Positions 1 through 64,000 of a stretch of DNA of 64,000 nt are shown piece by piece (position 1 is the stretch's first letter; the number at the start of each line of letters is the position of its first letter). This stretch comes from Alternaria dauci (lineage: Eukaryota; Ascomycota; Dothideomycetes; Pleosporales; Pleosporaceae). Made by a program: the position numbers and the translations under genes. The notes under the pieces are model-generated. The model made no database searches. It saw only the letters and a list, made by a program, of their open reading frames with translations, and had not been told where the DNA came from. The stretch is from positions 2,232,001 to 2,296,000 of the forward strand of contig NC_091276.1 of assembly GCF_042100115.1 (NCBI RefSeq). The letters are read 5' to 3'.

Positions 1-178
1 TCTCCTTGCTTGTACCTGCGTCTGCTATACCATCTGATTACTCATATCCTAGCCACTTTTGTTCCTTTTGTTGACCAGCACATGTGACAGATCAGCTGGT
101 GGTTGATATATTAGCAAGCAAACATGCAGCTCTGATCAGCCAACTCACGTCTAGCTCTTCCCAGCAGTTGCCCACTTC

Positions 179-376
179 TTATAGACAAACACAAAGTGCC
201 CCAGGCTGCAAAGTGGTACCAGAAGCAACGCAGAGGCCAGGGCAATTCGCTGCACAATAGCCGGCAAGATGAATGGTGCCACAGCCGACACCTGATCGTA
301 CCCCACCACCAGGTAGGGCGGCGGTGAGGGTGGAGAGTAGGAAGACAGGAGCGAGGATAAGGCCTTGTAAATGCAT
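179..376 (-). CDS. Small secreted six-cysteine protein (copy 1)
   Basis: This is a 65-residue protein with a clear signal peptide: a hydrophobic run at residues 3-20 followed by an Ala-Leu-Pro cleavage region. The mature part is only about 44 residues and holds six cysteines spaced C-x8-C-x3-C-x3-C-x12-C-x-C. A Pro-Gly pair follows the third cysteine and the chain ends one residue after the last cysteine. The same framework recurs in the protein at 935-1144, so the two look like diverged tandem copies. Single exon, with ATG at 376 and TAA at 179-181. Small size, secretion and cysteine content fit an apoplastic effector-like or antimicrobial-like peptide, but I recognise no named family and function is not inferred further. 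Confidence 0.6.
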   Translation of the reverse strand: MHLQGLILAPVFLLSTLTAALPGGGVRSGVGCGTIHLAGYCAANCPGLCVASGTTLQPGALCVCL

Positions 377-934
377 TGTTGTTCGATATAAATGGTCTGC
401 TAAGTTGTGAGTGGGTGAGGCGGATATGGTAGTGAAGGATGATGGAGTAGGAGAAACTTTGATGGTGATTGCGACTATAGGTATTTATTGTAAAATTTCA
501 GCGATGGCGACAATGGTAATGGGGCACATATATGTTGCTTGTAGTGTGTGGGTTATTGCAGTACCATGGGTGAGACAGCATGTACCACGGTATTGCTTCG
601 CGATGCCTTTGTGAGTCTGGCACGTCCTGGCTGTTTGGATGGTAATGATTCAGAATAGTGAGGCCAAGTAGGTGTAATTAGGCGCCTGTCCTGGGTCCTT
701 GTGACAAGGGCGAGTATATTCCGACAGGCGCATTCCCATATCGATCTATGCAAGCAGTACATAAGCTGATGATTGTAACCGGCATCGTGCTATAGGAGAC
801 ACATTTCATACTCAGGCCACTTTATATTCAGTTCCCAATACAGAAATTTCCCATTTACACTCATTCCTCCATTACATCTACACAGATATAAGATGAGTGA
901 GACTTCCAAATCTGACTGAAATTACACTTACCCC
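377..934. other. Intergenic, no gene seen
   Basis: This stretch separates the two small secreted protein genes. Short reading frames on both strands lack coding character. It must hold the promoter of copy 1 and the 3' end of copy 2. Confidence 0.5.
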
Positions 935-1144
935 TTACGCACCTCCACTCCCTCCTTGCTGCCAGGGACAGTCGCACCACACATAGCTACTTGTCTGCTT
1001 GCAAGTTCCGGGACAGCCCTGTACGCAAGTGTTCCACGGAGCAACAGCACCACATTCCACAACGACGGAGGGAACGGCGACGGCGAACACGGTCGTGGTG
1101 AGGCCTAGGGTAGCGAGCGCCATAATTGAGAATCGGGCGTGCAT
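935..1144 (-). CDS. Small secreted six-cysteine protein (copy 2)
   Basis: This 69-residue protein has a signal peptide (hydrophobic residues about 7-23) and a short mature chain with six cysteines spaced C-x8-C-x3-C-x3-C-x8-C-x-C. The first four cysteines match the spacing of the protein at 179-376, including the Cys-Pro-Gly-x-Cys core and the terminal Cys-x-Cys; only the fourth gap differs (8 against 12). It ends in a Gly-rich tail. It lies on the same strand 558 bp upstream of copy 1, as expected for a tandem duplication. Outside the cysteine frame the sequences have diverged strongly. Secreted and possibly host- or microbe-directed; no named family recognised. Confidence 0.6.
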   Translation of the reverse strand: MHARFSIMALATLGLTTTVFAVAVPSVVVECGAVAPWNTCVQGCPGTCKQTSSYVWCDCPWQQGGSGGA

Positions 1145-1708
1145 GTCGGACTAGAACTGCGGGTATGTAGGATACTTGGATAATGATACAGCAAGGGATG
1201 GTATGAAGAAATGAATATAAGTAAGGATATTGGCTTTTTGAGTTTGGAAAGTTACTTAATATGAAACGAGGAAGTTGATTCTTTATACCAGCACAACGAG
1301 TTGACTTTGAGACACAGTCACTTTGACGGCGTAGTAGGTCCGTTGGAAAAAGATTTACCCAAAAAAGGAAGTTAGCACATGTAGCCTGCATGCTTTCAGG
1401 TCGTTTGAATGTGATGGTGGCACGAGAGTCCTGACCTGGATGGTTGAAATCAGTAGCGCCAAGGATAAGCTGACATATGCTGATGCTGACAATGCTACCA
1501 ACTCCCCATGTTGCACCCAAAAGGGAGGATTCCAAACTCGGTGCGAAACATTTGCTCCCTCGCTGGCCATGGAGTGAAGTAAGGAGGAGGAGCAGGAGTG
1601 GGCAAAACGCAATGGCTGGCAGATGGCGTTACGATGTACCAGGAGAAATTGAGTAAGTGTTGAGATGACTGACCCACTCGCCGAAGATTACAACAACATC
1701 CACGGCGC
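1145..1708. other. Intergenic, no gene seen
   Basis: Upstream region of secreted protein copy 2 and 3' flank of the METTL16-like gene. Overlapping minus-strand frames here lack coding character. Confidence 0.5.
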
Positions 1709-3059
1709 TCAAGTCTTCTTGAAATGTCGGTGTACAAGTCCACATAAGCTCTCCCACAACACCTGATCCGTGCCTCTTAGCCACTCAACAACGACCTCAC
1801 GCGCCAAGTCCACGACGCGGATACGAAAAGCGAGCTCAATCTTTCGATCTTGCTTCATGTCAACAAGGCCTTCTCTTTGCTTACGCTCGTATGCGCGGCG
1901 ATACGAGCGACTCCACACATTCTGACTAGCTTCGCCGATGCCGGTCGAAGTAACAGTGTCCCACGTCCATGTCAAATCGAGCGATGAGAGTTGTGTATTG
2001 ATGGCGTCTTTGGCTGCCTGTGGCTCGACTGAAGGCGGTAGCGCGATGGGATAAGAAGTCGGAAACGGCAGAAACTCATTAGCCATCTTTTCAATACGCG
2101 CGTGGCTCTAGATAGGGTAAGTATATTCCATCAATAGCCCAAACGTCTTGCATGGCACTTACATTTCTTGGCCTGAGGTCTGCAAAGCTCCACGCGACAA
2201 TCCATCGCTTGGTGCTGGATCCGACATCTATATCACCAACCGCCCAATTTGTGATACCGTGCTTCTTCAAGAGGTTGATGATGGCCTTTGCGCTATCCAT
2301 CTTACCAAACATGCTCGTATACCACTGCACCTTTTCCCTGAGGACAAGACTCTCATTTACAATCTTGGTCACGAAGCCAAGATCACCACCGAGACACACC
2401 ATTTCGTTCTCTGAGCCCGTACATACGGCGTTGGGCCTCCAGCTCTTCCCCTCACCCTTCAAGCTAGACTGCATTTCGGACGCATCGTTGAAGAAGGGTG
2501 GATTGCAAATAGTAAAGTCGAGACGATCAACACCGAGGGCTGCGAGAGGGATAAGAGGGTTGAGCTCGGTGGTTTGAAGCAACTTGGTTCGCGTCATGAA
2601 GTTGTTGAGAGCAAGGTTGCGAGCTGCTGAGTCGAAGCTCTTCTTGTCGATATCGGTAGCGCACATTGACCAGTTCGGACGTGATCTTAGGCACAGCAAG
2701 GTATATATGGCGGATGCCCCAGTACCAATATCCAAGCCCTGAACCTGGCGATGTGGATCATATTTGCTGGAGTAGTCTGGTGATGTAGAGTCGATTAGAC
2801 CTTGCAGCCAGGCCACATAGTTCCAGCGGTTGGGGATAGGCGGACACAGGCGATCATCTGGCACGTCAAGTTCAAGACCGAAGTCTACCCTGAGAATCAC
2901 TTTTGAGAGGGTCTGGGTAGTAGCGGGATCTTGGAAATCTAGTTTACCCGACGTTCGCTGCCATAGCTGTTTGAAGTCTTTATCGTTTTTGGCGAGTGCC
3001 TTGAAGTCGACGGTGACATATGGCGGGCGCTGCGCGAGGTTCATGCCGACGTCTGACAT
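1709..3059 (-). CDS. METTL16: METTL16-type RNA N6-adenosine methyltransferase
   Basis: The METTL16 family (DUF890) methylates an adenosine in U6 snRNA and some structured RNAs, using S-adenosylmethionine. Two exons, 2163-3059 and 1709-2086, are joined by a 76-nt intron (2087-2162, donor GTAAGT) and give 424 residues. The SAM-binding segment Asp-Ile-Gly-Thr-Gly lies at about residues 110-114. The catalytic Asn-Pro-Pro-Phe motif is at residues 186-189, within the sequence Cys-Asn-Pro-Pro-Phe-Phe. The family N-terminal block around residues 14-35 is present. I chose the ATG at 3059 because it precedes this block; the frame stays open upstream to 3227, but that extra part looks non-coding. The C-terminal exon is unlike the long vertebrate tail, as expected for a fungal member. 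Confidence 0.85.
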
Positions 3060-3321
3060 GATTACTAAATCGATTGGGGGGTCAAGAATTGTCGTGCCGT
3101 GTTCTGGTGATGGAAATAGTGGACCCGCAGACAGGTGCAAAGCTGACGCTCGGACCAGCCTGCCTAATTGGCCGACGAGTGAGGTGAGATGAAATGGGAA
3201 GAGGAAGGAGCGTGAGAAAGGGTACAATTGATATACAAAAAGCCCGAGATGTAGCGTCGCCGCAGCTCCCGGTCACACCTACATTGTGCTGTCTACCCCA
3301 ACGCCGAACCCGTGTATGCGA

Positions 3322-4172
3322 TTAGATCAAGAAAGGCCCGTCGTACGCTCCGTCTTCTTCCTGCAGCCGTACTTGCTCGAGTGACGGGACGGTGTTGGGC
3401 TTGTAGAAGCCCAGAAGCATCTCCATGTCTTCTTCGGTCATGGCGCAGAGGTCGTCGAGCGAATATTGTTCGCAAACTTTTGACATCCTATGATTCCGAG
3501 TCAGCTGGTGTGTTTGGTATGCGATGCGGACAACGCACCACTGCATCCGCTTTGGTCCCTCCTCGATGTTGGGGGCGACCTTTCGCAGCTTCCTCCGTAG
3601 CATGCCGACTCTCTGCACGGCGTTGCCAATGTTGTATGGGAGGCCCGCTGCTATCTGCCTCCGTACGATGTTGGCTAGCTTGGGGCCGTTGCCGTTTGTG
3701 CTGACCATGATCTGCAATGGCCCATCGCGATGGACGCTGCCAAAGTAAAAGTCGCACTCGGGCGGCACGTCGGCAATGTTTGCTGCTATCCGCCTCTCCT
3801 TGCACAGCTTGTATATCTGCGACGAGGCTTCCGGGTCGTCGACGGCCGTCAGGACCATGTCGACGCCGTCAAGATCCTGGGGCTCGAACTTGCGGTCTAC
3901 ATAGTCGACCTGGCCCTGTTCTATGCGGTAGGCGACTTCGTCGTTGAGGCCCTCGCGCGGAGAGACGACGGTGATTTTGGCGTCGGCATTGAGCACGTTG
4001 ACGATGCGACCGGCAGCGACCTAGACTTTTGTCAACCGTCAATACTTTGTAGGGGCGCCAGGGGGCTGTGACATACCTCGCCGCCGCCGACCACCAGGAC
4101 GCGTTTATTCCGGATCTGCCATGCGAGAATCAACGAGCCGCCGCCTTGGATGTCTGGGTAGGGGCCTTTCAT
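3322..4172 (-). CDS. MET8: Siroheme synthase Met8 (precorrin-2 dehydrogenase/ferrochelatase)
   Basis: Met8 oxidises precorrin-2 to sirohydrochlorin with NAD and inserts iron, giving the siroheme needed by sulfite and nitrite reductases. Three exons (4077-4172, 3539-4020, 3322-3487) give 247 residues. Introns are 56 nt (4021-4076) and 51 nt (3488-3538). The N-terminal Rossmann motif Val-Val-Gly-Gly-Gly-Glu-Val-Ala lies at about residues 27-34 and spans the first intron. The segment Asn-Ile-Ala-Asp followed by Cys-Asp-Phe-Tyr-Phe-Gly-Ser is typical of the active site and includes the conserved Asp. The second intron is a multiple of three with no stop, so retention would insert 17 residues. The gene is divergent from the Pep7 gene, with 334 bp between the start codons. 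Confidence 0.92.
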
Positions 4173-4506
4173 GGTGCGGAGAGTGTTGCGGAGAAGGAGG
4201 AGGCAGGCCGGAGATAGCCATGTCAACTGTTCCGCGTCATTGCCAAGGCCGTGCAGCAGAGGACGCGCCGGGCTGGCCTGTGTATAGAGTTTTTCTCGTC
4301 GCCTGTAATTACTCGTCAGAGGCCAGATCACGCAATGCCTCCATGCCCGGCCACTAGCAGCAATGTCTCCATTGTGCGACGGCGACGAGGGAGCGGACAT
4401 GCATCCTTAGCGTGCCCTGCAACGGCGCGCGCCCAAGACCCACGCCCTTAGCCTACCCATCCTGGCCCATGTGCTTCCACGACGACTCCACCAGACACTC
4501 CCGAAT
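4173..4506. promoter_or_regulatory. Divergent promoter region between MET8 and PEP7
   Basis: A 334-bp GC-rich interval lies between the two opposite start codons and must carry both promoters and 5' UTRs. No TATA box or named regulatory site is claimed. Confidence 0.5.
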
Positions 4507-6601
4507 ATGACCTCGCGCAGGTCTCTGGGCGGCGGTCGCGTACTGGGGAGCGGGAGGAACCTGTCGCCCGCTGCGCCACCTCCGCAGCCAGCAACCGCGG
4601 CAGCAGCAGCCCACCGCCGCAATGCGAGCCTGCTGTCGCCCTCGGAGAGCTCGCTATCGCTGAGCTCGCAGACGTCCATCAGCCCAGCCAGCACCGCAGA
4701 GACGAGGGAGGACATCAGCAGCAGGGTGCTGGTTGGGCCGAGTGAGAATGCAGCCGCGAGCGCGTCCAGTAGACTCGTGTGCCCGATATGTAATGAGGAA
4801 ATGGTGGGTTCATGGCACCTGCTGAGTTATGTACGGTGATTCTGACGTAGCAGGTAACATTACTCCAACTCAACCGGTACTGCTCCCTCGCCCACAACCC
4901 AGCATGCTATTCCTGACTAGTACTAGACATCTCGACGACAACCACCAGAACCTGGTGGTCGAGGAGCAGGATGAGGTCAAGAACTGGTTCGAGGCGCAGA
5001 TGCACAAGGCGAAGAAGTTCCAGCCCCTCGCCGTCCTCAACCAGAAGCTCAAGGGGCTCGACGTCTTCGAATCAAACGATGCCCCCACGCCGCCCAACAT
5101 GTCCCACTCGGCCACTGCCTCGACCGCCCACGCTGCCTACGAGCCCGCACCCGTGCGCCGAGACCCGGAGGAGGAAGTCACGCGAGCACATTGGCAGCGG
5201 CCGGGATACCGCGATGTGTGCTCAGATCCCCTTTGCGCAAGACCCATCACGGCATCACAAATGGCGCTGGGTGGAAACCAGCCAGCCGTGAATTGCAGGC
5301 AGTGTGGGAGGCTGTTCTGCGAGGAACACACCATGTACCAGATGAAGCTGTCGCGCCAGGCCAAACACGACCCCGTCAGAGGCATATGGTGCCGAGTGTG
5401 TGAGACATGCTACAAGTCCAGAGACGGTTACAACGACCACCACGGCTTCGAGCGCGACCACTTTGACCACTTCGCAAACATCAGACGGAAACGGGTGGAC
5501 AGGGAGCGCATGGAAGTCAGCAGGCTCGAGAAGCGCCTCACAAAGTTGACGCAGCTCCTCGCAGATCCGCCACCGATAGAAGAAACACCGACTACAGGGG
5601 GCTGGTTCTCCTCGCTGGCGGGCGTCAAGAACCAACGGAAGGCTCTGGAGCAATCGATAATCACTTGGGAGGAAGACGCCAAAGTGTCCAACTGCCCCTT
5701 CTGTCAGCAGGAGTTTTCGACATACACCTTCAGAAGATCCCACTGTCGCATGTGCGGACGCGTCGTGTGCAGCGATCCGAAGACTGGCTGCTCCTCAGAG
5801 ATAGGCCTTAATGTCGATGCCAGCGCACAAAAGACGGAAAAGGATGCTGCTCAAATGAGCATCGACGTACGCATGTGCAAAGATTGCCAGCACACGTTGT
5901 TCGCTAGAAGCGACTTCGAACGCGAACTAGCCGACAAGCCCAAGGACCAGCGCGCGTACGAGAATCTTGCGCAATTCGAAAGAGGCATCCGACTACTTCT
6001 CCCACGCTTCCACAAGTTATTGCAGGCGCTGCAAGATCCAGACAAATCACCTACACCGCAACAATTGACCGACGCGACCAAGGTGCGAAAGCGATTGATG
6101 GACGGCTTCGCACAATTCGACGTGGCCGCGAAGAGAATACGAGACCTACCCACAGACTCGCCGACACAACAGAAGCTACAGCGAGCAGTATACCAGCAAG
6201 CTTACAGCTTCTTGAGCTTACACATGTTGCCCTTGCGGTCGTTGCCAAAGATCCTAAAGCATGCAGCCCCACAAGGGCGGCCAAACGGAGGCAGTGCTCT
6301 CGCCTCTATCAAGTACAACGACCGCTCCACCGGTAGTGTTGTGAGCAGTAGCGAAGTTTCGGCAATGGAATCCGAAGAAAAGGAGCTGAGAGAACGGCTC
6401 ATCGTGCTTGAGGAACAGAAGTTCATGGTATCTGAGATGGTTGCCGACGCTACCAAACACCGAAGATTCGACGAAGTTTCCAGCCTGGCGCAAAACTTGG
6501 AAGACTTGAATAAAGAGATTGACCAGATCAATGGCCAGCTGGGACAGTTGGACTTTGCCAGTGCTTACAATGGAGGGATGGCCAGTCCGCAACCTGGATG
6601 A
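4507..6601 (+). CDS. PEP7: Pep7/Vac1 (rabenosyn-5-like) FYVE-domain Rab5 effector
   Basis: Vac1/Pep7 tethers Golgi-derived vesicles to endosomes by binding PI3P, the Rab5-type GTPase and Vps45. Three exons (4507-4803, 4854-4876, 4927-6601) give 664 residues. The middle exon is only 23 nt and is flanked by two 50-nt introns. It is required to rebuild the N-terminal C2H2 finger (Cys92, Cys95, His108, His113). Two FYVE-type zinc modules follow: one with Cys-Arg-Gln-Cys-Gly-Arg and Cys-Arg-Val-Cys-Glu-Thr-Cys, the second with Cys-Pro-Phe-Cys, Arg-Arg-Ser-His-Cys-Arg and Cys-Lys-Asp-Cys. The last 70 residues form a charged helical hairpin like the rabenosyn Rab-binding region. The ATG at 4507 is the first in-frame ATG of exon 1. 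Confidence 0.9.
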
Positions 6602-7930
6602 AAAGCTCCGAGGATGTAGTCTTCCAGAACCTTGATTGGTTCCATTACAGGGCAGGGTCACAATATCGATATCTCATGGCGCCGCTACGGACCGATAAAC
6701 TCCACAGCCAACACACGCAGGAGCCACTTCATTGGCACCACGCCTGTCGTTGTGACCCACTATGGGTAACTGTTCTGACGAACTGCATACATACCCCAGA
6801 TGCTGTGCGCATTTGCAGGCGACGGTTTCCAGGCCGGTAACAGGGGTGACGGGTCCTCAGAGGAGAACGGCTTTGTAGGGATCTATGCAGGGCACGTCAG
6901 GCCTTTGGTGAGCACCACGTCTCACATAATATCCATAGTAGTATACGTAGCAGAAGAACGAGAGAGCCATCACCAGCGCACCTACAACTTCTCGCAGTGA
7001 GAGCAACACAATAATTTCACGCACACATATTTTCGATGCTCTGAATTTACCAATGATGCTCTATCCCAACCAATCACAACACCACGCACCGCCTCCGTCT
7101 GCCATCTAGCATCCAACTAACCTCCACCACAACCCCATCTAGTTTCGACGTCACCTCCCACCAACGTCACTAACAATGATAACCCTCGTCGTCATCCCCG
7201 TCATGTTAACATCCTACATTCCCGATACAGTAACTCTGCAAACAATCTGTCGAAAACAGTGCCAACTTTTGCTAGCAATACTATTGCCAACCTTGACTCG
7301 CCACTGCCAACTCTGCCAGCCTACTTTCGGCACGTCATTACTCCATTGGGGCATGTGCGGGCCGTGCGCATGCCCGATTCGGGTAAATGGGCTGGGCAGG
7401 GGCATGGATTGGGAAGGGAGTGGGAGGGGGACTAGCAAGGTTTGGGATGTTGTGCGCGCGATGGCCGGGAGGGAGTGGTTGTAGGGCTGATATTGTGGGG
7501 ATCGGGGGGTTGGTAGTGGGTGGAAGTCGGAGAACTGCGCAGGTGGTATCGCGTCTAGCTGGTTTCGTATTGAGTGGTTTTTTTCTGTTGTGTTTGTTAG
7601 TTTGAGTGGTAAGTGGTTGTTTATATTCTGGTCAGAGACGTGCGGACCTACCAGGGGATGGGCGGGCTGAGCAGAAGGTCATCCAAGTCTTTGCCAACAA
7701 CGCGCCTCTTATTTGCCAGAAACAGCGCTCATATATTATTTAAATGCGCCCAAGTTCGAGAAGTAAAGAAGCAGCCAAAAGTAGGTGAATTTTCGGAAAA
7801 TAAGTTTGAGAAAACATAGTGGGTATATTCTGTCATGCAAGCCTTCTGAGATCATATACACCCAGAAAAATAAGACTTCATATTTTTGTTTCGAGCCAAC
7901 ATCGTACACTACCCTACACCCGGTGTGCAC
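6602..7930. other. Intergenic, no gene seen
   Basis: This 1.3-kb tract is the convergent 3' flank of PEP7 and the bestrophin-like gene. Reading frames of up to about 100 codons here (for example near 7176-7484) have no coding-like composition. No RNA gene or repeat recognised. Confidence 0.5.
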
Positions 7931-9439
7931 TCACTCTCCACCATCATCTACGCTGTTTTGCCCAGCCTCGCCCATCTCAGCACGATCGTCACTCGTCGTT
8001 CTCCGGCGAACACCCGTACTGGCCGAATGTCCCGGCTTCGGATGCTCATCGTGTCCAACCAATGGGAAATGCAGACCAGGCTTAGTCGCTAGCGCATCCC
8101 TAATCTCATCTACACTCTTCGCCGCCCATCCTGCACTACCCACATTGCTCAACGGGTAGAGGAGCTGGTTCTCTGGATGCATAACCACAGACTCGATGCT
8201 CGGTGCTGCTTTGCTCATGATGATATCCACATCCTTCCTAATCTGTAGGCAGAATGCATCCAGCGGCAAGTCGTTTACGTCGGTGCCAAAGGGGTTCTCG
8301 ATCTCGCGACCGATGAGCGCGATACCCAGGATGATGTAGGCGGCAAAGACGCTTGCGGGGATTGTGATGTATCCGAGGAGCTTGTACAGTTGGAAAGGCA
8401 AGAGAAGGATATACACCCATGTAATTTGGCTGATGGCGATGCTATACGCCAAGGGGAGTGGAGTGGAAAGGATGCGCTCAGTTCCCGCAAGCACGTCGTT
8501 GAAGCTCGTGAGCGCGTTGAGGGATTGCGTTTGGTAGATGGAAACCTTGAAGGTGCCGTTTTCGTAAATCGACTTCATGTAGACACTCAGGTGGCTGAGA
8601 ATCTCCAGAGGAAGGTTGCCAAGCGGTACACGCGAGCGCTTGATGAGTTTGCGCGGGTTTGATTCGGCCATGGGTAGTCCGAGGAATTGTCCTGCCGTCT
8701 TGAATACACCCGGCTTCTTAGGTTCTGGCTGGTCGGCATCGCGTGCAAAGGTGTCGAGGTGGCCGACTAGGTGCTTCAGGTCGTCGTATTGGACGCCAGG
8801 CTCGAACCGGAGCTTGTGCTTGAGTGCGACTGCGTACGCGGCGATCAGGTTGAGACAATTGATCTTGGCAAGCAGATCTTGTTTCCCGAGCTCGGCGTCC
8901 TTCTCGTGTCGTTCGTCGACGTGTATCCAGATGAGGCGAGCAAGATTCTGGGACTGGAAGGCGAGTTGTGCCCAGTATTTACGGCCGTCGTTGTATCGCT
9001 CGTAGGCGGTGGAGCTTCTGAAGCTTAGTGCCAGACCGACGACGAAACCGAGAACAGTGAGAAGGAGCTGGTTGACGCTGACTAGAGGCGGTTAGTACAT
9101 GTTACATGCTGGTAGAGCAGGTATAAATCATACGGTCGTGTACAAACTTCGATATCAGTGTTATCATGGTTGCCCAGCCGGCTACGAAGAGCAGAGGCAG
9201 CACCATTTCTGGTGTAACACTGCCGTGGATTCGAAGGAAGACTGGCCATTTCGAGTGATGATCGAGATCGCGCGGTCCGACCTGATCTCTGTTAGTAACT
9301 ACACTGTTTGCTTGAAGCAAAAACATACAAAATAGTCGTCGAAGTCTTTGTCGCTATCTTGCTTTTTCAGTGGCGGCCTGGTCGATGCACCATTCGTGCC
9401 GTTGGACACGGTTGCCGTGTTCTGCATCTTCTCTGCCAT
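7931..9439 (-). CDS. Bestrophin/UPF0187-family membrane anion channel
   Basis: Fungal members of this family are multi-pass membrane proteins related to bestrophin chloride channels. Three exons (9329-9439, 9134-9281, 7931-9081) give 469 residues; introns are 47 nt (9282-9328) and 52 nt (9082-9133). The N-terminal block Gly-Pro-Arg-Asp-Leu-Asp, the Lys-Trp-Pro-Val-Phe-Leu-Arg-Ile-His-Gly-Ser segment, and Phe-Arg-Ser-Ser-Thr-Ala-Tyr-Glu-Arg-Tyr after the second hydrophobic helix are characteristic. Further hydrophobic segments lie in the middle of the last exon, followed by the family segment Glu-Asn-Pro-Phe-Gly-Thr-Asp-Val-Asn-Asp-Leu-Pro. The tail is polar. Location (plasma or organelle membrane) and selectivity cannot be told from sequence. 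Confidence 0.85.
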
Positions 9440-10577
9440 TACAATGTACCGTCGCCCGCGAAAAGGATAATGCCAAAATTTGAGCTCAGTGAATTTTTGC
9501 TCTCGAGGTTGCGCGACGCGAGCACTTCATATTGTGTCGCGTGCCCCTATCCCTGACCGTTTCTCCTGCATCACACCAACCTATCAAAATCGGCAACCCA
9601 GGCCTGGCGTCTACTATCATTGAGTAGCGCCGTGTGGCAGGTACGGCGATGCTGTAATTGGCATGGTTAGGATACGTAACTCCAATCGCTCGCGCTCACG
9701 TAGCGGCAATGTGAAGCATAGCCTCTATTAAGATGCATCCCGTCTTGGCAGGGTCTCTCTGCGGGCTTATTCATTGTGCGATGCGGGATGGAGATGAGTA
9801 GCTGAGCAGCTGAGCCGTGATTGCTTTTCCCTCGGCGATTGTTATGAATTTATGTGGCGCGACCGAGACCGCTGTGCGACGCAGTACAACACGTACAGAA
9901 TCCTGTCGACTGCGGGGTTATGGTATGTCAAGCTTCCAAAATTGCCTGGTTGCCTGTGCGTAGTTTGTAGTGGTGTCTTCAGTTAGGGGTCGATGACCAG
10001 GCGATCAGCGCAAAGGTTGGATCGTCAACTGAGACAAACTGTAATTCGCCTGCGATTCAAGCTTCAGATATATGGATCAGGGACATGGCCCAAAAAAGGT
10101 CAAGCTTCAGCTGCGCAAGGAGGTCGAGATCTTGTTCTGCGACTTGGCAACATTGGCACTGTCCCGCTATCAGGCACCGCCACGATTGCCGCATCGCAGT
10201 CCATCGAGTCTCGATCTCAGCCACAGTGGCCGTGCACTTGAAACGCTTGACACGCTTGACACGAAGGGACGGGGACGACCAGGGATAAATGTGTGGGGTT
10301 GGGGAAAGTGCTCATGTTAGTAAGCATTGGCGATGAACGTCAATGTCGGAGATCACGGCTGGCATCCTCAATGCCAATACATGTACCAATTTTCCAACTG
10401 TTTAGCGGAGTGACGCGATGTGAAGATCATCGGGTTTGGGTTCCCGGTCCTGAGGGCTGGCTGCATAATAAAGGTTACCGATAGAGGAAGCGCATCCATT
10501 CTTCTAAACATAACTTTGTGGACTACGGCAACCTCCACCAGATCCTCATCTCTCCTCGACTTACGATTACTACAATT
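9440..10577. other. Intergenic, no convincing gene
   Basis: Contains the promoter of the bestrophin-like gene and the 3' flank of the next gene. A plus-strand frame at 10072-10320 (82 codons) begins with a lysine-rich, coding-like stretch but degenerates into a short direct repeat (a Leu-Asp-Thr triplet read twice) and was not called. Confidence 0.45.
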
Positions 10578-12749
10578 CTATTCATCTTGTTCACCTATTT
10601 GCTTATCTACATCCTTCTTTTTTCCTCCCGACCTCCACTTACCCAGTCCCCACTTGTCCCTCTTAGCCTCCGGTTTACTCTGACGTTCCTTGATCTCTGC
10701 CATCCGACCCGTTATCTCTCTGCTCTTCTCCCCCAAGCATTTCGCTCTAGCCAGAAAAGCTCCGCCCTTTGAGGCTACTGGTTTCGGCGTTGGGGTAAGA
10801 GTGGGTACCACAGAAAAGACGTTTGGTGTCGGTACTGTTTGTGGAACCAAAGTTGCCTCTCGGTCTGGTTGTTCCGGTTGTGCCAACGGGTTGAAAGGCG
10901 GAAAAGGCTCTAGTACCGCGTCTGGTTGGAATTCAAGAGGTCGAGGTGCAAGACTAGTTTGAAAACTCCATTGCCTATCAGACGAACCTGGTCCCGAGCC
11001 AGATTCTGATGTCAGCTCGCTCCGAACATTCTCCACTGTGTTAATATGGGAAGCGGGCTCGACAGAGGCGTAAATGGCCTTTCCAATGGAAGCATGCTCG
11101 AAGTCCGAGAGGGAGGAGAGACTGGTCATGGTGGAGTAGGAAGATGGAGCCGGTGGTTCGACTCGAGGCGACTCGTCGCCTTTGTCCTGGACGTCGTGGT
11201 TGGGGCGCGGCTTATGACCTGGTACTCGGAAAGACGGTGTTGAGGCCGCAAAACGGTCGTGGTGGGAGATGACGGATTCGCCATCCTCGTGATTGTGTAT
11301 CCGAATTTCTCCATCATCGTTGCTGCTGCCATGGTGGGAATCGTTGCGTACTTGTTGGAGGATGTTGGGGTCCTGTAGGCTGACTTGCGCGTACTCCCGA
11401 AGTACAGAATCCTGGTCTGACTGTAGCTCAACGAGCAAGTCGCGGCGCGAACGTTGATTTTGAAACGAAGCTGCATTGCCTCTCTCGCGGTGGGACTTTA
11501 ACATTGAATGAGAGGGCGATGGAGCAGCAGATCGATACAGACTCCTTGGCCCTTCTTGCGAACACTGCTCGTCGTGATGCTGAGAAAGCTCACGACGTAG
11601 CGACAGACCCTCTTCCACTCCACGATCGCTTGTTTCAATCGTATGCAGCTGCTCATACGGTTCTTTTGACGAAGCTGGCGGTGTCATAGGGGTTCCAATA
11701 TCACGGGCTGCAAAGCCACTCCGTCTCTCTTTAGGAACCTCATTCTCGATCGTCAGCATACTTCCTGCTCGGTTTGATCTTTCAGCCTCTGATGCCATCC
11801 CTGCATGCCATGTCTCTTCCCCCTCCAGCCTCTTTCCATGCGCCATCAATATGGCATATTTCATGAGCGACGCTGCGCTATCTGGGTCCGCGTTCGTTAC
11901 GGTAATTCGCACATCGCGTGTTTTACAGGTTATTTTGGAACCTTCCCTGGCTTCTTTCTTGCGCTCGCCGATGGTTTTACAGGACAGCGAACCTAGGGAG
12001 CTCTTCCGAGCCGGAATCGAAGGAGGGGCCTTGACGGAGGAAGAGGGTAGTGCTTCCTCGATTATGTGCTCGAGCCTTTTCTGGTCAAGTCGGAGCCTAT
12101 CCTTTTCAATGCGAATGCGCTCGCGGCGTGATTGTCTATCAACCTCGTGTTCCTCCTCGCTGTTCGACACCCTTTGCAGGGGCTCTGCATCCGACGATGT
12201 GCTGTGTAGAATCACCCTACTTCGGGGGATGTGACCGCAAGCAAGCCACTCGCCCTTCTCTCCGAGGTTGACGTCTACTAAAAGCACTTTCTTCACCTCT
12301 TCAAGACAAAACCACAATACTTCTTCGTGATGATCATCGTCTAACTCTCGGTTGTCTTCCTCGAACCAGACTGGGATGTGTACATCATCTCCCATGCTTA
12401 TCCAGGCAGGTGCCATCCCGCTTGTATCTATATCTACAATGACAGCATCATATGAACGGAATTCGTCACCCCCTTTCACGGTGTGAGGGCGTTTTCGTAA
12501 GGCGGTGCCTTCGCTCTCGTACAGTGAAATAAAGCTGGATGCAACGTTGCGCTGAAAATGTGCCTCGATGCTCGATTTGTTGAGCGCATCGTAGTTGAAT
12601 TGCTGTGATGAATATATGTCGTTTACGTTTGGTCGTGCGACGAAGATATGGAGGTGGTCAGGAAGGGTGCGACGATTTTTAAGAAGAACGGCAGGGTATG
12701 ATCGGGGTTGTTGAATGGACCTGCGCATCATCAGTCGCGATGTCACCAT
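10578..12749 (-). CDS. Hypothetical 723-residue, mostly disordered protein
   Basis: One uninterrupted frame of 723 codons; I do not recognise the family. The first 190 residues look folded: alternating hydrophobic strands, an Asp-Ala-Val-Ile-Val-Asp-Ile-Asp segment near residue 105, and an acidic loop rich in Asp-His-Glu near residue 137. Residues about 200-235 are a strongly charged Arg/Lys/Glu stretch likely to be helical. The rest is Ser/Pro/Asp-rich and probably disordered until a basic C-terminal region (about residues 660-710) rich in Lys and Arg with a Lys-Trp-Gly-Leu-Gly-Lys-Trp motif. No signal peptide or membrane segment. The composition suggests an intracellular regulatory or scaffold protein, but no function is claimed. 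Confidence 0.7.
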   Translation of the reverse strand: MVTSRLMMRRSIQQPRSYPAVLLKNRRTLPDHLHIFVARPNVNDIYSSQQFNYDALNKSSIEAHFQRNVASSFISLYESEGTALRKRPHTVKGGDEFRSYDAVIVDIDTSGMAPAWISMGDDVHIPVWFEEDNRELDDDHHEEVLWFCLEEVKKVLLVDVNLGEKGEWLACGHIPRSRVILHSTSSDAEPLQRVSNSEEEHEVDRQSRRERIRIEKDRLRLDQKRLEHIIEEALPSSSVKAPPSIPARKSSLGSLSCKTIGERKKEAREGSKITCKTRDVRITVTNADPDSAASLMKYAILMAHGKRLEGEETWHAGMASEAERSNRAGSMLTIENEVPKERRSGFAARDIGTPMTPPASSKEPYEQLHTIETSDRGVEEGLSLRRELSQHHDEQCSQEGPRSLYRSAAPSPSHSMLKSHRERGNAASFQNQRSRRDLLVELQSDQDSVLREYAQVSLQDPNILQQVRNDSHHGSSNDDGEIRIHNHEDGESVISHHDRFAASTPSFRVPGHKPRPNHDVQDKGDESPRVEPPAPSSYSTMTSLSSLSDFEHASIGKAIYASVEPASHINTVENVRSELTSESGSGPGSSDRQWSFQTSLAPRPLEFQPDAVLEPFPPFNPLAQPEQPDREATLVPQTVPTPNVFSVVPTLTPTPKPVASKGGAFLARAKCLGEKSREITGRMAEIKERQSKPEAKRDKWGLGKWRSGGKKKDVDKQIGEQDE

Positions 12750-13228
12750 GTAAAGTCATCCCAGCGTTAATTTTAGATTTTTTCCGTGTTGTTGAAGAGC
12801 AATCGCGGCAGTTGACATTCCCAATATGAATATAGAATGCAGCGAATAGTTTCCGGATACGCTACGACAGGACTGATTTGAAAATATCAGATGATGGCAA
12901 GGTTGGAGATGACGACTTACAGAGACATGATGAAAAACGCTAAATCTGAGGAGGCTACAAGGTCGTTTTAATTTATACTGACAAGTTGGGGAGATCAGAG
13001 CGCAATATTGCAGGTGTGGTTGTATCTACCCTGGTACTGTGCTCGGTCACGAAGAGTGGCCACCTCTCAGCCTATGGTGTAGGGTCCAAGGTCTGTAATC
13101 GAGTGGTATGAAGTGGATCACCTCGCCACCTGGCAGGCGACACCATATGAGCGCATCATAACGTTTAGACAAAAGGCAGTTTCTATTTGTATAAGTCATA
13201 GGGATTGGTAGCAAAGATACATGTCGCT
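12750..13228. other. Intergenic, nothing recognised
   Basis: About 480 bp between two same-strand genes: promoter of the 723-residue protein gene, moderately AT-rich, and the 3' flank of the next gene. Confidence 0.5.
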
Positions 13229-14567
13229 CTAGATGCGACGATCAATAGTCCTGGACCGTATAGTCAGCTGCGAAAGTTGCGCACTAGAATTACGATGTCA
13301 GTTCATAGTCCCCGCCCAGCGTAGGTGATTCAACTTACATGCACTCTGCTTCGTTCGTAGAACCACCTCCCATGTTCCTGTCTACAGGTTTGGCATCAGC
13401 CAACCCAAGCGCTTGATGCCACTCATCCGCTCTGTGCTGCTGCTGCCTTAGATTCTCCATCATGGGAGAGTAGAGCTTGGTGTTTCTCTCATGAGAAGCC
13501 CACTCCGCATCGGTCACTCTCTCTACACTTGTTGTACTGTGCCCAGCAAGGTATGCGTTGAAACCACCGCCATCTTTGACCCAGACTTGGAGTAGTCCAG
13601 ATAAGAAAATCTCCGCTATTCTGGCTTGTTGTTGTCGAAAAATGAGGTAGACAACGAACTGGTGCATAGTGAAGTGCTGTGAAAACGTCCCGATGTTGTG
13701 GAGATGTGTACAAATGTCTTCGACCAGGTTCATGATATAATTAGACGATTGACGTGCACGATGCTGTGCTAGACGCCTATGCGACTTGAGTGAATAACCG
13801 CATTCACTGAGAGGGTACTGGAAGGGGGTGTCGCGTAATGATGCCGGCGTCTCGTCACAACGTTTCCGAACACCCTGGCAGAAGAGCTCCAGATTCTCGA
13901 CACGCTTCTCTGAGCGACTAGTCCTGTGAAGATACTTACGATGACCCGTTGCAGACTGGTGTTGTGCCACTAACGGGTGGGAAATATTGTCTATCGACCA
14001 TACATGCTCTGAGGCTGTATTTTGTGATAAGTAATCGATCACAAATTCGCGGATTAACAGAAGTTGATCAGGCGTTGGCGCATTGCCGTCGCAGTCAGCT
14101 AACAAGTGTATGTATATGGATGGTTGGCTCCGCGCTCTTTCCAGAACGGCAACATATTCTTGTTGCAGGCTAGGCTCATGGAGCATCCTGCGCACAAGGT
14201 CGCCTTTGACTGCCGCTTCTAGAACCGAGGGTGCTGAAGCAAGGATATGTAGGCATTCACGTTTATGCGTCACCCGGTCTGTTGGGTCGATCACCGTACT
14301 CTTCTTATATTTGGGCAGTTCTGCATCGAGTATCTCGGAGATGATTGGTTCGTAGTGCTTGTTGCTGAGTAGCTCCGCCCATCTTGCGCGTTGTCCATCA
14401 AGCGACTCGACTGTTGACTCTAGTCGGCTTGGTTGTCGACTGAGCGGGTCAGAAGTGTAGCTTTGAGCCCTTGTGGTTACCATGGATGGAGAAGCTGCGG
14501 TCGAAAATCGAGCAAGAGAGTACGTGCGAAGTATTGAGCGACAAACAAGCGGCAGTCTGTTGAACAT
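13229..14567 (-). CDS. Hypothetical protein with possible mitochondrial presequence
   Basis: I do not recognise this protein. The frame is open from 14768, but from the ATG at 14567 the first 30 residues are basic, free of acidic residues and rich in Arg/Ser/Leu, ending Ala-Arg-Phe-Ser-Thr-Ala-Ala. This is a plausible mitochondrial targeting signal, so I favour that start. The rest is helical and soluble-looking, with repeated Glu/Leu-rich segments and a Gln/Arg/His-rich stretch near the C-terminus. The frame stops at 13335, but GTAAGT overlaps that stop. A 55-nt intron (13284-13338, ending CTAG) would add a short last exon (13229-13283) of 17 residues. Both start and last exon are uncertain. 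Confidence 0.5.
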
Positions 14568-15466
14568 AAGAGACTGACGATAGGTAAGGATTGAATGTGA
14601 GCAAGGCATCATGCATCGGTCGCTGAGTTTTGATAGCTTCCAAGATTCACGAGTCGATATTGAAGCTGCGGTGGCGCAAGTCGTACCCTCCGTCCTCCTT
14701 GCGAATATTGAGCCACGACATGTTCCATAAGCAAATGTGAAGCCGCGATAGAAGGACTGAAGATGCATACTCAGTTCTAGATCACGCTGAATAAAGTGTT
14801 GGCGAATGAAGACGGAAGCACGTGTAGCAGGCTCGAATTGGCTTTTTGTAATGGGTTTCTCTGCTCGTACTGTGTTACAAGCTCTTTGTTGGATGATCTG
14901 TGGTATTACGCTATTGGAATAGTTCTAAATCTCTGATACCGCTTTGTTGTGTCTTGACGGCCTGGTATCGCAGAGCCGTCATGTCTGGATTCAAGGCTGA
15001 TCGTTTGCTGTCCATGTGCCATGTCTTGGACACTGTCGACCACTTGGAATGTGGAAAGTTCAGGTCAGAGATTTGTTATCGTGAAGGTATCAAGGCGCGT
15101 CGGGGACGCGTCAATGGATGCAAGGATGTCGTGGGCGATGGATTGAAGTAAGTGACAGGTTGGGTTGCGGGTGTTTACAGTTCAAGCACGATACGAGGCA
15201 GTGAGTGTTGTGAAAGAGTAGCAGCTAGTCGGAAAGAGGAGGAGCCGGGGAGGTGTGGCGTTTGTGGCTGGTGTGGCGTTCTTGACTCAATGCCCCTCCA
15301 AAGTTGTTGATAGAGCAAGCAAGCCCCTCTGCTGCACACGAGCTCCACCATCTCGACACTTTTTTGAGTAAGTCACGCAACCCCACGCGTCGTTGCCTTT
15401 CCAGCAGTGTGGATCTTTAACGTGAGGCACACGACTTAGTCATTAAAGTACTTACGCCACGTAGAA
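14568..15466. promoter_or_regulatory. Divergent intergenic region upstream of glutaminyl-tRNA synthetase
   Basis: About 0.9 kb between opposite start codons. A possible 5'-UTR intron of the synthetase gene starts at the GAGTAAGT near 15366 and ends at the TAG just before the AAATGG start context at 15464-15469. Nothing else recognised. Confidence 0.4.
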
Positions 15467-17481
15467 ATGGCCGAACCTACAGCACCCGCACCGCCCGCCG
15501 CTGAGGAGGAGAAGGGCCCCTCGAAGCGTGCGCTCGAAAAAGCCGCAAAGAAAGCAGCGGCAAAGGCCAAGAAGGCCGAACATGCGCTCCGACCCAAGGA
15601 GCAGGCGAAACCCACAACAAAGAGCGAGCCGACGAGCATCTTCTCCGAGGGCTGGCTGAAGCGCATATACGAAGAGAAGCCCGTACAAGAAGTCAGGACC
15701 CGATTCCCGCCTGAGCCAAACGGCTACCTCCATATCGGACACGCCAAGGCCATCGCCGTCGACTTTGGCTTCGCAAAGCACCACAATGGCAAGTGCAACC
15801 TGCGCTACGACGACACCAACCCGGAGAAGGAGGACGAGGTCTACTTCACTGCCATCCTGGATGTGGTCAAATGGCTAGGCTTCGAGCCGTCCAACATTAC
15901 ATACAGCAGCGACAACTTTGACAAGCTGTACGAGCTTGCAGAGCAGCTCATCAACAAGGACTGCGCCTATGTGTGCCACTGCTCACGTACGTCCTCACGT
16001 GTCTTACTGATCCCAGACGGCTAACCACAACGCAGGCGAGGAGATCAACAACCAGCGCGGAGGGCCTGACAACCGAGGCAAGCGCTATGGCTGCGCCCAC
16101 CGCGAGCGGCCCATCGAGGAGTCTATCACCGAGTTCCGGGCGATGCGCGATGGCAAATACCAAGCTGGCGAGGCCTTCCTGCGCATGAAGCAGAAGCTGA
16201 CAGACCCCGACGAGGGCAACCCCCAGATGTGGGACCTGCCCGCCTACCGCGTTGTCAAGGAGAACCACCACCACCGAACGGGCGACAAGTGGAGGATCTA
16301 CCCCACCTACGACTTCACACACTGTATTTGCGATGCGCTCGAGGGCATTACTCACTCACTGTGCACGGTCGAGTTCCGTCAATCGCGTGTCTCTTACGAC
16401 TGGCTGCTAGAGCAGTTGGACATGAAAGTGCCCAAGTCGGAGGAGAAGGGGCCTATGCAAAGAGAGTACGTAAAAAATGTTGTTCGAAAGTCACATCCAC
16501 TGACTGTTGCGCAGATTCGGACGTCTCAGCGTTGGCGGCACCATCCTCTCGAAGCGACGCATCCTCCAACTCGTCGAAGGTACGACTGTCGAAAAGAAGA
16601 ATGCGGATGGTACAGTGGAGACAAGGAAGATACCAGGCGTGGTACGAGGATGGGACGACCCACGGCTGTTCACCATGGTCGCCCTACGTCGTCGCGGTAT
16701 CCCGGCCAAGGCCATGCTCAACTTCGTCGACGAGCTCGGCGTAACAGATGCGCTCTCCGAGATCGAGCCCCCACGTTTCGAAGCTTCAATCCGAAAACAC
16801 CTCGAGCGAACTGTGCCGCGCCAGATGATGGTGCTCGACCCTATCAAAGTAGTCATCGAAGACTTTGCGACTGAGGACGAGCAAGAGATAACCGTGCCGT
16901 ACGATCCAAAGGGCGCTATACCTGGTGAGCGAAAAGTCAAGGTTGGAAGCGCAGTCTACATAGATCGCAGCGACTTCAGAGAGGAAGACAGCGCCGATTA
17001 CTTCCGTCTGGCACCCAACAAGGCTGTTGGTCTATACAACGTCCCGTTCGCAATCCGTGCGACATCCTTCTCCAAGGACGAAAACGGCAACGTCACCGAG
17101 ATCAAGGTCACCAAGGTGCCCGGCACCGAAAAGCCCAAAGCCTACATCCAGTGGGTCGACGTTGCGACGGCCGTCCCGGTCACCGCGCGCCTGTACAGCT
17201 CCCTCTTCAAGACCGAGTCACCCAACACATTGGACTGGAAGACAGGCGGCTGGGCTGACGACCTAAACCCGAACTCTGAGATCATTCACGACAAGGCTGT
17301 CATTGAGCGGGGAATCAAGAACCTCATTAGCGAGACCTCCCTGGACCTGAGCGGTTCGTCGGATGCTCTTGTGCGCTTCCAGGCGCTGCGCACGGCTTAC
17401 TTCTGTGTCGATATTGATTCTACAGAGGACAAGATTGTGCTCAACCAAATTGTCAGTTTGAGAGAGGACAAGGGAAAATAG
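15467..17481 (+). CDS. GLN4: Glutaminyl-tRNA synthetase, cytosolic
   Basis: Class I aminoacyl-tRNA synthetase that charges tRNA-Gln with glutamine. Three exons (15467-15986, 16036-16465, 16515-17481) with two 49-nt introns give 638 residues. The N-terminal tail (about residues 1-55) is Lys/Ala-rich, as in eukaryotic tRNA-binding extensions. The catalytic core opens with [14 protein letters not shown] at about residues 77-90, the HIGH motif. The second signature is Ile-Leu-Ser-Lys-Arg-Arg just after the second intron, the KMSKS equivalent. The C-terminal beta-barrel anticodon-binding domain follows. The long N-terminal YqeY-like domain of some eukaryotic enzymes is absent. The ATG at 15467 has a good context. 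Confidence 0.95.
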
Positions 17482-18000
17482 ATGCACAGGAAGCCATAGG
17501 TTGACTTTGGCGTTGGAGGTGTAACAATAAGCTCGAGGTCGTAGAGGCATTGATCCGCAAAGCGTTCAACGTACAGTAGAGATATCCCGGAATCTAAAGT
17601 TGGATCTCATGAGTTCCTGATTTAAATGACAGAGAGACTGCCATGATGTTTTTGTATCCTTGTAAGAATGTGTGCAGTTCAGCGCTTACCTGCAGAATTA
17701 TATCATATTATGTCAAACACCAAAGTGGTGTTATAAGGCGTATTTCCAATGAATGTAATATCAGTTTCCACCTTCAGAGGTCCAGACCTATATGAAGGTA
17801 CAAAAGATAACTATTTTGATTCGCTGTTGGGCGTCAGTGTTACGATTGGTCCGCAAAAGGCGAATATAGTCAAGCCACGCCAGCGGTAGGTGTACTAGGG
17901 AGAGGGATCACCACCGCCGTGTAATTACCGATACGCATCTGCACCATTGCAGAGGGCTAAAATATAACTAGCGATAAGCGTCTGGGGAGATCATATACTC
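17482..18000. other. 3' flank of GLN4, nothing recognised
   Basis: AT-rich 0.5-kb stretch leading into the duplicated blocks; no coding frame with coding character. Confidence 0.45.
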
Positions 18001-18071
18001 CACGAGAGTGTAAAGTCGCTTTTTTGGTCCCCTGTGAGGCCTACTGTGTCGCGATAATCATTGGGTTTGAG
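18001..18071 (+). repeat. Duplicated block L, copy 1
   Basis: A 71-bp block beginning CACGAGAGTGTAAAG and ending TTTGAG. It closely matches 20791-20861, with mismatches at roughly a tenth of positions by eye, and more distantly 20609-20708. The matching block R lies 1.28 kb downstream at 19351-19545. Confidence 0.7.
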
Positions 18072-18302
18072 GACAACATGTCACCTGGGCAACCATGGAA
18101 ACGCAAGCGGACTGAGATCGCGTGACCCAAAATTCTTTTCCCAGTACTTCCCTATCTCTGGAATCACTGAAAAAGCCAGTGACATATCATCTGTATCGCT
18201 TTCAAGTCCCGTTCCAATCAGAATCTTTCCAAGGTTGCGTTCCGTCTACAAAACTACCGAAAAGACCGCCTAAGCCTCCTTCTATATCTTTCGCTTCCTG
18301 AG

Positions 18303-19097
18303 ATGTCCAAACTCAGCAACAACCCACTAATCGCTCATCAAATCTCCCTGGTCCTGCACACAGCGGTCGAGTTTAGTCAAAAAGCGGGTATTGGTATCGG
18401 TATCATCCAACACGCAACGACAGGCACAGCTCGGTCCGGCGTTCTACCAGTGGAGGAGCATAAACACGGCGTTGAGAGGGGCCAGGTTGGAGCCAAGAAT
18501 GTCAAAACGCGCGAAAGAGCTCAAATGTACGCGCTCATACTTGCCATGGGGCTAGCACGCAGTACAATCAAGCGACGATGTACTACCACACGCATCGAAG
18601 TGCAAAGTGTCACGGTGCTCTGCACTTTTCCAGCAGTGGTTGAACTGATTAATTATCACCGAGTTCACGGCCCGAAGAGTCTTGAATCTGTGGAGAATAT
18701 AGAGGACCGTTCTATGATCAAAAGAGTCCTGGAGAGTGCAAGAAAACTGTCGCGATACAATGTCCGGGTCTCAGTCTCGGAAGATGGGGAAGAAGGGGAA
18801 GGAAGTGTTACTTTGGAGGCAGCACGAGTGAAGATGATGGCCCACCAGAGAAAGAAGAAGGCGTGCCGTCGCCGTCGTCACGAACGTCGAATAATGTCCG
18901 CAAATGCCGGAGCGACAGGTGACGATGAAGAAGAGGGAGGCAGCGACGAAGACGGGAATAGAATGGGCCATGAGGAAGAAATGAGAAAGGACAGCTCGCA
19001 CTCAACACCTGCTGCAGAAGAAGAAACGACAGGTGCAATCACGACAGACGAGACAGGTGGGCATGAATTGCATTGGAATACATGCTCCTCATTCTAG
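18303..19097 (+). CDS. Hypothetical 264-residue protein within a duplicated tract
   Basis: Unrecognised protein encoded by the 1.3 kb that separates duplicated blocks L1 and R1. The N-terminal half (about residues 12-150) alternates strands and helices: a Gly-Ile-Gly-Ile-Gly-Ile strand, a helix starting Arg-Glu-Arg-Ala-Gln and running into a hydrophobic Ala/Leu stretch, and a strand-helix pair near residue 100. This order recalls an RNase H-like fold, but the catalytic acids are not clearly present, so that is only a weak inference. The C-terminal half is charged: a Lys/Arg cluster near residues 180-195 and a long Glu/Asp/Gly/Thr-rich tail. No introns are needed. It could be a lineage-specific gene or part of a decayed element. 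Confidence 0.4.
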   Translation: MSKLSNNPLIAHQISLVLHTAVEFSQKAGIGIGIIQHATTGTARSGVLPVEEHKHGVERGQVGAKNVKTRERAQMYALILAMGLARSTIKRRCTTTRIEVQSVTVLCTFPAVVELINYHRVHGPKSLESVENIEDRSMIKRVLESARKLSRYNVRVSVSEDGEEGEGSVTLEAARVKMMAHQRKKKACRRRRHERRIMSANAGATGDDEEEGGSDEDGNRMGHEEEMRKDSSHSTPAAEEETTGAITTDETGGHELHWNTCSSF

Positions 19098-19350
19098 CGT
19101 TACAGCTCTCGAGCAATCAACTGACACAAAACAAGTAGAATCAACCAGCCAAATCTCCAGCCCTCCGAGCACACCAAACCTACAGATCTTGCCATACAGA
19201 CTCGTACATCGACCACGGGTCGATTCGGACCTTGTACAAGATGCGAAAACCATGCAGAGTGTATAGGGATGGCCACGAAACGGTCGTATGACAACGTGAC
19301 GACGCGGACCGAACCCGAGAAGGAATGAGATAAGGAGAGATGAATTGAGG

Positions 19351-19545
19351 TCGTGTCGATAGGACAGTAGTTCGGCTCGAACAATGATAAACAGCTGCCG
19401 ATGCGAACGCAAAACTGAAATTGAAGAGATCTGTGAGAGACGAAAGTTTCCTTTCGTCAGCAAGTTACTGCGTGAGTGCGGGAAGAGGAATGTCGAAGCC
19501 AAAAACCCCGACCAGTCCAATTTCTAGTCCCCTCCGGTTGTTGAC
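19351..19545 (+). repeat. Duplicated block R, copy 1
   Basis: A 195-bp block beginning GTCGTGTCGATAG and ending CCTCCGGTTGTTGAC. It matches 20915-21078 in order, with substitutions and small indels; shared anchors include GTCAGCAAG, GAAGAGGAATG and CCCCTCCGGTTG. Part of a segmental duplication with block L. Confidence 0.7.
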
Positions 19546-20608
19546 GAGTCGAACGTCCGCGAAATGGGCTTCCTCATTCGCTGGCCCACGCTACTCCCCA
19601 TTGGTGCAAGATACACGCGCTAGGTGGCGGAAAGGTTTCACCTGTCCAAGTCCATATGATCTCCTATCATGACAGTGCACTCTGTCGGTGTGATTGAGTC
19701 ACTGGCGAGTGCATAGTCTTGGTCAGACGGTGGTATGTATGAGCGTCGAGGAGGGAGGCGTCGAAGAGGAAGGGTTGGCGTGCATATCGATGTATAGAGG
19801 CAACGAAAAGTGATGATGTGCGTCGATGTGGCCAAGTTCCTGATGGTAGCGTAGCCGTGTCAGAAAGGAAGAGGTGAGAAGATGATTGAAGTGATCATGG
19901 AAGAAGGTACTGTGACTCATGAACCGAGAAGAAAGGCTATTGCATGAGCAGAAGTGTTGGTGAATTGTGGTGTGAAGAAGAGATGAATGATTGCGAGCAG
20001 CAGGCAGACTTTATACAGAGCACAACAGCAGGGCCGCTGGTCCTGACTGAGCAATGACGGTGGATGCCGTAAGAAGCAACGTCCAAAGACAATGAGAACG
20101 GAAGGGGTCACAGATTCAAGATCAGTAAGAGCGTCAACTATACAAAATCGGGAAGGGGGCTAACAGCAGATTGAGGAGGAGGTACAGGAACCTACTTCGT
20201 ATCAAATCCAAACAAGTAACCACTACCAGAAAACAGCAATGCATCGGAAGGTGGTCACAGTTTGCGCTTCTCACGTACGTAACCCCCTGTACCACGGAAA
20301 ATCCCTTCATCTATGCGGTACTTCACATTCGAGACCCTCTTTTGCGTAAAGAGCATAAATATTTTAGAAGCTGTGAGTAGCTTGTTGTTAATTGTTGACT
20401 ATCGCAATACTATGATTGAAATATAACAACCATGTACTGCTTCCCGATGCGCACATAGTGACTACTTCGTGCTGGGTAACGGAAGAGGATATACAAGGCG
20501 CAGCACAGTCTTCGTTGCTTCCATAACTCACACATTATGGCATTCGATCACAACTTTTTTGGCAATCTGGATATTCCAATAAGCGTTGCGAAACCAGACA
20601 CACGGGTC
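19546..20608. other. Gene-poor tract between duplicated blocks
   Basis: About 1.06 kb between block R1 and block L2. Short minus-strand frames at 19638-20111 are low-complexity His/Thr/Pro-rich and lack support as genes. Nothing else recognised. Confidence 0.4.
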
Positions 20609-20708
20609 CACGAAAGTGTAGCGTCATATTTCGGTCTCCTAGGAGACCTACTGTTTTGCGATAATTATTGGGTTGAGCTTTGGGGAACGGTGGATTGTAT
20701 GGCTTTGT
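20609..20708 (+). repeat. Duplicated block L, copy 2 (most diverged)
   Basis: About 100 bp related to 20791-20892. Shared pieces include TTTCGGTCTCCT and the stretch from GAGCTTTGGGGAACG to TATGGCTTTG. It lies 82 bp before copy 3, making a local tandem pair. Confidence 0.65.
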
Positions 20709-20790
20709 TTTCGATTCGCTGGGTTAAAACGAGCTACTTACATTCACCGAGCCAGGGGCAGAACAAGATAGGGAGAGACAATGTGGAATC

Positions 20791-20892
20791 CACGAGAGTG
20801 TAAAGTCGCTTTTTCGGTCTCCTGGAAGGCTTACTGTGTCGCCATAATCATTGGTTTTGAGCTTTGGGGAACGGTGGATTGTATGGCTTTGG
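20791..20892 (+). repeat. Duplicated block L, copy 3
   Basis: About 102 bp. The first 71 bp match copy 1 at 18001-18071; the rest matches copy 2. Block R follows only 53 bp after the part shared with copy 1, against 1.28 kb at the first locus. Confidence 0.7.
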
Positions 20893-20914
20893 TTTGACAA
20901 TACCTAGGTATGGA

Positions 20915-21078
20915 GTCGTGTCGATAGAACAGTCGCTCGACTCGAGCAATTATGAACAGCTGCCTATGAAACGCGATACCGAATTAAGAAGACTCCTTTT
21001 GTCAGCAAGGTGCGGAAGAGGAATGCCGAAGCGGGAAACGCCGACCAGTTCAGTCTCCGATCCCCTCCGGTTGTTGAC
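20915..21078 (+). repeat. Duplicated block R, copy 2
   Basis: 164-bp counterpart of 19351-19545, in the same orientation and order. It shows several small deletions relative to the first copy. Confidence 0.7.
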
Positions 21079-21777
21079 TGGGGGCCGTCACCATCATCAC
21101 GCATCAGAAAATCGCATGTTTAGATACCAAAATCACAGCATCTTCACAACGACGGAGCGTGTAATCTTTCTGATCAGAATCAAAGCAGCAATAATTGTAT
21201 GCATCGCAAATCTGGCAAATAAAAGTGCTGATACAGCAGCCCTATCGGTCTTGACGCGTGGTAGGGCTGCATGCGCGCGCACCTGCAACCACGCGTATCG
21301 TTACCAGAATACGAGTTTTAGCCCCGGCTCTCAAAATTTCAGCCGCATAGCGCAGTTTTACACGTTGCCACATGCCTCAAGCTAATCCCACACGAGGCGC
21401 AGGATGCACGTTGCCGTTATACAATGGCCTAAGTACCTACTGCCTCGCATATCAGCCCCGCTGCCGTAATCATCCCCGGACTTGTATAATCGACCGTAGA
21501 GGTATTCATAGACTCAAATACTCGGGCGAGACAGATTCCGAAGGTAGGCCGCTGCTTCGGCCGGCGAGGCGGCTCGTAGTCACGTAGGTCGACGTGTGGT
21601 AATCAGAGGCCAAAACATTGCAACGCTGACACACGGCAACAGTCATATAGAGCCATAGTCTGTGCAACGGAATCCAAGAGATAGTTCTATGGCGCATTTC
21701 CAACGACCTCGAATTTTGATACCTATATTCTGCATAAGACCACAACTCCGTCAAGTAGTCAATCACCAGAGTCTAGG
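21079..21777. other. Upstream region of the regulator-like gene
   Basis: 0.7 kb between the duplicated tract and the next gene. No convincing coding frame. Confidence 0.45.
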
Positions 21778-23670
21778 ATGGCTATCTCGGCGGAGCGCCA
21801 GTACGAGTTCTTCGTGACGACAGACGAGCCACATCAGCCAGCCGGCGTAGAACGAAGCACGATTCGCCGGTTAGTGATGCGGAACTACTTTGACACGAAG
21901 ATAGCCGGGCCGCAGTTCAACGTGCCTGAACATAGTTCAATGAGCGCAGTTGTGGCCGAGAAGCAGCTGAAGAGCCGTTTCCGGTTATCTGGACTGGGGA
22001 TCGAGAAGAGGAAGAGTCTGAGCAGGCAGAAGGAATATCTATGCAAAGAAACCAAAGGGGAAAAGAGAAGACCGCAGGTTCTGAGAACAAGGTCTGGTCC
22101 GACACCGTTATCCTCAACTATCGGAACCGGAAACAGCGGAATAGGTCATTACAACGAGACAGAACACAGTACTAGTAGAAGAAACCCAAGTGAACCGGCA
22201 CCTGAAAGATCAGTGCCAAAGGCCGACCTCGATACCCATCATGTGGATCCTTTCGGCGCTCCGCCAATACCAGACACGCCACAGCTAGATGCGCTCTTCC
22301 GATTATGTACGTACAAAGTCTATGGCCGATACCTGGACGACGAGGCAAAAACTATGAGAGAAGCAAACATAGGTTAACACGGAATTCAGACAAAAGTTCA
22401 CACAAGAACAACTCGATCGGTCCTGATGCTATGCACACATGGAAGTCCTTCATCCTGAATGACGCCGGCTTACTGCATGGTACTCTGGCCAGCTGGGCGC
22501 TATACGGCATGCTTGTGAATGGGTCACATGATCTGCGGGTATGCGAGCTCGAGCACAAGAACGAAGCAGTTAGAACCGTGACCTACAAACTTGCGATGTG
22601 TCGGGGGAGCGTACCTGACGATGTTGTTGGCACGGTCTTGACACTAGCAAATCTCGAGGTAAGCGCCCAACCTGGTAGATGTATTAGATGGGAGGATAGA
22701 TACTGACTGTTTCAGAATCTGACTGGAGCTTACGATGTAGCTCAACTCCACCTCACCGCGCTGAGAGCTATGGTCGAAGAGCGAGGCGGGATACTTGCTT
22801 TTGAAAAGAATGATGGTTTGACGCGAGGTATTCTATGGTAAGTTCATACCATATCAAAGTTGAGCACTTGCTAATACATACGATAGGGTAGATTTTCACG
22901 CTGCAGCAGCTTCACGCACAAGCCCGTCTTTCCCGCATGTATGGCTGGGGCCGGATGCACCTCTTCCGGACAAGCTACACGACGAGGCAACTCACACATC
23001 ACCAACGTCTCTGCTACAATTGTCTTGTGCTGCTATCGAATGCTTCAATATCTTCTATCGACTACATCGACTCGCGCTTGCAACATCGTCGCACTGGACA
23101 GGCCGTGTTGCACGCGTGGCTCTGAGTAATCTCCTCTACACTACTCAGTTCATTCTCCTCTCGGTACCTGATCGCTCGCAGGACTTTCTGGAGTTTGACC
23201 AGAGCATTCAGGACAGAGGGAGTGAATATCACGGGTTCGAGAAACATGGAGCAGATGCAGCGAGTATAGTTGAAGCCCTCCTCGCAGCAGCTCTCATCTT
23301 CATTTATGCGGTGCTGCGAGCGCTACCACTGAAGACTAAGATATTCGCTATCCTTCTGCAGCGATTGCGCACCGCTGTAGATCGACCAAATACGTCAGTG
23401 TTAGAAACATGGCAACGCGAGAAGAATCTTAACATGTTGCTTTGGGCTCTGGTCATGGCATGTTGTGTTGCGACAGGTGCAGAGCGAACGTGGTGGACCA
23501 CACAACTCTGCGGGGTGTGCAAAGAAATGAATATCGGCAGTAGAGAGCAGCTCGAGCACGAAATGCGGCGCGTCGCATGGACGGATTCATTTTTTGATGA
23601 TAGGATTGATGGCATTTGGGCAGAGGCGATGCAGGCGAGTGAAGACAGGACAAGTTGGGACTCGAAGTAG
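21778..23670 (+). CDS. Fungal-specific regulator-like protein (DUF3468 type), no zinc cluster
   Basis: Four exons (21778-22306, 22390-22658, 22716-22837, 22887-23670) give 567 residues; introns are 83, 57 and 49 nt. The N-terminus opens with Phe-Phe-Val-Thr-Thr-Asp-Glu-Pro and Arg-Arg-Leu-Val-Met-Arg-Asn. This motif pair is usual in fungal proteins resembling the C-terminal part of Zn2Cys6 transcription factors but without the DNA-binding cluster. No Cys6 motif is present here. A basic region at about residues 65-110 is followed by the helical fungal regulator domain from about residue 190 to the end, including Trp-Lys-Ser-Phe-Ile-Leu-Asn-Asp-Ala-Gly-Leu-Leu. A role in transcription is inferred from the family only. 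Confidence 0.75.
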
Positions 23671-23854
23671 TTAGGCCAATACGGACCAATGACGGGCGAC
23701 GCTAGTCCGCATGCAACCCATGTTCGTGAATGTTCCGCCACACGTGCGTCGGGACTGCTAGTGCCGACGAGGGCGGCGGCGGCGGGCGCGATGGCAAAGG
23801 GTCCTCTGATAATCTTCGACGACTGACGTTCGTCTGGACACGACAACCACAACC

Positions 23855-26800
23855 ATGGCCCCGCTTGTCGACAACCCCCAGATCAAGCAGGCCAGCCTGC
23901 ACAACCCGCTGCCGCTGCAGCTGCACACATACATCTGGCCATTTTTGATCATATGGCCAGCCTTCTCCGCCATCTACTTTTCGCCGCAGCGCTACGAGCA
24001 GTACATCCAGTCGTCGGAATGGACTTTTGTCTGGGTCGCCACCATCACCACGTTCCAGTCGCTCTTCTGGCTCATGACGCACTGGAACGTTAACCTCAAG
24101 AGCGCATTCACCACGACCAAGGCCGCCGACGTGCGTTCTGCATCGCTCATCAAAGTCCAGCCCGTCAAGAATGCGGGCGCCGCCGAGATTGTGCCATTGG
24201 TGCGCGACAACGTCGGGGGGAAGCCCAACCTCTCGTTTGTCTTCCAGAAGCGACGTTTCCTCTACAATGCCGAAAAGGGCTCCTTCGCCCCGCTCTCCTA
24301 CCCCCTCGATGTCGAACCCAAGCCCCAGCTCAAGACGTTCCAGCAGACCCAGGGTCTCACCTCGCCCGCCGAGATTGAACGCATCGCACAGCACTATGGC
24401 GATAACGAATTCGATATTCCCGTCCCCACCTTCACGGAGCTGTTCAAGGAACACGCCGTCGCGCCCTTCTTTGTCTTCCAGATCTTCTGTGTGGGACTGT
24501 GGATGTTGGACGAATACTGGTACTACTCGCTCTTCACCCTCTTCATGCTGGTCGCTTTCGAGAGCACCGTTGTGTGGCAGAGGCAGAGAACTCTGACTGA
24601 GTTCCGCGGCATGAGCATCAAGCCATACGAGATTTTCGTATACAGGCAGATGAAGTGGCAGGAGATTATGAGCGACAAGCTCCTCCCCGGCGATGTCGTC
24701 AGCGCAGGCAGGACCAAGGAAGACTCAGGCGTGGCATGCGACATGCTCCTGCTCGAGGGTTCCGCCATCGTCAACGAGGCTATGCTTTCGGGAGAGAGCA
24801 CACCGGTGCTCAAGGAGTCCGTACAACTGCGACCTGGCGATGCGCGCATCGAGCCTGAAGGTCTGGACAAGAACTCGTTCCTCTGGGGTGGCACCAAGGT
24901 CCTCCAGGTTTCGCATGGTAGCGATGCTGAGGAAGATGGCAGCGGCGTCAACAGGCTTTCGTCTGGAGTGCCACCGCCACCGGACAAGGGCGCTGTTGCT
25001 GTTGTTATCAAGACTGGCTTCGAGACCAACCAGGGCAGCCTCGTCAGGACCATGATCTTCGCTACCGAGCGCGTCTCCGCAAACAATGTAGAAGCTCTCT
25101 TCTTCATTCTCTTCCTTACCGTCTTTGCCGTCGCTGCCTCGTGGTACGTCTGGAAGGAGGGTGTCAAGCTCGACCGCCAGCGTAACAAGCTGCTCCTCGA
25201 CTGCGTCCTCATCGTCACCAGCGTCGTCCCTCCCGAGCTCCCCATGGAACTTAGCTTGGCTGTCAACACGTCTCTTGCTGCGCTTAGCAAATACGCCATC
25301 TTCTGTACCGAACCCTTCCGAATTCCTTTCGCTGGACAGGTCGACGTTGCCTGCTTCGACAAGACCGGTACATTGACCGGTGAAGATTTGGTCGTAGACG
25401 GTATTGCTGGACTATCACTGGGTCAAGACAAAGCTACGGTTGCTGCAGACGGTGCGCATACTGATCTCACAAAGGTCACGGATGTTGGAACTGAGACTAC
25501 ACTGGTGCTTGCCGCCGCTCACTCTTTGGTCAAACTTGACGATGGCGAGACCGTTGGAGAACCCATGGAGAAGGCGACCCTGCAGTCCCTTGGCTGGAAA
25601 CTCGGAGCCAAAGACACGATTCAAGCTACTATGACTACCGCAAAATCCCAAGCCGAACTCGTACACATCCGCCGCCGCTTCCAATTCTCGTCTGCTCTCA
25701 AACGCCAGAGCTCCGTCGCAACCGTCTTGGTCAACAACAACAACAAGACTGGCCGCAAGGTCAGGAGCACAATCGCTGCGGTCAAGGGCGCGCCCGAGAC
25801 TATTCGCAAGATGTTGGTCAACACTCCGCCCAACTACGAGGAGACATTCAAGCACTTTACCCGTAACGGTGGCCGTGTCCTCGCTCTCGCATACAAGTTT
25901 CTATCTGAAGAAGGAGAGTGGGGCCAAAACCGCATCAACGACCTTAAGCGTGAACAAGTCGAGTCTGACTTGCACTTTGCCGGTTTTCTCGTCCTCCAGT
26001 GCCCTCTGAAGCCTGACGCTGTCGAGGCTGTACGCTCCCTCAACGAGTCCAGCCACCGTGTTGTTATGATCACTGGTGACAACCCGTTGACTGCTGTCCA
26101 TGTCGCTAAGCAAGTCGAGATCGTCGATCGCGATTGTTATATTCTTGATGCGCCTGAGAACGATGAGACTGGTGAGAAGCTCGTATGGCGCAGCGTCGAC
26201 GACAAAGTTAGCATCCCTGTTGACCCTTCCAAGCCTCTGGACACCGAGATTCTGAATACCAAGGATATCTGTCTTACTGGGTACGCGCTTTCGAAGTTCT
26301 CTGGTCAACCTGGATGGAAGCAGATTCTGCGATACACCTGGGTCTACGCTCGTGTCTCGCCGAAGCAGAAGGAGGAAATTCTTCTCGGTCTCAAGGATTG
26401 CGGTTACACTACACTCATGGCTGGTGACGGTACCAACGATGTTGGTGCGCTGAAGCAGGCTCATATCGGTGTTGCCCTACTCAACGGTACCCGTGAGGAT
26501 CTTGACAAGATTGGCGAGCACTTCCGTAACACTCAGATGAAGAACGTCTACGAGAAGCAGTGTAACTTGATGCAACGCTTCAACCAGCCCCAGCCACCTG
26601 TTCCGGTCATGATCGCGCATCTATACCCCCCTGGTCCAACCAACCCACACTACGAGAAGGCAATGGAGAACCAGGCAAAGAAGAAGGGTCTACTCCCAGG
26701 CGCCAATGGCGTCGCTAACGGATCGGCATCCACTGGTACTCTTGTCCAACAACAGCCCGGTCAAGTCCAGCCTCCTCAGGCCGTCGGCAACCTCGCTCAG

Positions 26801-27748
26801 CAGATGCAGGAGAAGATGATGATGCAAGAGATGGAAGAGTTGGCCGGCGAACCACCGACGATCAAACTCGGTGATGCTTCCGTCGCTGCACCCTTCACCT
26901 CTAAGCTTGCGAACGTCGTTGCAATTCCCAACATCATCCGCCAAGGTCGCTGCACACTCGTCGCTACAATCCAGATGTACAAGATTCTCGCGCTTAACTG
27001 TTTGATCTCCGCCTACAGTTTGTCTGTCCTCTACCTGGATGGTATCAAGTTCGGCGATGGCCAAGTGACCATTTCCGGTATGATGATGAGCGTATGCTTC
27101 CTTTCCATCTCGCGCGCAAAGACTGTTGAGACTCTTTCGAAAGAACGTCCTCAGCACAACATCTTCAACACGTACATCATCGGCTCCGTACTCGGACAAT
27201 TCGCTATCCACATCATCACCCTCATCTACGTCAGCCAATACGTCCAGCGTGTTGAGCCCAAGGACCCCAACCCAGATCTCGAGAAAGACTTCGAGCCATC
27301 CCTGCTCAACTCTGCAATCTACCTTCTGCAACTCATCCAACAAATCTCCACCTTCGCCATCAACTACCAAGGCCGACCCTTCCGCGAGTCTATCCGTGAG
27401 AACAAGGGTATGTACTGGGGACTCGTTTCCGTCTCCGGTGTTGCCTTCTCCTGCGCCACCGAATTCATCCCTGAGCTCAACGAGAAGCTCAAGCTTGTCC
27501 CCTTCACTTCGGACTTCAAGATTATGATTACCAGCATCATGGCTTTCGACTTTATCGCCTGTTACATCATTGAGAAGGGTCTGAAGTTCTTCTTCTCTGA
27601 CAACAAGCCAAAGGATATTGCAGTCAGGAGACCGGATCAGCTGCAGAAAGAGGAGAAGAGGAAGGCAATGGCGGAGATTGAGGCGCAGAGGAAGAAGAAT
27701 GAGGAGGCGGAGATGAAGGCTGCCGCTGCTGGGTTGGTCAAGCGGTAG
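23855..27748 (+). CDS. SPF1: P5A-type ATPase Spf1 (ER transmembrane-helix dislocase)
   Basis: Spf1/ATP13A1 is an ER P-type ATPase that removes mis-inserted tail-anchored and mitochondrial helices from the ER membrane. It also affects ER ion and sterol balance. The gene has no introns and encodes 1,297 residues. The family motif Pro-Pro-Glu-Leu-Pro-Met-Glu starts at residue 459, the phosphorylated Asp of Asp-Lys-Thr-Gly-Thr is residue 502, and the hinge motif Gly-Asp-Gly-Thr-Asn-Asp-Val-Gly starts at residue 857. Two hydrophobic segments lie in the first 80 residues and six more near the C-terminus. A glutamine-rich, Met-rich insert sits at about residues 950-990 in the cytosolic region. The tail is a Lys/Glu-rich helix ending Lys-Arg. 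Confidence 0.96.
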   Translation: MAPLVDNPQIKQASLHNPLPLQLHTYIWPFLIIWPAFSAIYFSPQRYEQYIQSSEWTFVWVATITTFQSLFWLMTHWNVNLKSAFTTTKAADVRSASLIKVQPVKNAGAAEIVPLVRDNVGGKPNLSFVFQKRRFLYNAEKGSFAPLSYPLDVEPKPQLKTFQQTQGLTSPAEIERIAQHYGDNEFDIPVPTFTELFKEHAVAPFFVFQIFCVGLWMLDEYWYYSLFTLFMLVAFESTVVWQRQRTLTEFRGMSIKPYEIFVYRQMKWQEIMSDKLLPGDVVSAGRTKEDSGVACDMLLLEGSAIVNEAMLSGESTPVLKESVQLRPGDARIEPEGLDKNSFLWGGTKVLQVSHGSDAEEDGSGVNRLSSGVPPPPDKGAVAVVIKTGFETNQGSLVRTMIFATERVSANNVEALFFILFLTVFAVAASWYVWKEGVKLDRQRNKLLLDCVLIVTSVVPPELPMELSLAVNTSLAALSKYAIFCTEPFRIPFAGQVDVACFDKTGTLTGEDLVVDGIAGLSLGQDKATVAADGAHTDLTKVTDVGTETTLVLAAAHSLVKLDDGETVGEPMEKATLQSLGWKLGAKDTIQATMTTAKSQAELVHIRRRFQFSSALKRQSSVATVLVNNNNKTGRKVRSTIAAVKGAPETIRKMLVNTPPNYEETFKHFTRNGGRVLALAYKFLSEEGEWGQNRINDLKREQVESDLHFAGFLVLQCPLKPDAVEAVRSLNESSHRVVMITGDNPLTAVHVAKQVEIVDRDCYILDAPENDETGEKLVWRSVDDKVSIPVDPSKPLDTEILNTKDICLTGYALSKFSGQPGWKQILRYTWVYARVSPKQKEEILLGLKDCGYTTLMAGDGTNDVGALKQAHIGVALLNGTREDLDKIGEHFRNTQMKNVYEKQCNLMQRFNQPQPPVPVMIAHLYPPGPTNPHYEKAMENQAKKKGLLPGANGVANGSASTGTLVQQQPGQVQPPQAVGNLAQQMQEKMMMQEMEELAGEPPTIKLGDASVAAPFTSKLANVVAIPNIIRQGRCTLVATIQMYKILALNCLISAYSLSVLYLDGIKFGDGQVTISGMMMSVCFLSISRAKTVETLSKERPQHNIFNTYIIGSVLGQFAIHIITLIYVSQYVQRVEPKDPNPDLEKDFEPSLLNSAIYLLQLIQQISTFAINYQGRPFRESIRENKGMYWGLVSVSGVAFSCATEFIPELNEKLKLVPFTSDFKIMITSIMAFDFIACYIIEKGLKFFFSDNKPKDIAVRRPDQLQKEEKRKAMAEIEAQRKKNEEAEMKAAAAGLVKR

Positions 27749-29927
27749 ATGGGGTTGTAACGTCGTGTTGTGGAATCGACGATGCGCATATAGTATTTTT
27801 GGTGGTAGAGTAATTTGACGATGAAATGATGGTTTCTCTGCTCATTTACTATTGGACTTGATTGTGCTGTGATGGCGGTATGCGAATCTCATGATTAGGC
27901 ATGCGGTTGGATTTTGCAGCAACCTCATCGTGCAGTTGGCGCGCCTTTTGAATCGGATTTTTGCACGAGCTCACGTGCCTGCGGTCGTCCTCAGCTGTGT
28001 ATATAAGACCGTCGCTTGGCTGCCTTCTCTTCTTATTCCTATTGTACATTGGCGATCCTCCAAAACTATCCATTCGACATTGTATCGCTGCGGTACTCCC
28101 GCCCCTTCAAAAAACTGGATTTCAACGTTTATGTTTGCGCTTCTGCGCCTCCACTCGCTACCGGTCTCCAAATAAAGCGCTGCGCGGAAAGATGAGAAGC
28201 ATGTTCCTGGGACTTCGCCCGACTCAAAATCAAAGCCACAATTTATCATGACTGGTGCCTTCGGAGGGGATGCTAGGAGATCGGAAACGCCGATCACTTT
28301 ACTTATCTTATGGAAGAGACTGCGCTAAACCAGCATCTTTCAGCTGCCGCGTATGTCTGCGGCATTGTTCTTTTACTAGGGCTGGGAATGAAACGAAAAG
28401 AGACACTGCAAATTCAGATGTCTACAATAGCGGCTATTGGCTTCATCCAAGGAATCATGCAACCCAGGTGTGGTGTCGACTAGCTTCGCCCTTCAACTCG
28501 ATATTAAATCCTGGACAGAAATTCTCTACGTGTCTGCTCCTCTTAAACCTGTTCTGGTTCACAACAAGAAGAGGAAAACCAAGTATATGGTTTTTTGATC
28601 CCTGAACTCTGTTTTGTTACATTGAAACCACGAAGAATTCAGCTCATGTGGACTCTCGCCTGTTCTGGTTTCTTCAAAAGAATCCGTAGTACGGAAATGC
28701 TGTTTTCAATCGGCTGCAATCTACTCTTTTCGTATAATGTTCAGCAAATTCGCCGCATGACTTCTATTCTTCTGTTCTCTTCTCACACCCAAAACCAAAA
28801 CCCAGTTATCCAAAGTTTCATGGCTACGGCGAGTTGACCGTGCTCTTCAAAACAAAGTCAAAAAACATCCGTGGTCAAATGCTGGCCTTTTCCATCTCTA
28901 AAACAGTATCAAATCGAGCGACTCGATTATGCCCTGGGAAGACGAGTGATCGCACCTTACTCCAAGACCTACGCATCAACTGCTCATGTCTGCATCGACC
29001 CTCGTCCCCTAAGACCGTTATAAGTCATCGAAAGCCAAATTCATGTGCTAGTAGCCTTGTTTCTTGTTACAAAATACCACAAATTCAAAACAAAAAGGTG
29101 TTGGAAGAGTTACATGTTCTTCCTGCCCACTCCAGAAGGCCAACAAAGATTCCCAACGGCAGTTGTCAGACTGAGACGTGCGGGAACATGGCAACAACAA
29201 GCGTTAAGTGTACTAGGGGCGCGTTTTGAATACCAAAACTATAGCTGCATCACAATCATGTGCATGAGAAGAGAATACGCAGCATAGCACAATCAAAAAT
29301 TGCGACGGTAGCTATGATGACGAAATCGTGTCAAGAGGAAACCAATGGCCACTGTGGCCAGCCAATGTCACTACCTCGATCGACCATCGTACATGTTCTG
29401 ATATGCGACTGCCATATTATTCTCGAAATCATTACAACAGCACGGTCGTGTCTTGACTTGCTGCACTCAAAACTTTCGTTGCTTCTGTGACGTTGGTGTG
29501 TGCGTGACGATATCTATGCGTTCGCACTGGAGAACGTGGAAGGCTTAAAATCTTCCTCTCTTGCACTTCCGTGTTTTCTTCACACCAAAATCAATTTTCA
29601 CTCTTCCAAAACAACGTGAATACCCGACTATGTTTGGAGTTGGCGCACAATCCCTTCATTACAAACTGACTAGCCTGCCGCTGTGTGTTTGGCGAGCCAT
29701 GATGTGTCCAACCACGGTGGATGACATGACTCTTTTGAATCGTTACCTTAAAATTCAATTACACAAAAACACATATCTATAGATCAAACCCAAAACCTTA
29801 CCATGTCATGCTCCAGAACCAAAGTTCATATCCCCCAAAACAACAACAAACCTCAGTCGTGCTGAATACCAAAGACCAAGCGACAGCTCCCCAAACACCA
29901 TTAAAGTGATCCAGGTGGAACACAAGC
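27749..29927. other. Large intergenic tract, no gene seen
   Basis: About 2.2 kb, the largest clean gap between recognised genes on the left side. Frames up to about 130 codons (for example 28834-29229) lack coding composition. I see no tRNA, rRNA or clear transposon remnant. It is richer in A/C and A/T runs than its neighbours. Confidence 0.45.
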
Positions 29928-30203
29928 ATGGCGACCAACCGCTGCCAGCAAATCTTAACGGCCGCCGATAACAACATCCCCGTGGCTGCATACAACATCT
30001 TCTGCGAATGCCAAACCAACGAGAACATCAACGTCAAAGACTGGGAGGACCTTGTTGCGGGCTTGAGCGAAGAAGACAAGAAAAAGTTGGATGACGTAGT
30101 CGGGAACTTGACACCGGCGTGGATGAAAAGTGCACCTTGTGCAAATCTGGTGGCATTGGTGAGATGGCGCAAGGATGCGAGGGGCCTTTTTGAGGTGCTT
30201 TGA
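29928..30203 (+). CDS. Hypothetical 91-residue protein
   Basis: Single-exon frame with coding-like codon use (many AAC, ATC, GAC and AAG codons, as in the recognised genes). The protein is mostly helical: a Cys-rich N-terminal third with three cysteines, a central acidic/lysine helix with Leu-Ser-Glu-Glu-Asp-Lys-Lys-Lys-Leu-Asp-Asp, and a C-terminal segment with Trp-Met-Lys and Arg-Trp-Arg-Lys. No signal peptide or membrane segment. Family not recognised; no function inferred. Confidence 0.5.
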   Translation: MATNRCQQILTAADNNIPVAAYNIFCECQTNENINVKDWEDLVAGLSEEDKKKLDDVVGNLTPAWMKSAPCANLVALVRWRKDARGLFEVL

Positions 30204-30481
30204 AGCGAGGGAAAGAGTTAGAGCGGTGACAGGACTAGGTTTGGGAAGAATCACGTATGGATTGTTTTCGTTGTAAGATCTTCTTTCAACAACACATTTT
30301 ACTCTTACGGTTGACCGAAATCCATAATCAAACACCCAATGTATCTTTCTTCCTTTCTCTACGTCATCTTGAAGACACCAGCTACACTCGAGACATCCGA
30401 GTCTGGCGAGACTTTATAACTGCTATATGAAGTCCCTCTCTTCATGTCCTGTCCAGGTACTCGTGGCACCCACGTAAGCGC

Positions 30482-31998
30482 TTATTTCGTCGGTTCGCAA
30501 ACAACAAGGAAAGGATGTACCGCAGCTGCCGAATATTAACACATGGTTCTCAAAATTCTCCAAAACCGTAGTCATCGACTTACCACTAATGAACAACCGA
30601 CCAGTCTTGACATCATGCCTTACTGTCGTACTACCACTCAGAACTTTACTATCCCTGTCTTCAAGAACCTTCTCAACTCTGTAGTCCACGCTTCTTACTC
30701 CGGACCTCCCCACATCAACTGTCTTCCTGATGCGCCAGATGGTCACGGGTGAAGGCTGGTTGTAAGGATCATTGAAGCCTTTACCAGATTGGATAAGGTT
30801 AGGGAAGCCGGCGGCGTAAATATCGCCGTTCGCATCAGGTGAGATGTTATCAAGCGGCATACCGACATTGATGGTGTCGACGAGGCGAAGGGTCTTGTCA
30901 GATTGCAACGCCAGGACGCGAATCTTGCCGTCTATGGCGCTGGGCACGTAGAAGAAACCGTCTCGGCCGCGAGCGAGTCCGTTGGGGAACTTGAGCTTCG
31001 ACTTTGGAAGGTAGCTGAGCGCTTTCTTGAGGTAGACTTTGTACTTTGGGTCGTCATCTGAGATTGGCGGAAAAGTCTCTTCATCTGAGCCGTCATAGGC
31101 TGAGTGGCAGTTACCAGCTCCGTCGCAATAGGCGACGTTACCGCCACCAATAACATAGTCAAGCTTCCTCCGCTATTTGGCATTAGATGGGGGGATTTTT
31201 ACGGGTAAGATCGAGGGTCACGTACCAAGCCAACCTTGACAGAGTGGTCGTTTGTCACAAGAAACCCACCAGAGCCATCTGCAAGCGCCGAGACACGGTT
31301 TGGCGTCCAAATCTCGTCCGAGAAGATGGTACGAACATGTCGCATCTGCTCCTGACCTGTTCTCATTTCAAAAATCTCAATCGTCGAATTTGCGCCGCTC
31401 TGGGAAGCATCGATGATGTTGTTGAACGCTCCGACTGGTGGTCGTTGGTTTACCAGGTAGAATTGAATCGTGTTGTCGTCCAAGACATGGGCATCGAAGC
31501 CGAGAAGGTCGAGATCAGAGTTTCCAGTGGCTCCTCTGTAGTGTCCGATGGGTTTTATGCCGCGAAGGTTGTAAAAGCCATCAACACCAGGCTCGTCAAT
31601 ATCCAAGGCGATGAGCTCTGATCCGCCAGCCCGTCGCCCGGTCACATTGACATCCTTCATGCTGGACCAAGTCAGTATCCATAGCTTATCAATCACCACC
31701 GCTTGTAAGATCATGATTTTAAAATAGCTTACGCTTGATTCCAAGCCAACCTATCCGCCGTGCCTGCGCAAGCCGCATACAAGGTTCTTTCGTGGTCGTC
31801 CAGCCAGATATCCTCACACGCTTCCAGCCTGGGATGCACAAGACGACTACAGCTGAACTCTGGGAATTCATCGATACTCTGCATCACGCGACCAATGCCA
31901 AAAGTTGTCGCGAAGAGATCCTTGAGGTAGAGTTGGTAGAGCGACGCGCCCCACGCTACCACGAACGCGTACCATACGGTTGTCGCTATGCTAGGCAT
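30482..31998 (-). CDS. Paraoxonase/arylesterase-like beta-propeller protein
   Basis: Paraoxonases are calcium-dependent six-bladed propeller lactonases/esterases, secreted or membrane-anchored through the N-terminus. Four exons (31733-31998, 31226-31661, 30584-31172, 30482-30525) give 444 residues; introns are 71, 53 and 58 nt. The last exon is only 44 nt and supplies the family C-terminus ending Val-Val-Cys-Glu-Pro-Thr-Lys. Residues 1-25 are hydrophobic, as expected for a signal anchor. Candidate calcium ligands are visible: Cys-Glu-Asp-Ile, Thr-Pro-Asn, Phe-Pro-Asn-Gly and Leu-Asp-Asn-Ile. The usual Pro-Asn-Asp reads Pro-Asn-Arg here, so one conserved Asp is missing and activity is not certain. 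The gene is divergent from the HAD hydrolase gene. Confidence 0.85.
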
Positions 31999-32454
31999 GA
32001 TGCGTACAATAACAAAGAAAAAAAAAGATGCAAAGGTCGCAGGACGACGACGGCAGGCTGAGCTTATATCTCATGTTGATACCTGGCGGGGCTTGACGGG
32101 GCTGTAAGCGGCATGGCGCAGGTCGTCCAGCCGCAATGAGATCCTGCCGTGATTGGCTCGTGAGATGCACGTGGGATGCCGAGGGACCCTCCAGGCATGT
32201 CTTACTGCCAAGACCAAATATTTCTGCCTCGTTGATAGCAGGGTTGATAGTTGGCCATGGAGATGGTAGCGCTGGAGATGGATGTTCGGATGGAACCCCG
32301 CGAAGGGTGACGGGAAGGGTGACGTCACAGGGTCTTCAGCCTATCTGGGTACCTAGGCTTCTCCACTCCCAGCTTACTGTACAATAAACAGTTCAGCTCT
32401 GTAGCAACGACCCAGCCTCGATATTTCTACACGAATCACATCGTCGCCGTCAAC
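31999..32454. promoter_or_regulatory. Divergent promoter region, paraoxonase-like/HAD hydrolase
   Basis: 456 bp between opposite start codons. It includes an 11-bp direct repeat (GGGTGACGG- then GGGTGACGTC-type) near 32307-32328 that contains a TGACGTCA octamer at 32320-32327, the consensus for CREB/ATF-type bZIP factors. Its use here is only inferred. Confidence 0.45.
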
Positions 32455-33201
32455 ATGACAAAATCCGCCTCTTTCGACGTGATAGGAACATGTTTCGCCT
32501 TTGATGTCCCTATATCCACGATCCAATCCCGTCTCGGCCCCAAACTCTCAACCGCAGCCGTGGACCCAAAAACGCTCTTCTTCTCCTGGTTCTATGCGGC
32601 CCAACGTGACTTTACCTACGTCTCCATGGCTGGTGCCTACGCTCCCATCGCCCAAGTCCTCAAGTCGACGTTCCGACGCGCATGCGCCGTTGTCGATTTA
32701 CCCGTCGACGCCGTCACCGACGAGGACTTGGAGGAGATTATGAAAGCATTCAGAGCCATGGAGCCACGCGAAGGGCTGAAGAAGTGCTTTGACGGACTGA
32801 GGGAAGCGGGCTGGGATGTTTATGGTGTAACGAATGGAGGGTCAGAGACGTCTTTGAACTACTACCGTAACGCCGGCATTGAATTGGACGAACAGCACCT
32901 ACTCAGCTGTGATGTTCTTCAAATTGCGAAACCGGACGTACTCGTTTATGAGAATGCGCAGAGGCACTTGACCGAAATGGCTAAGCAAGCTGGTGCACAG
33001 GAAACGGGAGGGGGCGCGAGGTGGTTTATTGCGGCGCATGCATGGGATTTGATTGCAGCGAGGAAGGCCGGATTTCACACTGCGTACCTGGATTTCGAGG
33101 AGCACTTTCCTTGTACAGACATCTTTGGCGAGTTTGATCTTTACGCGTCTAGCATGGAAGATTTATTGGCCAAGTTGAAGGACTGGAAAGCAGATTCTTA
33201 G
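32455..33201 (+). CDS. HAD-superfamily hydrolase, haloacid dehalogenase-like
   Basis: A 248-residue single-exon protein of the type II haloacid dehalogenase-like group. Motif I is Phe-Asp-Val-Ile-Gly-Thr with the presumed nucleophile Asp8. Motif II is Gly-Val-Thr-Asn-Gly-Gly. The motif III Lys lies in Ala-Lys-Pro-Asp. The motif IV region reads Ala-Ala-His-Ala-Trp-Asp-Leu. A helical cap occupies about residues 18-95. The motif IV form with His-Ala-Trp-Asp is common in fungal relatives of unknown substrate. True dehalogenase activity should not be assumed. The gene is divergent from the paraoxonase-like gene and convergent with the SNF2 helicase gene. Confidence 0.85.
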   Translation: MTKSASFDVIGTCFAFDVPISTIQSRLGPKLSTAAVDPKTLFFSWFYAAQRDFTYVSMAGAYAPIAQVLKSTFRRACAVVDLPVDAVTDEDLEEIMKAFRAMEPREGLKKCFDGLREAGWDVYGVTNGGSETSLNYYRNAGIELDEQHLLSCDVLQIAKPDVLVYENAQRHLTEMAKQAGAQETGGGARWFIAAHAWDLIAARKAGFHTAYLDFEEHFPCTDIFGEFDLYASSMEDLLAKLKDWKADS

Positions 33202-33481
33202 CGGACTCATGTCGTCGTGATGATAATATTCCATGATCTTGCTCTAAGAGCTATAGTGCATCAAAGATATCGGGACCAGAGATAGGCATGCAACGTGTGA
33301 ACCTGACATACCCCAAAGCGCCACGTGGAGTCTATATCCGCAGATATGTCCACCCAGATCCACCCCGTTCACAATTCATGCAAATCATCGCGTTTTCCGT
33401 CCAATCGTGTGCCCCAAGCGACTCGCTATTACAGAAACCATTTCCCTACCGAAGCTCACACATGGAGGAGCGACTCGCTTT

Positions 33482-36400
33482 CTACTTGAAAAGACTCCTC
33501 AGCTCTTCCAACCTCTGCTTCGTAGCCTCCTCCTTGGTCTTGCGCTCCTTCGCCATGGTAAGATCAGCCAATGCCTTCTTCTTTCCCTGCAGTACAAGCA
33601 TCTTTTCCTCAAAACTATTTTCCATAATGAAACGCTTAATGGTAACTTCCCTATCTTGACCCAGACGATGAACTCGATCTACAGCTTGTGCTTCGGCCGC
33701 AGGGTTGAACTGCGGTTCCATCATGAAGACCTTGTTCGCTGTGGTCAAGTTAAGGCCAAGACCACCGGCACCGATCGAGACCAGCATTACCCGGACATCT
33801 GGGTTTTCGCGGAGTTGTTGCATAGACTTGTCGCGATTTTCACGTGTCATGCGGCCATCGAGGCGAACGAGCGAGTGGCCGGCGTTCTTGAGCGCGATTT
33901 CGATGAGGTCAAGATGCGTGGTCCATGACGAAAACACGATGCTGTGGAGGCGTATTAGTGTCTTAGAGTAATCACACAAGTCATGATCACTTACCTCTTG
34001 ATCGGCCTCTGATCAGGATGTTGCTCGCTCCAGAGGCGGAACTCGTGCAGGTCGTTGAGTAGAGCTTGCGTCTTCGTGTGCGGTCCAGTATAGCTTCCGA
34101 TCTTCTTCGCCAACTTCGGGTCTTTGCGAATCTGGTTTTGCTCTTCAAGATAACTGTAGTAGTCTGTGCGCTCAAGCTTCAGTGCTGTTGGATGATTGAC
34201 GTCGTCACAAACATGACATCGCACAGAGCCATCAGCCATGACGTTATTTTTCCACTGTTCCTTCAACTTCTTAATATGCTTTGGGCATACTAGATGATAG
34301 CAGGTGGTCATGTAACCAATGATGTCCTGCACTTGACCATCTTCGTCCTCGTCGTCAGAATCTGCGTCTAGTAGAGACCTCTTGTCGTTGCAATACAAAC
34401 AATCAGCTGCACTTGTCGATTCAAGTAAATTAAGCATCTCGTAGGCTTGTTGGCGTGTAAGCTGCGGCCGGTCGCTCTCTTCTTCATCTATCTCCATAGG
34501 CTTCTCGTATGTCATGCCGTCCGTTGTCTTGAGAGCTTCCTCGCTGAGGAGGTCGCGACCGTGAGCGCAGATCAGACGAAGGTTGAGGATGGCGGTCAAG
34601 ATACGAGCGTACGATTGTCCGCCCATCTTGTTGCCCTGAGTAACTGCAGCCACCTTGCGTTGAGTGTCTTTCTCAAACCAGTCGTGCAATTGCCGCTCTT
34701 GCTTAGAGAATTGCAGTTTAACGACATAATCCAACTTCTTCGGCACTTCTCCCTTGATGATCTCCTTGGTACGACGGATAGTGACCGTGCTCACAAGTAA
34801 CTGGAGCTTTGTCACGACGTTGGGATCCGCATTCTTGAAAGGTCCGAGAATGAACTGATTGAAGCCGCTGGTAGTGTCGAATGGCTTTAACTTGATGAAA
34901 TTGAACAGAGCACCAAGATCTTCAAGCCGGTTTTGGACAGGCGTGCCGGTTACGGCCCAACGTCGCTCACCCATCATCATGCATGCTGCCTTTGACTGGT
35001 TAGTCGGGTTGCGGATGGTGTGTGCTTCATCTAAGACAATGCGGAACCAATTGATGGATGGGAGGGCTCGCTTCCTATCGGTCAAATCCTTCGCGATGAT
35101 ATGGTATGTCGTTAACACTATGTCGTGATCCGCGAGCTTCGCAGGCGAGATGCTGAACCGCTCTGCGCCGTGGTATCGGATCCATCTCAAGGTGCTTGTA
35201 CCCTGTGGAAAGTGCTCTTTGATCTGCTCCTTCCAGTTTGTCATGGTACTTAGGGGACAAACAAGGAGTGTGGCTCGACTGTTGATGGTTGGTTGTATCA
35301 GCGCCGTGTGGGGTTTCGGAGGAGGCTTCTTCTGGCAGAAGTCCTTGGCTGCGGCAATCGAGGCATCGTCGCAGATGAGAGAAAGGATGCTGAGCGTCTT
35401 GCCAAGACCCATTTCGTCGGCCAGTATGCCACCAAGGCTTGGTCTCGGCTTCTCTTCCACCTGCTCACTCGTGATCACGTGCACGTAGTACTTCCGGCCG
35501 TTGTCCCGGTACTTGGCTGCCCACAGTGAGTCTTTGCGCTGATCATATATCTCAGGAGGATGTTCTTGTTCGTGATCGACCATGAAATATAGTGCTTGCT
35601 TTTGATGTGGGTATAGCTCAGTAGTGATAAGCGATGACGGCTCTCGAGTAGGGACTTCTTCCGAGCTACTAACAACGGTATCGAAGACGTCCTCGACATC
35701 AGCGCGAATCTCATCGACGCTGCGCAGAACGTATGTGTTTGTGGGAGCGCTAACAGCGTACTGGTTAGGCAGCTGGAAATCGGGTTGTCCTACCTGGTTC
35801 TTCTGGAATGTCTCCTTGGTCTGGGGATTGTAGTAGTCGTAGCGTGCCAATTCGAAAACGGGTGTTTCCAAAATGAGATTCTTCGTCTTGAGGTGCCGAC
35901 CAAGGCCGTCTGCCACCCTGCGCGGACAATACAGCTGCAAAGTCATGCCAACAAGGGCAGATATTTGACTGCCAGGTGGTCCTTCATTAGGCAGCTTCCT
36001 ACGAGGCTCAGTCCACGCTAACCATTTGAGACCGCTGGTATTGGCGCTGTCAATCAGAGGTGTAAGGCCTTGTGCAGTCTTCATGTCGACCCTGCCGAAT
36101 TCTTTACCCACACCGTCGAGCACCTGAACATTGGTTAGTATACGTTCACATAAACATTGTACACAAAGTGCTTACCATAATGATCTGATTTCCCTTGCTG
36201 CCACCGCCCCTGCGGAAAGATACTTTGATTCTACTTTGACCGCCATGATTGCCAACGAATTTCTTCGGGTCGGGGTGAGGAACCTGGTGCGCCTGAATGT
36301 AGGTCTGCTTGAGTTTTCCGATACAAACGTCTTCGTTGCTGTTGTCCCCGACAACTTGGATCTCGTCTTCGTCATCGCTCATAGTGAGATCGATTGCAGG

Positions 36401-36904
36401 TCCTTTCTGGAGTAGTGGAGGAGCTGGCTGCGCCGTCTGGTTTTGCAGCTCAAGTGCGCTTCCACCGGCAAGGTTAGAGCGGCTACCCTGCTTCTGACTT
36501 CGCGGATCTTCAGTCTTGACACGCTTAACAGGCGATGATGTGCGCTCTTGGACGTTGTGTAGGCGCTCGACAAGTGAAACCTGGCCAGCAATTGTAGGGT
36601 CAGCGCGTCCGCGATCAGTGTCGTTACCGGAAGATGCAGGGCGCTTGGGATTTGAAGATGTCGGGTTTAGGAGTGCGCGAGGATCAAATCGAAGAGGCTG
36701 TTGTGCAGACGGTCCATGATTATGGTGAGTCGCGTTGTCGCCTGGCACGTGCGCGGTTAGCTCTTGGGGCTCAGGGTCTGGGTCTGGGTGACTGAAAGCA
36801 GGTGCATCTGGTAATGAGTCGAGTATCAAAGGGGCAGCGGGAGACTCATAGACAGCCAGTTCTGATCTCTTAGAGGAGTCCGAAACTGGACTGTCAGTCT
36901 CCAT
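33482..36904 (-). CDS. SNF2-family helicase with RING-like finger (Rad5/HLTF-related)
   Basis: Three exons (36176-36904, 33995-36123, 33482-33941), with 52- and 53-nt introns, give 1,105 residues. The N-terminal 240 residues are disordered and acidic, with an Ile-Asp-Leu-Thr-Met-Ser-Asp-Asp-Glu-Asp-Glu segment that looks like a SUMO-interaction motif. The Walker A region Asp-Glu-Met-Gly-Leu-Gly-Lys-Thr is near residue 480 and the Asp-Glu-Ala-His box near 607. A Cys/His finger at about residues 815-880 (Cys-x2-Cys, Cys-x-His-x2-Cys, Cys-x2-Cys) is inserted between the helicase lobes, as in Rad5/HLTF/Rad16 proteins. An acidic stretch widens the gap after its first Cys pair. The C-terminal lobe ends with the Gln-Ala-Val-Asp-Arg-Val-His-Arg-Leu-Gly-Gln motif. 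A role in DNA repair or chromatin is inferred. Confidence 0.88.
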
Positions 36905-38028
36905 GTTGCTGGGCTATGAAGAGCGAACCCAAGGGGGACAAGTCGTTGATGAATATATGAGAATACTCAAGACCAAAGAAAGTACCAAGACCAAGAGGGC
37001 AACTTCGGGGAGTGATAGAAAAGAAGGTGAGGTAGAGGGAAAAGATTGAGGATATACCTGTTCTACGCACTCTTCTCGGGTCAAGTAAGAGGGCGGGATT
37101 CATCTTGTCCATGCCAGGCTTACAAACGGAGCAACTTGAGCGTCAAGGTAAAAGAGCCCCAGGTGAGTGAAATGTACCCTTCAGCGTTTTCTAGCTCTTC
37201 CAACCCTTCCAACGACGTGGGTGCCGAAGCGCATCTGATGGTCCGAATGCCAAGCCTTGATCCTTTTGCTCGCCACAAATTACGCGTGGTCAAAAAGTGC
37301 CTTGATGTGCCCGTAGAGTCGTCAAAAGTATTGCGAGTCCTTTCAAGCCTGGCTGTGATCGATAAATGGACGCGCAACTCGGTATCCTGGATGATGAGAT
37401 GATGGTGTGCAGTCGCTTAGTACATACCCGGTCGTCGGACAAGTGAAGGTAGACGTATGGGATCGCGGCGCAGCAGCGGGACAGCTTGCCAGACAACGAT
37501 ATCTGCTGCGTGATGACCTAGATAACTGGGAAGCCGTTCTTTTGTATCGCTGGACGTGATGAGATGGCGCTGTTGCCTTTCGTTCGTTGTGGGAAGTCAT
37601 CGCGTGTGGCTGAGAAGAGCCTAGCAGGAGTGTCAGATGACCCTTCGATTATTCACGGGGGTTCGGCAAAGGGCTGTTGCCCGCGATTGTCGGGGGGAAC
37701 CGACGCGTATTGCACAAAAGGAGTAAAAGCAAGAAATGTCATCAGCTCGCACGCCAGATATGTGTATCACTTGGGTTACTAAAGGGTGTGGGGGTTGTTG
37801 CGCAACCTACGCACGGCGGTGTGGGTGCACGAGCAGAACAGCGGAGCTGTTCCCGCTACTGCATACATGTTCCTATCTGCAGATTTTGGTACAACCAAAC
37901 GCCTCCCATGCTAGCCAACCAGATGCCATGCTGTGGAAATGGTAACCTTGCGCCTGTGATGCAAGATGTTCGTCTCTCACACGTGTCCAAGTCACGAAGA
38001 AAAGCATTCAAACTGAGCTACAATGTGC
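36905..38028. other. Intergenic, no gene seen
   Basis: 1.1 kb holding the helicase promoter and the 3' flank of the PI 4-kinase gene. No convincing frame or RNA gene. Confidence 0.5.
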
Positions 38029-40379
38029 TCAACACCAAGTAAACACCGGATTTCTACCCTTGACCATCTCCAGCCGTTCCACAATGACCTTTTTCCTATT
38101 CCCTTCCATGTCTTCATTCGCGGCATATCCTAGATCGCCGTCGTCGTCAAAACCATCGTCGTCAACGTCTCTTCTGTTCGTTAGTGAAAATCGTCTATGG
38201 TGTCGTGAGTCGCGTGTGTTTCTGCGAGGCGCCTCGTAACTCATTCGCGACTGTTGCGCAGGGCGTCCATTAGAGGAAGGGTTCAGGTTGCGCGAGCCCC
38301 AGTACACGTCGCTTACGGTCGCTGGCGATTCGGGGCCTCTGTCAGGACGTCGCACGTCGAGGGAGGAAGAGCCGCGCGTGAGATTGAAGCGGTTTTCGTG
38401 CGCTGTTTCCAACGGCGGCGAGTTCATGAGCAGATCTTGCTGAGGCTTCTGTGGCGGTGTCGATACAGCAGTGATGTCCATTTCTTCATGCTCCTCTGGT
38501 AGCCGTGACTGTCTGCCTGGTGGCTGTTTTCTTCGCATCTCCGCGGACGGGGCCCGCAGTGGCACAGCGATTGGTATCTCAACAATATCATCCCACACGC
38601 ATACACGTGCCCGTCTTGTGAGCTCAAGTGGCCCCAGATCAGGCGTCTTGAGCGTCTCCACCACATTCCATGCCTGCCCCTTCATAACAGCAATCTGTTT
38701 GGCGTACATGCGCTCTTTGAAGTCGGCATCTTGCGAGAAGCACTTGCGGAGTGCTGCCTGTGTATCGCTCCACCATTGTTTCGAAGTGAGGAGAGGGAGG
38801 AAGTGGCGGCGAGTGGCTTCGGAGAAGGGCTGGCCGATGAGCGAGACGGGTAGGAAGAGCCAACCGAAGGGATAGCTGCGCCACTACAGTCTTGTTAGTA
38901 TGGCCGGATACGCTAGAAAGGCAGTGTACTTACAGCGTCGGGGTGCTTCCAGGGCCACGACAAACTGTTGTCAATGGCACCGATGGTTACGGTAGGCGTT
39001 GGCCCACTCTGCATGGGCGTGTTGGACCGACTAGTCGTGGTCATGGGTTCCCTTCGCCCGTACGGGTCTAGTCCGGACTGCTCCATCGACTGCCTTGTGT
39101 AATCGCTTGGTTGGTGGTCATCGTCGTCCACATGGTCATCCATCTTGGGCGGCTCTGCAATGATAGTTGCCTGCTGTGTCTTTTGGTCGATTTTGATCAT
39201 CCAGTTGTCCAGGCCTCTGTCGGTGTTTCGCATGATGTAGTCAAGAATGACCAGTTTCTCCAGTTGCTCTCTGAAGGATTGCTGGATGGCAGGCGTCCAG
39301 AAGCTCCGCCGTTGGTGTTGTGCGGATCCATTTCCTGATGCTTCGTCGTCATCCTCGCCGTCTGACTGCGATCCATTTGGTCTGCAGTCCTCGGCCCATC
39401 TTCGCTTCTTCTTGCGCGACGCTCGGTCAGCGCTGTAGCCTGAGTTGTGCTGATCTGGCCATGGGTTCTCCTTCAAGAAGATGTTCGCGTCCTTGAAGCC
39501 CTTTAGGAACACCTGGAAACTCCCAAGCTTCTCCGGAAAGGGCTTCCTTTTTCTGTAGTATGCGCGCCGATCCCAGAAGTCGTAGTGGAAAGATTTGGAG
39601 GAAAGACCGACGACGTCGGTGTAGGGCACGAGGTTGGTGCGTAGCTGGGTATCGAGGACGTAGGCAGCGGCTTCGGAGATGTAGGAAAGATTGGGAATGA
39701 GACAGGCGCGGCCGAAGAAGAAGGGGAAGAGGTTGCGGTGTATCCACTTTGTCCATTTGGGGTTTCGCGACGCGTAGGGCTCCTCGTCTTTGGGCTTGAA
39801 GACACCCACCACCTTGCCCTGTGCCGTCCGAGCGAAGTAGCTGCCCGAGCTGCCTTGTGTAATCAACAGCGGATGCACGTCCATCTCAATGGCCATGCGA
39901 ACGCTTTCCACAATGTCGTCGAATTCGAGTTTGGTGAGGCGATCAGCGGGCACGTCGTAGTCGAAGGTGAGCGACTCTGCCGTTGCCGGGCGCACCCAGT
40001 CGGGCGCCTGGAAGACGGAGTGGTGGATCTCAAGCGGCTCGTCTTCTTCCGAGTCCTTGTGCTTCTTGATCTTGAACTTCTGCGCAATCTCGTCGGCCCA
40101 CCGCTCAAATCGCGCATTGATGGCTTTGATGTCGACGCCAGAATTGGCACGTGGCCGCCGTGCGGAAGGCGTCTTTTTGTGGTTGGGTGAGTTCGCGCCG
40201 GAGCCGTTCATGCGCATGTTGGAATTCCGCTGTGGCTGTATCGGGGCGTATTGCGCGTTGGATAGGGGATTCTGGTGGTGGTCACCCTCAAAGTCGCTGC
40301 CAGAGTCGTCTTCCTCTTCCTCCTCGGCTTGGGCTATGCGGGCATAGCCCGAGGTCGGCGGCCGCTTTGATTTTGACAT
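38029..40379 (-). CDS. LSB6: Type II phosphatidylinositol 4-kinase Lsb6
   Basis: Makes PI4P from phosphatidylinositol on vacuolar, endosomal and plasma membranes. Two exons (38934-40379 and 38029-38883), joined by a 50-nt intron (38884-38933), give 766 residues. The N-terminal 100 residues are acidic and disordered. The kinase domain begins near residue 145. The glycine loop Gly-Ser-Ser-Gly-Ser-Tyr is followed by Val-Phe-Lys-Pro-Lys-Asp-Glu-Glu-Pro-Tyr, and the catalytic loop is Asn-Thr-Asp-Arg-Gly-Leu-Asp-Asn-Trp. A low-complexity Lys/Arg/Asp insert sits inside the kinase domain. The long C-terminal tail ends in Val-Phe-Thr-Trp-Cys. I chose the ATG at 40379 over any upstream codon because it begins the basic/acidic N-terminus. 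Confidence 0.93.
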
Positions 40380-40666
40380 GGCGAAATGTGCAGAGTGCAA
40401 GAACAACGGTCGGGTGTGGTTTGCTGTTCGCGACGTCGTCGGTCGATGCCAGCGATTATGTGGAATGACGACGGAGCTTGCAGGGGGTTTCAGCCGCTAC
40501 CTACCGTAGCGTCCGCCGTGGATCACATGTAAATTGGCCAGACCACCCCAGCCCATTTGATTCTAGATCAATCAAGCTTCTTACATGCTACGGGGTATCG
40601 AAAACTATATGCGGAACCAGGATGCTTAAAGATGCGCAAAGAACGGACAGCAATCGGCTCCACCCT

Positions 40667-42001
40667 CTAGAAGCTATCGTCAAGATCCATCTGCCGCTTT
40701 ACTATGCTGGGGCTGTCCTCCTCCATACCACCCGTCGAATCCGTCACGTCGTGGCCGGCTGTCATGAGCAAATCATCCACGATGCGCTTGCTGGCTTCTC
40801 GAGCTGTTTTACATGTCAGTCTGCATCAAAGGTAGGGACATGGAGGGAACTCACCGGGCGTCTGCATCAGCTTGCTCTGTGGGATGTGGAACTGTATCGT
40901 CTTCGGAGGGCTGAAGTCAAGGTCGTCCTCGTCGTCGTCACTATCGTCGAATATCGTACCGCCGGTTCGATGGATGCTCATCGGTTGCTTGCCCTTTGCA
41001 GGTGTCTGCACACTTACGCCGGGGGTCCGCGGCGTCTTCATGGGCGAGAAGATTTCGGCGCGGAGTTGCGGCGCAGGCGAGGATGGCGGTGAAGAGTCAA
41101 AGTCGAGCAGTCGTGTAGCGGCACTCTTTGGTGTAGGCGCACCGCGCTGACCGGCGCGAGGAGTAAAGGCACCTGTGGGCTTGTATTTTCTCGGACTGAT
41201 GAGCGGCGTGGCTTGTACACGGTATGTCTTGTCGAGGACACGATGGAGCAGTGGGTCGTTGTTGACGTATGACTGCTTCGTAGCTGTAGGCTGCATGAAG
41301 GGCGAGGATTCAAAGCCGCTCATGTCTGGAAGGGCTTGCGACCTGCCCGGTGTGACTGGTTCAAGCTTTGGCGTCTTGGTGCCACCAAGATTGGGCCTGA
41401 ACTCAGACTTGAGCGCTTCGTAAGGTGAAGACATGCCAGCAAACTGAGGCTCTTCCTCGTACTCGCTCTCTCCTTCCTCTTCGAGATTCTTGCCCTTTGT
41501 GATTGAAGGCGGAGCTCGTGGTGTGCTGTGTCCGAGCGAAGGCGAGTCGAAAGCCATGGTTGATTCGGCGTCTTCTTGGGCAGACAAGGGCCGGGGTGGG
41601 GTCGTAGTCGTCCCTGTCACTGTATCCTCGTCGTCGGCCGTCTCGTCATATGTTTGTGATTGCTCCGTCTCCTCGTGCACCGCTGACTCGTCTTGGTCAG
41701 GGGCCTCGTAGCCAGAGAGCGACACGTTCGCGCTGGCCTCGAAAAACTGCTTCCAGAACTTGGAGCCTTCCCAGACAGCTTCCGAATGCTTTCCATACTG
41801 CTCGACTATCGGGAGGATGCCCGTGGTAACGATTCGGTGTGCCCGGCTGAAGTTTTGGTCAATTTCTGCGCGTGTTAGTCGTGATAGTGGGGGTGCAAAG
41901 GTGTATTTACCCTGCAGTGTGAGCGTAATGGACTGCTCCAGCTTCTCCAGCTCTTCCGTCAGCGACAGATTGCGCTGCGGCGCCATGCTCATTCGAGACA
42001 T
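40667..42001 (-). CDS. ASK1: DASH/Dam1 complex subunit ASK1
   Basis: Ask1 is a subunit of the fungal DASH ring that couples kinetochores to spindle microtubules. Three exons (41911-42001, 40855-41865, 40667-40803) give 412 residues. Introns are 45 nt (41866-41910) and 51 nt (40804-40854). The conserved N-terminal helix includes Leu-Thr-Glu-Glu-Leu-Glu-Lys-Leu-Glu and, across intron 1, Glu-Ile-Asp-Gln-Asn-Phe-Ser-Arg-Ala-His. The middle is disordered, with many Ser/Thr-Pro sites (probable kinase targets). The last exon restores the conserved tail with Ala-Ser-Lys-Arg-Ile-Val-Asp-Asp-Leu-Leu and a C-terminal Asp-Asp-Ser-Phe. Intron 1 is a multiple of three without a stop. Intron 2 contains one, so its retention would drop the C-terminal motif. 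Confidence 0.93.
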
Positions 42002-42542
42002 GGTGTGGTTCGCGTCGATGACTTTGTTTGCGCCGGTGTTGACAGACGCGCTTCGTCGAGCTCGGGACCAAGGCTCACGAGTGCGTGCTTGGCATCCCCG
42101 AAGTTCCCCGCACCTTCACCCAACCCTAGCTCTGGCTGCATCCCTTGCCTCCATCGCCAACCATGTTTCTCCCACACTCCCGCTCAACCAAACATGCGGA
42201 ACCGTACCGCTCGACTCGTGTGAGCATCGAACCTGCACTAGGCTGACAAGCCGGACGACGTCATGTCCGGGCCTCTTAAACCCGATCAGGATGCGTAGGT
42301 TCGCGCCACGCGACCAACAGGATGCGACGAGAGGGGTTGTGCATACATTACGCTTGCTCCGCATGTCCGGGTATCCCATGACGGCTTCCCGGTACATTGG
42401 ATGTGGAGATCTGGGGTAAAGTGTATAGCCATGGGGCTGCTGTGGTGGGAGCTTAATCGCTTCGACGCCCCCCAGGCACCGTTATTCATCTCGTCTTCTC
42501 GTCTCCCCTTCGAATTTGCACTGCTCCAGGAGAACAATCATC
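42002..42542. promoter_or_regulatory. Divergent promoter region, ASK1/SDR
   Basis: 541 bp between opposite start codons; no specific site claimed. Confidence 0.5.
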
Positions 42543-43544
42543 ATGTCATTCCGTCTACCAGCAAGAACATTATGGCAAGCTGCCTCAAGACTCACGAGCA
42601 TACCACGAGTGGCTTCCCAAACACCACGTTGGGCGCGCAGTTACGCAGTTACTTCGGACCAGAATCGGACAGCCATAGTGACAGGCTCTGCTCGTGGAAT
42701 GTGAGAATCATAAACTTTATAGACATATGCGTTGATACTGACTACATCATGACAGCGGCAAGGCCATTGCTCTTCGACTAGCCAACGACGGATATGATGT
42801 CTGCATCAACGACATAGAAGCCAACAAATCTGAAGCCGACCAAGTTGTGAAACAAATACAAGACCTGGGGCGCAAGTCTCTCTCATACACTGCCGACGTA
42901 TCGAACCTGAGCCAGGTCCAGGGCCTAGTGAAAGCCTCTGTTTCGGAGCTAGGGCCATTGAACACCATGGTAGCAAATGCCGGTATCGCCCAAGTCAAGG
43001 CACTGCTCGATCTTACAGAGCAGGATTTCAAGCACATGTTCGAAGTGAATGGTCAGTCTACCTTAGGTTTGCGTCGAGGATATCGAGTAACATGTCTCTA
43101 GTATTTGGCGTCTACAACTGCTATACTACCGCAGCGAAGCAGATGATCGAACAAGGCAGTGGTGGCAAGATCCTCGGCGCAGCATCAATCGTGGCATTCA
43201 AGCCCTTCGCCTTTTTGTCTCACTACAGCGCCTCAAAATGGGCCGTTCGTGGCCTTACTCAGGCCATGGCCATGGAGATGGCTGAGCACAAAATCACTGT
43301 CAATGCCTATGCGCCTGGTATCGTTGGCACCGCCATGTGGGATCTCATTGATGAGAAACTGGGTGAGAGGACAGGCGCGAAGAAGGGGGACACGATCAAG
43401 AAGTACACGAATGAGTTGATCGCATTAGGCCGAACAAGTGTGCCTGAGGACGTGAGTAGCACGGTCAGCTTCCTGTGTAGTAAGGACAGCGACTACATGA
43501 CGGGGCAAACCATTGTCATTGATGGGGGTATCATCTTCACTTGA
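42543..43544 (+). CDS. Short-chain dehydrogenase/reductase, acetoin reductase-like, possibly mitochondrial
   Basis: Three exons (42543-42700, 42756-43051, 43102-43544), with 55- and 50-nt introns, give 298 residues. Residues 1-35 are basic and free of acidic residues, with Arg-Trp-Ala-Arg-Ser-Tyr-Ala near the end, which looks like a mitochondrial presequence. The Rossmann motif Thr-Gly-Ser-Ala-Arg-Gly-Ile-Gly spans the first intron. The catalytic set is Ser180, Tyr193 and Lys197 with the canonical S-x12-Y-x3-K spacing, plus Asn-Ala-Gly. Overall sequence resembles (S)-acetoin-forming diacetyl reductase/2,3-butanediol dehydrogenase proteins; the C-terminal Tyr-Met-Thr-Gly-Gln-Thr-Ile-x-Ile-Asp-Gly-Gly is typical. 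The substrate is an inference. Confidence 0.88.
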
Positions 43545-44876
43545 GCGTCTCGCCAGGTTACAACAGTCACTCTACTGTCTATTCACGTCATGTCTTTTCC
43601 TGCAAGTGGCGTCCATCGTGTGTTGTAATCCACCGCTAGTATATTCATTGTTCTGTTTAGCTATTCTGCCAGCACTTCATCACCAGCATCGACTTGAGGA
43701 GTTAGCTTTGAGACTGTATTTAGTGCGTCTGGTCTTTCGCTTGCTATGTGGATTGAGGATTGTTTGGTTGCGTCGTGTCTATGTTCGGCTTTCCTATGCT
43801 TTTCGAAATGGAATTGTTTATGTATAGCAAACTCGGTGTATCTGATTATTTATACTTGACCGCGGGCACCATGTCAACACCACAACTGAGAATCCGCAGA
43901 TTCTCATCCATCATCCGATAACAAACCATGTCATCTATCAGTTTCATACACTGGTTTCGCTACCGAATAGAGCACAACTTGTCAAATAGCAGAAACGACA
44001 ATAGAGAACTTTCAGTGCAGCCATCACCTCGTCGACATCGGAACGGCGATTCCCGGACTGATTCGTAGCGCACATCCGTTATATCGAGCAGAAGACTTGC
44101 GCGTTGGTGCAGAGACTTGGAAGAGATGGACTTGCTAAGGACCAAAATGGAACACCATCGGGCAACGCCAAAAGACAGGAGAACGTATAGCCAAGCAATG
44201 AGAAAGATCATTCAAACCATCATGAGTGAGATGGAGGATAGGGTGGAGAGGCGTGATACTGATCTCGCGCACATGCTGGAGTATACCTAGGTACATGTAC
44301 TGCTTTCCTTTTGGAGCGTCAGGGTAGCAGAAGGCGTTCATCCTCTTCTACAACCATCGAGAGGCCTCGATTTTGAAAACACTTTTAGGAGATTGGGTGT
44401 AAGGAGCGACTGGTAGAAGAAACGTTGCCGCTTCCTAGCTATGGAAACGCACCGTAATTGTTGCGTATATGCCGTATATCCGATCTATTTTTCGACCGTT
44501 TTCCTTATGTTGTGTCTACCAGAATCTCGTTGAGATCTTTTCGCGGTGCCTTAGTGACAACGGTGTATCGTCGATTGATGAACTGGCAGTTGCATGCAGT
44601 CGTGAGAGTGAGAACGGCACCACCTACGTCTCGTTTGCATGATCTTTCACATGATACGCTATGTGCGTGTCCTATTTGCTTCAAACACCAATAACAAAGG
44701 GTAGTCGTTCGTCTACTACTTGTGAAGCAAACTCAGTACTGTTTTCATCTAACACGATTAATGATGAAGTGGTCTTGGAACATAAGTATAACTCTACCGA
44801 GACGTATATGACCTGTTTTATCGACACAACAACCCTCACATCTCGGACAGCTAACGTCTTAAAACTCTTTACAAAA
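43545..44876. other. Intergenic, nothing recognised
   Basis: 1.3 kb between the SDR gene and the small-protein cluster; AT-rich in places. Small frames were not convincing. Confidence 0.45.
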
Positions 44877-45620
44877 ATGGATTCTCATAAGACATCAAAC
44901 AAAGCTGAGGAACAGTACCCTCCGGCACCATCCGTGGAGGTCGATGATACTGCAATCGAGAACGACAATCTCGCGGATCTTCGTCAAGAAACCATTGACG
45001 AATACTTGGCATACGAGCGAATGATGAACTTGAGTCTGAATAACGAGGAAGAAGGGTATGTAAACGATGACAGTCCCAACGATTCACAATCCACTACCGA
45101 AGGATATGAGCACGATGAGCGTCATGATCCACCACCACTTCCTTCAGCTCATATTCGTTCTGTCACGGTTGAGTTACCGGAGCGTCCACATGCTCCGCTT
45201 CAGTTTTGCGCAGTTCCCGTACCGCCCCCTCCAACCATCATCTTGCAAAATGTCCCGCACACCGCCCCAGCCATCTCACTGCCTGTGACTGAGGCTGAAG
45301 CTTGGTCTCGGTTCTTCGGCAGGGCTCCTAGAGATTTCACCCCACGTCGTCGACATTACGAGCAACCAGGACATGCCTCCACCAATGGCTACTTTGAGAA
45401 CTTGAACCGGAGAGGCGCCGTGCCAGGTGGCTACTCCTACAGTCGCAGTGCTGGAGGCATGCCACGTGCTATCGACAGAGACCTGGCTCTTCGAGAGGAA
45501 CCCATCGAGCTGTTCGAAATGTGGGCCGATGTTTTTGGCAGGAGTAGAAGGGTCGAGGAAGATGTGGCGACCTTGAGAGAAAGACTTCGCCTCCTGCATG
45601 AGTTTTACTATAGGCCATAG
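44877..45620 (+). CDS. Hypothetical 247-residue acidic/proline-rich protein
   Basis: Unrecognised protein. The frame is open upstream to 44661, but the ATG at 44877 (AAAAATGG context) starts the coding-like part. Residues 1-90 are acidic (many Asp, Glu, Asn). A proline-rich stretch including Pro-Pro-Pro-Pro follows at about residues 110-135. An Arg/Tyr/Gly-rich part and a C-terminal helix (about 205-247) with Glu/Arg/Leu repeats, ending Phe-Tyr-Tyr-Arg-Pro, complete it. No signal peptide or membrane segment. It stands first in a run of small same-strand genes. Confidence 0.5.
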   Translation: MDSHKTSNKAEEQYPPAPSVEVDDTAIENDNLADLRQETIDEYLAYERMMNLSLNNEEEGYVNDDSPNDSQSTTEGYEHDERHDPPPLPSAHIRSVTVELPERPHAPLQFCAVPVPPPPTIILQNVPHTAPAISLPVTEAEAWSRFFGRAPRDFTPRRRHYEQPGHASTNGYFENLNRRGAVPGGYSYSRSAGGMPRAIDRDLALREEPIELFEMWADVFGRSRRVEEDVATLRERLRLLHEFYYRP

Positions 45621-45861
45621 TGTATGAGGTCGGGATGGGTCCGTCGCAGCGTCCATTCGTTGCTTCGGTAATCTCCCAGGGACCTTTTTCCGATGTATTG
45701 CTGGCAGCCGTTCGCTCAATCGTTTGTATTTGTCCAACATTGACACGCCGTCATTCACTCATGTATTTGCTATGGAAATAGAAACACTCTTTATCTGCGT
45801 TCCATCATTAGCTTCACTAGTACATCATCGCTCGACGCAGAAAGTCTATTACGCGCCCACA

Positions 45862-46110
45862 ATGTCTTATTACCAGAGATCCGGCGCATCACCATATTAT
45901 CTTCCACTTGAAGCCCAGCCATACCAGCACCGATACAGACGGAGCATGTCCTCACGGGTGCCGGTGCACATTCCACACGACTGGGTGTATATGAGCGACA
46001 GTCTTCACAACGATATGCGAGCGATGTTGGAGGATATGAAGACAAGGAGGAAGCAGTGGCAAGAAGAAAGAGAGAAGATGCGTGAAGCGCGGCAGGGAAG
46101 TGATACCTGA
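45862..46110 (+). CDS. Hypothetical 82-residue Tyr-rich protein with C-terminal coil
   Basis: Small single-exon frame starting at an AATGTC context. The first 30 residues are rich in Tyr, Pro, Gln and Arg. The rest is a charged helix with Met/Arg/Glu/Lys repeats (Arg-Arg-Lys-Gln-Trp-Gln-Glu-Glu-Arg). It resembles in layout the protein at 47815-48176: Tyr-rich head then charged coil. No recognised family. Confidence 0.45.
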   Translation: MSYYQRSGASPYYLPLEAQPYQHRYRRSMSSRVPVHIPHDWVYMSDSLHNDMRAMLEDMKTRRKQWQEEREKMREARQGSDT

Positions 46111-47814
46111 GGATGTGAGACTGTCACGTGAGACAGTGTACTACGACGTCGGTGGTAGCTGTCAGGACCAATGTAAGATACTCCGTAGGACAGTTTAGAA
46201 CCTTGACAACTGAGCCAAGTCTTCCATTTGACTTGAGGTGGAGTAAAGATTCAGTGATGCTTTGTAGCACGATCCAACTCAAGCAAATACTCTGTGTCTG
46301 TAACAGAGATGTAACGAAGGCGGGTTATTCATGCCGATGATGTAGTGGCAGTAGACGGTCATGCGCCGAAATCTCTGTATGTCGAAATGAAGTTTAATTG
46401 TTGACATCTAAACGTGCCAGATCACCCGAACGATGAGGCCGTGTCAAAAAGGTGGAATCTAGAAGACGTCATGGGAACGACGCAAGTGACGAATGAACCA
46501 TCAGCATCGAATTTATAAGTGCAGACTGTTCCAGTCTTACCTCTTGAGGCTTTCTACATCGAAGAAGCATGCAGTACGAGTGTAGATCATGGCTGATAAA
46601 GACATGCCCCAACGAAACGCCGTTCAATCGATACGGCCTATGGTGTCGCGGAAACTGGCGATCCATGGCATACAGTACACCGTCGGCTGACGAACATAAT
46701 CGAAAAAACTGCGACCAGCGTTGCTAGGGATTCTTACGGGTATTCGCAGGATATAGCGTAATTTGAATCAACAAGCATTGGATGTGTGCACCGTTCGTCT
46801 CCAGGGGCGGTAGGGATCGCGGGATCTCTTACTGTAGTGCCAGATTGATAGGAGAGCAGTCAAAGCAGGTATTCGAGATCGAACGCGACGTAATCAGATA
46901 TGTTTCGGTTAGCATTGGCCAGCGGAGTATCAATCTCGATGACCCGGGGAAAAGTATGAGTGAGGCGAATGAGGCGAATAGGCGATGCGCGAGTGGTATT
47001 TGGAATCGTAAGTCGCGGACATTCCCTCCGTATGCCATAGACTAGCTTTCGTTTGGTCGCATCCGAGTCGCTTAGGCATACACTGTGGGACATCCGGCGG
47101 TGTAACACGGACGACAACGATGGTGTCAATACCCCACTCAAGTCCTGAGTAACAACCCGTCCGCACTTCGATTGTCCTAGTGATGTTTGTGTAAGTTACT
47201 CCCTAGTTTGCTAAGCATGTATCGACACGGTAATCTATCTTACTTGCCAGAAAGAAGGATGATTGTCATCTCGCAGGCACTTTCGAGTCTTTCAGGACAA
47301 TGCACAAAACCAATAAGCCTATCGCATCTCGGCACAGTCGGTCGTCAAGACGCGCGGTCGTTCTTTCTGTGCTCGACGCGCTCGCGTTGTTTGCTCTACC
47401 CTTGTTGGCGATCGGCTAGAGTCGTATTACGTGGCTGAGGTTCCGCCTGCGTCGGGGAGCCGGCGTAAACGGAGAACAGCTTTGGAAAGTAGACCACTCG
47501 CGTACTGCTAACGTGTTTTCATCATTCGTAGAACCCCACGGAGTCTATTGACATTCTGGGCCAAGGTTCACGATACGAAACGTTTGAGTGGCACTGGTGA
47601 CCCTGAAGCCAACTCAACTCCCGCCGTGTGAACAAAACCTGCTTTCAGCACACGTGGAGCATTCTGTCTGCCTCAGAAATGCTCCAAGTATGGTATAAAA
47701 TCAATTCATGTTCGCCAGTCTTCTTCTCACAAGATTTCGCACACTATCTTACCTTTATCCATCGCTTCGTTTTGTACAATTATCGTATCCTTCTATTGAA
47801 GGCACTGCATAGCA
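46111..47814. other. Intergenic, nothing recognised
   Basis: 1.7 kb between small genes. Frames here (for example 46782-47045) lack coding character. Confidence 0.45.
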
Positions 47815-48176
47815 ATGTACCAGATGGCTCCGTACAGGCGACAGAAACGCGGTTTCGGGTGGCAATATGACAACTACCCGGCTTTTGATATAGCAGCAAA
47901 CTTTGGATACGGGTGGAATAGCAGCTTTGACACCCAGTACTACGACCCGCCGGGCACTGTCGAACAAGCAACACGATCACATGTAGAGGCACAGAACAAA
48001 TTTGAAAAAGCAAAGGTGAAATATGAAGAAGCCAAAAAGGAATACGAAGAATGCGAGAAGAAGGGTATGTCGCCTGCCACCCGCATGTAAGGCGTAGACT
48101 GATCATACACCCACTTCTAGTCAAAGAAGCAGAACAGATGCTAAAGTTTGCAAAGTATCGCGCTCAAACTTGGTGA
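47815..48176 (+). CDS. Hypothetical 101-residue Tyr-rich coiled-coil protein
   Basis: Two exons, 47815-48064 and 48121-48176, are joined by a 56-nt intron (donor GTATGT, acceptor TTCTAG). Splicing continues the helix smoothly and ends at TGA 48174-48176. The head (residues 1-50) is rich in Tyr, Arg, Gly and aromatic residues. Residues 53-101 form a regular charged helix with Lys-Phe-Glu-Lys-Ala-Lys-Val-Lys-Tyr-Glu-Glu-Ala-Lys-Lys repeats, probably a coiled coil. The clean heptad across the splice junction supports a real gene. Family and function unknown. Confidence 0.6.
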
Positions 48177-48730
48177 AATGGATGGAGCATTTCTCGAGTA
48201 GTTGCGGACAGCACAAATACTGGTGTAGGCGGAGATGGGCTTATTGGTGTCTCGGATTCCATGGAGGTGTTCTGAGTAACGTGCTTTTGCCTCATTTTAT
48301 ATGGTGGACTGTTGCTTTATCTCGTAAGGACTCCCGAAGCTAATTCCAGATCGGTTGAGGGTGACGATGTGCGCGGTAAGGTAGGTAGAGATTAGCTGGA
48401 GGCAATCGCAATCGTCTGGCAAGCCAGCCCAAACAGGCACGCAGCTTCCCGATACAGTGCAACGTGTCGTATACGATGACCACATGATACCAATTAAGAT
48501 GCGTAATTGTGTACCTTCTTCGTTTGGCACTGCTTCTTGTGTTGTTCTGGGCGTCATCGTGAACAATGCGTCGCGCGTTTGGGTCTCGCTTTCGTTTCGT
48601 TCTTCGTTGTTTCCAGAAACCCTGTGTTAGTCAACTCACTTCCTTGAACATATAACCACCACACCTAAGCCTGCAGCGCACAATACAAGCCTCATTTTGC
48701 TCCCATCATAGCACCACCAAACCTTACAAC
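48177..48730. other. Intergenic, nothing recognised
   Basis: 0.55 kb between two small genes; probable promoter of the next gene. Confidence 0.45.
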
Positions 48731-49090
48731 ATGACCGCTCATGCTCCTTCCACTGCTCCCGCACCTCAACCTCCCACGACCGCAGATTTATCTGGTACAC
48801 GACCCATATACAAGGAACTCGAGTATGATTCTGAAGCTGAAACTTTGGTTGGGAGTGAGTCTGATGATGACGATGATGCTCACCTGGCATCGGCCAATAG
48901 TCAGCCTGCAGCTGGCTACGGAACTGCCGGGTGGCCTCCAAGTAACGAGCCCAGCGCGCCTGTTCAGGACACCATAGACGGAACCGATCGCGCACAAAAG
49001 GCAAAAGAGGTGGGAGACGCAGCTGAACGGTCTTCGTCGGCCATTGCAGATGCTAGACGAAAGCAGTATGGGGGAAAGTCTTGCCACTAG
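48731..49090 (+). CDS. Hypothetical 119-residue acidic disordered protein
   Basis: Single-exon frame from an ACATGAC start. Residues 1-25 are Pro/Ala/Thr-rich. Then comes Tyr-Asp-Ser-Glu-Ala-Glu-Thr-Leu-Val-Gly-Ser and a run of Asp residues, a Gly/Ala/Pro stretch, and a short charged Ala-rich helix near the C-terminus with Ala-Arg-Arg-Lys-Gln-Tyr. No signal peptide. Composition suggests a disordered cytosolic or nuclear protein; not recognised. Confidence 0.5.
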   Translation: MTAHAPSTAPAPQPPTTADLSGTRPIYKELEYDSEAETLVGSESDDDDDAHLASANSQPAAGYGTAGWPPSNEPSAPVQDTIDGTDRAQKAKEVGDAAERSSSAIADARRKQYGGKSCH

Positions 49091-50362
49091 CATTAATGGC
49101 GTGAGGTGTCAACCCGATGCGAATCGTGTTTTCGAATAGAAACATTGGAGTGAAGGCGTACGGTAGAGACAACGGGCATGCTTGTGCTGCGTTGGTATGG
49201 TCGTGGAAAGCAAAGGGTGAAGTGGTTGTTGTATGTCAATGACGTCATTGTGGTTCCTTTTCGGCCGGTTCGGCTTGTCGTCTCTCGTCGCGTCGCGTCG
49301 CGTCCTCTTGAACAGATTACCAAGACCCCTCACAATCACACTCTACCTCTCAGGGAACTTTTATCCGCCTGTGCACAACTTCAGTGCCAAATTCGCTTTC
49401 TGAGTTTTTTGCTGGGTTTTGTCGAATCGCACGACCAACTCAGGTCGTGTCGCACGTCCCGTGCTCAACCGGTTCCTATGCTTCGCAGTCACCCACAACC
49501 ATGCGTGCGGACACTGTCGTTCGGTGCTGTTCATCGTCTTTAATGACCTCCGATCATCGCATCATAGCAGCCTGTAAGATGACCCAATGACTTCTGGCTA
49601 TCCAAGGACGTTATCCAGAGCGCTGGCGCCCGAGACGCCCGGGACACACGCTCGGGATCCATAAGCGAAACATCCTACAGCGAACTCTTCATCGTACCTG
49701 CCCCAACTACTCGGCCGCCATTCAATCTTCCAGCGTTACTGATTCCTCAGTCTTGGCAGTAGTTGTTGCTCCCAATGACAGATGCGGGGGACGGCTTGGC
49801 ACATGCAGCAGCGCTATCTCGCAGCGATAAGATATACCGAAGTCTTTCCCCCACCTTTCCGCTAGGTTAAACGACTACAGGCTATGGCTATGTTTTCCAT
49901 TATGGCGATAGTCTCATGCAACGAGCATACCAAGCATTCCCAACGTTACGGAACTCTCGGAACGATCGTCGTCTGCTTGAACAACACGTAGCATCCAACA
50001 TTGCTTGATACCTGCTGAAGAGCAGCAGAAAGCTTGCCTTTCTGATACACATAAGGCCAATATGGACGCAGGATTTGAGAGGAAGCCCAGGAGAAAGAAC
50101 AGAAAGAACGTGATTTGCTAAACGTGGAGTAGATCGGGCCGTGCTTTCCACCGGAAGTAGCCTGGCTGCGTGGATCCTACTACCTACAGGCCCCCTACAC
50201 GCTCTGATCTCTTCTCTTATCGTGTAAGCCTGAGATACCATCTCTGTTCGTTGTCATTGCCGTAAGTCACTCGAGGCTTATCTAGACCGCAACGTTCCAA
50301 GGAATGTATAAATCACCGTAGGAAGATCGAGAGCTAGCAATGCCTTCCAAGGTGCATCATTG
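49091..50362. other. Intergenic, no gene seen
   Basis: 1.3 kb upstream of the amine oxidase. It includes a short CGTCG/CGCGT microrepeat near 49280-49300. No convincing frame. Confidence 0.45.
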
Positions 50363-52816
50363 ATGAACATGCGTTGCTCTCTCCTTACCTCGACGGCTCT
50401 TCTCAGTATAGTCAGCTCTTCCGCTCTGCCCTTTCTTGGATATGATCGAAGAGTAGTCCGTGGTTACTTTGACAAACGAACCGACAATGGAACGGCATAC
50501 TCTTGCTTGGCCGAGGCTGCTACAACCACAGTAGCACCAAAAATCAACCCATGGGCTCCTTTGACACCGGAAGAGAATCTCGCTGTCTGGACCTTACTCC
50601 ATTCTCCGACCTCCGGTCTGAACCTTACTCATCCCACCGAGGCTGTACTAACAGACAACTACGTGTACGTTACATCTCAGATAATGAGATCTGGCTGACA
50701 GGTACGCAGGTTCTGGGTAGATGCATTACATACCAACAAGAGTGAGGTGCTACCGTACATAGACGGTAATGCGACGATGCCTGCCAAGTATGCGCGTGCT
50801 ATCATCTTCGAAGGTGGGAAAGCTGAGCCAGACTCCCAAGAGTACATGATCGGACCTCTCCCAGTGTCTTCAGAGACCACCATCGAGAAGTTGGATTATC
50901 TTTACAACGGCGGTGCTGGTGGCTCTGTGCCATACAACGCGCGGTATTTCGATGGCCCAAGATCCAGTGCGACGGATCCACTCATCGCATCCATCATGTC
51001 GAACATCTCAGATATAACGGCTGCTCTCTTTCAAGGAGGTGTGTACTATGGGTCAAGTGACGAAAGGTCGAATCTTTCGTTGACCTCCGGCACACCCCTC
51101 TCTTTCGACGGCACTAGCGCATTTCGCAACATCATGTTCCGTTTTCCAGGTCCGGCAACATACATGACACCTTTGGACTTCTTTCTCTTGATCGACTGCA
51201 CTGGCACTGATCCTTCTCTCTATTCGCTGAAAGGATTTGTAACGAACGAAGAGTTTTACCCTACAGTCGCAGAGTTGCGGGCTGCATTCGAGGCAGGCGA
51301 GCTTGCTATGGAATACGATCAGACTCTTGACGCAAGTTGGGCTTTAGTCGATTACAAGCCAGAGTTGGGTGTGCGAGACCTCGAAGACCGGTTGGTACCG
51401 AGCACTCTCGAGATTGGAGGAAAGCGATACAAGCTTGACAAGGAAAATCAATACGTTGAGTACATGGGTTGGTCTTTCTACATGTCGTTCTCACGAACGC
51501 TTGGCATCATGTTCTATGACATCAAGTTCAAGGGCGAGCGCATTTTGTACGAGCTATCGATGCAAGAGGCCACCGCGCAATACGGTAAGTATTTCCTACA
51601 CCGCTTGTTAGTTGGAAGCTGAGTCCTGGAAGGTGGCAACCAACCCAAGGCTGCTAACACAGTATACCACGACACCTACTACCAACTCGGTACCGAAATG
51701 GGTAGCTTGGTGGAAGGTTTCGACTGCCCGTGGGGATCGACATTCTGGAATATCACCTACCCGTCTTACAACACAACGCGAGTCAACACTAATGCGATCT
51801 GCATCTTCGAAACCGATATGAACTTTCCTCTCTCACGTCATCGTACGGGTGCATCCAACGACTACGGCTTTAGCAACCTCGGCAGCGTCAAGGGCGCCGG
51901 GTTGATCGTTCGCGCGATCGCAACTGTTGGCAATTACGACTACATGTTCGACTATTCCTTCCATATGGACGGTTCGCTCGAAGTTATTGTGCGTGCGTCC
52001 GGGTATCTGCAATCTAGCTTCTATTATCCGGCACAGGCGAAGTTTGGGCCGAGAATTCAACAAGCTACACAAGGCTCGCTTCACGATCACATTGTCACAT
52101 ACAAGGCGAACTTTGACATAGTTGGCGCTGCCAACTCACTCCAAGTGTCAGAGCTGGTAGCTGTCAATCAGTCTCAGCCATGGTTCCCCGAGCTCGGCGA
52201 ATTCGAGCAAATGGAGATGAACATCTCATACATGGCTGAAGAGCAACAGTTCAACTGGGCTCCCAACAATCAGGCGATGTATGTCGTGTTGAACCCAAAC
52301 GCTACGAATGCCTGGGGTGAGAAGCGCGGCTACCGGCTCGTACCTGGCCGTTCCGATATCCACCTCTCGACCCTCAACTCACCCTGGTCGCTCAAAAACT
52401 CAGAGTTCGCGAAGTCACATCTTGCCGTTACACGCCAGCACGACAACGAGCCTTTCGCAAACAGTGTCCAGAATATCAACCTCCCTTTCACACCGCAGCA
52501 AGACTTTAGCAAGTTCTTTGACGGCGAATCGGTCGAAGGTGAAGATTTGGTCATCTGGTTCAATCTGGGCATGCATCATTACACCAGGAGCGAAGATGTA
52601 CCTGTGACATTGTACACAGAGGCCTACTCTAGTATCGTATTTGCACCGCAAAACTTCTTCGATAGGGCGCAAGATGGAGATTTGCTCAACCGTAGGTGGA
52701 TCGAGATCGACGATGATGGAAACATGACGTTCAATGCATACGGTGTGGGGCTCGATGTTTGCCCAGTCGTCCTTGAGGAGCCTACAGCACTACTAGGCGG
52801 TGTTGGTGAGCTATAA
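50363..52816 (+). CDS. Copper amine oxidase, secreted (TPQ-type primary amine oxidase)
   Basis: Oxidises primary amines to aldehydes with release of ammonia and hydrogen peroxide, using a topaquinone made from a Tyr. Three exons (50363-50664, 50710-51584, 51663-52816), with introns of 45 and 78 nt, give 776 residues. Residues 1-22 form a signal peptide, so an extracellular or cell-wall location is expected. The cofactor Tyr is residue 484, in the motif Thr-Val-Gly-Asn-Tyr-Asp-Tyr. Copper ligands are predicted as His533 and His535 (Leu-His-Asp-His) and His698 in His-His-Tyr-Thr-Arg-Ser-Glu-Asp-Val-Pro. Several Asn-x-Ser/Thr sites are present. The exon 1 join was chosen among close alternatives because it uses a GTACGT donor and keeps Asp-Asn-Tyr-Val-Phe-Trp. 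Confidence 0.93.
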
Positions 52817-53220
52817 GACGGGCTCATTTGTGGAGTAGAAGAACAAGGCTTCTTCAGCACCCTATTGTTAGCGAGAAAATCTAATGTAACTGCTGTTACA
52901 CGTCATACGATGGTATCCGCTCTTGCATTGAAATCTTCTGGCTACAACAGAAACCACGTACCCATCATTCATCTTGGCTTCGCCAATGCCATCAGTCAAC
53001 AGTGTGCGTAGATCGGGTGACGAGTATGAACTAATTTTGGTACATGTTGGTGATGAGCTGCCACATGTGACAAAACTGGGCTATCACTGGAGTCCTTGCA
53101 AACATTCATCACTGTGTTGTACGTGAGCACACAGTGGCAGATCTCTCAATCCTCACACAATAGAACTGGTGCTTTTCTTCTCTTCCCCTCGCTACACACA
53201 CCTCATCCCTACCGCTCACC
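52817..53220. other. Intergenic, nothing recognised
   Basis: 0.4 kb between the amine oxidase gene and the membrane protein gene on the same strand; pyrimidine-rich just before 53221, as expected of a fungal promoter or 5' UTR. Confidence 0.5.
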
Positions 53221-53982
53221 ATGTACCTTCCGGTAAGCACTATCGTTACGGCTACAAGCCTCCTTGCTGTCTCCAAACTCGGTGTTTCAGACCCTGCGAC
53301 AAATGATCTGTCTCTATTGACGTCTTCCGCGACTGTGGTAGCCCGTCAAGATGGTGCAAAGCCGCCGCCATCTCTTGTCACATCCATCCAGTTCGTTACA
53401 TCGATAGCGTTCATAACTTCGGAACCGACTCCTGAAGTTACTGTGATACCACCTACCAAGCCTAGTACTACTGAGCTGTCTTCTTCGACCGCCAGCATTA
53501 CCGACAGCATCTCTCGTCCAACATCCACCGGAACATCAGCAACCACCTCTACCACGACCCCAACCCAAACTTCAGATGCAGATGCAAAAGCTGGACCCTG
53601 GCTAAGCGCAGGCAAGATTGGCGGAATAGTCGTTGGCTCGGTCTTTGGCCTCATCTTCCTCGGTCTCATCGTCTACACTCTTTACGCTGCTTCCCGGGGC
53701 ATCAACGTATGTGATTGTTTCGGCGGCTGTTGTGGCAAACATGACGACGACAACGACAACGACGAGGAAAAGAGCCGAGAGCCTTTACCCTCGCGGTCAG
53801 ACGACATGTGTCCGCATCCGGGTGTCCTTGAGACTGGTCCTGGAGAGGGCTATACAGCGTATCGGCCTGCGCATCCGAGTGGCGATCACCCACCTGTTCC
53901 GCTTCCCCTGGTGCTGCCGCAGCAGATTGAGACGCAGCAGAGGCATGCTGGGAGATTGCAGAAGGGGCAGAGGGGTGTTTAG
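53221..53982 (+). CDS. Single-pass membrane protein with Ser/Thr-rich ectodomain
   Basis: A 253-residue, single-exon protein. A hydrophobic N-terminus (about residues 5-20) is the likely signal peptide. Residues 45-120 are Ser/Thr/Pro-rich and probably O-glycosylated. A strong transmembrane helix with Gly-Gly-Ile-Val-Val-Gly-Ser-Val-Phe-Gly lies at about residues 132-157. A short Cys-rich juxtamembrane segment (five Cys, including Cys-Cys-Gly) is followed by an Asp/Asn-rich stretch and a Pro-rich cytosolic tail. The layout resembles fungal wall-stress sensors of the Mid2/Wsc kind, but no WSC domain is present and the family is not recognised. A surface sensor or adhesin role is only inference. 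Confidence 0.65.
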   Translation: MYLPVSTIVTATSLLAVSKLGVSDPATNDLSLLTSSATVVARQDGAKPPPSLVTSIQFVTSIAFITSEPTPEVTVIPPTKPSTTELSSSTASITDSISRPTSTGTSATTSTTTPTQTSDADAKAGPWLSAGKIGGIVVGSVFGLIFLGLIVYTLYAASRGINVCDCFGGCCGKHDDDNDNDEEKSREPLPSRSDDMCPHPGVLETGPGEGYTAYRPAHPSGDHPPVPLPLVLPQQIETQQRHAGRLQKGQRGV

Positions 53983-54330
53983 TCATGAATGGGTTATAGA
54001 CTCGTAGAAGTCCTCTAGACGATAAAACGGGCGTGTCATCTGCTTCTGCATCATCGCGCAATGTTGATATAGCTCTTATTTGCCATTACCGTTGTGTCGG
54101 CGGCTGATGTAGTTATTTGTTGAGATCTGCTTGTGCGTGGGTGTTGGAGATTAGTTACCGGACGTTGGAGCAGTACAACTTCTGCATGTAGATGTGTATG
54201 TCATATTCACAATACCCAATGCTCGCTCATGCCGTATTATCGACATATCAAACCTACCCAGGTTCCAATCGTAACACTAGAATAGGCAAAAACTATGCGT
54301 CCATCTCAGTCTACCATTACCACCCACAAG
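53983..54330. other. Convergent 3' flanks, nothing recognised
   Basis: 0.35 kb between two convergent membrane protein genes. Confidence 0.5.
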
Positions 54331-54756
54331 CTATTTTCTAACGTTCACACTGCTCAAGTCAATTTCCACAAAGTCATGCTTCCCATCCTCTTTGACCACG
54401 TGACTATGGTGTGGAGGCAGCTCAGCCGACGAACGCGCACCAAGACTATCTCCTATATGACCGCCCTGATGGCCGTCCCCGACATATGGTGAAGGGCCGC
54501 GACGAGAGTGCTCGTGATCTACGAGCTCGGTAGTCTTGGATTTGTCCTCGGTATCTTGGTGCCGTTTGGCTGCGCGAGCCCTGCGCCATTTGAGTCCAAG
54601 GAGTAATAATGGGTAAGCGGCGATAATGCATAGAACTGCAATGGCTATGCCAATGACGATCATGCTGTGGTGGTCAAGAGGGGGCTTGGGCTCGGATCGT
54701 TCGAAGAGCTTCGCGTTAGCAGCTTGCGGCCAGGAGAAACCGGACATCTTGGACAT
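54331..54756 (-). CDS. Hypothetical 141-residue single-pass membrane protein
   Basis: One frame starting Met-Ser-Lys-Met-Ser. A short N-terminal part of 31 residues precedes one strong membrane helix at about residues 32-55 (Ile-Val-Ile-Gly-Ile-Ala-Ile-Ala-Val-Leu). A basic stop-transfer segment rich in Lys/Arg and a polar, His/Gly-rich cytosolic tail follow. No signal peptide is evident, so it may be a tail-exposed type III protein, or an upstream exon may be missing. Family not recognised. It has the same general plan as the protein at 59059-59505. Confidence 0.5.
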   Translation of the reverse strand: MSKMSGFSWPQAANAKLFERSEPKPPLDHHSMIVIGIAIAVLCIIAAYPLLLLGLKWRRARAAKRHQDTEDKSKTTELVDHEHSRRGPSPYVGDGHQGGHIGDSLGARSSAELPPHHSHVVKEDGKHDFVEIDLSSVNVRK

Positions 54757-55989
54757 GTTTGCTGTACTTGCAACTGTAGTTGCAGGTTGGTGTGTGTGTA
54801 ATGTCGGCGATGGTTGAAAAGCTATTACCTAAAGCGTGAGTTAAAATAACCTGTCAGATCCGCTGGTAGAGGTATGCATCGTCAAGAAGCTTTGCAATGC
54901 TTTTCAAATTAAGCGAGTATTGCATCGTGTACTTGAACAATGTCGTTTGTGAATAGTGTCGCGACTCTGTTGCCTCTGTATACCGTGCGTTGTTTTCATT
55001 GCAATTGTCCAGGACCAGCGAAGCCCCACGGAAAAGCAATTCCACATGAGCCGCAGCCGTTCACACACTCCCGGTATTTCTTGCAGCTAATCACGCGTTG
55101 AGGAAACCATTGGTCATCGCATCGCTGTTCCAAACGCGTAGTCTGCTCTCCGTTTCTCCAGGAACCTTCTCCGCGTTGATCGTTGTTGAGAAGGTTGACT
55201 GGGTATCCCCGGAGGCGCACCGAGGGTGTGGCGGGTGCATGCAACGCTGCGGTGTCGCAATGCAGATCACCCGGGTGAATGCATGTTGGGGATCATTTCA
55301 TGGCTATGCGACGAGCCTAGAGCCAGCCATGGTGTCGTCCAAGCGTCACGTCTCATGTATAATTGCCGCATATTAACATGTGCAGGTTGTCGGACTGGCA
55401 CACGTCCTTTCCAATTGTCTAATGCGCCAGGCGGAGGATCGAATCGAATCCTACTGACGTGTCGCGACTCCTGTGTGATGCACGGTTGTGAGGTGGTTGG
55501 ACGGATTTGGACAAAGGATTTTCATGCGTGGATGCGGAGTGCATATGGAACCACGCTAACTTGGGGCTCGGAAGACGCCTCCGAGGGGGTTACGCGTCCC
55601 TACGTCATTAGCGAGAACCTCACACCATGCATCGCAGCTGCATTGTTCATTGACAACAAGCGAACGCGGCTGAGTACAGGACGCAAAACAAAAAAAGATG
55701 AACGCTGGCAGCAAAATGAGATGAATTAGTTGTGGAGCAGACATCACAGATGAATTGAAGCAGAGTAATGTTGTGGGTATTTGAAATGTTTCATTGAAAT
55801 GACTTATTATAAGTTTATAGACGGACTGGGTATTTTCCAGTGTTGCCGCGAACCATTCCTATCCCGCCCAGGTCTCACGAGAGACGGAGCGTGTTCAGCT
55901 CGTGGCTGATGTCGCTAGCCGATGAAAGAAGCTGTCGAAAGAGACTTTTCATGTCGATGGTTTAAGGACGACCTTGCGGGCCGAGGCAC
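54757..55989. other. Intergenic, no gene called
   Basis: 1.2 kb. A 167-codon plus-strand frame at 55226-55729 and a minus-strand Cys-containing frame at 54996-55244 were examined; neither shows coding composition plus a valid ATG start. Confidence 0.4.
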
Positions 55990-56436
55990 TTACAAAAGAC
56001 CAGCGATGGCAAGGAGACCACCAGCAACGGCACCCATGGCAGGGACGTTGTTGTAGTCGGCAGCACCAGTGGAGCTAGCGGCAGCGGAGCTGGCAGCAGA
56101 AGCAGCAGAGCTAGCACGGCTGCCGATGGCGCTGGTAGCAGATGCGATCTCAGAGGCGCGCGAGCCAGTGGCGGTAGCGGCCTCGGACTCAAGGCTGCTA
56201 AGGGCGGCGGAGGCGTCGCTCTGGATGGAGGAGGCGATGGAGGAAGCAGCAGAGCCGGCCTCGCTGGTGAGGGACGCAGCGCCGGAACCAATGTCGGAGG
56301 TGAGTGAGCTGACGAGGGAGGCGATATCAGAGGGGGCGCCGCCGACGGCAGAGGTGACACGGGAGATGAGAGAGTCGACCTGGGCGTTGGCAACGCCGGC
56401 GGCGATGACGGCAGTGGCAATGGTGGAGAAACGCAT
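55990..56436 (-). CDS. Ala/Ser-rich GPI-anchored cell-wall protein
   Basis: A 148-residue protein with a signal peptide (residues 1-19, ending Val-Ala-Asn-Ala) and a mature chain almost wholly of Ala, Ser, Gly and Thr with evenly spaced Ile/Leu/Val. Motifs such as Ser-Ala-Ala-Ser-Ser recur. The C-terminus is hydrophobic (Ala-Val-Ala-Gly-Gly-Leu-Leu-Ala-Ile-Ala) after a short polar spacer with Asn-Asn, as expected for a GPI attachment signal. The upstream DNA is rich in pyrimidine tracts on the coding strand. This low-complexity design is common for fungal wall mannoprotein-type proteins; there is no enzymatic domain. A GTAAGT overlaps the stop codon, so an alternative 3' splice is possible but not needed. 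Confidence 0.75.
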   Translation of the reverse strand: MRFSTIATAVIAAGVANAQVDSLISRVTSAVGGAPSDIASLVSSLTSDIGSGAASLTSEAGSAASSIASSIQSDASAALSSLESEAATATGSRASEIASATSAIGSRASSAASAASSAAASSTGAADYNNVPAMGAVAGGLLAIAGLL

Positions 56437-59058
56437 CTTGATTGTGGTTGGGTTTGGTGGGCTGTTTGGGTGGGTAAGAGTTGGAAAGGTAGTAGTTTAT
56501 GTGGTGTGGAGAGTGTGTGTGTGAGTTGTGGATGGGGGTAGAAGGGCAGGGCGAGGTGAGGGCTCTTATACCAGACGAGTGCATAACAACTAGCGTGATT
56601 CCATGTCGCCATTCGCCATAGCCCCAGCCAGCAACAAACACGGCAGTCGCAGCCCTTGCTCGGTTGCGCCTCCTCCACATTTCCTAGCCACGCAAAGCCA
56701 GTGGCCGGTGACGCCACATGGCTCGCACTGGCCGTGTGCTTGACTGGATGCGGCGAACCATCGCAGCCCCATCCCAGTCATCGGCACCCGTTCCTGCTTT
56801 TTCCAGAGAAGCTTGATCCAAAGCCCTTTCACCGTCTGAGCCTATGACGTCGTTTGTCGCCCCTCCAATTCGTCCGCTCTGCAATGTATCGAGATTAACT
56901 GGGGGCGGGAGGCAGTGCCATCGAGCACCAAGGCCCGCTGCAGTCGTCCTGCAATGCCCCGTCTCATGCGTTTGGCTGAAAGACGGACGGCGAGGCCATG
57001 CCCACACGCCACTCTGGGCCACGATGAGGCGCCCAAACATGCTATTTCCAGCGTTGCACGTTGCCGTGATCAACTTACTCTGAAACAAGTAAGCACTTGT
57101 CTTGTCGCCTGGCCAAGCTTTCCGACCGCCAGCGCGATTAACGCGACGTGGAACTCGAGGTCCCTGGTTGCAGATTCAATTCGGCCGACATACAGCCAGT
57201 GACCGCTATAGCAACCAGCAGCACCCGACTCTCTAGCCCAACGTTTTCGTGTCTCGATGCTCAGCTCTTTGCATATGTACCACGATGCTGTACATGCGCG
57301 CGGCCCACCTGCTGTCAAGGCAACCAGGCCAGCAGTCACCGCCGCTTCCATCTAGGGGCCCCGGAGCTGGGTGCGCCTTTTGCCTTTCAAGGTGCCCATG
57401 AGACAAGCATGTCGTCATTGCCCGACCTTCTCTTGTGTTCCGAAGCCACCAATTTCTGAGACGGCCAACGCTCCCCCCGAAACCCGGGCGCACGTCACTG
57501 CAGAGGCCGAGACGACGGCTATGACGAAGAGTAATCTTGGATGAACACGGTGGTTCGAGCAGACGGTGAATTCGAGGCGGCAAGGCAGGACTGGCGGTGC
57601 CTGGCCACGCATCCCTACTCGGGTATTCGCGTCGCAACCCTGTCCCGATTAGCGCCAAGCCCGTCCTTGCCGGTACCCCAAAGCTAGCCCACCGCATTCG
57701 CCCATTTGCCATGGGATTTCATCAGAACTTCTTCATCTTTCGATCGTCGGTTCTCGTTCCCGACGCGCGTTGTTGATGTCACTTCTGTTCCTCTAGCATG
57801 GTTCGAGTCACGACGTTTTTCCGGCCCCGACGCCGCCCACTTCCCCCTTTGCCGCGCGCTTTTCCATTGCCATGACTAAGAGTATTCGTCGCGCCCCCAC
57901 GAGACTCGCATTGACAAATGCCACAGCAGGTATTATGCCACGAGACGCGTGCTTAGCACATTCTCTTTCCCACGAACACGTGGAACCCCTCTTGTCATCG
58001 CTGGAGACGTTTCGATTCGTCGTAGGGAGCACACGTCGCTCCTGTTTTACAGGCCCGGGCGATTTAGCCTCTTCCAGCTACTAAGCTGACGGCTACTGTA
58101 GTGTTCGCAGGTTGAGCTACCAAGTGGGCTGACAGGTCGTCTCGCAGTCAAGCTGATTTAGTTATACAAGAGACGTTGAGCCGTTGCTGACATCTTTGGT
58201 TAGCGCCTACTTCGCTTACTCACTTGCTTGCCTGATCCAACTCAGCGATAACCAGGCAATATCCGTATCTTTTCCTCCATCTCACAAACATGTGCGTGCG
58301 ACATGCACCCCTACTTCTTGTCCCAACCCCCGATGGTCTTGATCAATACTCTCCTGAATGGCTCCATTGTTCATGAAAAAGGCTGCTACCATCCCTTTTC
58401 AGTCTTGGGGTGCCTGATGCCAATACAGAGGGCGTCGTCGTAGCCGCTGAGGCTGTACACCAACATCATGTGTGACAGCGCATCGTAACAACACCAAATA
58501 AGAGCTCGTGTGGCCCGCCTCAAGCGCTAGAAGAACACATTGAGTGGAGACATGTTACCTTTTCGGCGCTCCTCTCGCTTTTCCACGCCCGTTTTATTTA
58601 ATTCCGACAGAGCACGGTCGCATTTCACTCAGATTTGTCATGGGCTAGTACAGCACATTGCCCTCTTGAAGTCGCATGAGAGTGTAGGAACACATCTTTA
58701 TCACCATCTTTGGGGCGCATGCCAGACTCTGATCAAGTGCGATGGATTTAAGAAACAAGACAGTCGACCCATTAACCCGCTGAGCCACATTCTTCACGTC
58801 AAGGTACGCACCATTTGCAGCAAGCGCAGGAGGCTTCCACATGTGGGCTACCAAGGCTGTGATCGCTTGAGACCCATACAGATGGCGCTTAGTTGCATAC
58901 GACTGGAATGTAGTGCTCAGCATTCCGGTAAAGGGCTTTGTTAGCTGGAATCCTTCTTATCTGCATAACCAGTTCAGAGCCTGCCTGAATCGTCTTGTTG
59001 ATGGCTCCTGTTTGTATACCAACGCTGTGACAGTTAGGCTGAGTACGACAGCACAACC
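56437..59058. other. Large gene-poor tract
   Basis: 2.6 kb without a convincing gene. The part at 56.6-57.9 kb is GC-richer and open in many frames on both strands, none with coding composition. No tRNA, rRNA or transposon ends recognised. Confidence 0.4.
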
Positions 59059-59505
59059 ATGGCCATGTTATCCACCACTGCAGAACCTTCCGCCCACACG
59101 TCTTCACCAAAGCACCGCGCCGCTCAGATCATGACATCCCCGACAAACTCTGGCACGGACGACGGCCGTTCGCTCTCAACCCCAACCGCGATCGGAATCG
59201 GCGTCGCTATCGGCATCGTCGGTACCGTATTTATCCTAGTTATAACACTATTACTCCATCGTGCATGGACACTCCGTCGCCCACAGCCTACAAGAGGATA
59301 CCGGCAGGCCAAGCTTTGGAAGGGCTTTGAGCCAGTCACACCTAGCACGGCAAGAACGACCTTTGTCGGAACCAGAATGACAAATATATACTTGACGGAG
59401 CTGCCGACACCAGTCACGCCTGCATTCCTCATGAGTCCGCCGCTGCAAAGAGGGGAAGAGCATGAGTATGAGAATAGGGATCGACGGCACAGCGAGCCTG
59501 CTTGA
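59059..59505 (+). CDS. Hypothetical 148-residue single-pass membrane protein
   Basis: Single frame from ATG at 59059. A Ser/Thr-rich N-terminal part of about 42 residues is followed by one long membrane helix (about residues 44-67, Ile-Gly-Ile-Gly-Val-Ala-Ile-Gly-Ile-Val). A basic stop-transfer segment (Arg-Arg-Pro-Gln-Pro-Thr-Arg) and a cytosolic tail with Thr-Pro repeats and an acidic end complete it. No cleavable signal peptide is obvious. Similar in plan to the proteins at 53221-53982 and 54331-54756, though not clearly homologous. Function unknown. Confidence 0.5.
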   Translation: MAMLSTTAEPSAHTSSPKHRAAQIMTSPTNSGTDDGRSLSTPTAIGIGVAIGIVGTVFILVITLLLHRAWTLRRPQPTRGYRQAKLWKGFEPVTPSTARTTFVGTRMTNIYLTELPTPVTPAFLMSPPLQRGEEHEYENRDRRHSEPA

Positions 59506-59521
59506 TAGCAGTGTATAATTT

Positions 59522-60375
59522 TCAGAACGGATCCGATGCCTGCAGTGTACTGATTCCACGAACATACCCTCGCAAATACGATTTCAACGACCAACGCAAA
59601 ACAATACCAGCCACCAATCTGAAATGGAAGCGCCTATCCATTCCCTTTCCAGATTCCCGACAACGCATCCTTGAACATGGTTCTCCAGGATTAGTGCTCG
59701 AATTCGACTTGTCCTCAACTGCCACTACACCTGACCACCCTCTGTTCATTCGTAGGTCTTTCAGGAGAGCTCGGATTCGCTTTCTTCGATTGCAGGTCTC
59801 CTCACCTTGGACAGGGCACCAACGGAGCCGCTTCGATGGCGCTTGGCCTGCGATTGCCGCCGCTTGCTCTTGAAGCTTCTTGATCATCTCGCGCGCTGTT
59901 GCAAGCTCCACCTTTAGACGGCCGTTCTCATAAGTCAGACGCTCGATCCCAGATTTGAGTGCGATCTCGGATCCAGGTTCTTTAGCAGGTGGCTCTGCGA
60001 CCAGTTTTTCCGGAGCACATCCCAGCGCGGGGAGTTCAGCTCGGATTCCTCTGACCAAACATGCAATCTGGATTCTGATGTGAAATGAGCCTGACCAAAT
60101 CTGCCTTGTGCTGCAGGCTGATACCACCACGCCTTGCAAAGGTGGCAGCTGGGGCACTATCAACTTCTCCTATTGGGTACAGTTGGCCATCTTGATGGTC
60201 AGCTGCAAGGGTGGTATCGAAGTAGGTCGAGAAGTAGGAAACAGTAAAAAGGTGAGTTCGATTGCCAAAGTTATCGGCGCGCGTCGTCCACGCAAAAGTA
60301 TACCGGCTAACTGCAGTAGGTAGGCGCGTCGGAGTAAAGGCCAAGTGACGACCGTCTACAGGAGCAAATGGAGGG
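59522..60375 (-). pseudogene. Unresolved spliced gene or broken gene with a coil segment
   Basis: Two coding-like minus-strand frames overlap here in different phases. The upstream one (about 60036-60375) has a folded-looking composition with Phe-Thr-Val-Ser-Tyr-Phe-Ser-Thr-Tyr-Phe and has no ATG. It may start at an acceptor near 60376, where a TAG precedes it. The downstream one (59522-60163) carries a coiled-coil segment (Arg-Leu-Thr-Tyr-Glu-Asn-Gly-Arg-Leu-Lys, then Ile-Lys-Lys-Leu-Gln-Glu-Gln). I could not join them with a consensus intron. It may therefore be a gene with an intron I missed, a frameshifted relic, or a fragment. Family not recognised. Confidence 0.3.
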
Positions 60376-60892
60376 CAGCATGTTGAGAACTATGCATCAG
60401 ATGGCAGCAATCTCTGATCTTGCGTCCCATATAGAGTACGAATCGTGGGAAAATTCAGCATATATACAATTCGAAATGCAAGCGGCACGATACCGTTACA
60501 TTGTCCAATTGCAGAACCTGAGAAGAGGAACAAGAGGCAAAAGCCATCTTACAGACTAGCGTGTCCGTCACTATTGCGAGCTTGCTACTGATTTGGTCCA
60601 TCAGCATCTTACGGAGTTCAACATGTTACCCACATTTACTAGAACATGTATTGCTAGAGCAATCAAAAAGCACGACAAGTCTGATAAAGCAAGCGACATT
60701 GCTGGATCAGTTCTGCTGTTGTGCGACGACAATGTCATATGGACCAGATTCCCATTTATGATGTTGTAAGTGGAGAAATCATGCGTGCTATCGATAGCGA
60801 TGATCTGCCCCACCTGCCATGGCCACAAAACTTTGCAAAAAGAAAACCGTGATCCCACTTGAGCTCTGCAAAGAGCTGGCATCGTGGTGAGC

Positions 60893-60898
60893 AAAAAA
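60893..60898 (-). terminator. Pol III oligo-T terminator of tRNA-Arg
   Basis: Six consecutive Ts on the minus strand, one nucleotide after the discriminator base of the tRNA. This is the usual RNA polymerase III stop signal and suggests the gene is intact as a Pol III unit. Confidence 0.8.
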
Positions 60899-60899
60899 G

Positions 60900-61022
60900 C
60901 GACCGATGTGGGACTCGAACTATGGTCTGATTAGTATCTATGTTTGGAACGGTTAGTGGGATGAACTTACCCCACAGCCTCAGCCTTAGGAGGGCTGCGC
61001 GCTACCATTGCGCCAACCGGCC
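60900..61022 (-). tRNA. tRNA-Arg (anticodon CCU) with 51-nt insertion in the T-arm
   Basis: Read 61022 to 60900, the gene folds into a full cloverleaf. The acceptor stem has seven pairs including two G-T wobbles. The D-arm is a 4-bp stem with loop AATGGTA. The anticodon stem CAGCC/GGCTG carries loop CTCCTAA (anticodon CCT, decoding AGG as Arg). The variable loop is AGGCT, the T-stem GTGGG/CCCAC and the T-loop TTCGAGT. The single departure is 51 nt (60920-60970) between T-stem position 53 and T-loop position 54. Without it the RNA is 72 nt with every stem paired. An A-box-like TGGCGCAATGG is present. Six Ts follow the discriminator. There is no intron at the normal 37/38 site. Confidence 0.85.
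60920..60970 (-). other. Spliceosomal-intron-like insertion inside tRNA-Arg(CCU)
   Basis: The 51-nt insert begins GTAAGTT, contains CACTAACC at 60951-60958 and ATACTAATC at 60929-60937, and ends CATAG. Introns in the protein genes of this window have the same donor (GTAAGT), the same ATACTAAC-type branch box and sizes of mostly 45-57 nt. The cut point is exact to within one G. After removal the T-arm is perfect. The final G of the insert sits before TTCGAGTCC, so a near-consensus B-box remains even in the unspliced gene. Confidence 0.7.
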
Positions 61023-61449
61023 AGATGCTTCTTATTGGAGAAACCACGAGTGTATCTATATATATTGTAATAGCAAATGTCCACCAGGAAAGCATCCTGA
61101 ACGAACAGCACACGTGCTTCAAGACATCGCTCTTTCAACCTAAATCGGCCAAGCTCGGCTCTCGACATTCGGTCCATTCATAATGATGAGACTTCTTTCT
61201 CCAGGGTCCGATAACTGAACCTTCTACAAGAACACAAAGAACCAAGACCAAAATGACTACACATACATGTCCGTGATGGCATTTCTCAAATACTATTCCC
61301 CAACTTTCACTATATACCCGTTTCGTAGTAACACACTCGCTATTTGAACAAGGAACCGCCAAACCAAAGTATCGTAAAACATGGCCAGAACATAGATGCG
61401 TAACCATCAACCCGTCACTTCCCCCCAAGTCCTCATGATCAAAGCGCGA
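61023..61449. other. Intergenic, nothing further recognised
   Basis: 5' flank of the tRNA gene and 3' flank of SPO7. No coding frame of note. Confidence 0.5.
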
Positions 61450-63000
61450 TCAAGCACTCTCGGCCCTTCCACTACTGTTGCTACTACCTTCGCGACTACT
61501 CCTCCTCTTTCCGACCAGTCGAACCGGCGGTCTCATATCGCTTCTCCCCTCAGTCGCAGCCTCATACCCCCTATCTTCATCCATCTCACTCATGCTCGAC
61601 GCATTACTCAACATACTGGTTCTCTTGCTTTGCCAGGGTAGATTCCCCTCACTAGGCGTACTAGGTCGAGAGCCCACGCTACTTCTCTGTGGCGGTTGTC
61701 TTGCCGACTGCGCGTTACCCTGTGTGATGGTCGAGCTGGAGCGGAGAGAAGACTTGCGGCTGGTAGTTGTACTGGTGGACGTGTTACTCCATCGACGCTC
61801 ACGGCTTTCGGCAGGCCGGAGACGACCGTCCAAGTCGAGGTCCGGGGTGGGTGTTGTGCTTCGCGAGGAGCTACGGGAATGTGATCCGTCCCTTCCTCTG
61901 GGGGTTTGCAGCAGACTTTGTCGCCGTTTCCGTGAGCCCGAGTGCGAGAGGCTGTGGCTGTGACCGTGGAGATGGCCGCTCTTTTCTACGTCGGCGCTTC
62001 GCCCGCTGAGACCGCGGGCGCGCTTCCAGCCTCGCCAGCCGGTCCACCATAGCCAGCCTCCCTCTTCCCTTGCAATCTCGCGTTGTCTGGCGCGGACGCG
62101 TTTCCGCAGCTCTGCTCGTCGCTCGTTTTCCGTGGCCCAATATTCGTTCCTGTAAACTTCCCACTCTTGGCGGAAGTCGGGTGTGAAGGGCTTCGGGAGG
62201 AGGAGGAGCTTGATGTAGTCGCCTCCCGGTGCAATGTCTTCCTCGGCGTATTCTTTGCCGTCTTCGACGATGCGATGGCGGGGTCGGCCGCCGTCCAAAG
62301 CATGCTTGTTTTCCTGCGCAACGTTGATGAAGTGGTAGGAACTGCCGCCCTGCTCTCCACCCCACAGGCCACCGGAGAAGGGCACGACAAAGCGACCCCA
62401 TTCCACCAGCTCTCTCCACCACGGCCCCCGTATGACGACAATCTTGGCATTCATGCCTCTGAGGCCTCGATTTGCAACGCCGATCCACCGGCGCGGCCAT
62501 CTCACTCCTCTCTCCCATTGTCCAGTGGCCCAAAAGAGCAGCGCGGTGACGACGCCAGTTATGAAGCCAACCTTTTGCAGCATATCAACGAGCCAGTACT
62601 GTGACCCTCCAATACCTTTGCCGTCCTCTCGTGGGCGCAGCCACAGCAGGTAGAAGCAGAAGCCTATCCATACTGCCAACAGCGTGAGGACGAACGTGTT
62701 CTGCCGCCGGCGGGCGCGCAGGGTAAGATACTGGCTGCGAAGACTGGCTTCGAGTATGAGGAGGTTCAGGTAGATCTGCGGCGGCGACGAGGGGAGGAGG
62801 GACGTCGGGTCGCTGAGGACGGGGGGTCGCGGCGTCTTGATGGTGGGCAGGCGGCCGTTGTTGGCATTGTGGGGTGTGTCTTGGAGGATGGAAGCAGAGT
62901 ACGGCGGCGGGTCGCGCTCGACGCTTTCAGCGACCCTGTTCAGGCTTGTGCTCGGCGGCGGTGCACCTTTGACAATCTGGTCGAGTGTCTGCGGCGCCAT
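61450..63000 (-). CDS. SPO7: Spo7-like regulatory subunit of the Nem1-Spo7 phosphatase
   Basis: Spo7 binds the phosphatase Nem1 at the nuclear/ER membrane; the pair dephosphorylates the phosphatidate phosphatase Pah1 and so controls lipid and nuclear membrane growth. Single exon, 516 residues from the ATG at 63000. A disordered Pro-rich N-terminus leads to the family block Ile-Tyr-Leu-Asn-Leu-Leu-Ile-Leu-Glu-Ala-Ser-Leu-Arg near residue 76. Two membrane helices follow at about residues 101-122 and 136-163. The cytosolic part contains Tyr-Ile-Lys-Leu-Leu-Leu-Leu-Pro-Lys-Pro-Phe and Asp-Phe-Arg-Gln-Glu-Trp-Glu-x-Tyr-Arg-x-Glu-Tyr-Trp. The last 180 residues are Ser/Arg-rich and probably phosphorylated. 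It is longer than the yeast protein because of this tail. Confidence 0.9.
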   Translation of the reverse strand: MAPQTLDQIVKGAPPPSTSLNRVAESVERDPPPYSASILQDTPHNANNGRLPTIKTPRPPVLSDPTSLLPSSPPQIYLNLLILEASLRSQYLTLRARRRQNTFVLTLLAVWIGFCFYLLWLRPREDGKGIGGSQYWLVDMLQKVGFITGVVTALLFWATGQWERGVRWPRRWIGVANRGLRGMNAKIVVIRGPWWRELVEWGRFVVPFSGGLWGGEQGGSSYHFINVAQENKHALDGGRPRHRIVEDGKEYAEEDIAPGGDYIKLLLLPKPFTPDFRQEWEVYRNEYWATENERRAELRKRVRARQREIAREEGGWLWWTGWRGWKRARGLSGRSADVEKSGHLHGHSHSLSHSGSRKRRQSLLQTPRGRDGSHSRSSSRSTTPTPDLDLDGRLRPAESRERRWSNTSTSTTTSRKSSLRSSSTITQGNAQSARQPPQRSSVGSRPSTPSEGNLPWQSKRTSMLSNASSMSEMDEDRGYEAATEGRSDMRPPVRLVGKRRSSREGSSNSSGRAESA

Positions 63001-63679
63001 CAATTACTTCTCTCCACCGTCAAATGATGTCGTGTTGGCGGTGCGTATGGCAATGACATGTGAATGCGACACGGGCGGCGGCTATGTAGATGGTGGTGCG
63101 GGTATGCTATGCGTGACTCGAGTCTGTCTTCTACTTGCTCTTCTTCTTCTCTCTGTCATCATCAGACGAGTCGCGTACACGTTCAGCAGAATGCGCAGCG
63201 CGTCGGGAGGGGTACTCGTGCCTATATCGAGCGAATGCTGTGTTTCCGGCGCGAGTCGGTCAGCCGCTCCGATGATGCACCTGTCTCGCTTAGCCGGAGC
63301 GGTGAAGACATGGATTGCTGGCATACAACTCTACCCCACAATGCTAGCTCCGTATAGGCAGGCTCATTCACTGAGATGGCTGCCACCACCTTAGCCCTGC
63401 AGCAGTCACCACCAGTTTCGACGGAACGGAGCGGGGGTGAAATATGCAGGGGCTCATGTGAGATCGTCTTGCGGAAGTGAGGGGTCCCTTTCACCCATGC
63501 AAATCAACCACACGGGTGGGTCGACGTGGAGAGGGCATCACGAAGTATGCGTGGAAGAATATCTGGTGTTGAAGAGACTCTATACTGAGACACAGTGGCA
63601 TGATCCAACATGCCCAAACTTGGAACGCTATACCGAGACCAAACGCCAAACAATGCAAATCCTTCTAACACGCAGACTT
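63001..63679. other. Promoter and 5' region of SPO7; 3' flank of the Cld1-like gene
   Basis: 0.68 kb, pyrimidine-rich on the SPO7 coding strand near 63120-63180. No gene seen. Confidence 0.45.
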
Positions 63680-64000
63680 CTATGCATGACCCCGCCCTTG
63701 CTCTCTCCGTCTAACTTCGTTCATCTCTTCCAACATGACGCGGTTGAACTGCTCCCAGCCATCCAGGTACACGTGGTGGCCGGCCTTGTGAATGATAACC
63801 ACCTTGCCTATGCCATGGTCGTTCTTCTTTTCCTCGGCCGATGCGTTTGCTAGCAGGCGCTCACGTTCTTGCCTCATCTTCTCCTCGGCCGCATACCCGC
63901 CAGCCACGTCCATCCAGTCGTTCTCTCCATACATGAAAATGACTGGGTAGCCTGTCTCGCGTTGCGCGGTAGAACTACCGGCGGCATCGCCGTCTGCGGT
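63680..64000 (-). CDS. Alpha/beta hydrolase, Cld1/ABHD5-like (C-terminal part, cut by window end)
   Basis: The frame runs off the right edge, so only the last 106 residues are seen. The segment Phe-Met-Tyr-Gly-Glu-Asn-Asp-Trp-Met-Asp holds the acid position typical of the Cld1/ICT1/ABHD4-5 group. Ala-Gly-His-His-Val-Tyr-Leu-Asp carries the catalytic His. Yeast Cld1 is a mitochondrial cardiolipin-specific phospholipase; other members are lysophosphatidate acyltransferase- or lipase-related. The nucleophile elbow lies beyond the window. A charged helix rich in Glu/Arg/Lys sits between the acid and the His, as in fungal members. Stop codon at 63680-63682. Confidence 0.85.
   Translation of the reverse strand, partial: TADGDAAGSSTAQRETGYPVIFMYGENDWMDVAGGYAAEEKMRQERERLLANASAEEKKNDHGIGKVVIIHKAGHHVYLDGWEQFNRVMLEEMNEVRRREQGRGHA

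Follow-up and report, generated by a model that had tools for sequence, protein, structure and literature searches.

A spliceosomal-type intron in the T-arm of a nuclear tRNA-Arg(CCU) gene of Alternaria dauci

By the textbook view, the spliceosome acts on mRNA and a few other RNAs, whereas introns in tRNA are handled by a separate endonuclease and ligase. Close to a tRNA among these other RNAs is U6 snRNA, since the U6 introns of Schizosaccharomyces and other fungi place an mRNA-type intron in a small, structured RNA made by Pol III. Splicing of the U6 precursor is reportedly impaired in pre-mRNA splicing mutants, and the U6 introns of fission yeast (Schizosaccharomyces) are said to contain a match to the B box. 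The fission yeast intron is thought to stem from reverse splicing (PMC10484740). In fungal U3 snoRNA genes, the introns have canonical GT-AG borders, an RCTRAY branch site, and a branch-to-acceptor distance of 6 to 36 nt, and interrupted and uninterrupted U3 paralogues coexist in eight genomes (PMC5832005). According to the same 2017 paper, U3 and U6 alone among small structured RNAs were known to carry introns often. Spliceosomal introns of the mRNA type have also been described in ascomycete rRNA genes, likewise within a structured noncoding RNA (PMC11889510).

For tRNAs themselves, a 2026 review still classes splicing as spliceosome independent (PMC13149111). The nuclear tRNA-Ile(UAU) of the red alga Cyanidioschyzon merolae carries an intron between positions 53 and 54 that has a bulge-helix-bulge motif (PMC9602550). 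A review ascribes such C. merolae introns to that alga's splicing endonuclease and, by its account, a defined bulge-helix-bulge is missing from many of the ectopic tRNA introns in the nucleomorph of Guillardia (PMC3978253). Among the matches listed in our literature search, which covered titles and the openings of abstracts, we found no report of a spliceosomal intron in a nuclear tRNA. A preliminary, sequence-only reading of the locus described here had named no established case in a nuclear tRNA; within our searches, this holds for spliceosomal introns, but it had to be corrected for the position, given that the C. merolae intron, of the bulge-helix-bulge kind, also lies at 53/54.

The window that we analyzed is a 64,000-nt stretch of the Alternaria dauci genome (NC_091276.1, positions 2,232,001 to 2,296,000), and positions below refer to it. 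On its minus strand, positions 61022 to 60900 matched the Rfam tRNA model RF00005 with 44.7 bits (cutoff, 29) over model positions 1 to 71 of 71, with E values of 8.9e-8 in a 2-kb stretch and 2.9e-6 in the whole window, where it was the sole Rfam match above the cutoff. Based on the Rfam alignment and the structure, exon 1 (60971..61022, minus strand, 52 nt; tRNA positions 1 to 53) comprises the 5′ strand of the acceptor stem, the D-arm, the CCU anticodon arm, the variable loop, and the 5′ strand of the T-stem. Exon 2 (60900..60919, minus strand, 20 nt) comprises the T-loop, the 3′ strands of the T-stem and the acceptor stem, and the discriminator G. The two exons are separated by a 51-nt insert (60920..60970, minus strand), and when they are joined without it, they form a 72-nt tRNA with the anticodon CCU and 21 of 21 pairs in the four stems.

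The insert lies between the last base of the T-stem and the first base of the T-loop (53/54), outside the 37/38 position, although its border could be drawn one base differently (52/53 or 53/54), since the base that precedes it and its own last base are both G. No intron is present at 37/38, and the anticodon loop of the tRNA-Arg(CCU) is uninterrupted. The split cloverleaf proposed in the sequence-only reading, including the absence of a 37/38 intron, is thereby borne out, and the observation is confirmed as real rather than a product of chance. ARAGORN found no tRNA in the window, and it found none at this locus when long introns in the anticodon loop were allowed, which illustrates how tRNA finders can overlook split genes of this kind.

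The insert starts with GTAAGT and ends with CATAG at the borders set by the cloverleaf. Since these borders are fixed by the tRNA and not by the motifs, the motifs are an independent observation. A TACTAAT branch-site motif is located at 60930..60936 (minus strand), with its branch A 11 nt from the 3′ end of the insert, and a second possible branch-site motif, CTAAC, is located at 60952..60956 (minus strand), with its branch A 33 nt from that end; all four motifs named in the sequence-only reading (GTAAGT, CTAAC, TACTAAT, and a terminal TAG) could thus be placed. A relaxed rule (GTRNGT...YTRAY...YAG) was satisfied by 3 of 2,000,000 mononucleotide shuffles of the insert and a strict rule by 0 of 2,000,000, with both rules having been drawn up after the insert was seen.

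For comparison with mRNA introns, three tubulin genes of this genome supplied a control set of 13 introns, placed by spliced protein alignment to templates. A fourth tubulin gene that was found (L080) is only distantly like the templates and was omitted. Given that GT-AG borders were imposed on the control introns, the comparison concerns other features only: 8 of the 13 are 48 to 57 nt long (the other five are 65 to 200 nt), 11 start with GTRNGT, and 12 have a YTRAY whose A lies 9 to 19 nt from the end. The insert fits on all three counts, at 51 nt, with GTAAGT, and with a distance of 11 nt. The earlier claim that it has the size of the mRNA introns around it was checked on these tubulin introns, and its length agrees with theirs. 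The insert also combines the features of a U2-type intron, namely, a GTRNGT start with GT-AG borders, a fitting YTRAY distance, and a length typical of the genome. "Spliceosomal-type intron" is very probably a good description of its sequence. The sequence-only reading of a spliceosomal-type intron in the T-arm is thus strongly supported at the level of sequence, with its claim on precedent corrected and with a second CCU gene now to be reckoned with (below).

The gene is flanked by sequences of a Pol III unit. Upstream, TATATATA (61057..61064, minus strand) is a Pol III-type TATA element 42 to 35 nt ahead of the tRNA, with TATAWA starts at −42 and −40. A TATAWA was present in the −45 to −29 bin of 5 of 23 nuclear tRNA genes, and four bins lying farther 5′ each held none (0 of 23); these 23 genes are the nuclear tRNA genes that ARAGORN detected in the fetched loci, including the second tRNA-Arg(CCU) gene, which has a TATAWA at −40. 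Within the gene, TGGCGCAATGG (61005..61015, minus strand) is presumably a box A-like sequence, and we take AGTTCGAGTCC (60911..60921, minus strand) to be box B, as it has 10 of the 11 letters of the consensus, GGTTCGANTCC. Box B spans the end of the intron and exon 2, and because the terminal AG of the intron completes it, the insertion point spares the promoter. Downstream, a TTTTTT terminator (60893..60898, minus strand) starts 2 nt after the discriminator base, and a run of at least five T's within 47 nt downstream was found in 23 of 23 nuclear tRNA genes. TTTT would stop Pol III, and no run of three or more T's occurs inside the gene or the insert. The absence of TTTT from the insert is nevertheless uninformative, because only 3 of the 13 control introns contain TTTT. 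Judged by sequence, the tRNA-Arg(CCU) thus has the elements expected of a Pol III unit, and intact stems, a CCU anticodon, and Pol III promoter and terminator sequences, as looked for in a functional tRNA gene, are found together here.

The sequence-only reading had suggested a search for other tRNA-Arg(CCU) genes and held that another intact one, together with unspliced or missing transcript, would mark the interrupted gene as a pseudogene. The first half of that pairing exists: an uninterrupted nuclear tRNA-Arg(CCU) gene (57.4 bits) is located at G000:C2:1067001-1067072 in the genome (34.9 Mb, 10 contigs). A pattern for the CCU anticodon gave 28 genome matches, of which 2, the interrupted gene and the C2 gene, were both exact and nuclear; a gene with a very different D-arm would escape this pattern. 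One further match is a mitochondrial-type Arg(CCU) gene (L024), four others with CCU or near-CCU letters had no Rfam tRNA match, and the remaining ones, scanned with Rfam in part, show other anticodons. The RF00005 search of the genome scored 63 of 931 candidates, so that the resulting list of tRNAs is a lower bound. In the C2 gene, the first run of five T's lies 47 nt downstream, the furthest among the 23 nuclear tRNA genes.

The interrupted gene and the C2 gene are identical at 55 of 72 positions. Sixteen of the 17 differences are in stems, where six pairs are changed on both sides and four on one side, and none is broken. This pattern would be expected if the cloverleaf had constrained both CCU genes since their separation, although it is silent on constraint after the insertion. 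Because the uninterrupted C2 gene exists, function of the interrupted gene after insertion is not forced. In six open frames of the window that have Pfam support, each taken from one stop codon to the next, AGG accounts for 34 of 258 arginine codons, which implies that the codon is in ordinary use.

Set beside the described systems, the insert shares with the C. merolae intron its 53/54 position in a nuclear tRNA, but the algal intron has a bulge-helix-bulge, whereas the insert has complete spliceosomal signals and no 3-4-3 core at a register that keeps the mature tRNA. It resembles the fungal U6 introns in being of the mRNA type within a Pol III RNA, yet U6 itself takes part in splicing, and a tRNA does not. 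U3 introns likewise have canonical GT-AG borders and a branch site and likewise occur alongside uninterrupted paralogues, but in a snoRNA rather than a tRNA. The hosts of the ascomycete rRNA introns are rRNAs transcribed by Pol I, as opposed to a tRNA transcribed by Pol III. Canonical 37/38 introns also reside in nuclear tRNA genes, and they differ in position, splice signals, and expected enzyme.

The anatomy of the locus, a cloverleaf with its stems intact, the sequences of a promoter and a terminator, and an intron signature that matches mRNA introns of the same genome are all seen directly in the DNA. The most likely single reading, with roughly even prospects of being correct, is that a spliceosomal intron interrupts a Pol III tRNA gene here and is excised by the spliceosome to yield a functional tRNA. 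On this view, a nuclear tRNA-Arg(CCU) gene of the Pol III type would have gained a U2-type spliceosomal intron at 53/54, by reverse splicing or some other form of gain. Pol III would transcribe the gene from its TATA box, box A, and box B, and the spliceosome would take out the 51 nt before the ends are trimmed and the T-loop is modified, leaving a normal 72-nt tRNA plus CCA that could then be charged. Tentatively, and with prospects slightly short of even, we propose a functional nuclear tRNA that would rely on the spliceosome to mature, with lariat splicing preceding RNase P/Z trimming and T-loop modification and with AGG decoding tied in part to the capacity for mRNA splicing. Since a T-arm intron in Cyanidioschyzon prevents cmPus4 from making pseudouridine 55 in vitro (PMC9602550), early removal of the intron would presumably be best here too.

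If this reading is true, dependence of a tRNA on the spliceosome would break the division between mRNA and tRNA splicing and would show that spliceosomal introns can enter Pol III genes beyond U6. A point against the reading is that transcripts made by Pol III do not carry the m7G cap, which helps splicing. If true, the gene would offer a natural case for asking whether splicing needs capping and coupling to Pol II.

It is also quite possible, at somewhat lower probability, that the interrupted gene is a spare copy, disrupted when a spliceosomal intron entered it recently, that it is silent or its transcript is never matured, and that the C2 gene supplies the tRNA. The existence of that uninterrupted paralogue favors such an explanation, as does the predicted folding of the precursor. 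In the minimum-energy fold, the T-stem GTGGG pairs with an intron CCCAC, which sequesters the 5′ splice-site GU, whose two bases have predicted unpaired probabilities of 0.01 and 0.07. At −37.8 kcal/mol, this fold is 10 kcal/mol lower than the cloverleaf with the insert left free (−27.7 kcal/mol), and as a prediction it would count against easy splicing. Together with the real T-stem, the insert's first part is able to fold into a mock T-arm (GTGGG...CCCAC; window positions 60956 to 60975, minus strand).

Under one form of the spare-copy explanation, the intron would be spliced only from Pol II read-through of the upstream Spo7 gene, without a tRNA being made. Spo7 is on the same strand as the tRNA, and its open frame stops at 61450, leaving ~430 nt before the tRNA starts, so that Pol II read-through into the tRNA is possible. 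Among the best 120 of 1306 matches to the Spo7 protein, of which the top one reached 92%, a protein of Alternaria sp. BMP 2799 is 91% identical; Pyrenophora tritici-repentis, which like Alternaria belongs to the Pleosporaceae (order Pleosporales), is also among the matches listed. A spare copy sits less well with the lack of any broken stem pair, with the presence of the TATA element, box B, and terminator, and with an insert that has complete splice signals and is placed where box B is spared. As the insertion may be recent, however, this intactness argues only against an old pseudogene. Even a dead gene would document, exactly to the base, how a structured RNA gained an intron, which is a rare record and would be useful for testing models of reverse splicing.

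An ectopic tRNA intron that is cut by the tRNA splicing endonuclease, with its GT-AG appearance being incidental, is an improbable explanation. The endonuclease of ascomycetes is known for introns at 37/38, and a complete spliceosomal signature at precisely these borders is very unlikely to arise by chance. The insert has the non-37/38 position of an ectopic tRNA intron, but it lacks the 3-nt bulges and 4-bp helix: no 3-4-3 bulge-helix-bulge core was found at either of the two registers under which the mature tRNA is unchanged, and a strict core occurs only at a register that would change it. Relaxed junction helices do exist at the insert, in keeping with endonuclease cleavage, but they are as common in shuffled inserts. 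In support of this explanation, the insertion point is that of the C. merolae intron with its bulge-helix-bulge (PMC9602550), and ectopic introns lacking a defined motif are described from the Guillardia nucleomorph (PMC3978253). Given these Guillardia precedents and the fact that the 3-4-3 core, present in 24% of shuffled inserts, was absent in the other 76%, the missing bulge-helix-bulge is weak evidence.

An origin of the insert by tandem T-arm duplication, with splice sites arising by chance instead of coming with an incoming intron, is very unlikely, although it would concern origin only and be compatible with the spliceosomal reading. The first part of the insert (GTTC, TCCCAC) resembles the T-arm of the tRNA itself, but the resemblance is not significant: equal scores were reached against the 3′ part of the tRNA by 162 of 5000 mononucleotide and 580 of 5000 dinucleotide shuffles, against the whole tRNA by 511 and 593 of 5000, respectively, and against the tRNA with its trailer by 942 and 908 of 5000. 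Least probable of all is an assembly or sequencing artifact that put an mRNA intron inside a tRNA, since the insert was found nowhere else in the assembly at E values up to 10 and base-exact borders on both sides would be unexpected for a misjoin, even though mitochondrial sequence seems to be present in nuclear contig C3 and the assembly may therefore not be flawless.

We also searched the genome for other tRNAs interrupted in this way. GTAAGT...YAG followed by a T-loop gave 7 matches (11 in the reversed control) and CTAAY...YAG followed by a T-loop gave 16 (59 in the control), each including the tRNA-Arg(CCU), and the equivalent CTGAY...YAG pattern gave 42 (60 in the control). When the other matches (18 distinct places plus the 42 from CTGAY) were scanned with Rfam, none gave a tRNA match, while the C2 tRNA was recovered as a positive control. 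These three T-loop patterns, which would miss other branch motifs or other insertion places in the T-arm, thus found only one interrupted tRNA of such a kind in the genome. No second copy of the insert and no donor intron was found in the genome at E values up to 10, a search that strongly diverged copies would escape. The insert does not look like an introner-like element multiplying in this genome, which should occur in multiple copies, as it matches only itself at E values up to 10. Exact patterns gave no match in contigs of IMG/VR or GTDB, an unsurprising outcome given the fungal origin of the gene.

Among other RNA genes, the U6 search (47 of 2080 candidates scored) returned four matches, of which the two strongest have no insert, so that no other Pol III gene with such an intron was seen; like the finding of only one such tRNA, this counts against the spliceosomal reading. 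Two matches to fungal U3, of 222 nt each, were also obtained. One U6 locus (L078; G000:C1:5437718-5438105) contains a full-length match; a shorter U6-like match (44.4 bits; cutoff, 44) lies on the other strand at a distance of ~230 nt. At G000:C3:970757-970847 (L027), ARAGORN called a tRNA-Asn(GTT); when the gene is read with a 37/38 intron, its loop is CTTCTA-A (intron at the dash), which fits a tRNA-Arg(UCU). Finally, the region at G000:C3 ~3,344,000-3,425,000 (L003, L010-L012, L022, L024, and L067) holds AT-rich tRNA genes of mitochondrial type in a dense cluster, together with two group I introns. Located near the end of a nuclear contig, this cluster looks like mitochondrial DNA joined to a chromosome contig, through either misassembly or a large nuclear insertion.
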